From IMG/VR virus record IMGVR_UViG_3300008450_000295, positions 1 to 30,426 of that record: a stretch of DNA of 30,426 bases; one strand, written 5' to 3'. Origin of the DNA: a virus. Within the stretch, counting starts at the first letter, position 1; every line of letters begins with the position of its first letter. The position numbers and the translations under genes are program-made. Below are positions 1-30,426 of this stretch, piece after piece. The notes beneath the pieces were generated by a model, which saw only the letters and a list, made by a program, of their open reading frames with translations, was not told the DNA's origin and did no database searches.

Positions 1-66
1 GTTCTAAACAACAAAATAACAAAAAGTGTGACGGCTTTGAGGGTAAGTTTCGCCGGGTCTGCGATG

Positions 67-85
67 TGAAACACAATCTGTTTCA
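67..85. promoter_or_regulatory. Inverted repeat TGAAACA-N5-TGTTTCA, operator-like
   Basis: Perfect 7-base arms (67-73 and 79-85) around a 5-base spacer (CAATC), extendable by two G·T pairs on the outside. It could be a repressor operator or an RNA hairpin. No T run follows, so an intrinsic terminator is unlikely. Confidence 0.35.
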
Positions 86-137
86 TGGCTGTCTGATAGT
101 TGCGCGATCGGCTGACCGCCCTCGTCGATGTTCTCAT

Positions 138-160
138 TTGTCTACCTGCCAGCTAGACAA
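138..160. promoter_or_regulatory. Inverted repeat TTGTCTA-N9-TAGACAA, operator-like
   Basis: Perfect 7-base arms (138-144 and 154-160) around a 9-base spacer. The spacing suits a dimeric DNA-binding protein contacting successive major grooves. No T run follows. The arms differ in sequence from the other two dyads of the leader, so these are not copies of a single operator. Confidence 0.35.
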
Positions 161-199
161 TGTGTGCTCGTGCATCGCCAGCCAGCAATGGTCCCGCGC

Positions 200-217
200 A
201 TTGCCCACATTGCCCAC
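200..217. repeat. Tandem 9-base repeat ATTGCCCAC x2
   Basis: Two adjacent exact copies of ATTGCCCAC (200-208 and 209-217) lie in the non-coding leader. It is short and may be chance, but it sits among other ordered elements. Phage terminase or replication proteins often bind short direct repeats. Confidence 0.3.
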
Positions 218-238
218 AGCCAAAAGGGCCACGCGCTT

Positions 239-253
239 TGCTGCATTGCAGCA
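239..253. promoter_or_regulatory. 15-base dyad TGCTGCA-T-TGCAGCA
   Basis: Perfect 7-base arms with a single central base. The centre is too tight for an RNA hairpin with a normal loop, so if functional it is more likely a protein-binding site on DNA. Confidence 0.3.
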
Positions 254-276
254 TAAAACCGGATTGCCGGTTGGCT

Positions 277-295
277 GGAGGGGGAGGGGGTGGGG
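277..295 (+). other. G-run block, possible G-quadruplex
   Basis: Runs of 2, 5, 5 and 4 G separated by single A, A and T. Only three runs reach three or more, so a classic three-tetrad quadruplex would have to split a run or form across molecules. A two-tetrad form is possible. It lies about 100 bases before the first gene of the packaging cluster. Confidence 0.35.
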
Positions 296-385
296 CCGAG
301 CGCCGTGTGATTGTCACGGGCACGGTCCGCAGACAAAAATTAATTTTTTTCTTTTTATTTTTTAAAAACTGCGGTATGGTTAGCT

Positions 386-859
386 ATGACCGATTTAGAC
401 GCCCTAAAAACCAAATACGATTATGACCCCAACACCGGCGAATTTCGCCGCCGCACGTCTTGGGGTAGGCAAAAAGCAGGCGACATAGCAGGGTGCATAT
501 CGCCGCAAGGATACCGATATTTGACGTTTAAAGGGCGAGCAACACCAGCGCACAGACTGGCATGGTTATGGGTCTATGGAGATTGGCCTTCCGCCGACGT
601 TGACCACATAAACCGCGATAGGCTAGACAACCGTATCGACAATTTGCGGTCTGTCACGCGCTCTGTTAATTGCCACAATATAGCTGGCAGAGCCTCGTCC
701 GGCGAAAAAGGCGTGACGGCGGCGTCAAAAAACCGCAATGCTTGGGAAGCGCGCATAACGGTAAACCGCAAAGCCATATACCTTGGGCTCTATCAAACTA
801 AGGAGGAAGCGGCGGCGGCTAGAAAAGGTGCCGAAATTGCGTTAGGATTACGGTTATGA
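386..859 (+). CDS. HNH homing endonuclease with C-terminal AP2-type DNA-binding domain
   Basis: A 157-residue free-standing HNH nuclease. The HNH region is visible around residues 70-98: DVDHIN (71-76, with the D-H pair 73-74), then DNRIDNLR (81-88) and a late N/H pair (95-98), as in the HNH_3 type. An N-terminal strand-rich part (YDPNTGEF, residues 13-20) is typical of these phage enzymes. Residues about 107-150 resemble an AP2/ERF-like DNA-binding domain (GV…W.ARI, YLGLYQTKEEAAAA). Such proteins cut a target site and spread by homing, and HNH proteins near terminases sometimes assist packaging. The gene is visibly more A/T-rich than its neighbours, which suggests acquisition. Its stop overlaps the next start (ATGA at 856-859). 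The start at 386 has only a weak ribosome binding site. Confidence 0.85.
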   Translation: MTDLDALKTKYDYDPNTGEFRRRTSWGRQKAGDIAGCISPQGYRYLTFKGRATPAHRLAWLWVYGDWPSADVDHINRDRLDNRIDNLRSVTRSVNCHNIAGRASSGEKGVTAASKNRNAWEARITVNRKAIYLGLYQTKEEAAAARKGAEIALGLRL

Positions 860-1326
860 CCTTCTACTCACTGCCGTTCACGCCCGAACGCGTCGAAGCC
901 ACTGAGGCGCGTCTGGAAGCGATCTATGAAGCCGCCAAGTACGGCCTGAAGGGTGACAGCCTCGCGCTTAAGGCTGGACTGACGCCGGCGCAGTTTCGCC
1001 GCTTGCAGGAGTTTGACCCGCTGGTGGAGATGGCGGAACTGAAAGGCCGGGCGGACGGCGAATACCTCGCGGCCAAGACGCTGCACGACGCAGCAGCGGA
1101 CGGCGACGCCACCGCGGCGCTGAACATCCTCAAGCACCAGCATGGGTGGGTAGCCAAGCAGCAGATCGACGTGAACGTCGACCAGCAGATCAGCGTGATC
1201 GGCGCGCTGGAGCGGGCGCAGACGCGCGTAATCGAGGGTATCTATAGCCCGGTAAATGCGCTAGAAGACCGGACGGCCACGGTGCCCAGCCCTACGGAGA
1301 CGGTCCATGCGCAACGCGATGACTAA
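856..1326 (+). CDS. Putative terminase small subunit
   Basis: A 156-residue protein, the likely DNA-recognition subunit of the packaging motor, called mainly from position just upstream of TerL. Residues about 18-55 look like a helix-turn-helix segment (a basic, helical stretch ending in GLTPAQFRRLQEF), as in the DNA-binding domain of small terminases. The middle part (about 60-100) is Ala-rich and helical. A helical segment with VDVDQQ-type residues and a variable tail follow. The order HTH, helical oligomerisation region, tail matches the family. Its 3' end overlaps the next gene by 20 bases. No sequence motif by itself proves the call. Confidence 0.6.
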   Translation: MTFYSLPFTPERVEATEARLEAIYEAAKYGLKGDSLALKAGLTPAQFRRLQEFDPLVEMAELKGRADGEYLAAKTLHDAAADGDATAALNILKHQHGWVAKQQIDVNVDQQISVIGALERAQTRVIEGIYSPVNALEDRTATVPSPTETVHAQRDD

Positions 1327-1789
1327 TGGGTTCATTCCCTACATGCCCGTGGAAAGCGGCGGTCCGGCAGTCATGCGGATTGATCCGTTTGGGGATGCCA
1401 GCGGCATGTCGACGCCCGGCGCGTTCGGGATGAACTTCAACCTTGGCGGCGGCAGCCGCGGCGCTACGCAAGTGGCACCTGTAACCCCGATCTCTGCGGC
1501 CATGCAGCGCACGCAGGACTTCGCGCCCATCCCGACGCTGGCGGACATGCCCGCCATGCCGACATTCAGCACCATGACGCCGTTCCAGCCCTATCAGGGC
1601 TTCCAAGGCCGCGGCGCCAGCGCAGGCGGCCCCCGCAACGCCATGCTGGGCGCCGGCTACGCACCACCGCCGCAGTCGCCGTTCGGGCGGTACAGGACGC
1701 CCAGCACCTACGGAACATACGGTAGCGGGGCCTACGGAGGCACTTACGGCAACGCAGGCGGCTTCAACCCCTACGAAAACATGTTCTGA
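1307..1789 (+). CDS. Hypothetical Gly/Tyr/Pro-rich low-complexity protein between TerS and TerL
   Basis: A 160-residue protein I do not recognise. The N-terminal part has Pro and Met spaced through it. The last 40 or so residues are a low-complexity Gly-Tyr-Thr tract (repeats like [14 protein letters not shown]) ending in NPYENMF. It has no membrane segment, signal peptide or enzyme motif. The start at 1307 is chosen because a GGAG lies 7 bases upstream; a second ATG at 1319 is possible. It overlaps TerS by 20 bases and TerL by one base (TGATG), so it is translated with the packaging genes. It may be disordered and self-associating; that is inference from composition only. Confidence 0.7.
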
Positions 1790-3315
1790 TGCAGCAGCCG
1801 GTCTACTCCGCTCAGGACGAGATGGAACTGATGGCGCGGCTGTGGTCGCCCGCCATCAAGGACGACCCGCTGGCCTTCGTGCTGCTGGCCTTCCCGTGGG
1901 GCGAACGCGGCACGCCGCTGGAGCATTTTACGGGCCCGCGCAAATGGCAGCGTGACATCCTAGTAGATTTACGTAATCATATCCAAGCCAACAGCGGAAA
2001 GCTGGATTATGATACGTTTAGGAAAGCGGTGGCTTCGGGTCGCGGTATTGGCAAGTCTGCCTTGGTTAGTTGGCTGGTTATCTGGATGCTATCCACCCGG
2101 ATAGGCTCGACCACTATCGTGTCGGCCAACTCCGAAGCGCAGCTACGCTCGGTCACATGGGCGGAAATTACCAAGTGGCTGGCGATGTCGCTGAACAGCC
2201 ACTGGTTCGAGGTAGCCGCCACCCGCATCATGCCCGCCAAATGGCTGACGGAAATCGTCGAGCGCGACCTGAAGAAAGGCACGCGCTACTGGTCGGTCGA
2301 AGGGCGGCTGTGGTCTGAAGAGAACCCTGACGCCTACGCAGGGGTACATAACTTCGACGGTGTGCTGCTGATCTTCGACGAAGCCAGCGGTATCCCCGAC
2401 AGCATCTGGTCGGTGGCGCAGGGCTTCTTCACGGAAAACACGCCCAATCGCTTCCATTTGGCCTTCTCCAATCCCCGCCGCAACACGGGGTATTTCTACG
2501 AGACGTTCAACTCCAAGCGCAGCTTCTGGCACACGCGCAACATCGACGCCCGCGAGGTCGAAGGAACCGACAAAAACCTCTACCAGCAGATCATCGACGA
2601 GTACGGCCCGGACAGCTACCAAGCCAACGTCGAGGTCTACGGACAGTTCCCGTCGGAGGGCGACGACCAGTTCATCGCAGTCAACGTGGTCGATGACGCC
2701 ATGCGCCGGCCGCGCTACAAGGATGCGTCCGCGCCCATCGCTATCGGAGTGGATCCGGCGCGGTTCGGGTCGGACGCAACCGTGATCGCCGTGCGGCAGG
2801 GCCGCGACATCGTCGCCATCAAGCGGATGCGCGGGGCCGACACGATGGAAGTGGTCGGGCACGTCATCGACGCCATCGAGGAGTACAAACCGGCGCTGGT
2901 CTGCATCGACGAGGGCGGCCTCGGCGCAGGCGTCGTGGACCGACTGAAGGAGCAGCGGTACAAGATCAGGGGCGTCAACTTCGGCAACAAGGCGCAGAAG
3001 CAGATGATGTACGGCAACAAGCGCGCCGAAATGTGGGGCGCCATGCGCGACTGGCTCAAGGAAGCGTCGATCCCCGAGGATCGCTTCCTGAAAACCGACC
3101 TGATCGGGCCGCGCGTCAAGCCTGACAGCAAAGGCACGCTGTTCCTTGAAAGCAAGAAGGACATGAAAGCCCGCGGGCTGGCCTCGCCAGACGCTGCCGA
3201 CGCCATCGCGCTGACTTTCGCATACCCGCTGGCGTCCCGCGAAGCCCGCGTTGACAGAACACCGCGCAAAGGGTACTCTATGAGCGGAATTTCTACATCT
3301 TGGCTGGGGGCCTGA
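1789..3315 (+). CDS. Terminase large subunit (ATPase and nuclease)
   Basis: The 508-residue packaging motor. It pumps DNA into the procapsid through the portal using ATP and cuts the concatemer. The ATPase domain has a Walker A GRGIGKS (84-90) and a Walker B LLIFDE (193-198, ending in the catalytic acid pair D197-E198). A coupling-type SNPRRNTG follows at about 227-234. The RNase H-like nuclease domain has GVDPARFGSD (320-329, D322), VCIDEGG (371-377, D374) and SPDAADA (467-473, D468/D471), which together can hold the two metals. Length is usual for the family. The start overlaps the preceding stop. Gene order (TerS-like, TerL, portal) supports headful-type packaging as in P22, but the sequence does not prove the mode. 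Confidence 0.96.
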   Translation: MQQPVYSAQDEMELMARLWSPAIKDDPLAFVLLAFPWGERGTPLEHFTGPRKWQRDILVDLRNHIQANSGKLDYDTFRKAVASGRGIGKSALVSWLVIWMLSTRIGSTTIVSANSEAQLRSVTWAEITKWLAMSLNSHWFEVAATRIMPAKWLTEIVERDLKKGTRYWSVEGRLWSEENPDAYAGVHNFDGVLLIFDEASGIPDSIWSVAQGFFTENTPNRFHLAFSNPRRNTGYFYETFNSKRSFWHTRNIDAREVEGTDKNLYQQIIDEYGPDSYQANVEVYGQFPSEGDDQFIAVNVVDDAMRRPRYKDASAPIAIGVDPARFGSDATVIAVRQGRDIVAIKRMRGADTMEVVGHVIDAIEEYKPALVCIDEGGLGAGVVDRLKEQRYKIRGVNFGNKAQKQMMYGNKRAEMWGAMRDWLKEASIPEDRFLKTDLIGPRVKPDSKGTLFLESKKDMKARGLASPDAADAIALTFAYPLASREARVDRTPRKGYSMSGISTSWLGA

Positions 3316-3318
3316 CAC

Positions 3319-3585
3319 ATGGCCGACAAGAAAAAGTCAGTATCACTGGCGGTTGGGCGCGGCGAAAAGCTGCCGGTGTCCAAGGGCGCAGGGCTGACCG
3401 CTAAAGGCAGGGCCAAGTATAACCGCGAAACTGGGTCAAACCTCAAGGCACCGGCGCCGAACCCCAAGACAAAGGCCGATGCAGGCCGTAAGAAGTCGTT
3501 TTGCGCCCGAATGGGCGCGGTAGCAGCCAAGGCCAAGGACGGCGAACGTGCCAAGGCCAGCCTCAAGCGGTGGAAATGCTCATGA
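3319..3585 (+). CDS. Small basic DUF6321-like phage protein
   Basis: An 88-residue Lys/Arg-rich protein. It contains the block GLTAKGRAKYNRETGSNLKA and a later GRKKSFCARMGA, which I recognise as the conserved core of the DUF6321 family found in many phages and marine viruses. The function is unknown. The single Cys in KSFCARM is part of the conserved core. The rest is mainly K, R, A and G with no membrane segment, so a nucleic-acid-binding or virion-internal role is plausible but unproven. It starts 3 bases after TerL ends, and its stop overlaps the next start (ATGA). Confidence 0.8.
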   Translation: MADKKKSVSLAVGRGEKLPVSKGAGLTAKGRAKYNRETGSNLKAPAPNPKTKADAGRKKSFCARMGAVAAKAKDGERAKASLKRWKCS

Positions 3586-3731
3586 AACCGGGACTATACG
3601 CCAACATTCACGCCAAAAAGGCCCGAATTGCGGCCGGATCAGGCGAAAAAATGCGCAAACCGGGCGCTAAAGGCGCTCCGACCGCCAAAGCGTTCCGTGA
3701 CAGCGCCAAAACCGCGAAGAAAGGCAAGTAA
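3582..3731 (+). CDS. 49-residue Lys/Arg-rich miniprotein
   Basis: A very short protein with 11 Lys and 3 Arg against 2 acidic residues. The start at 3582 is set by the ATGA overlap with the stop of the gene before. The pattern LYANIHAKKARIAAGSGEKM followed by RKPG…GAPTAKAF is one I recognise from small genes found next to terminase or portal genes in many environmental phages. No function is known. It has no hydrophobic segment. It sits in a run of four basic miniproteins, which suggests a shared job, perhaps with packaged DNA; that part is inference. Confidence 0.75.
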   Translation: MKPGLYANIHAKKARIAAGSGEKMRKPGAKGAPTAKAFRDSAKTAKKGK

Positions 3732-3732
3732 A

Positions 3733-3942
3733 ATGGCCAAGCCGCCCCGCATGACCCTGCCGAAGCCCAAGCCGGCTACCAAACCGGCCCCGAACATGTC
3801 CACCAGCGCCGTTCTGGGCCGCGCTGAGCGCATTCAGCGCGAAGAAGCAGGCGAAAGTGCCCTGATGCGGCGTCGGCCCGCCAAGGACGTGATTAGCGTC
3901 GTCACGCGCATGCGCGAGACGCCTGTGAAGAAGGGCCGCTGA
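3733..3942 (+). CDS. 69-residue basic Pro/Lys/Arg-rich miniprotein
   Basis: The start at 3733 is one base after the preceding stop; the frame is open further upstream, but that part overlaps the previous gene. The N-terminus is Pro-Lys-rich (PKPKPATKPAP), followed by a likely helix with mixed charge (RAERIQREE), an RRRPAKD patch and a basic end. Seven Lys and ten Arg against six acidic residues. I do not recognise a family. It is read in the same direction as its neighbours without a gap. Confidence 0.65.
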   Translation: MAKPPRMTLPKPKPATKPAPNMSTSAVLGRAERIQREEAGESALMRRRPAKDVISVVTRMRETPVKKGR

Positions 3943-3943
3943 C

Positions 3944-4087
3944 GTGCCTCTGGTCAAGTCGGCGGGCAAAACCGCCTTCCGCAAAAACATCAAGGCTGAA
4001 ATTGCCGCTGGAAAGCCGCAAAAACAAGCGGTTGCTATCGCCTATGCGGTAAAGCGCGAAGCCGCCAAGAAGGGCAAGAAGAAGTAA
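3944..4087 (+). CDS. 47-residue Lys-rich miniprotein with GTG start
   Basis: The start is the GTG at 3944, one base after the preceding stop; the reading frame ends one base before the portal ATG. Twelve Lys and two Arg against two Glu in 47 residues. The pattern PLVKSAGKTAFRKNIKAEI followed by GKPQKQAVAIAYAVKREA matches a small family I recognise from many phages, where it also lies close to portal or terminase genes. Function unknown. It is probably one amphipathic helix with a basic tail. Confidence 0.75.
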   Translation: MPLVKSAGKTAFRKNIKAEIAAGKPQKQAVAIAYAVKREAAKKGKKK

Positions 4088-4088
4088 T

Positions 4089-6356
4089 ATGGCCGATCCC
4101 ACGGGCATCAATACGGCTGGCAAGGTCGCCAACGTGGGGTCTAACCCTGCCAAGTCGTCGGGCAGCGACGACAAGATGGCGACCATGCGCCACCGGCTGC
4201 AAATGGCGCAGTCGGCCTACTCGGACAGCCGCGAGGATGAACTCGACGACCTGCGGTTCATGGCGGGCAGCCCTGACAATCAGTGGCAGTGGCCGGCCGA
4301 CGTGCTGGCGACCCGCGGGGCCGTGCAGGGCCAGACGATCAACGCCCGCCCGTGCCTGACGATCAACAAGCTGCCGCAGCACGTCCGTCAGGTCACGAAC
4401 GAGCAGCGCCAGAACCGCCCCAGCGGCAAGGTCATCCCGGCTGATGACAACGCCGACATCGAGGTCGCGGAAATCCTGAACGGCGTGGTGCGCCACATCG
4501 AGTACATGTCGGACGCCGACGTGGCCTACGACACGGCCTGCGACAATCAGGTCACTTACGGTGAAGGCTACCTCCGCCTGCTGACCGAGTACTGCAACGA
4601 CGAGACGTTCGATCAGGACATCCGCATCGGGCGGGTGCGCAACTCGTTCAGCGTCTACATGGACCCGACGATCCAAGACCCGTGCGGGGCTGACGCGCAG
4701 TGGTGCTTCGTTACGGAAGACATCCTCAAGAGCGAATACGAGCGGATGTTCCCGGACGCGACGCCGATCTCGACGCTGTACAGCCAAGGCGTCGGCGATC
4801 AGGGCATCTCGTCGTGGCTTCAGGAAGACACCATCCGCATCGCGGAGTATTTCTACTGCGAGTACGAGCGTGCCACCCTGCACCTCTACCCTGACAACCA
4901 GACGGCCATCTCGCGCACGCCCCGCGACAAGCAGCTTATGGCCATGTTCGGGGCACCCGTCCGCAGCCGTCAGGTAGACCGCAAGAAGGTCATGTGGATG
5001 AAGACTAACGGCTTCGACGTGCTCGACGAGCGCGAGTGGCCGGGCAAGTGGATTCCTGTCGTCCGTGTGATCGGCAACGAGTGGGAAGTGGACGGCCGAC
5101 TGCACATCAGCGGTCTTGTGCGCAACGCCAAGGACGCGCAGCGCATGTACAACTACTGGACCAGCCAAGAGGCAGAGATGCTGGCGCTGGCGCCCAAGGC
5201 GCCGTTTATCGGTTACGGCGGCCAGTTCGAAGGCTACGAACAGCAGTGGAAGACCGCCAACACGACCAACTGGCCGTATCTGGAGGTCAATCCCGACGTG
5301 ACGGACGGCGCTGGGAATGTCCTCCCTCTTCCGCAGCGTGCACCTCCTCCGTTGCCCCAGACTGGCCTGATACAGGCCAAAATGGGGGCTGCTGACGACA
5401 TCAAGGGCACCACAGGCCAGTACGACGCCTCACTGGGGATCGGCGGCAACGAGCGCTCGGCCAAGGCTATCGTGGCCCGTGAAAAACAGGGCGACGTGGG
5501 GACGTACCACTACGTCGATAACCTCGCCCGCGCGGTGCGTCACATCACGCGTCAGATCGTCGACCTGATCCCGAAGATTTACGATACGCAGCGCATCGCC
5601 CGCATCATTGGTGTCGATGGCGACGTGAGCATGGTCAAGTTCAACCCGATGCAGCAGGAGCCGGTCAAGGAAATCCGCGACCAATCGGGCGCCATGATCG
5701 AGAAAATCTACAACCCCGGCGTGGGCACTTATGACGTGATGGTCACGACCGGCCCCGGCTACATGACCAAGCGTCAGGAAGCGCTCGACGCCATGAGCCA
5801 GATTTTGCAGGCCAACCCGCAGCTTTGGACGGTGGCCGGCGACCTGTTCATCAAGAACATGGACTGGCCGGGCGCGCAGGAAATGGCCGCACGGTTCAAG
5901 AAGATTCTGGACCCGAAGGTGCTGTCCGAAGGCGATCAGTCGCCCGAAATGATGGCGGCGCAGCAGCAGATCGAGGCAATGACGCAGGAACTGAATCGCG
6001 TCACCGACATCATGCAGAACATTCAGGACAGCGCCGAAATGCAGAAGGTCGAGATCGACCGTTACCGGTCCGAGATCGACGCCTACAACGCCGAAACCAA
6101 ACGCATCGCCGCGGTCCAGAACAGCATGACGCCGGAACAGATTCAGGACATCGTCATGGGCACTATCGCCGCCGCGCTGGACACCGGCGACCTGATCGGC
6201 GAGGCACCGCAGATGCGCGAGATGCCTGAAGCCGAGGAACCTGAAGAGGCTCCGGAAATGCCTGAAATGATGCCAGAAATGCCTGAAATGATGCCAGAAA
6301 TGCCTGAAATGATGCCAGAAATGCCCGAAGGAATGGCTGAAAATGAGCAACTGTAA
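4089..6356 (+). CDS. Portal protein, P22 type
   Basis: A 755-residue portal, the dodecameric ring at the capsid vertex through which DNA enters and leaves. Length is close to the P22 portal and well above siphovirus portals. An early tract around residues 40-60 (DELDDLRFMAG, QWQWP) and the NKLPQHVRQVTNEQRQNRP segment near residue 95-113 are typical of the P22-like family. Residues about 620-680 are Gln/Glu-rich and helical, as expected for the barrel region. The C-terminus is an acidic Met-Pro-Glu repeat encoded by a 21-base tandem repeat. It lies just after the miniprotein set and overlaps the next gene by 14 bases. Confidence 0.93.
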   Translation: MADPTGINTAGKVANVGSNPAKSSGSDDKMATMRHRLQMAQSAYSDSREDELDDLRFMAGSPDNQWQWPADVLATRGAVQGQTINARPCLTINKLPQHVRQVTNEQRQNRPSGKVIPADDNADIEVAEILNGVVRHIEYMSDADVAYDTACDNQVTYGEGYLRLLTEYCNDETFDQDIRIGRVRNSFSVYMDPTIQDPCGADAQWCFVTEDILKSEYERMFPDATPISTLYSQGVGDQGISSWLQEDTIRIAEYFYCEYERATLHLYPDNQTAISRTPRDKQLMAMFGAPVRSRQVDRKKVMWMKTNGFDVLDEREWPGKWIPVVRVIGNEWEVDGRLHISGLVRNAKDAQRMYNYWTSQEAEMLALAPKAPFIGYGGQFEGYEQQWKTANTTNWPYLEVNPDVTDGAGNVLPLPQRAPPPLPQTGLIQAKMGAADDIKGTTGQYDASLGIGGNERSAKAIVAREKQGDVGTYHYVDNLARAVRHITRQIVDLIPKIYDTQRIARIIGVDGDVSMVKFNPMQQEPVKEIRDQSGAMIEKIYNPGVGTYDVMVTTGPGYMTKRQEALDAMSQILQANPQLWTVAGDLFIKNMDWPGAQEMAARFKKILDPKVLSEGDQSPEMMAAQQQIEAMTQELNRVTDIMQNIQDSAEMQKVEIDRYRSEIDAYNAETKRIAAVQNSMTPEQIQDIVMGTIAAALDTGDLIGEAPQMREMPEAEEPEEAPEMPEMMPEMPEMMPEMPEMMPEMPEGMAENEQL
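6258..6329 (+). repeat. 21-base tandem repeat in the portal C-terminus
   Basis: Three exact copies of a 21-base unit (6258-6278, 6279-6299, 6300-6320) and a partial fourth (6321-6329) encode the heptapeptide MPEMMPE. The copies are identical at every base, so the expansion is recent and the copy number probably varies between relatives. Confidence 0.9.
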
Positions 6357-6708
6357 CGACTTCATCGGAATGCTGTTTCTGGCACGCGACGTGACGCATT
6401 CGGCGCACCTGAACACGCGCAGCTACGCCAAGCACACGGCGCTGGGCGAGTTTTACGACGGGGTCATTGATCTCGCGGACAAGTTTGCGGAAGCCTATCA
6501 GGGCAAATACGGCCTGATCGGGCCTATTTCGCTGATGTCAGCCAAGAAGACCAGCAACGTCGTAGACTTCCTTGAAGGTCAAGTGGACGACCTGATGGAA
6601 ATGCGGTATAAGGTCGTCGAGAAGGAGTGCACCCCACTCCAGAACATCATCGACGAGATTTTTGGGCTGTATTATACCACCCTGTACAAACTCAAATTTT
6701 TGGCGTGA
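6343..6708 (+). CDS. DUF5856-like helical protein, possibly ferritin-like
   Basis: A 121-residue, mainly helical protein. The stretch THSAHLNTRSYAKHTALGEF (residues 18-37) followed by YDGVIDLADKFAEAYQG resembles the DUF5856 family of phage proteins. The His, Glu and Asp spacing (H19, H22, H30, then D and E one to two turns later) is reminiscent of the metal-binding helix of Dps/ferritin-like proteins. The second half is helical with a charged middle. No function is established. It overlaps the end of the portal gene by 14 bases and precedes the tail protein genes. Confidence 0.6.
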   Translation: MSNCNDFIGMLFLARDVTHSAHLNTRSYAKHTALGEFYDGVIDLADKFAEAYQGKYGLIGPISLMSAKKTSNVVDFLEGQVDDLMEMRYKVVEKECTPLQNIIDEIFGLYYTTLYKLKFLA

Positions 6709-6717
6709 GGTTACATC

Positions 6718-7014
6718 ATGGGACTGAAGACCACCACTTTCTGTCTGGGCTATCAGCAGCTCACCCCAAACTCGGCTACCAGCCTGACGGTCCCTGCCCG
6801 CGCCCCTGACGGGTCGGTCCAGCAGGCGACCTTCGCCATCATCACCCCTGAAGGGCAGAATGTGCGCTGGCGCGACGACGGCACCGACCCGACGGCATCG
6901 GTCGGTATGCCCATCTATGTCGGCACGTCGCTGCTCTACGACGGCAACCTCACCAACCTTCGGTTCATTAACACAGTGGCCGGCGGAAAAATTAACGTGA
7001 GTTACTACGCATGA
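6718..7014 (+). CDS. Small beta-type phage protein, function unknown
   Basis: A 98-residue protein rich in Thr, Val and Gly with a pattern of alternating hydrophobic residues, which suggests a small beta sandwich. The segment NVRWRDDGTDPTASVGMPI is one I recognise from many small phage virion-associated proteins, always without a defined function. It has a short upstream GAGG and overlaps the next gene by four bases (ATGA). Its position before the spike genes would suit an adaptor, decoration or tail component; that is inference. Confidence 0.65.
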   Translation: MGLKTTTFCLGYQQLTPNSATSLTVPARAPDGSVQQATFAIITPEGQNVRWRDDGTDPTASVGMPIYVGTSLLYDGNLTNLRFINTVAGGKINVSYYA

Positions 7015-7376
7015 TGAACGTCACGGGGGTTCCGCTAAACATCTCGGGGCCAGCGTCTGCCGCGGGCTACATTCTGACGCCTGACGGCATCATTACCGAA
7101 GCCACGACCAGCCGCACGCTGTCGGCCGCTGACAACGGCAAGGTCATCTACTGCACCAGCGGGTCCGCGGTAACGATTACCTGCGCGGCCGGTCTGGGTG
7201 CGGGCTTCAGCGTGACGATCATTCAGGGCGACGCAGGCAAGGTTACGGTGGCCGCTGGCGGGCAGACGCTGGTGTCCTACTCGTCGCTGTTTAGCACTAT
7301 GGGCCAGTACGCCGTCATTTCGCTAATCTGCCCGGTCGCTAACACCTTCGTGGCGGCCGGCAATCTGGGTGTGTAG
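7011..7376 (+). CDS. Small beta-rich protein upstream of the tailspike
   Basis: A 121-residue protein with Thr/Ala/Gly/Val-rich, strand-like sequence and no charged helices. It resembles the short beta repeats of phage tail or head fibres (SAVTITCAAGLGAGFSVTII, then GKVTVAAGGQTLVSY). The start ATG at 7011 overlaps the stop of the gene before, and it ends two bases before the spike gene. I cannot assign a function. The tight coupling to the spike suggests a structural partner. Confidence 0.6.
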   Translation: MMNVTGVPLNISGPASAAGYILTPDGIITEATTSRTLSAADNGKVIYCTSGSAVTITCAAGLGAGFSVTIIQGDAGKVTVAAGGQTLVSYSSLFSTMGQYAVISLICPVANTFVAAGNLGV

Positions 7377-7378
7377 CT

Positions 7379-9910
7379 ATGTCTGTTAATCCCTCACCTA
7401 TCGGCGGTTTTGCTGGTCAGTTTTTTGATAACAACGGCCAGCCGCTGTCAGGGGGTAAGATTTACACCTACGCGGCCGGCACTACCACGCCGCAGGCTAC
7501 GTACACCAGCGCGCTCGGGGGCACGCCGCACGCCAATCCTATCGTTTTGGACAGCGCCGGGCGCGTACCGGGCGGCGAGATTTGGCTGACCGACAGCCTG
7601 ATCTACAAGTTTGTCATCGAAACCTCGACGGCAATCCTGATTGGCACCTACGATAACATCACCGGCGTCAACTCGAACTTTGTCAACTACACGGTGCAGG
7701 AAGAGGTCATCACGGCCACGGCCGGTCAGACTGTGTTCAATCTCTCGACGATCAACTACACGCCGGGCACCAACTCGCTGTCGGTCTACATTGACGGTGT
7801 GAACCAGTACGTCGGCGACAGCTATCTGGAGACGGACAGCGACACCGTGACCTTTACCAGCGGCTTGCATGTCGGTGCCGAAGTCAAGTTCACCACGGCC
7901 GTTCAAACTACCACCGGGGCTGTAGACGCGAGCGACGTAGGGTATACTGCGGGCTTTACCGGGGCCACCGCGCAAACCGTCCAAACCAAGCTGGAGCAAT
8001 ACGTCTCCGTCAAGGACTTCGGCGCTGTAGGCGATGGCGTGGCGGATGACGGCCCAGCAATCAACGCAGTCATATCGGCGCTCAACGCGGCTGGCGGCGG
8101 CACACTTTGGTTCCCGGAAGGTGTCTACAATATCGACACTGCGTTAGTTTTGCTTTCAAACGTGCATCTTAATATAGGCGCAAAAGCCGTTCTTGACGTG
8201 GCCACCTTGTCGGGCGGTATTGCAATGCAAGCGCAAGGTACCGTGGGCACGGCAGTGCCGCTCGCGTCTAATGCTTCACGCACCAACACTAGCGTAGCGG
8301 TAGCCGCAGGCGCCGAGGCTGCCTTTACCGCTGGCGATTATGTGCTGATCTACTCTGAACGGCAGCCCGACCCCGCAGCGCAGAAAGACGGTGAGTTCCA
8401 GATCGTCAAATCGACTTCCAGCGGATCAATTACGCTTCAAGACGGCCTGTGGAGTGATTATGCTACGGCTGACACGGCGTCTATTCGCAAGCTGAACCCG
8501 GTCTCCAATATCCGCGTTTTTGGTGGCGGCACCATTCGTGGTTCTGGAACGAACGATAAGTTGCTGACGTTTTACCGCTGCAACGATGTTCACGTTGATA
8601 GCATCATTTTTGAGGACGGCGATTTTGAGGCTTTGACCTTCCAAAGCACCCTTAATTTTTCCGCGACCAATTGCTCATTCTATCGCTCCAACAATGCTGG
8701 CACTGGTTATGGTGTAGCTATCTATGACGGCAGCCAATGGGGCGACGTGATCGGCAACAAGTTCATTGATTGCCGTCATGGCGTTAGCGGCGGCGGGAAC
8801 ACTGGTGGCTATGGTTTAAACCGCTTTGTCAACATCATTGGCAACAATGCTTATGGTGGCCTTGATAGCGCATACGATGGTCATAGCCCGTGCCAGTATT
8901 GGAACTTTGTCGGAAACACGGCGACCGCCAAAAACGGCACCAACTCTGATGGCATAACATGGCAAGGCCTTGACGTTGTCATCGCTGACAACACCCTAAT
9001 CGGTTGCAAAAACTATGGCGTTTTTTTGGAGCCGCGCCGCCCTGAAAATCAAACTGGTTTAACCGTTAAGGGCAACGTAATCCGTGACAGCGGCCTTTTT
9101 GGCGTCTACCTTCTCCCAGTTGGCACCGTTGGGACGATTAGCGGCGTCAACATCACGGGCAACACTGTTCTGAATGCGGCGAACCACGGAATTTTAGCGC
9201 GGTCGAACACTGCGAACCGCGATATTAACGGGCTAAACATTTCAGACAACACCGTAATCTCCAGCACTGGTCGCGGCGTCTATGTTTTGTCTGAAGCAGC
9301 GACGATCTCGGCTGTCGATATATCGGGCAATACGATTTACGGCAGCAGCGCCGAAGGCATCTATGTCTACGCCAACACCGCTGACATTAACAACTGTGGC
9401 GTCCGCGACAACAGCATCACCATGACCGCCGCCACGGACGCAATTGGCGTGCAGACCGGTGCAACGGGTAATTTTGCACAGTTGACCATTACTGGAAATG
9501 TTGGAGGCGGTGGGACGCACGGCGTTCGCAAATTTACTGGGGTAGGAACGTACACGAATGTCTGGGTAGCTGACAACGCTTTGACAGGATCGACCGCACG
9601 TATTCGCGGGTTTTCTGAAGCGGAGTTCGGCGAAAACCAAGGCTATATTTTGTTTGCCTCAGCCACTTATGACCCACCCAGCCTAAACGATGGTGCTGGC
9701 GCGGAAACCGATGTGACCGTAACGGGTGCGGCGCTTGGCGATTACGTCGATCAGATTTCGTTTTCGCTTGATACGCAAGGCATCAATTTGGACGGCCAAG
9801 TTACTGCGCTCAACACCGTCACGGTGCGTTTTCAGAATGAAACTGGCGGAACGATTGATCTTGGAAGCGGGACTATTCGTATCCGTGTCCGTAAGGTGCC
9901 TAACCCATGA
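7379..9910 (+). CDS. Tailspike with P22-like head-binding domain and beta-helix body
   Basis: An 843-residue receptor-binding spike. Residues about 8-105 form a P22 tailspike-like head-binding domain: GGFAGQFFDNNGQPLSGGKI, then a TYAAGTTTPQATYT segment and the LDSAGRVPGGEIWL motif. A linker with a small beta domain follows (about 110-205). From about residue 209 the motif VKDFGAVGDGVADD opens a right-handed beta-helix of the pectate-lyase-3/GH55 type. Long runs of Asn/Gly/Ile turns (such as ISGNTIYGSSAEGIYVYAN) continue to about residue 750. A short C-terminal domain ends the protein. Composition changes near base 8100: the head-binding part is GC-rich like its neighbours and the beta-helix is more A/T-rich, which marks a domain swap. 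The substrate cannot be read from the sequence. Confidence 0.9.
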   Translation: MSVNPSPIGGFAGQFFDNNGQPLSGGKIYTYAAGTTTPQATYTSALGGTPHANPIVLDSAGRVPGGEIWLTDSLIYKFVIETSTAILIGTYDNITGVNSNFVNYTVQEEVITATAGQTVFNLSTINYTPGTNSLSVYIDGVNQYVGDSYLETDSDTVTFTSGLHVGAEVKFTTAVQTTTGAVDASDVGYTAGFTGATAQTVQTKLEQYVSVKDFGAVGDGVADDGPAINAVISALNAAGGGTLWFPEGVYNIDTALVLLSNVHLNIGAKAVLDVATLSGGIAMQAQGTVGTAVPLASNASRTNTSVAVAAGAEAAFTAGDYVLIYSERQPDPAAQKDGEFQIVKSTSSGSITLQDGLWSDYATADTASIRKLNPVSNIRVFGGGTIRGSGTNDKLLTFYRCNDVHVDSIIFEDGDFEALTFQSTLNFSATNCSFYRSNNAGTGYGVAIYDGSQWGDVIGNKFIDCRHGVSGGGNTGGYGLNRFVNIIGNNAYGGLDSAYDGHSPCQYWNFVGNTATAKNGTNSDGITWQGLDVVIADNTLIGCKNYGVFLEPRRPENQTGLTVKGNVIRDSGLFGVYLLPVGTVGTISGVNITGNTVLNAANHGILARSNTANRDINGLNISDNTVISSTGRGVYVLSEAATISAVDISGNTIYGSSAEGIYVYANTADINNCGVRDNSITMTAATDAIGVQTGATGNFAQLTITGNVGGGGTHGVRKFTGVGTYTNVWVADNALTGSTARIRGFSEAEFGENQGYILFASATYDPPSLNDGAGAETDVTVTGAALGDYVDQISFSLDTQGINLDGQVTALNTVTVRFQNETGGTIDLGSGTIRIRVRKVPNP

Positions 9911-11094
9911 TAACGCCTGCATACGCACCTACCGCTACCGAGCGGGTTTTACCTCGGCTTGCGCTGGACTTTACGACTGGCGTGCTTGATCCTCGTGTGA
10001 CTGTCACGCGGGCATTAAACACGGCTACCCGCGTCAACAGCAGCGGCCTGATTGAGACTGTCAACGCTAATTTGCCTCGTTTCGACTACGACCCCGCCAC
10101 ACTTGCGCCTAAAGGGTTGTTGATTGAAGAAACACGCGCAAACTTGCTTTTGCATTCGTCCGGCGCAAACGAAAGTGCGTGGACAAAAGACGCAACCGGC
10201 ACTGGTGTGGCCCCTGTCGTCACACCCAACTTCGCCGTTGCACCAGATGGCACTACGACTGCTGATCGCATTGAGTTTAACCGAGGCGCAGGCACTACTG
10301 TCAGTGATCTTAGTCGTGTTTTTCAGTTTATTGGCGGAACCGATACGCGCACAGCCACGGTTTATTTAAAGAGCAACGACGCGAACACGTATTCGCTCCA
10401 GCTTCTGACTGGCTCCAATGTCCAGAATATATCTGTAACACCGTCTTCATTTACGCGGTTTTCAGTATCTGGCGCTAGCGGGGCTAACTTTATGCTACGG
10501 CTGGCCGGGTCAGTCGGCGCGTCTACGACCGCGGATATTTTGTTTTGGGGCGCACAACTCGAAGCAGGAGCATTTGCGACCAGCTACATCCCAACGACCA
10601 CGACCAGCCTGACGCGCAACTCTGACGTTGTATCAATGACAGGGACAAATTTTAGCAGTTGGTACAACGCCAGCGAAGGGGCGTTTCTTGCTGAATACTC
10701 ATCTAACGCTGCTACGGCCAGCACCTTTAGCAAAGCAGTAATATCTGTTAACGATACCACATTAAACAACCGACTTTATGTTAACATTAGCACAAGCGCC
10801 ATCCCATTCGTGTTTATTAATTCCAGTGGTTCCTCGCAAGCCAACATAAGCACTGGGGTCACACTTACAAATGAGACCACAACCAAAACAGCTTTTGCGT
10901 ACAAAGCGGACAGTTTTGTCGCGGCTACCAATGGGGCCGCAGTTGGGACCGATAGCTTAGGGTTAGTTCCTGCTGTCAGTGCCCTTAATATTGGGCATCA
11001 AGTCGGGTTTGCTTCGCTGTTTGGTCACATGAAAAAATTATCGTATTGGCCCCAGCGTTTGATAAACAGCGAAACTCAATCATTTTCAAAATAG
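9907..11094 (+). CDS. Lectin-like tail fibre/spike protein
   Basis: A 395-residue protein. The segment GLLIEETRANLLLHS (residues about 70-85), followed by AWTKDATGTG, is a hallmark of phage spike and fibre proteins with a carbohydrate-binding or concanavalin-like fold. A Thr/Ser-rich beta-sandwich follows, with LFWGAQLEAGAFATSYIPTT (about 218-237), again typical of these phage fibre domains. The C-terminal part resembles a second sandwich. No head-binding or catalytic motif is seen. It overlaps the upstream spike by four bases (ATGA). It may bind the host surface, perhaps together with the spikes. Confidence 0.75.
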   Translation: MITPAYAPTATERVLPRLALDFTTGVLDPRVTVTRALNTATRVNSSGLIETVNANLPRFDYDPATLAPKGLLIEETRANLLLHSSGANESAWTKDATGTGVAPVVTPNFAVAPDGTTTADRIEFNRGAGTTVSDLSRVFQFIGGTDTRTATVYLKSNDANTYSLQLLTGSNVQNISVTPSSFTRFSVSGASGANFMLRLAGSVGASTTADILFWGAQLEAGAFATSYIPTTTTSLTRNSDVVSMTGTNFSSWYNASEGAFLAEYSSNAATASTFSKAVISVNDTTLNNRLYVNISTSAIPFVFINSSGSSQANISTGVTLTNETTTKTAFAYKADSFVAATNGAAVGTDSLGLVPAVSALNIGHQVGFASLFGHMKKLSYWPQRLINSETQSFSK

Positions 11095-11103
11095 GTGTCC
11101 GCC

Positions 11104-12840
11104 ATGTCTTTGACCAAAGCAACATACTCAATGATAGAAGGCGCGCCGGTAAATGTACTGGATTATGGCGCGGTTGGCGACAACACAGCGGACGATACTG
11201 CGGCCATTCAAGCCGCGATCACCGCCGCGAACGCCAATAACGCAAGCGTCTATATTCCTGCGGGGATTTACAAAGTAAGTTCGTCGATTTCGTGTTATGG
11301 TAATTCAAAAATATATGGTGATGGGCGAGGATCGAGGATTAACCCTATCATCAGCGACGGTACTGCTGTTTTTGTCTACCCAGCAAATGCGCAGTTTTTT
11401 TCGGTTGAAGATTTGCAAATTGCGTCGAGCGTTGTTTTCAACACATATATAGCTGGCGGCGCGGCGCAAAATTGCACCGCAATTAAGCACACTACTTACG
11501 CCAACCGATTTTACTACAAAAACATCATTATATATGGCGTTGCTGTAGGCTTGGACATTTCTGGGTTTATCGGCACATTAGACAACGTGCATGTTAACTG
11601 CTGTGATGTTGGTTTAGTCGGAACCAATCTAAACTCTTCAGATATTAATCTGAGGGCGGAAAACAATAAAAAGGCTTTTAGCCTTACCGGAAGTTACGGG
11701 GTATTTTTTCGCCAACTTCTCGACGAAGGGGGACACGTATCACCTCTTGCGGCCACAATAGATGGTTGCGGGGGAGTTCATTTTGCTTCGCCTTACTGGG
11801 AGCAGGTAGTTAGCGCTCCTCGCGCAACACCTTACTTATCCATTGGTGCTACAACGGCGTGTCAAAGCATACGTATCACTGGAATGAATTTGGTTGATTA
11901 CGTTACCGCAGGCACAGCTATGCTTTCTGCAGATGACGTTGACGGGCTATTTGTGGAAGGCCATGTTTCGCGTGGCGTCAACGGTGGCCCAACGGTATTG
12001 ACCACAAGCAATACAACTAATGTTCGCCAGAACGTATGGTCTAATGGAGCGTTAAACGCTTCACCTTGGTTGACTGAAGGTAGCAAGCAAGAAGGCGCTT
12101 GCTTCAACTATTTTCCTAACCGCAATTTTGATATGTGGTTCCGTGGCTGGAACAACGTAACTCCGAACCGCAGCACTTTTGCCCAAGAAACAACGTTGGT
12201 GCGAAAAGGTGCTAATGCGGTTAAAATTACCGCTACGGCAGGCCAAAACTTTAATGTTTTGACTTGGACGCTAGTTGGAAGCGCAGTTACGTCACTGCGC
12301 GGCAAACGCATCGTTATGGGCGCTTGGGTTTATGTTCCGGATATTTCCGAATTTACCGACGTTTTTGCGTCCCGTACAAAGTTTCCGTCAATCACACTAG
12401 ATAGCTTTAACGGCTCTGCGACCGTAAGTAGCGACAGCCGCAACAACCGTTTTTCAGTTGGGGAATGGCAGTTTATGTGGACTGAAGTAACAGTTCAGGT
12501 AGACGCAACTCAGATTTTCCTAAACACTTACGTAAACCAAAGTTCAAATGTAGCCAACGGCAACGAATATATCGTTGTTGACAGCATTGTCCTAGCCGAA
12601 GCTAATACACCTTTTGAGCGCTTGATGAACGACGATCTTCCAGACAGCGCTATGATTGCAACGATTGGCGTTAACGGAAAAATGATTAGTTCGACTTCGG
12701 GCGTCCCTAGCGACGCTGACCAAACATATGAGATTGGCGACCGCGCGTATAATCAATCGCCGGCTGTTGGTCAGCCAAAGTCGTGGGTATGTACAGTGGC
12801 CGGATCGCCCGGCACTTGGACCAGCGAAGGCAACCTTTAA
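11104..12840 (+). CDS. Second beta-helix spike, lacking a head-binding domain
   Basis: A 578-residue protein starting at ATG 11104; the AGGTG just upstream at 11092-11096 suits this start better than the in-frame GTG at 11095. It begins directly with SMIEGAPVNVLDYGAVGDNT and DDTAAIQAAI, the entry to a pectate-lyase-3/GH55 beta-helix, with YIPAGIYKVSS next. There is no P22-type head-binding domain before it. The beta-helix seems to end near residue 300. The last part (about 325-540) looks like a carbohydrate-binding beta-sandwich (a FDMWFRGW segment, then LTWTLVGSAVTSLRGKRIVM). The C-terminal segment QTYEIGDRAYNQSPAVGQPK plus WVCTVAGSPGTW is a common end of phage spikes. The gene is clearly A/T-richer than its neighbours. 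Confidence 0.85.
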   Translation: MSLTKATYSMIEGAPVNVLDYGAVGDNTADDTAAIQAAITAANANNASVYIPAGIYKVSSSISCYGNSKIYGDGRGSRINPIISDGTAVFVYPANAQFFSVEDLQIASSVVFNTYIAGGAAQNCTAIKHTTYANRFYYKNIIIYGVAVGLDISGFIGTLDNVHVNCCDVGLVGTNLNSSDINLRAENNKKAFSLTGSYGVFFRQLLDEGGHVSPLAATIDGCGGVHFASPYWEQVVSAPRATPYLSIGATTACQSIRITGMNLVDYVTAGTAMLSADDVDGLFVEGHVSRGVNGGPTVLTTSNTTNVRQNVWSNGALNASPWLTEGSKQEGACFNYFPNRNFDMWFRGWNNVTPNRSTFAQETTLVRKGANAVKITATAGQNFNVLTWTLVGSAVTSLRGKRIVMGAWVYVPDISEFTDVFASRTKFPSITLDSFNGSATVSSDSRNNRFSVGEWQFMWTEVTVQVDATQIFLNTYVNQSSNVANGNEYIVVDSIVLAEANTPFERLMNDDLPDSAMIATIGVNGKMISSTSGVPSDADQTYEIGDRAYNQSPAVGQPKSWVCTVAGSPGTWTSEGNL

Positions 12841-12847
12841 CGAGATT

Positions 12848-12877
12848 GCCAGCCTGCAACAAATGTTGTAGACTGGC
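12848..12877 (+). terminator. Hairpin after the spike cassette
   Basis: Arms 12848-12860 and 12865-12877 form 13 positions with one C·A mismatch and one G·U pair around an AAAT loop. It lies 7 bases after the stop of the second spike. No T run follows, so it may be a weak or factor-assisted terminator or an RNA-processing or translation-control structure. Confidence 0.45.
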
Positions 12878-12888
12878 CTGTAACCGTA

Positions 12889-12905
12889 CTGATGCGGAAC
12901 ATCAG
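12889..12905 (+). promoter_or_regulatory. Second hairpin just upstream of the scaffold gene
   Basis: Perfect 6-base arms CTGATG/CATCAG around a 5-base loop. It ends about 23 bases before the scaffold start, and a GGAAAGG follows as ribosome binding site (12912-12918). It may shape the leader of the scaffold/coat message. Confidence 0.4.
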
Positions 12906-12928
12906 GTGACTGGAAAGGTCAAAACCAA

Positions 12929-13720
12929 ATGAGCGATGATGCTCCTGAACTAGCGGAAGTGCCCGCGCCAGAACTCGAAGCCACGGCAGCAGTCGAGCCT
13001 GTAGAAAACGAAACGCCGGAAACGCCTGCCGAGCAGGAAGCCTCCAAGACTTTCACTCAGGAAGAACTGGACGCAATTGTCGGTAAGCGGCTTGCAAGAG
13101 AGCAGCGCAAGTGGGAACGAGAGCAGGCTCAACGGCTTGCGGATATGGAAGCCCGCCAGAAGCCAGCCGCTTCTGCGGACATCAGTCCCGAGCAGTTCGA
13201 GACTTACGACCAATACGCAGAGGCTTTGGCCGAACGTAAGGCGGAAGAATTGCTGAACCAGCGGGAAGCCGCACGGCAACAGCAAGCCTTGCTTGAACAG
13301 TACCACGACCGTGAAGAGGCAACGCGGGACCGTTACGACGACTTCGACCAAGTCGCGTACAACCCCAACCTGCCCGTCACGGAATACATGGCGCAGAGCA
13401 TCCAAGCCTCGGATGTTGGCCCCGATGTCCTTTACTGGCTCGGCTCCAACCCCAAGGAAGCGGACCGCATCGCCAGATTGCACCCGATCTTGCAGGCAAA
13501 GGAAATCGGAAAGATTGAGGCTTCATTGTCCTCAAATCCGCCGGTTAGAAAAACTTCAACCGCCCCGGCACCGATTGCTCCTGTTACGCCACGCGCTTCT
13601 AGCGCACCCGCATACGACACCACCGACCCTCGTTCGACCAAGTCAATGAGCACGTCGGAATGGATCGAAGCGGAACGGCTACGGCAGATCAAGAAGTACG
13701 AGGCACAACGTAACCGCTAA
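12929..13720 (+). CDS. Capsid scaffolding protein
   Basis: A 263-residue, highly charged and largely helical protein just upstream of the coat gene, the usual place for a scaffold. An acidic, Pro/Glu-rich N-terminus (1-50) is followed by TFTQEELDAIVGKRLAREQR (about 41-60). This segment is very common in phage scaffolds. A Gln/Glu/Arg-rich coiled-coil region runs to about residue 130. The C-terminus is basic (SEWIEAERLRQIKKYEAQRN), as in scaffold domains that bind coat protein. It directs procapsid assembly and is lost or removed before maturation. There is a 15-base gap to the coat gene. Confidence 0.88.
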   Translation: MSDDAPELAEVPAPELEATAAVEPVENETPETPAEQEASKTFTQEELDAIVGKRLAREQRKWEREQAQRLADMEARQKPAASADISPEQFETYDQYAEALAERKAEELLNQREAARQQQALLEQYHDREEATRDRYDDFDQVAYNPNLPVTEYMAQSIQASDVGPDVLYWLGSNPKEADRIARLHPILQAKEIGKIEASLSSNPPVRKTSTAPAPIAPVTPRASSAPAYDTTDPRSTKSMSTSEWIEAERLRQIKKYEAQRNR

Positions 13721-13735
13721 TTTGGGAATACCACC

Positions 13736-14944
13736 ATGTCCAACAGCATTCTTACTATCGACATGATCACGCGGAAGGCTCTCGAAATCCTTGAGAACAA
13801 CCTCGTGCTCACCCGCAACGTCAACCGCCAGTACGACGACAGCTTTGCCGTCGAAGGCGCCAAGATCGGTTCGACCCTGCGCATCCGTCTGCCTGACCGT
13901 GCGCTCGTCACCGACGGTGCTGCCCTTCAGGTGCAGGACGACAACGAGCAGTTCACCACGCTGACCGTTGCCAACCAGAAGCACATTGGCGTGAACTTCA
14001 CCACCGCCGAAATGACCATGCAGCTTGACGACTTTGCCGAGCGCGTGCTCAAGCCGCGTATCTCGCAGCTTGCTGCCAGCATTGACGCGGACGTTGCCAA
14101 CGCTTTCTCGACCATCGGCAACTCGGTCGGCACCCCCGGCACCACGCCGGCCACTTCGCTGGTTCTGCTTCAGGCCCAGCAGAAGCTGAACGAAAACGCC
14201 GCCGTGATGTCGCCGCGCTATGCCACCGTCAACCCGGCCGCCAACGCCGGTCTGGTCGAAGGCATGAAGGGACTGTTTAACCCGACCGACACCGTCAGCC
14301 GTCAGTTCAAAAACGGCCTGATGGGTACCGGCGTGCTTGGTTTCGAAGAAATCAACATGTCGCAGTCGATCAAGCAGTTCACCTGCGGCACCCGCGACGC
14401 CACCGGCGGTTCGACCTCGGCGGCTGTCACGGTCGAAGGCGCGACCACCATCGCCATCACCGGCGCTGGTAGCGGCGACACCGTCAAGGCCGGCGACGTG
14501 TTCACCGTCGCTGACTGCTACGCTGTCAACCCGCAGACCCGTGAGTCGACTGGTTCGCTGTTCCAGTTCGTCGCACTATCGAACGTCACGCTGGGCGGCT
14601 CGGGCGAAGGCAACATCACCGTCGCTCCGATGTATTCGGCCGGTCACGCCCTCGCCACCGTTTCGTCGCTGCCGGGCAACGGCAAGGCCGTGGTGTTCGT
14701 CGGTGCTTCGGGCGGTCAGTACGCGCAGAACCTCGTGTACCACAAGGACGCGATCACCTTCGCCACCGCCGACCTCCTGCTGCCGCAGGGCGTCGATATG
14801 GCGTCGCGTCAGGTGCACAACGGCATCTCGCTCCGCGTTGTTCGTCAGTACGACATCAACAACGACCGTATGCCCTGCCGTATTGACGTTCTGTATGGCT
14901 ACAGCACCATTCGTCCGCAGATGGCTTGCCGTCTCTGGGGCTAA
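13736..14944 (+). CDS. Major capsid (coat) protein, P22 type
   Basis: A 402-residue coat protein of the P22 gp5 family with the HK97 fold. The length is close to the P22 coat. The N-terminal part carries MITRKALEILENN, the helical region RVLKPRISQLAASIDADVAN (about 105-124), a central insertion around residues 225-290 (Thr/Val/Gly-rich, like the P22 I-domain), and a typical end (RIDVLYGYSTIRPQMACRLW). Codon use is very strongly biased to GC-ending codons, as expected for the most expressed virion gene. A strong hairpin terminator follows at 14954-14975. The ribosome binding site is not obvious; a GGGA lies about 11 bases upstream. Confidence 0.94.
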   Translation: MSNSILTIDMITRKALEILENNLVLTRNVNRQYDDSFAVEGAKIGSTLRIRLPDRALVTDGAALQVQDDNEQFTTLTVANQKHIGVNFTTAEMTMQLDDFAERVLKPRISQLAASIDADVANAFSTIGNSVGTPGTTPATSLVLLQAQQKLNENAAVMSPRYATVNPAANAGLVEGMKGLFNPTDTVSRQFKNGLMGTGVLGFEEINMSQSIKQFTCGTRDATGGSTSAAVTVEGATTIAITGAGSGDTVKAGDVFTVADCYAVNPQTRESTGSLFQFVALSNVTLGGSGEGNITVAPMYSAGHALATVSSLPGNGKAVVFVGASGGQYAQNLVYHKDAITFATADLLLPQGVDMASRQVHNGISLRVVRQYDINNDRMPCRIDVLYGYSTIRPQMACRLWG

Positions 14945-14953
14945 CCTAACACC

Positions 14954-14975
14954 GCCCCCGGTTTCGGCCGGGGGC
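14954..14975 (+). terminator. Hairpin terminator after the coat gene
   Basis: An 8-bp GC stem (14954-14961 with 14968-14975) and a TTTCGG loop start 10 bases after the coat stop. It is followed by AAATTCTTAT, a weak T tract. It probably reduces transcription into the downstream genes so that coat mRNA is in excess. Confidence 0.8.
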
Positions 14976-14997
14976 AAATTCTTATAGGAGATTTATA

Positions 14998-15405
14998 ATG
15001 GCTCTTCCTAATGGTGCTGGTGGCTACCAGCTTGGCGACGGCAACCTGAACGAAGCCGTCCTCGGCGTGCAGTCGATTCCGGCCACTCTGACCGGCGACA
15101 CTACCCTGTCCGGCGCTCAGATGGCTGTCGGCCTTGTTGTTTGCAAGAAGGCCAGCGACGCAACCCTGACCGTTACGACCGCTACGGGCGCGCAGCTTGA
15201 CGCTGCTATCCCGTCGGCCAAGGTGGGTTCGTCGTTTGACCTGACCATCTGCAACGACAACAACTCGGGTACGTCTTCGACTGTTCCGGTTACGGCCGGT
15301 ACGGGCATCACCGTCTACGGTTCGGTGACGGTGCCGCGTTTTGGCGCTCATACCTATAAAATCGTCAAGACCGGCGACGCGACTTGGTCGGCGTTCCTGA
15401 AGTAA
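14998..15405 (+). CDS. Hypothetical beta-rich protein after the coat gene
   Basis: A 135-residue protein with its own strong ribosome binding site (AGGAG at about 14986). It is Thr/Val/Ala/Gly-rich and nearly all strand-like (TLTVTTATGAQ, TVPVTAGTGITVYG). The segment SFDLTICNDNN and the Gly-rich start are features I have seen in unnamed phage proteins next to coat genes. There is no export signal. A head decoration or head-fibre role is plausible from position and fold but is not shown. It is flanked on both sides by hairpin terminators. Confidence 0.65.
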   Translation: MALPNGAGGYQLGDGNLNEAVLGVQSIPATLTGDTTLSGAQMAVGLVVCKKASDATLTVTTATGAQLDAAIPSAKVGSSFDLTICNDNNSGTSSTVPVTAGTGITVYGSVTVPRFGAHTYKIVKTGDATWSAFLK

Positions 15406-15412
15406 TCGACTT

Positions 15413-15436
15413 GGCCCCGGCTTAACCGCCGGGGCC
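15413..15436 (+). terminator. Second hairpin terminator
   Basis: Perfect 9-bp GC stem (15413-15421 with 15428-15436) with a TTAACC loop, 7 bases after the preceding stop. It is followed by TAACTCT, a poor T tract. It is the second of three terminators in series. Confidence 0.8.
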
Positions 15437-15455
15437 TAACTCTACGGAGACTGTC

Positions 15456-15749
15456 ATGCCAAACACCAAGCCTATCGGTGTCGCTTACGAGGACCAGTAC
15501 CTCGATGGTGCCACCATCGCCAACCCGGTCTATCCGGCCAAGGGCGCGGCGCTGACCACTCAGCTTACGTCGATCACTTCGACTGCTCCGGGCACCCCGG
15601 ACTACGCGATCCAAGACCTCATCAATTCGAGTGCTTGGGGTTTTGCGACTAAGGACGAAGGCAACACTGTTCTGTCGGTTATCGCTAACCTTCAGACCCG
15701 CGTTGCACAGCTTGAGAGCCGCCTTACGGCGCTCGGGCTTATCGCCTAA
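15456..15749 (+). CDS. Hypothetical small protein with C-terminal coiled coil
   Basis: A 97-residue protein with a GGAG ribosome binding site at about 15445. The N-terminus is polar (PIGVAYEDQYLDGATIANP). The C-terminal 30 residues form a probable trimeric or dimeric coiled coil (VLSVIANLQTRVAQLESRLT). I do not recognise a family by name. Short proteins of this design next to coat genes can be head fibres or minor head proteins. It is flanked by terminators on both sides. Confidence 0.65.
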   Translation: MPNTKPIGVAYEDQYLDGATIANPVYPAKGAALTTQLTSITSTAPGTPDYAIQDLINSSAWGFATKDEGNTVLSVIANLQTRVAQLESRLTALGLIA

Positions 15750-15753
15750 AAAC

Positions 15754-15777
15754 ATGGGCGGCCTTCGGGCCGCCCAT
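15754..15777 (+). terminator. Third hairpin terminator with UUCG tetraloop
   Basis: Perfect 10-bp stem (15754-15763 with 15768-15777) closed by an ultrastable C(UUCG)G loop, 4 bases after the preceding stop and followed by TTTG. It is the strongest of the three serial hairpins. Confidence 0.85.
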
Positions 15778-15789
15778 TTGCGAGGTTGT

Positions 15790-16005
15790 ATGGCTATTAT
15801 CTACATGGTTCATGCGGTGCACGGCGCTAAGGTCGCGATTGACGAGGCCGAAGCGATTTATGATGAAATGCACGGCTGGGAACGCTATAACCCTGAAACG
15901 CCTTCCGTGGCGGCATACGATGGCGACGACGAGGAAGACGAAGTCGTGAACGTACTGGCGGCCCCCAAGCGCCGTGGACGCCCGCGCATCAAGCAGGAAG
16001 ACTGA
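15790..16005 (+). CDS. Small acidic protein with basic RRGRPR tail
   Basis: A 71-residue protein. The start at 15790 has GAGG just upstream (15782-15785); the frame is open further back, but that part overlaps the previous gene and terminator. It has a short hydrophobic N-terminus (MAIIYMVHAVHGAKVAID), a Glu/Asp-rich middle (YDGDDEEDEVV) and a basic end with RRGRPRIK, an AT-hook-like motif. Small proteins of this shape occur in the same slot, just before the gp4-type gene, in several podoviruses. Its function is unknown. Confidence 0.65.
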   Translation: MAIIYMVHAVHGAKVAIDEAEAIYDEMHGWERYNPETPSVAAYDGDDEEDEVVNVLAAPKRRGRPRIKQED

Positions 16006-16007
16006 CA

Positions 16008-16718
16008 ATGGCATCGGCCGGCGACATCATCAACGGTTCGCTCAGGCTTCTTGGCGTTCTGGCCGAAGGTGAAGTGCCTTCGGCCGAAACGTCTCAAGAC
16101 GCGCTGAACGCCATGAACCAAATGCTGGATAGCTGGAATACGGAACGTCTGTCCGTGTTCGCAACGCAGGATCAGGTGTTTATCTGGCCGGCCGGTCAGC
16201 TTCGCCGCACGCTTGGCCCTTCTGGCAACTTCGTCGGCAACCGCCCCGTGCTGCTCGACGACAGTACCTATTTCCGCGATCCGGGCACCGGTGTCAGCTA
16301 CGGCATCAAGTTTATCAACCAGCAACAGTACAACGGCATCGCGGTTAAAACCGTGACCTCGACGTACCCGCAGGTTATCTTCGTCAACGAGACGTTTCCT
16401 GACGTGGAAATGTTCATCTATCCGCGCCCGACGCGTGACCTAGAGTGGCATTTCGTTTCGGTTGAAGAACTGACCCGACCGGCGACGTTGGCCACCCAAC
16501 TTCATTTCCCGCCGGGCTATCTGCGGGCGTTCCGTTACAATCTGGCCTGCGAAATGGCTCCGGAGTTCGGCACGGAGCCGTCATCTCAAGTGCGCCGCAT
16601 TGCGATGGCCAGCAAGCGCAACCTCAAGCGCATCAACAACCCGAACGACATCATGTCGATGCCGTATAGCATTGTGGCGACTAGGCAGCGGTTCAACGTT
16701 TACGCAGGGAACTACTGA
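16008..16718 (+). CDS. Head completion/tail accessory protein, P22 gp4-like
   Basis: A 236-residue protein of the P22 gp4 type. After packaging, this protein binds under the portal and extends the channel so that the tail can be added. The start is typical (SAGDIINGSLRLLGVLAEGE). The family segment with DALNAMNQMLDSWNTERLSV, then the VSVEELTRP/PPGYLRAFRYNLA region (about 150-185), match the gp4 pattern. The C-terminus is basic. Gene order (coat, gp4, gp10, needle) is the P22 order. It overlaps the next start by one base (TGATG). Confidence 0.88.
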   Translation: MASAGDIINGSLRLLGVLAEGEVPSAETSQDALNAMNQMLDSWNTERLSVFATQDQVFIWPAGQLRRTLGPSGNFVGNRPVLLDDSTYFRDPGTGVSYGIKFINQQQYNGIAVKTVTSTYPQVIFVNETFPDVEMFIYPRPTRDLEWHFVSVEELTRPATLATQLHFPPGYLRAFRYNLACEMAPEFGTEPSSQVRRIAMASKRNLKRINNPNDIMSMPYSIVATRQRFNVYAGNY

Positions 16719-18148
16719 TGAAAACGCCGATCCTCGGGGCGGCGTATGTCGCTCGCAGCGTCAACGCTGCTGACAACAGAATGATTAACATTTATCCCGA
16801 GGTTGTCCCCGAAGGCGGCAAAGAGCCTGCCTTTCTTCAGCGCGCGCCCGGCCTAACCGCGCTGGCTACGGTCGGCATTGGCCCGATCCGCGGCATGTGG
16901 ACGTTCGGCAATTACGGCTACGTTGTGTCGGGGCCAACGCTGTTCCAAATCGACAGCAATTGGAACGCGGTCGCTAAGGGCACTGTGGCTGGCACCGGCT
17001 CGGTCAGCATGGCCGACAACGGCATTCAGTTGTTTATCGCGGCCAACCCGCAAGGCTACATCTACAACGCCAACACTGGCGTTTTCCAGCAGATTACCGA
17101 TCCGGACTTCCCGGGTGCGACAACGGTCGGCTATATCGACGGCTATTTCACGTTCAACGAACCCAACAGCCAAAAGATTTGGGTGACGCAGTTGCTGGAC
17201 GGCACCAGCGTTGACCCGCTGGAATTTGCCAGCGCCGAAGGCAACCCGGACGATGTCGTGGCGGTGTTCGTTGACCACCGCGAAGTGTGGGTGTTCGGCA
17301 CTAACTCGACCGAAGTCTGGTACGACGCCGGTCTGCTGGACTTCCCGCTGACCCGCATCCAAGGCGCGTACAACGAACTGGGCTGCGCAGCGCCGTACTC
17401 CATCGCCAAGATGGACAATCAGATTTACTGGCTCGGCAAGGACGCCCGCGGGCAAGGCATGGTTTACCGGGCCGCCGGCTATATTGGCCAGCGCGTCTCG
17501 ACGCACGCTATCGAGTGGCAGCTACAAGAATACGCCAACATCGAAGACGCGGTCGGCTACACCTATCAGCAGGACGGCCACAGCTTCTATGTGCTGAACT
17601 TCCCCAGCGCCAACACGACGTGGGTATTCGACGTGGCGACCGGCGCATGGCACGAACGCGCCTCGTTTGCGGCCGGGCAGTTTAACCGCCATCGCGGAAA
17701 TAGCCAGATGTTTTTCAACAGCACAAACGTCATCGGCGACTACCAGAACGGCAAAATCTACAAGTTCGACCTTGAGGTCTACTCGGATGATGGCCAGCCG
17801 CAGAAATGGCTGCGCTCGTGGCGCGCGCTGCCGACCGGCGCTAACAATCTGGCCCGCACGATCCAGCACTCGATGCAGCTTGACTGCGAGACAGGCGTTG
17901 GTCTGAACGTCGGGCAGGGCAGCAACCCGCAGGTCATGCTGCGCTGGTCAGACGACGGCGGCCATACGTGGTCAAACGAACACTGGAAGTCGATGGGCCA
18001 GATCGGCCGCTACGGCTACCGTACCATCTGGCGGCGGCTAGGCGCGACGATGAAAATCCGCGACCGCGTTTACGAGGTGTCAGGCACCGACCCGGTGCGT
18101 ATCTACATCATGGGCGCTGAACTGCTCCTTAGCGGGACGCGGGCCTGA
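16718..18148 (+). CDS. Packaged-DNA stabilisation protein, P22 gp10-like
   Basis: A 476-residue protein, the gp10 plug and tail-hub factor that follows gp4 and holds the DNA in. The N-terminus (AAYVARSVNAADNRMINIYP) is very typical for the family. The body shows repeated strand pairs with Gly and aromatic residues, as in a beta-propeller (for example VWVFGTNSTEVWYDAG and the FYVLNFPSANTTWVFD unit). Length matches P22 gp10. It overlaps both neighbours by one base. The call rests on sequence pattern and position. Confidence 0.9.
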   Translation: MKTPILGAAYVARSVNAADNRMINIYPEVVPEGGKEPAFLQRAPGLTALATVGIGPIRGMWTFGNYGYVVSGPTLFQIDSNWNAVAKGTVAGTGSVSMADNGIQLFIAANPQGYIYNANTGVFQQITDPDFPGATTVGYIDGYFTFNEPNSQKIWVTQLLDGTSVDPLEFASAEGNPDDVVAVFVDHREVWVFGTNSTEVWYDAGLLDFPLTRIQGAYNELGCAAPYSIAKMDNQIYWLGKDARGQGMVYRAAGYIGQRVSTHAIEWQLQEYANIEDAVGYTYQQDGHSFYVLNFPSANTTWVFDVATGAWHERASFAAGQFNRHRGNSQMFFNSTNVIGDYQNGKIYKFDLEVYSDDGQPQKWLRSWRALPTGANNLARTIQHSMQLDCETGVGLNVGQGSNPQVMLRWSDDGGHTWSNEHWKSMGQIGRYGYRTIWRRLGATMKIRDRVYEVSGTDPVRIYIMGAELLLSGTRA

Positions 18149-18993
18149 TGACCGCACCGATCAACCCCACACAGCTTACGCCGCCGCGCGTCGCCTTGAT
18201 CGACGAGCGCAGCGGGGCGATTAGCCGTGAGTGGTATCGGTTCTTCCTGTCGCTGCTGACCGCAACGCAAACTAATCAAGACGAAACGGTTCTAGCCCCC
18301 GACACGGCGTCGCTGCTGGCCTCTTATGATGCCGTGTTCGGCGAAGCTATTCAGGGGCTGGAAAGCGCACCTGATTGCTGCACGGCTACGGCCGACGTAG
18401 ACGCCAAGGTCAACAGTCTGGCACAAGCTGTCGGCGCCGAACCGCGCGCGGCCAGCGAAACCGACATCGCGGTTATTCAGTCGCAGCTTCAAGCGCTGGC
18501 GCTGTCACCGCCAGCCCGCGAGTACCGCACCCCGCGCTACGGCTCTTTTTATGATACGACCGATCAGACGGCCGCCGTCATCAACACGGCCTACCCGATT
18601 ACGTTTAACACGACCGATTTATCATTCGGCGTGACCAGAGGCGTTACCACCTCACATATTTCCGTTGACCGCCCCAACATCTACAACGTTCAGTTTTCCG
18701 CGCAGTTTATTAATGCCGGCGGGAGCCCGCACCGCGCTTGGATTTGGCTGCGCAAAAACGGCTTTAATGTTCCTGAAAGCGCCGGCGTGATTCGCCTTGA
18801 AGGCAATAACACGGAACTTGTCGTGTCGTGGAATTATCTGATACAACTGAACGCCGGCGACTATATTGAACTGATGTGGGAAGTGGACGACCTTGGTGTC
18901 AGCCTGCACGCCGATCCGGCGACGGGTGTCCACCCCGCGGTGCCGTCGGTTATCCTCACGGTGAGCGATAACATTAGTTCCATGGAGGTATAA
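18148..18993 (+). CDS. Putative tail needle/fibre with TNF/C1q-like knob (gp26 slot)
   Basis: A 281-residue protein in the position of the P22 gp26 needle. The N-terminus has the common phage motif PPRVALIDERSGAISREWYR (residues 12-31). Residues about 83-120 look like a helical coiled-coil region (VDAKVNSLAQAVG, VIQSQLQALAL). The C-terminal part (about 130-275) is a beta-sandwich with YGSFYDTTDQTAA, YNVQFSAQFINAGG and AWIWLRKNGFNV, the signature of TNF/C1q-like phage knobs, as in the Sf6 needle. So it may be a trimeric needle or head-tail fibre. The coiled coil is shorter than in P22 gp26. I cannot tell whether it plugs the channel. Confidence 0.7.
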   Translation: MTAPINPTQLTPPRVALIDERSGAISREWYRFFLSLLTATQTNQDETVLAPDTASLLASYDAVFGEAIQGLESAPDCCTATADVDAKVNSLAQAVGAEPRAASETDIAVIQSQLQALALSPPAREYRTPRYGSFYDTTDQTAAVINTAYPITFNTTDLSFGVTRGVTTSHISVDRPNIYNVQFSAQFINAGGSPHRAWIWLRKNGFNVPESAGVIRLEGNNTELVVSWNYLIQLNAGDYIELMWEVDDLGVSLHADPATGVHPAVPSVILTVSDNISSMEV

Positions 18994-19329
18994 ATGGCCG
19001 TTACCATCAGCAACATCATCCCGGCCAAGACCGCGGAGAACAGCCAGACGACGCAATACACGTCGAATGGCGTCCAGACGATTATCGACAAGTTTACGGC
19101 AACCAATTACAGCGCCAACGCAGCGACGATCAGCGTCAACTTGATCACGGCCGCCGGCAGCGCGACGAATGATAACCTGATCGTCAAGACCAAGACGCTC
19201 CAGCCGTCCGAGACATATACGTTCCCCGAACTGGTCGGGCATGTGCTGCCGGTCAACGGGTTCATCTCGACCATCGCCGGCACGGCTTCGGCCATCAATA
19301 TCCGCGCCTCGGGCCGACTGGTCAGCTAA
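18994..19329 (+). CDS. Small beta-type virion-associated protein
   Basis: A 111-residue Thr/Ser/Ala-rich protein, strand-like throughout, with a tight GGAGG ribosome binding site (about 18984) in the end of the preceding gene. Short segments such as AVTISNIIPAKTAENSQTTQ and FTATNYSANAATISVNLI suggest a small beta sandwich. I have seen such unnamed proteins beside phage tail genes. Function unknown. It overlaps the next start by one base. Confidence 0.65.
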   Translation: MAVTISNIIPAKTAENSQTTQYTSNGVQTIIDKFTATNYSANAATISVNLITAAGSATNDNLIVKTKTLQPSETYTFPELVGHVLPVNGFISTIAGTASAINIRASGRLVS

Positions 19330-19751
19330 TGCGGCTGGCGCGCACTCACGACGCGGACGCCGTCAACCGGGTAGTCAATCACCCTGACGTGCGACCGTTT
19401 GTGGGAGCGCCGGAAGCCGGCGAACTGGACCTGTCGGCGATTGTCGAACGGCCAGAGCACTGGTTCCTGCTTGGCGAACATGGCGGCTTTGGGCTGCTAT
19501 GGACTGCGCCGCGCACGTATGAAGTCCACACCTTCATCCTGCGCAGCGGCCGCGGCGAATGGGGCAACGCCGCCCGCGCTGAAGGCATCGACTTCGCGCG
19601 CCGGCACGGCGCCAAGGCACTTTGGACCAAGATACCGCCGCGGTCGCCGCACGTCGAACGCTTTGCCCGTCAAGGGGGTATGCAGCCGACCGGAGAAGTG
19701 ATAGAAACATTCGGTGTTCCGCACCGCATATTCAGGATGGAGTTAGACTGA
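19329..19751 (+). CDS. GNAT-like protein in the P22 gp14 slot (DUF2824-like)
   Basis: A 140-residue protein. The alternation of strands and helices, with EVHTFILRSGRGEWGNAARA (residues about 64-83), then ARRHGAKALWTKIPP and a C-terminal GVPHRIFRMEL, fits a GNAT acetyltransferase fold. I recall that P22 gene 14, at the same place between needle and gp7, belongs to DUF2824. The phosphate-loop pattern of acetyl-CoA binding (R/Q-x-x-G-x-G/A) is present only loosely (RSGRGEWG), so enzyme activity is uncertain. It is coupled to both neighbours by overlapping start/stop codons. Confidence 0.65.
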   Translation: MRLARTHDADAVNRVVNHPDVRPFVGAPEAGELDLSAIVERPEHWFLLGEHGGFGLLWTAPRTYEVHTFILRSGRGEWGNAARAEGIDFARRHGAKALWTKIPPRSPHVERFARQGGMQPTGEVIETFGVPHRIFRMELD

Positions 19752-20521
19752 TGCCCGTTGCAGGTGCAATTATCGGCGGCGTTGCGTCCATTGGCGGTGC
19801 GGCTATCGCGTCGAGCGGCGCTAAGAAGGCTGCCAGCGCGCAGGAGCAGGCTTCGCGGGAAGCGCTGGCCGCGCAGGAGCGGATGTTCCAGCGGCAGATT
19901 GAACTGCAAGAGCCGTTCCGGCAGGCTGGCCTCACTGCGCAGCAGCAGATCATGCAATTGCTCGGCATCGGCGGTGACGCTACGGCTGCCGGCTACGGCA
20001 GCCTTGCCAAGCCCTTCGGCACCGAACAGTTCCAGCAAGACCCCGGCTACGCCTTCCGCCAGTCAGAAGGGACGAAGGCGCTGGAGCGTTCGGCGGCTGC
20101 ACGCGGCGGTCTGATGTCGGGCGCTACGCTGAAGGGCATCCAGCGCTTCGGGCAGGACTTGGCCAGTCAGGAATACCAGAACGCGTTCAACCGCTATCAG
20201 GTCGAGCGCGCCGCGCGCCTGAACCCGCTTCAGTCGCTGATGGGGTCGGGCCAGAGCGCGGCTAACGTGCTAACTGGCGCCGCCGGTCAGGCCGGGCAAA
20301 GCCAAGCGCAGAACATCATGAACGCTGGCGCGGCCCGCGCGTCGGGTTATGTCGGCAGCGCAAACGCGCTCGGAAGCGCCCTTGGGTCTATCGGCAGCAT
20401 GGCCACGCAGTTTCCGCTGTATCAGGCGCAGGTGAACTACATGAACTCGCTAGCTAACCGCGGTGGCGGTCTTTCGGCCGATGTCAACCGCACCTTTGCC
20501 GCCAATCCGAGTATTTTCTGA
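19751..20521 (+). CDS. DNA ejection (transfer) protein, P22 gp7-like
   Basis: A 256-residue protein. The start at 19751 overlaps the preceding stop (TGATG). The N-terminus is a Gly/Ala-rich hydrophobic segment (AGAIIGGVASIGGAAIASSG), followed by a helical Ala/Gln/Arg-rich region and a repeated QAGQ/SGQ pattern. The block DPGYAFRQSEGTKALERSAA, then RGGLMSGATLKGIQRFGQDLA, is a hallmark of gp7-type ejection proteins in many phages. Such proteins are packed in the head and injected to help DNA cross the envelope. Gene order (gp14 slot, gp7, gp20, gp16) agrees. Confidence 0.85.
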   Translation: MPVAGAIIGGVASIGGAAIASSGAKKAASAQEQASREALAAQERMFQRQIELQEPFRQAGLTAQQQIMQLLGIGGDATAAGYGSLAKPFGTEQFQQDPGYAFRQSEGTKALERSAAARGGLMSGATLKGIQRFGQDLASQEYQNAFNRYQVERAARLNPLQSLMGSGQSAANVLTGAAGQAGQSQAQNIMNAGAARASGYVGSANALGSALGSIGSMATQFPLYQAQVNYMNSLANRGGGLSADVNRTFAANPSIF

Positions 20522-21648
20522 TGGCTAACCAGATGATCGCCCTCGGCGCCCGCGCCCCACAGGTTAACGTACTTGGCCCGGCTATCCAGCAGGGCGCGCA
20601 GATGATCAATATGATGCGCCAGCAAGACGCCGCAGCGCGGCAGGCTGCGGTCGCGCAGCAGCAGATGCAATTGGCGCAGGCCAAGGAACAGCGCGAAGCA
20701 TCGGCGGCTGAGATTGAGATGGCCGGCAAGAAGCTTGCGTACCATACGTCGCGGGCGCCGATAGTGCAAAACCAAGCAGGCTATCAGCTTTGGTTGAACG
20801 CTGTCGGTAAGGACAGCCCAGAAATGGTTGAGTTCTTCACAACCAATCTTCCGCCGCAGGATTTTTCGCCAGAAAAGTTGATCAAGCTGGTTGGCAGCGT
20901 TAACCAAGTGTTTAACGCTACCTACGGCCCCCGCGAAACCGAAGTCGTGCAAGACGAAAAGGGCGATACATTTGTCGCCGTCACTGGCGGGTTCGGCCCA
21001 CAGGGTATCGTTCCGCTTAACCAATTCAAGCCTTCTGCCGCCGGCGCCCGTCCGCCCGCACCAGCCGCCACCGCACCTTCGATGGGCGCCGCTCCGCCCG
21101 CAGGGCCTGCCGCACGCGCAACCCGCGGGGTCAACACCACGCCGCAAGACCTTATTCAGCAAGGCATTCCGCTTAACCGCATTCCGATGGGCAACCCGCT
21201 TCAGCCTATGTCTATGGGTGCGGCACCGCAGCCTGACCTCGGCGCTATGGTCCAGACGATGATGGACACCGGCGTCGTGTCGCAGTCCGATTTCGAGGCT
21301 ATGCGCGCTGCCGCCGGTCCGGGCAAGGACGAGCAGTTGGCGCAGATTTTGCGGGCCAACAACATCCGGATCATGCCGAACGAACAGGCGCCGGAAGGTA
21401 TGCGCAGCGCCGTCTACCGCCCTGAAGAAGGTGCACCGACGCTTCAGCAGACGCAGTCGCTGCAAGGCTATGAAGATACGGGCGTCCAGTTCCGCGGTAA
21501 GCCGCCGATGCAGTCACCTACACCCGGCGTCTATAATGTGCCGACGCCGGTTATCCGTGAAAAAGCCAAGGCGGAACGCAGAACGCCGCAGGAAACTTAC
21601 GAAGAGACGCGCTCGTCGAAACAGGCCGAAAGCGACGTGGCGTTTTGA
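20521..21648 (+). CDS. DNA ejection protein, P22 gp20-slot
   Basis: A 375-residue protein following gp7 with a one-base overlap. The first part is Gln/Ala-rich and helical (QQDAAARQAAVAQQQMQLAQ), the middle has Pro/Ala-rich linkers (about 170-205) and the C-terminal part is basic and polar. The order of features and the location match the gp20-type ejection proteins, though sequence likeness to P22 itself is weak. It ends at a T run where the reading frame of a second, related-looking segment begins (see the next gene), so it may be the N-terminal part of a longer protein. Confidence 0.7.
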   Translation: MANQMIALGARAPQVNVLGPAIQQGAQMINMMRQQDAAARQAAVAQQQMQLAQAKEQREASAAEIEMAGKKLAYHTSRAPIVQNQAGYQLWLNAVGKDSPEMVEFFTTNLPPQDFSPEKLIKLVGSVNQVFNATYGPRETEVVQDEKGDTFVAVTGGFGPQGIVPLNQFKPSAAGARPPAPAATAPSMGAAPPAGPAARATRGVNTTPQDLIQQGIPLNRIPMGNPLQPMSMGAAPQPDLGAMVQTMMDTGVVSQSDFEAMRAAAGPGKDEQLAQILRANNIRIMPNEQAPEGMRSAVYRPEEGAPTLQQTQSLQGYEDTGVQFRGKPPMQSPTPGVYNVPTPVIREKAKAERRTPQETYEETRSSKQAESDVAF

Positions 21649-22208
21649 GCGAGTACGCGAAAAACACCGAAATTGCTCGCAGCAGCTTGAATGTTCTGAA
21701 GCAGATGGTCGGCGACGCTACCATCGGTAAAGACGGCAAAATTTTTATCCCAAAAGGCGGCGTGGCGCCGCACGAAGGTTTTGAAGGTGTAGTGGGGTTA
21801 GGCATCCCCGGTATGCGATTATTCTCGGGGTCTAAAGAAGCCGACTTTGACGCCATGTACAAGCAGGTAACTGGCGCAGCGTTTCTGGAGGCGTTCGACA
21901 AGTTGCGCGGTGGGGGCGCGATCACTCAGGTCGAAGGCGAAAAGGCTACCGCGGCGATTAGCCGGCTCGGCCGCAACATTTCTGAGGCAGCGTTTGTACA
22001 GGCAGCCGCCGAACTGCGCGACATCGTACAGCGGGGGCTAGAGCGCGCCGAAGCGCGTAAAGCCAAGCTGGAAGGCCGCGCGGCGCCCGTTTCGCAAGCG
22101 GGTAAGGCGCCGATAGCTGCCACCGGAAAGCGTGTAGTCCGCTCTGGAACATACCAAGGGCGCCGCGTGGTCGAGTTCAGCGACGGGAGCGTCGAGTATG
22201 CCGATTAA
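21645..22208 (+). CDS. Probable C-terminal part of the gp20-slot ejection protein, in another frame
   Basis: A 187-residue reading frame starting at a TTG that overlaps the stop of the preceding gene (TTGA). Its frame is -1 relative to it. The segment FDAMYKQVTGAAFLEAFDKL, then RGGGAITQVEGEKATAAISR, is one I recognise as the C-terminal domain of phage ejection proteins, usually fused to an N-terminal part like the gene before. There is no good ribosome binding site before the TTG. Adding one base to the T4 run at 21643-21646 would join the two into one protein. So it may be a separate coupled gene, a frameshift product or the result of a one-base deletion or sequencing error. It overlaps the next gene by 11 bases. 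Confidence 0.65.
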   Translation: MSEYAKNTEIARSSLNVLKQMVGDATIGKDGKIFIPKGGVAPHEGFEGVVGLGIPGMRLFSGSKEADFDAMYKQVTGAAFLEAFDKLRGGGAITQVEGEKATAAISRLGRNISEAAFVQAAAELRDIVQRGLERAEARKAKLEGRAAPVSQAGKAPIAATGKRVVRSGTYQGRRVVEFSDGSVEYAD

Positions 22209-23841
22209 TCCCGCTGAAGTTAAATGGGATGAAGAAACGCCGGCTGAAGCCGCGTTTGCGGCTGCGCCCGCCGCGCCGCCACCCATCGACCCTAATAAAA
22301 TCGAGTGGCAGCAGCCTTCGCGGGATAACTCGGCAGGGCGCTGGCTGGGCGTCACTACGCGTGCTCTAGCACCTTATGCCACGGTGGCTACCGCGGGCGC
22401 GGCTGCCGGTGCGCCTTTCGCCGGTATTGGCGCCGTTCCGGGGGCTGCTGGCGGCGTCTTGTCGCTGGGTCTTAGTGATCTCTTGACGCTGGGGTACAAC
22501 GCTGCGGCGAATGCTTTTGGCGGTCCGCGGGTTTCGCTGCCGTCGCAGACTATCCAGAACGTATATGAAAGAGCTGGTATCGGCGCCCGGCCTACTACAC
22601 CAACTCAGCAGGTATACAGCGATGTGCTGGAAGGGACCGCGAGCGCCGTCTCGCCCGCCGCAGCTTTTCGCACGCTGGCCCCGCGGTACGCGGGCACTAC
22701 GCAGCGCGTACTAAACGTCATGGCCCAACAGCCGGGCGCGCAAGCCCTGTCTGGAGCATTTGGGGCTGGTCTGCCGTCTGCGGCCGCCAACTATGGTGAA
22801 GTGACTGACCCCCTAGCTTTGTCGGCGCTTGGATTTACGGGCGGCTTTCTGGGCGGCAAACCCGGCGTCAAAACCGATAAAGGCCCGAGTATCGACCAGT
22901 TGCGCGCACAAGCCGACGCGGCGTATACACAGGCGAAGAGCGCAGGGATGGTTTTTCCCAACCAGAACTTTTCCACGCTTACTGCAGATATTGGCGCCGA
23001 TCTGACCCGCCAAGGCTTCAACCGCACTATGCACCCTAAAGTCGCCGCAACGCTGCGCGATTTTAACGCAGCGGTCAAATCAGGAAACCCGCTCGGTTTG
23101 GACGACATTGATGTGCTGCGCCGGGTAGCTAAGAACGCCGCGGGAAGCATTTCCCCGGATGAACGTCGCTTGGGTCGGATCATTATCGAAAAAATCGACG
23201 ATTTCGTGATGAACCCGCAGAATGTTTCGGCGGGTAACGCTCCTGAAGGCGCTTTCGCGCTGAAGAAAGCGCGTGAACTGTGGTCGCGTAAAGCGCGCAC
23301 CGAAATCTTTGATGACACTGTGCAGGCAGCGTATAACCGCTCGCAGACCGGCGAAAAGCCCCCGTCTATGGGGCAAGCGTTGCGCCAAAAATTTGGCGAG
23401 ATCGCCAACAACCCGAAACGGATGAAGGGCTTCAGCGCCGAAGAGCAGAAGTATATCCGCGAAATTGCCGGCGGCACTGCGTCAAACAAGGCGCTTCGTT
23501 TTATCGCTGATTGGCTAACCCCGAACTCTATCCGCGGGCTAGCCGCCGAAGCAGGCATCGCGGCGTCTATGCTGTCCTTCTTGGGACCAGAGGCCGCTGC
23601 GGTTGCGCTAGGTACGTCCTTGGCCGGCGGAGCGTCAAAATTGCGCGCCAACGCCATGACAACCCGTCAGGCCGCGGCTGCCCGCAACGCGTTTGCCACC
23701 GGTAAAGCGCCTGTACCGCGCCGTAATTACGTAATGCTCCCCGCCGCCGGCCAATCCGCCCGCGCGACAAGTCGGGGCGAAGAGGCACAACGTCTGCGTC
23801 AGCAGTATAACCTTCCAGCATGGGCTGTTCGGCCTGATTAA
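22198..23841 (+). CDS. DNA ejection protein, P22 gp16-slot
   Basis: A 547-residue protein. The N-terminus (PINPAEVKWDEETPAEAAF, DPNKIEWQQP) is typical of large phage ejection proteins. A long Ala/Gly-rich, hydrophobic region (about 55-110) looks able to enter membranes, and the middle and C-terminal parts are mixed helical. I see no lytic transglycosylase motif, so it is not a cell-wall-degrading ejection protein. Length is close to P22 gp16. It is the last gene of the virion block and ends 22 bases before the lysis genes. Confidence 0.75.
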   Translation: MPINPAEVKWDEETPAEAAFAAAPAAPPPIDPNKIEWQQPSRDNSAGRWLGVTTRALAPYATVATAGAAAGAPFAGIGAVPGAAGGVLSLGLSDLLTLGYNAAANAFGGPRVSLPSQTIQNVYERAGIGARPTTPTQQVYSDVLEGTASAVSPAAAFRTLAPRYAGTTQRVLNVMAQQPGAQALSGAFGAGLPSAAANYGEVTDPLALSALGFTGGFLGGKPGVKTDKGPSIDQLRAQADAAYTQAKSAGMVFPNQNFSTLTADIGADLTRQGFNRTMHPKVAATLRDFNAAVKSGNPLGLDDIDVLRRVAKNAAGSISPDERRLGRIIIEKIDDFVMNPQNVSAGNAPEGAFALKKARELWSRKARTEIFDDTVQAAYNRSQTGEKPPSMGQALRQKFGEIANNPKRMKGFSAEEQKYIREIAGGTASNKALRFIADWLTPNSIRGLAAEAGIAASMLSFLGPEAAAVALGTSLAGGASKLRANAMTTRQAAAARNAFATGKAPVPRRNYVMLPAAGQSARATSRGEEAQRLRQQYNLPAWAVRPD

Positions 23842-23863
23842 CTACCGTAGAGTGACGCCTGCT

Positions 23864-24037
23864 ATGAGCCTTATCGACCACACCGAAGCCCGCCTTGACG
23901 CGCACGAACAGGTTTGCACGCTCCGGTACGAGAGTATCTGCGCGCGGCTGAAGCGGTTGGAAGGTGTCGGTATGACTGCTGCGGGGACAATCATCATGCT
24001 GCTGATCGGCATTCTCATAAAGTTGGCTGGCGTATGA
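23864..24037 (+). CDS. Small membrane protein, holin/XhlA-like
   Basis: A 57-residue protein. The ATG at 23864 is chosen over an in-frame GTG at 23852, since the reading MSLIDHTEARLDAHEQVC is the common form of such phage proteins. Residues about 1-33 are polar and helical with a coiled-coil look. A single C-terminal membrane span (TAAGTIIMLLIGILIKLAGV) follows. The layout (helical head, C-terminal anchor) is like XhlA-type haemolysin/holin partners. The next gene overlaps it (ATGA). A holin or holin partner role is likely from context. Confidence 0.7.
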   Translation: MSLIDHTEARLDAHEQVCTLRYESICARLKRLEGVGMTAAGTIIMLLIGILIKLAGV

Positions 24038-24426
24038 GCATCGTCCTCGGCACCCGCTCACTGTCGCGCCTTGAAGGCGTACACCCGGACCTCGTCCGCG
24101 TGGTCAAGAAGGCCGCCGCAATGTCGGACCTCGACTTCACGGTACTGGAGGGTCTGCGCACGCTGGAACGCCAGCGGCAACTGATGGCGAACGGCGCGAC
24201 CAAGACCATGAACTCGCGTCACCTGACTGGTCACGCTGTCGATCTCGCGCCGATGATCGGCGGTAAGGTATCTTGGGACTGGCCGCTTTATCACCGGCTG
24301 GCCAAGATCGTGAAGGCGGCTGCCGCCGCCGAGAATGTCCCCATCCAATGGGGAGGGGACTGGCGAACCTTCAAGGACGGCCCGCACTGGGAACTTCCTT
24401 GGAAGGCTTACCCGAAAGGAAAATGA
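24034..24426 (+). CDS. Endolysin, M15-type L-alanyl-D-glutamate peptidase
   Basis: A 130-residue zinc peptidase that cuts the peptide side chains of peptidoglycan. The start at 24034 overlaps the preceding stop. The motif SRHLTGHAVD (61-70) supplies the zinc ligands H63 and D70, and GPHWE (116-120) supplies the third ligand H118 and the catalytic E120. The order and spacing are as in the VanY/M15 lysins. There is no signal peptide or cell-wall-binding domain, so it needs a holin for release. It lies between two small membrane proteins, as expected for a lysis cassette. Confidence 0.92.
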   Translation: MSIVLGTRSLSRLEGVHPDLVRVVKKAAAMSDLDFTVLEGLRTLERQRQLMANGATKTMNSRHLTGHAVDLAPMIGGKVSWDWPLYHRLAKIVKAAAAAENVPIQWGGDWRTFKDGPHWELPWKAYPKGK

Positions 24427-24427
24427 C

Positions 24428-24604
24428 ATGAACATCCTTCACTGGCTTCTCCACCGCCTGAAAGAGCCGAGCACATACGCCGGGTTTTCCGCCATCGCGC
24501 TGACGTTCGGCCTGTCGGACACGCAGTGGGCGGCCATCTCCACGGCGGTCGCTGGTCTGGCAGGTGTCGCCGCTGTGTTTCTTTCGGAAACGCCCAAGGC
24601 GTGA
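24428..24604 (+). CDS. Putative holin
   Basis: A 58-residue protein with a positively charged N-terminus (NILHWLLHRLKEPSTYAG) and two hydrophobic stretches (about 18-30 and 36-53), ending in a short polar tail. The WLLHRLKEPST/YAGFSAIA pattern is common in phage holin-like proteins. It starts one base after the endolysin stop, with a GAAAGGAAA before it, and overlaps the next gene (GTGA). A pore-forming role is likely from position and form. Confidence 0.75.
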   Translation: MNILHWLLHRLKEPSTYAGFSAIALTFGLSDTQWAAISTAVAGLAGVAAVFLSETPKA

Positions 24605-24822
24605 TCAAACTTCTGTCGTCCCTGCTGTCGCTGCTTGACCGCCTTTGGGCGGCGTGGAACGAACACAAGCTGCGGCAGCAGGGCCGGCAAGAAGCAGCGA
24701 AGGAAGCGGCCGATGAAATTCAACGGCAAATCGACTTGGCGGCGCATGTCGCTGTCACTCCTGATCCTGAGCGCGACAAGCGCCTGCGTGCACGGTTCGA
24801 CGCCGCCGCCGGTGGCGAATAG
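24601..24822 (+). CDS. Inner-membrane spanin (Rz-like)
   Basis: A 73-residue protein with a GTG start at 24601 that overlaps the holin stop. Residues about 1-19 form a hydrophobic anchor (IKLLSSLLSLLDRLWAAW). The rest is a charged helix (KLRQQGRQEAAKEAADEIQR) with an arginine-rich end. The layout, an N-terminal anchor with a periplasmic coiled coil, is that of an i-spanin. It would join the o-spanin nested in it to fuse the inner and outer membranes at lysis. It is shorter than lambda Rz. Confidence 0.75.
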   Translation: MIKLLSSLLSLLDRLWAAWNEHKLRQQGRQEAAKEAADEIQRQIDLAAHVAVTPDPERDKRLRARFDAAAGGE

Positions 24823-24964
24823 CTACTGCGCCATCACCAAACCGATCCGGTACAACAGCCAGACTGACAGTCCTGAGACGGTCAAGCGCATCGAAGCGCA
24901 CAACTCTACTTGGGTGTGTCTGTGTGAACAAGACTGTCCCGCCAGCGGTTCAGATACCAAATAG
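24713..24964 (+). CDS. Outer-membrane spanin (Rz1-like lipoprotein), nested out of frame
   Basis: An 83-residue protein in the +1 frame, starting inside the i-spanin gene (110-base overlap) and running past its end. The N-terminus has basic residues, a hydrophobic segment (LSLLILSATSAC) and a lipobox-like TSAC whose Cys is at residue 25. The mature part begins with a Pro-rich stretch (STPPPVANS) as in Rz1 proteins. A later ATG (24746) would give a shorter signal peptide. The nested arrangement is characteristic of Rz/Rz1 pairs. Its last 59 bases overlap the end of the convergent DUF3310 gene. Confidence 0.75.
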   Translation: MKFNGKSTWRRMSLSLLILSATSACVHGSTPPPVANSYCAITKPIRYNSQTDSPETVKRIEAHNSTWVCLCEQDCPASGSDTK

Positions 24965-25190
24965 CTTTGCCGACCTCCTGCGCCGTGGCGTCCTTGTGCC
25001 CCGCGCGGCTCAGGTACTTCAGCGCGTTACCGCGGCAATACCCGGCGAACTCTTCCGGCGACAGCTTGGCCTGAATGTAGTCAATAGCCTCAATCCCGCC
25101 AACCTTATAGTGGTCTGGATGATTGACCATGTCGGCTTTCATTTCCAGCGCCCGTTTCCACGAACCCGGCTCTGACTGATCGTCGATCAT
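24906..25190 (-). CDS. DUF3310 (SaV-like) protein
   Basis: A 94-residue protein. The start at 25190 (ATG overlapping the upstream gene's stop) is preferred to longer forms of the frame, which would run through the gene upstream. The motif VNHPDHYKVGGIEAIDYIQA (residues about 26-45) is the hallmark of DUF3310, the SaV-type domain common in phages and often labelled nucleotide kinase-like. The block CRGNALKYLSRAGHKD and the end (KAIWYLNRW) complete the pattern. The role is unknown, probably in DNA metabolism. It is the last gene of a minus-strand operon. Confidence 0.88.
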   Translation of the reverse strand: MIDDQSEPGSWKRALEMKADMVNHPDHYKVGGIEAIDYIQAKLSPEEFAGYCRGNALKYLSRAGHKDATAQEVGKAIWYLNRWRDSLVHTDTPK

Positions 25191-25381
25191 TTCTTCTTCA
25201 TCCTTTCCATGATCTCGACCCGTTCCCGCGCCATCCGCAGCTTGCACAGCCGCTGGTGCAGGCGCCGGGCGATGGCGCCTCGTCTGTGCGTGGTGATCTC
25301 GTCGGCCAGCATCTGCTCGACCTCCGCCTCCGAATAGCTGGGCAGCTTCACTGCCAGCGTCTGCCACGATACCTTAGCCAT
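25187..25381 (-). CDS. Small basic protein, function unknown
   Basis: A 64-residue protein with a mixed helical pattern (SEAEVEQMLADEITT, then a basic region ARRLHQRLCKLRMARERVEI) and a KKK end. It overlaps the helicase start region by 8 bases and the DUF3310 start by 4 (ATGA). I have seen similar short proteins next to phage helicase genes but cannot name the family. It may bind nucleic acid or a partner of the operon. Confidence 0.6.
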   Translation of the reverse strand: MAKVSWQTLAVKLPSYSEAEVEQMLADEITTHRRGAIARRLHQRLCKLRMARERVEIMERMKKK

Positions 25382-26684
25382 TCTTCAATTCTCCAATCGC
25401 TGTATCGGACACCGCGCGCTTGTCGTGCAGCGCCGCCCAGATGCGTTCGTCAATGGTCTTTTCCGTCAGCATGACGTAAACCCAAACGTCGCGCGTCTGC
25501 CCGCTGCGGTGCAGGCGCCCGACTGCTTGTTCGTAAAGTTCTAGGCTCCACGGCAGCGACAAAAACACCATGTGCTGCTGGCCTTGTAAGTTGATCCCGT
25601 GACCAAACGATTTAGGGTGCGCGGCCAATAGCTGTATCTCGCCCTTGTTCCAGCGCTCGACGACGTTTTCGTCGTCAGGCGTCTGGATGTGCGGATAGCG
25701 CCGGCGCAGTTCGGCCAGTTCTTCCTGATAGGTGTACCAGATCAGCGTATTGGCTCGCTGGTTTTCATCCAGCAGTTCTTCCAGCCGGTCGAACTTGTGC
25801 GTGCTGAACCAGTGCACCGGCGTCGCCCCCTCACGGTTATAGACAAACCCGCTGGCCATCTGTTGCAGCTTGGCCGTCACCGACGCGGCGTTCTGCGCGA
25901 TGACGCGGTCGCTGCCAAACCGTGCGACATAATCGCGCTTCATCTTTTCGTATGGCTCGCGGTCGTCCAGCGCCGTGCGGACCTCGACGACATGTAACTC
26001 CGGCAGCTTGTCCTTGTACTCGCCCGGCTCCAGCACGTAGGTCGCCGGGCGGATGCGCTGCATGACCTGCTCCAGCGCGCCGGGCGCCGGCGTCCACTGA
26101 CCGAAGTCGCGGTTGATGCAGATGAAGTACTGCTGGAGGAACGCGCCCTTCGACCGGCCCAGCAGCGCCTGATCCACGATCTTGCACTGGCCGAACACGT
26201 CCTCAAGGCCGTTCGACGTGAACGACCCGGTCAAGCCCCAGCGCACGTTGACTGGCGCCAGCAGCTTTTCCAGCGCCTTGAAGCGCTTGCCGCCGGGGTT
26301 CTTCAGCCGGGTCAGTTCGTCGAACACGATCCCGTCGAAGCCCGACAGGTCGTCCAGCTTGTCGAGGTTGTCGTAGTTGATGACGACAACCGGCGCTCGG
26401 CTGGCCAGCACCGCCCGTCGCTGCTGCGGCGTGCCGACTGCCAGCGCGGGCGTCAGCCGTGACCACTTGGGCGCTTCGACCGGCCACACGTCTGTGCAGA
26501 CGCGCTTGGGCGCGACGACCAGCCAGCGCTTGACGTGGCCGTCGTCCAGCATCGCCTGCATCGCCGTCAGCGTGATCGCGGTCTTGCCGGCGCCAACCGG
26601 CGCAAGGATCATCGCCCGGTCACGCTCGTACAGGAAGTCGGCCGCGTCGTGCTGGTAGGGCCTTAGTTCAAGTGGTCGGCCCAT
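25374..26684 (-). CDS. SNF2-type DEAD/DEAH helicase
   Basis: A 436-residue superfamily 2 helicase. Motif I APVGAGKT (28-35), motif II DELT (122-125), and motif VI with GRLHRSGQ (389-396) are clear; LTGSF near residue 151 is motif III-like. The HRSGQ form of motif VI marks the SNF2/Swi2 branch, which usually moves along double-stranded DNA rather than unwinding it. The size is that of a bare helicase core, as in many phage helicases. It shares an operon with a VRR-NUC nuclease (22-base overlap at its start). A role in replication, recombination or DNA processing is likely. Confidence 0.92.
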   Translation of the reverse strand: MGRPLELRPYQHDAADFLYERDRAMILAPVGAGKTAITLTAMQAMLDDGHVKRWLVVAPKRVCTDVWPVEAPKWSRLTPALAVGTPQQRRAVLASRAPVVVINYDNLDKLDDLSGFDGIVFDELTRLKNPGGKRFKALEKLLAPVNVRWGLTGSFTSNGLEDVFGQCKIVDQALLGRSKGAFLQQYFICINRDFGQWTPAPGALEQVMQRIRPATYVLEPGEYKDKLPELHVVEVRTALDDREPYEKMKRDYVARFGSDRVIAQNAASVTAKLQQMASGFVYNREGATPVHWFSTHKFDRLEELLDENQRANTLIWYTYQEELAELRRRYPHIQTPDDENVVERWNKGEIQLLAAHPKSFGHGINLQGQQHMVFLSLPWSLELYEQAVGRLHRSGQTRDVWVYVMLTEKTIDERIWAALHDKRAVSDTAIGELKNG

Positions 26685-26938
26685 TCATCCACACCTGCTT
26701 TGGACCACAGGCAGACATAGTTCTGCTTGGTCTTGGCCATCTCTTCGGCGAACACTTCCTGCAACGCAGACAGCCGCCCGCCGGGCTTCTTCAGTTCGAC
26801 AAACCACGTCTGGCCGTTCGGCAAACACGCGATCCGGTCAGCCACGCCGCGCTGGGTCACGCTGCGGAACTTGTACGCGTAACCGCCCAGCGCCTTCACG
26901 CGCTTGACGAAGTAGGCTTCGATCTCTTTCTCAGTCAT
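26663..26938 (-). CDS. VRR-NUC nuclease
   Basis: A 91-residue minimal VRR-NUC (PD-(D/E)XK) nuclease. The sequence shows GVADRIAC (31-38, D34), then VELK (47-50, E48 and K50), the catalytic triad, and a Gln 10 residues later (LSALQ). Stand-alone VRR-NUC proteins occur in many phages next to an SNF2 helicase, and members cut branched DNA structures. It is the first gene of the minus-strand operon and is read divergently from the DUF2800 gene. Confidence 0.9.
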   Translation of the reverse strand: MTEKEIEAYFVKRVKALGGYAYKFRSVTQRGVADRIACLPNGQTWFVELKKPGGRLSALQEVFAEEMAKTKQNYVCLWSKAGVDEWADHLN

Positions 26939-26976
26939 GCCTGTGGACTACAGCAAACTTTTTTGCACGGCAACCC

Positions 26977-27004
26977 TTGCGAAACACTTTTTGTCGTGTA
27001 TGCT
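26977..27004 (+). promoter_or_regulatory. Candidate sigma70-type promoter for the replication operon
   Basis: TTGCGA (26977-26982), 16 bases, then TATGCT (26999-27004), about 37 bases before the start at 27042. It lies in the 103-base gap between divergent genes, the only place in this part where promoters for both directions are expected. The match to consensus is moderate. A minus-strand promoter must also lie here, but I see no good match. Confidence 0.45.
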
Positions 27005-27041
27005 GGCGGCCTCAAACAGTGCAATCCAGTGGAGTACAGTA

Positions 27042-28163
27042 ATGGCACAACACAGTCGTATTGTCGGCGGTTCAACCGCCAAGCGCGTCATCGCCTGCCC
27101 CGGCAGCGTGGCGCTGGTGGACAAGATGCCGCCCAAGCCCAGCAGCAGCTACGCCGACGAAGGCACGCTGTTGCACGACACCATCGCGGACATTCTCGAC
27201 AAGGGCGGTACGCCCGACGATCATCTGGGCCGCAAGCACAACGACGCGCTGCTGACGCCAGACCTGATCGAGAGCAAGCTGGCGGTCGCGCTGGCGGCGC
27301 TGGACGAGATCGACCCCAAGGCGGAGATGGAATATGCAGTCGAAAGCGTGGTCAGCTTTGGCGATTTTCTGCCTGACGTGTTCGGGAGTGTGGACCTTAT
27401 TGGTCGGCTTGGCAGTCGGGCTATTGTGCTCGATTGGAAGTTTGGCGACGGGGTCGCGGTCGAAGTCGAAGAGAACGCCCAGCTACTCTTCTACGCTGCG
27501 GCTGCTATCCGCACGCCGGCAACGGCATGGGTCTTTGAAGGTGCGACCGAAGTCGAACTGATCATTGTCCAGCCGCCTAGCGTCAAGCGCTGGACGACAA
27601 CGGTCGAGCGCATCAAGCAGTTCAAGGCTGAACTGGCCCGCGCCGTCAAGGTGGCACTGAAGCCTGACGCACCGCTGGCTGCCGGCGACCACTGCCGCTG
27701 GTGCGCCGCCAAGCCGGTCTGCCCGCTGATGACCGGCGCCATCGACCGCATCGCCAAGGCCAAGGTCGAGGCGCTGCCGGTCGAGCAGATCGCGCACTAC
27801 CTTGAACAAATCCCGATGGTGGAGAGTTTCATCAAGGACTTGCAGCAACTGGCGCACGGTCTGCTGGAAGAAGGCAACGCCGTGCCCGGCTGGAAGCTGG
27901 TCAACAAGCGCGCGACGCGTCAGTGGATTGACGAGGACAAGGCTTCCAAGTTCATGGAAGACAACGGCGTCATCGTCCACGAACTCAAGATCAAGTCGCC
28001 TACCGCAGTCGAGAAGGAACTGAAGAAGGCGAAGAAGAACTTGCCCGACGACCTTGTGGTCGCCGTGTCAAGCGGCTCGACTATCGCACCGGAGAGCGAT
28101 CCCCGGCCGGCAGTCGTGCCAATTGGGCAGACGCTGCGTAAGGCGCTGGCCAAAGTACAGTAA
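27042..28163 (+). CDS. DUF2800 RecB/Cas4-like nuclease with possible Fe-S cluster
   Basis: A 373-residue protein. The ATG at 27042 with GGAG (27031-27034) is chosen over upstream in-frame codons. The N-terminus HSRIVGGSTAKRVIACPGS is typical of DUF2800. Nuclease motifs: EGTLLH (40-45), GSVDLI (115/116-120, D118), LDWKFGDG (D131, K133) and AQLLFY (Q147). Cysteines C19 and C218-x2-C221-x5-C227 fit the four-cysteine Fe-S pattern of Cas4/AddB-type nucleases. It likely processes DNA ends in phage recombination or replication. The C-terminal third is helical and basic. Confidence 0.85.
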   Translation: MAQHSRIVGGSTAKRVIACPGSVALVDKMPPKPSSSYADEGTLLHDTIADILDKGGTPDDHLGRKHNDALLTPDLIESKLAVALAALDEIDPKAEMEYAVESVVSFGDFLPDVFGSVDLIGRLGSRAIVLDWKFGDGVAVEVEENAQLLFYAAAAIRTPATAWVFEGATEVELIIVQPPSVKRWTTTVERIKQFKAELARAVKVALKPDAPLAAGDHCRWCAAKPVCPLMTGAIDRIAKAKVEALPVEQIAHYLEQIPMVESFIKDLQQLAHGLLEEGNAVPGWKLVNKRATRQWIDEDKASKFMEDNGVIVHELKIKSPTAVEKELKKAKKNLPDDLVVAVSSGSTIAPESDPRPAVVPIGQTLRKALAKVQ

Positions 28164-28186
28164 CGTCAACGAAGGAAGGTACAGTA

Positions 28187-28846
28187 ATGACAAATCTCAC
28201 TACGTTCGCCGGCGCTAACCTGCCGTCCGTCAAGTCGCTTGCCCAGACCCTGCGCTCACTGGAGGCAGATGTCGGCGGTGCAGCCGGCATGGTCATCCTG
28301 AAGATGGACAAGGCCGGTCACTGGGTGTTTGGCGCTGACCAGACCGAAGTCGAGGATGACAGCCTCTGGGCCGTCAACCCGTTCTCGTTCGTCCACGGCT
28401 TCATTGCGTGGGGCGAAGGGACGGTGCTCGGCGAGAAGATGGCGCCGGTGTCGGAGCCGCTGCCGGAAACCGGGCCTGCCCCGGACGGCGCCAAGCGCGG
28501 CTGGGAAATGCAGATCGGCATGTCGCTGGCGTGCACCAACGGCGAGGACGAAGGCTTGCAGGCACGCTACACGGTCACTTCGGTGGGCGGCAAGCGTGCG
28601 GTGCAGGCGCTGGCTATCGCCATCGCTGATCAGGCCGACAAGAACCCGGACAAGCCCGTGCCGCTGGTGCGTCTGCGTAAGGAACACTACCAGCACAAGT
28701 CCTATGGCCGGATTTATACGCCGGTCTTTGACATCGTCGAGTGGACCTCTCTGGACGCGAACAGCGCCCCTGAGGTAGAAGCCGACGATGCTGACGAAAC
28801 TCCGGCGGCTGACGAGCCGCGCCGTCGTCGTCGCGCAACGGCGTAA
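28187..28846 (+). CDS. Conserved phage protein of unknown function next to DNA polymerase
   Basis: A 219-residue protein with a GGAAGG ribosome binding site (28174-28179). The segment ILKMDKAGHWVFGADQTEVE (residues about 37-56) and NPFSFVHGFIAWGEG (about 64-78) are patterns I have seen in unnamed phage proteins that lie between a DUF2800 nuclease and a polymerase. The middle is strand-like and the end is acidic and then basic (PRRRRRAT). An acidic or disordered C-terminus after a beta core is seen in single-strand DNA-binding proteins, so that role is possible, but the fold is not recognisable. Confidence 0.7.
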   Translation: MTNLTTFAGANLPSVKSLAQTLRSLEADVGGAAGMVILKMDKAGHWVFGADQTEVEDDSLWAVNPFSFVHGFIAWGEGTVLGEKMAPVSEPLPETGPAPDGAKRGWEMQIGMSLACTNGEDEGLQARYTVTSVGGKRAVQALAIAIADQADKNPDKPVPLVRLRKEHYQHKSYGRIYTPVFDIVEWTSLDANSAPEVEADDADETPAADEPRRRRRATA

Positions 28847-28861
28847 CGGGGGGTGCGAAAG

Positions 28862-28887
28862 CCGGGGCAGGTGAATAACCGCCCCGG
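28862..28887 (+). promoter_or_regulatory. Strong GC hairpin before the polymerase gene
   Basis: Arms CCGGGGC (28862-28868) and GCCCCGG (28881-28887) extend inward by GGT/ACC with one bulged A, around a GAATA loop. It starts 16 bases after the preceding stop and ends 26 bases before the polymerase start. No T run follows. It may lower polymerase expression by partial termination or by folding in the leader. Confidence 0.55.
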
Positions 28888-28913
28888 TGAGTAGCGGATG
28901 AAGTGAGGCATCC

Positions 28914-30426
28914 GTGGCTATTCTTTGGATCGACTTCGAGACGCGGTCGCGCTGCGACCTGAAAAGCAAAGGCGTCTACAACTACGCGATGGACATGAGC
29001 ACCGACGTGCTGTGCATGTCCTACGCGTTTGACGACGAGGACGTGCGGACGTGGCTGCCAGACCAGCCTTTCCCGCAGGCCGTCGCTAACCACAAGGGCC
29101 ATATACGCGCGCACAACGCCGCGTTCGAGCGCCTGATATTCTGGTACGTGCTCCAGTGCGACTTCAAGCTGGAGCAGTTCTACTGCACCGCAGCCCAAGC
29201 CCGCGCCAACTGCGCGCCGGGCAGCCTTGAGGATGTCGGCCGCTTCGCCGGTGCTGGGATGCGCAAGGACCACCGCGGCAGCCAACTCATTCGGCTGTTG
29301 TCGATCCCGCAGGCTGATGGCACTTTCCGCGAAGACGCCGACCTGATGGCCGAGATGGTCCAGTACTGCGAACAGGATGTACGGGCGATGCGGGCGATCA
29401 GTCAGGTGCAGCGGGAGTTGTCGGCCGATGAACTGCACGACTATCACGTTAATGAGCGCATCAATGACCGCGGTGTCCTGCTTGACAAGCCTCTGGCTTT
29501 GGCGGCGGTGCGCTACGCAGAAGCGGAAGCTGTTGAGATACAGGACATCGTATGCGAAGTTACTGAAGGCGTGGTCACGTCGGTCCGCAGCCCGAAAATG
29601 CGGTCATGGGTCTTGGACCGCGTTGGACCGGAAGCGCTGAAGCTGGCGACGGTTTACAAGGATGGTGAAGCGAAGCTATCCATCGACAAGAACGTGCGCG
29701 CCAACCTGCTGGCGCTGGCGGAGGAGAACGCCGATGAAGTGCCGGCTGAAGTGGCGGAAGTTATCCAGTGCGCGGATGATCTCTGGGCCTCGTCCGTTGC
29801 GAAGTTTAGCCGCGCCGCAGCGCTTGCTGACGAGGAGGACAGCCGCGTTAGAGGAGCGTTCGTATTTGCAGGAGGTAGCGCTACTGGCCGTGCTTCATCG
29901 TTTGGGCTTCAGGTCCACAACTTCCCCCGCAAGTGCGCCGCCGACCCGGCACTGACCCGCGAGGCTATCGTCCGCGGGCACCAGATCGTCCCCAAGTTCG
30001 GCCGGCGCGTCACGGACGTGCTGAAGGGGATGCTGCGCCCGTCGCTGATGGCCGCCAAGGGCAAGCATCTGGTCGTCGCCGACTGGGCCGCCATCGAGGC
30101 GCGGGTGACGCCGTGGGCGTCGAACAGCAACAGCGGTGCGGCCAAGCTGGGCATTTTCGAGCGCGGCGAGGACGTGTACAAGCACAACGCCGCAGCGACG
30201 TTCCGCGTCGGCTATGACGAGGTTGACAAGGACCAGCGCCAGATCGGCAAGGTGCAAGAATTGGCCTGTGGATTCGCCGGCGGTGTGGGTGCCTTCGCTG
30301 CGATGGGCCGCCTCTACAACGTCGTGCTGCCTGAGCATCAGGCGCGGCGCATGGTGGACGGCTGGCGCCGGGCGAACCCGTGGGCGCCGGTCTACTGGGG
30401 AAAGCTGGAGCGGGCCTACATGGCGG
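28914..30426 (+). CDS. Family A DNA polymerase with 3'-5' exonuclease, cut by the window end
   Basis: A GTG start at 28914 with GAGG 5 bases upstream; an in-frame stop at 28899 excludes longer forms. 504 residues are present, with no stop before the window ends. The exonuclease motifs are DFET (7-10, D7/E9), HNAAFER (67-73) and YCEQD (151-155, Y151/D155). The polymerase domain has motif A VADWAAIEARV (388-398, metal ligand D390) and a motif B region with RQIGKVQELACGFAGG (442-457). This form, with DWAAIEAR and GFAGG, is found in many phage replicative polymerases. Motif C and the end of the palm lie beyond the window. It would copy the phage genome, with the upstream nuclease as a likely partner. 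Confidence 0.95.
   Translation, partial: MAILWIDFETRSRCDLKSKGVYNYAMDMSTDVLCMSYAFDDEDVRTWLPDQPFPQAVANHKGHIRAHNAAFERLIFWYVLQCDFKLEQFYCTAAQARANCAPGSLEDVGRFAGAGMRKDHRGSQLIRLLSIPQADGTFREDADLMAEMVQYCEQDVRAMRAISQVQRELSADELHDYHVNERINDRGVLLDKPLALAAVRYAEAEAVEIQDIVCEVTEGVVTSVRSPKMRSWVLDRVGPEALKLATVYKDGEAKLSIDKNVRANLLALAEENADEVPAEVAEVIQCADDLWASSVAKFSRAAALADEEDSRVRGAFVFAGGSATGRASSFGLQVHNFPRKCAADPALTREAIVRGHQIVPKFGRRVTDVLKGMLRPSLMAAKGKHLVVADWAAIEARVTPWASNSNSGAAKLGIFERGEDVYKHNAAATFRVGYDEVDKDQRQIGKVQELACGFAGGVGAFAAMGRLYNVVLPEHQARRMVDGWRRANPWAPVYWGKLERAYMA

Follow-up and report, generated by a model that had tools for sequence, protein, structure and literature searches.

Three of the four small, very basic proteins encoded between the terminase and portal genes of this virus, here called A, B and D, are probably procapsid or virion-internal proteins working like the internal proteins of phage T4, and the fourth, C, is a lineage-specific addition. 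The window analysed, a stretch of 30,426 bases, is a whole IMG/VR virus record, and its matches to P22-like portal, scaffold, major head protein, head-closure and DNA-ejection families describe the head module of a P22-like podovirus. On the plus strand, the gene for the terminase large subunit (TerL, 1789..3315; Terminase_6C, phrog_2) is followed three bases on by A (3319..3585; 88 residues, pI 10.7, net charge +18), B (3582..3731; 49 residues, pI 10.9, net charge +12), C (3733..3942; 69 residues, pI 11.7, net charge +11) and D (3944..4087; 47 residues, GTG start, pI 10.7, net charge +12), and one base past D the gene for the P22-like portal protein begins (4089..6356; PF16510, E 7.6e-169). 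A and B overlap by 4 bases (ATGA), and B and C as well as C and D are separated by 1 base. Among the 34 window genes examined, A to D have the four highest net charges per residue (0.255, 0.245, 0.205 and 0.159; the next gene has 0.064). A sequence-only reading had described four Lys/Arg-rich genes of 88, 49, 69 and 47 residues at this place, overlapping or spaced by zero to three bases, and this description is confirmed, down to the 12 Lys, 2 Arg and 2 Glu of D.

Upstream of TerL, a probable gene for the terminase small subunit (TerS, 856..1326, plus strand) matches phrog_606 weakly (E 0.05); a kin gene at the same place in phage DSL-LC05 is annotated as terminase small subunit, and by profile search the candidate recurs upstream of TerL in related viral contigs. 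Between TerS and TerL lies an open reading frame of 160 residues (1307-1789) that has no family match and becomes Gly-, Pro- and Tyr-rich in its last part; its relatives were found in 9 sources only, mostly contigs carrying C. The gene after the portal (6343-6708) matches phrog_858, a starvation-inducible transcriptional regulator, and keeps its place in the clade. Two tail-spike-like genes and another large open reading frame are located between portal and scaffold (7379-12840), within the head module. A separate DNA-ejection match is found at 19751-20521 (phrog_598). Among the open reading frames scanned, no prohead or maturation protease was recognised; the record is a fragment, and some of its open reading frames have no match.

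All four open reading frames are genes rather than chance products, and A, B and D are under purifying selection. The median pN/pS against relatives of 60-97% identity is 0.17 for A (n=127), 0.20 for B (n=173) and 0.22 for D (n=122); that of C is 0.50, from n=2 comparisons only. The start sites of B and D are backed by relatives in alignments of 30 and 62 members, respectively, and nine of the ten relatives of C align from residue 1. A passes the gathering cut-off of Pfam family DUF6321 (PF19846; E 2.7e-18, 66.8 bits versus 28.5) and has conserved Cys62, Trp85 and Cys87 in an alignment of 71 relatives. B matches phrog_16028 over its full length (E 1.1e-26, residues 1-47 on 2-48 of 50) and is conserved residue by residue, with the motif GLYANIHAK..GSGEKMRKPG..GAPT in 30 aligned relatives, and D likewise matches phrog_2423 over its full length (E 1.3e-16, residues 1-45 on 1-45 of 52). 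It had been claimed that three of the four proteins match small families, and these are the three. For C, neither Pfam nor PHROGs nor the phage collection gave a match, and in Pfam DUF6321 is the only family found, B, C and D being without a match. The families of A, B and D, with 215, 79 and 392 records, are already catalogued without function, being listed as "unknown function" in many phages; DUF6321 was not found mentioned in the open literature searched. None of A to D matched the nucleoid or histone-like families of Pfam, although they may still bind DNA, and none matched the ejection-protein families of PHROGs.

The gene order has been kept in many viral contigs, which were gathered separately for A, B, C and D and then searched with profiles. 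In the 28 contigs with at least 3 kb on either side of A, B (26/28), D (25/28), TerL (25/28) and the portal gene (25/28) are found within 3 kb of A, always on the same strand as A, and the usual order in the clade of the window is TerS-TerL-A-B-D-portal. It should be noted that part of this agreement reflects common descent because the lists hold the closest relatives, and that independent lineages weigh more. DSL-LC05 and the Manatee Spring podovirus ctNMl277 have the order TerL-A-..B-D-..portal with proteins 62-91% identical to those of the window, but C is missing from both and further genes are interspersed. In DSL-LC05 these are a gene for an HNH endonuclease between A and B (L002, 6653-6988) and a GroES-like gene between D and the portal gene (L002, 7295-7543). 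C was present in ten viral contigs only, four of them exact copies, always together with A, B and D and in the order A-B-C-D; eight of the ten also carry a relative of the open reading frame between TerS and TerL. C was therefore rejected as a conserved fourth component, and being clade-specific it is outside any fixed four-part system. Of the expectation that the four families co-occur and share one role, what stands is that A, B and D recur together elsewhere and are found in head or packaging modules of unrelated phages; C falls out, and one role common to all four is not supported.

In T4-like contigs A is located between gp16 and gp17, the two terminase genes, in all 21 cases that could be tested, and so it is in S-SM1, S-E7, P-HM1, ACG-2014e, P-TIM40, S-CREM2 and S-SZBM1, P-SSM7 being the exception, in which the A-bearing gene lies near a cytidylyltransferase gene. 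The constant neighbourhood of a terminase in two unrelated systems, TerL-A-B-D-portal and gp16-A-gp17, speaks for the alternative that A, B and D act before or during packaging as cofactors of terminase and portal (in motor assembly, DNA-end handling or portal docking), and that their detection in virions is carry-over. This we regard as unlikely. The T7-like cyanophages KBS-P-1A (between scaffold and psbA/capsid) and P-SCSP1u (between capsid and tail tube) have, as in the window, homologues of A and B side by side, here within the block of head genes, yet away from the terminase and beside scaffold or capsid genes; neither C nor D was seen there, and the place relative to portal and capsid is another one. 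The packaging role also leaves unexplained the targeting sequences on A and on joined B and A, the fusion of D to a protease and the high coverage of a D homologue in virions, all described below. In HTVC104P A is found shortly past the capsid gene, in some pelagiphages the order is B-A, in Pbunavirus D is flanked by the head morphogenesis gene and the protease gene, and in Enterobacter phage phiEap-2 D lies in the head region.

Homologues of D and A have been detected in purified virions, in every case in other phages and with no free-standing A or B among them. From purified virions of the Pbunavirus SCUT-S1, 7 peptides of ORF22 (7.46 kDa) were recovered, which cover 77% of the protein (PMC6521218). 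This protein (S1_022; 68 residues, 7.41 kDa calculated), encoded directly after the second minor head gene, is a D homologue with 57% identity to D over 46 residues and a match to phrog_2423 at 1e-28. In mature virions of Pa193, gp20 and gp21 were detected by LC-MS and are unaccounted for in the cryo-EM atlas (PMC11042391); from the gene order after portal gp19, gp20 would be the head morphogenesis protein and gp21 the D homologue. S-CREM2 carries DUF6321 at 109291-109512, inside ORF137 (108049-109521), of which 4 peptides with 4.1% coverage were found in CsCl-purified virions (PMC10665884 Table 3); at so low a coverage the peptides may stem from parts other than the A domain. S-SZBM1_192, composed of a targeting sequence and A, is missing from the list of 30 proteins published for S-SZBM1 virions (PMC9146016), and Lys/Arg-rich proteins are easily missed after trypsin digestion. 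The main text of the cryo-EM paper on P-SCSP1u makes no mention of mass spectrometry. The label "structural protein T4 GC0119" in S-E7 was not taken as proof.

Small basic proteins stick to DNA and to particles, and with their high Lys/Arg content A to D could be thought of as late, cytoplasmic nucleic-acid-binding proteins without a role in the particle, the virion detections being contamination. Such an explanation appears rather improbable: in most annotated phages examined the genes belong to a head or packaging module; work by two groups places D homologues, detected or inferred, in the virions of two Pbunavirus phages, where their net charge is only +2; and targeting sequences and a protease fusion are not what a purely cytoplasmic role would account for. 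Entry into the capsid, one of the roles suggested by the sequence-only reading, is its best-supported part because of the synteny with head and packaging genes in unrelated phages and the D and A homologues in purified virions; its interpretation as a whole is partly supported.

Further evidence comes from N-termini. T4 internal proteins reach the prohead via a capsid-targeting sequence that makes up about the first ten residues (PMC7697877, PMC3012670), and T4 IPII and IPIII both start with MKTYQEFIAE. In cyanophages, P-SSM7_194 starts with MKTYSQFIEE, followed by a B-like segment and A; P-TIM40_114 consists of MKNFAQYIEE and A; S-SZBM1_192 starts with MKTFKQYITE and has A at its end; and two contigs encode A/B proteins with N-termini similar to these three. 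On A/B proteins in T4-type loci a motif modelled on T4 was observed 5 times versus 0.45 expected (p 1e-4) and a broader motif 4 times versus 0.9 expected (p 0.013), p values that are only indicative because the motif was chosen and refined after the first examples had been seen. Most A-bearing T4-like proteins are without the strict motif (4 matches among 85 A/B proteins), and the motif was found on no D protein and on only one A/B protein from window-type loci. S-CREM2 served as an outside check: of its 3,946 possible starts 8 carry the broader motif, and five of these 8 belong to virion proteins detected by mass spectrometry (gp6, gp13, gp14, gp136 and gp154); the enrichment versus 52 of 221 has a p of about 0.003-0.009, the value varying with the number of the remaining three that are taken as real gene starts. 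One of the five is an S-adenosyl methionine hydrolase and another is kinase-like, and examples of such genes are found at record positions 5081, 10546, 12846, 107301 and 124608 (L331-L340). Ten other motif matches in T4-type loci seem to belong to a single family, whose members have about 100-120 residues and a targeting-like N-terminus of their own (MKSFxxFLSES..) and adjoin A (L252, 2811-3164; L256, 3296-3667; L341, 17315-17644; and others). Long Lys-rich mosaics between gp16 and gp17 (L011, 4762-6249; L015, 1462-3771; L341, 18253-20376) contain internal targeting-like stretches and Ile-x-Glu sites and might be cleaved into several head peptides.

T4 internal proteins have been described as defence proteins carried in by their targeting sequence (PMC3012670), and this, together with the S-adenosyl methionine hydrolase among the S-CREM2 virion proteins with such N-termini, agrees with the proteins of the cassette being effectors that are ejected with the DNA and either counter a defence of the host, in the way T4 IPI* counters a restriction enzyme, or bind its nucleic acid. 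We consider this improbable. Effectors tend to be patchy and to evolve fast, whereas the pN/pS of A, B and D is near 0.2 across very different hosts, and no match of A to D to anti-defence families was seen in Pfam or PHROGs. The variable protein C would fit the part of an effector best.

Fusions were observed as well. The head maturation protease of Obolenskvirus (LZ35, vB_AbaM-SPB) begins with the D domain, which occupies residues 1-40, and its match to the protease family (phrog_2229) sets in at residue 59 (L345, 1344-2678; L344, 4001-4993). B and A are joined in one protein in P-SSM7_194 and ACG-2014e_96. In P-HM1_163 a B module is found near the C-terminus, the gene being located beside the cytidylyltransferase gene, whose product was detected by mass spectrometry in virions of S-SM1, S-CREM2 and S-SZBM1. 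Through these fusions D is linked to the prohead, and B is linked to A.

Structures were predicted from alignments of window and viral-contig proteins only. The AlphaFold model of D is a two-helix hairpin (helices 9-21 and 26-45, pLDDT 83) with a Lys-rich tail; its fold comparison gave a common helical hairpin only (best Z 5.9, rmsd 1.4, 40 residues), with unrelated proteins tied. A is predicted to be helical (pLDDT 69), and its fold comparison gave no match in the PDB and one weak viral match, which is a DUF6321 protein itself. When the sequences of the PDB were searched with profiles of A, B and D, nothing was found. Most D copies, that of the window included, are strongly basic; the conserved core is not basic in two genera, with a net charge of +2 in PB1_20 of Pbunavirus and of 0 at the N-terminus of the Obolenskvirus protease. 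Since PB1 and LZ35 have a near-neutral core where most copies are basic, D is read as a procapsid-docking element. Condensation of DNA, which had been suggested as a common role, was not adopted: it fits neither the near-neutral D core in the two genera nor B, in which residue-by-residue conservation would be needless for a generic polycation.

We therefore return to the reading of A, B and D as head-internal proteins. They would be made together with the packaging motor and the portal, enter the procapsid and accompany the DNA in the virion. D would be a docking two-helix hairpin for entry into the procapsid, to which a Lys-rich tail has been added, and A and B would sit, as basic modules, amid the packaged DNA, where they may shield phosphate charge or from where they may be ejected into the host. 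In T4, lysines of internal proteins have been seen to contact DNA phosphates (PMC3012670). For the present phage we infer incorporation, location inside the shell, contact with DNA and ejection.

This does not mean that the cassette can be filed with the T4 internal proteins. T4 IPI, IPII and IPIII are small in-head proteins whose type of N-terminus is shared by some cyanophage homologues of A and of joined B and A, but none of A to D in the window starts with a capsid-targeting sequence, which spans about 10 residues and has Glu as its last one, and it is for this reason that the cassette was kept apart. Stand-alone genes without a cleavable targeting sequence suit a P22-type head in which no maturation protease is recognised. 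Related proteins elsewhere differ in other ways. The T4-GC119 proteins of T4-like cyanophages have DUF6321 at the C-terminus and are encoded between the terminase genes, and the S-CREM2 member was detected in virions; many of them are long mosaics that include other Lys-rich motifs, and some have targeting N-termini, whereas the window has A alone. SCUT-S1 ORF22/PB1_gp20 shares phrog_2423 with D but has a nearly neutral core and a non-basic C-terminal extension, and the Obolenskvirus protein, also of phrog_2423, differs by its nearly neutral core and by being fused to the prohead protease.

A wider generalisation, which is less likely than not, is that A, B and D serve many phages as components of the head interior and make up a common, so far unrecognised in-capsid set across marine and freshwater phages. 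Phages with a protease would fuse them behind targeting sequences or onto the prohead protease, podoviruses without a recognised one would keep free mini-genes beside the motor, and in both the proteins would pack with the DNA and perhaps enter the host with it. As far as the open literature searched shows, the assignment of these families to the head interior and their free-standing form beside TerL and portal are new. Families of "unknown function" are thereby linked to virion mass spectrometry tables, to targeting sequences and to a head protease, which gives them a concrete in-head role to be considered. The gp16-gp17 interval of T4-like cyanophages emerges as a site for capsid-targeted proteins, and for podoviruses without a maturation protease free-standing counterparts of the T4 internal proteins are suggested.
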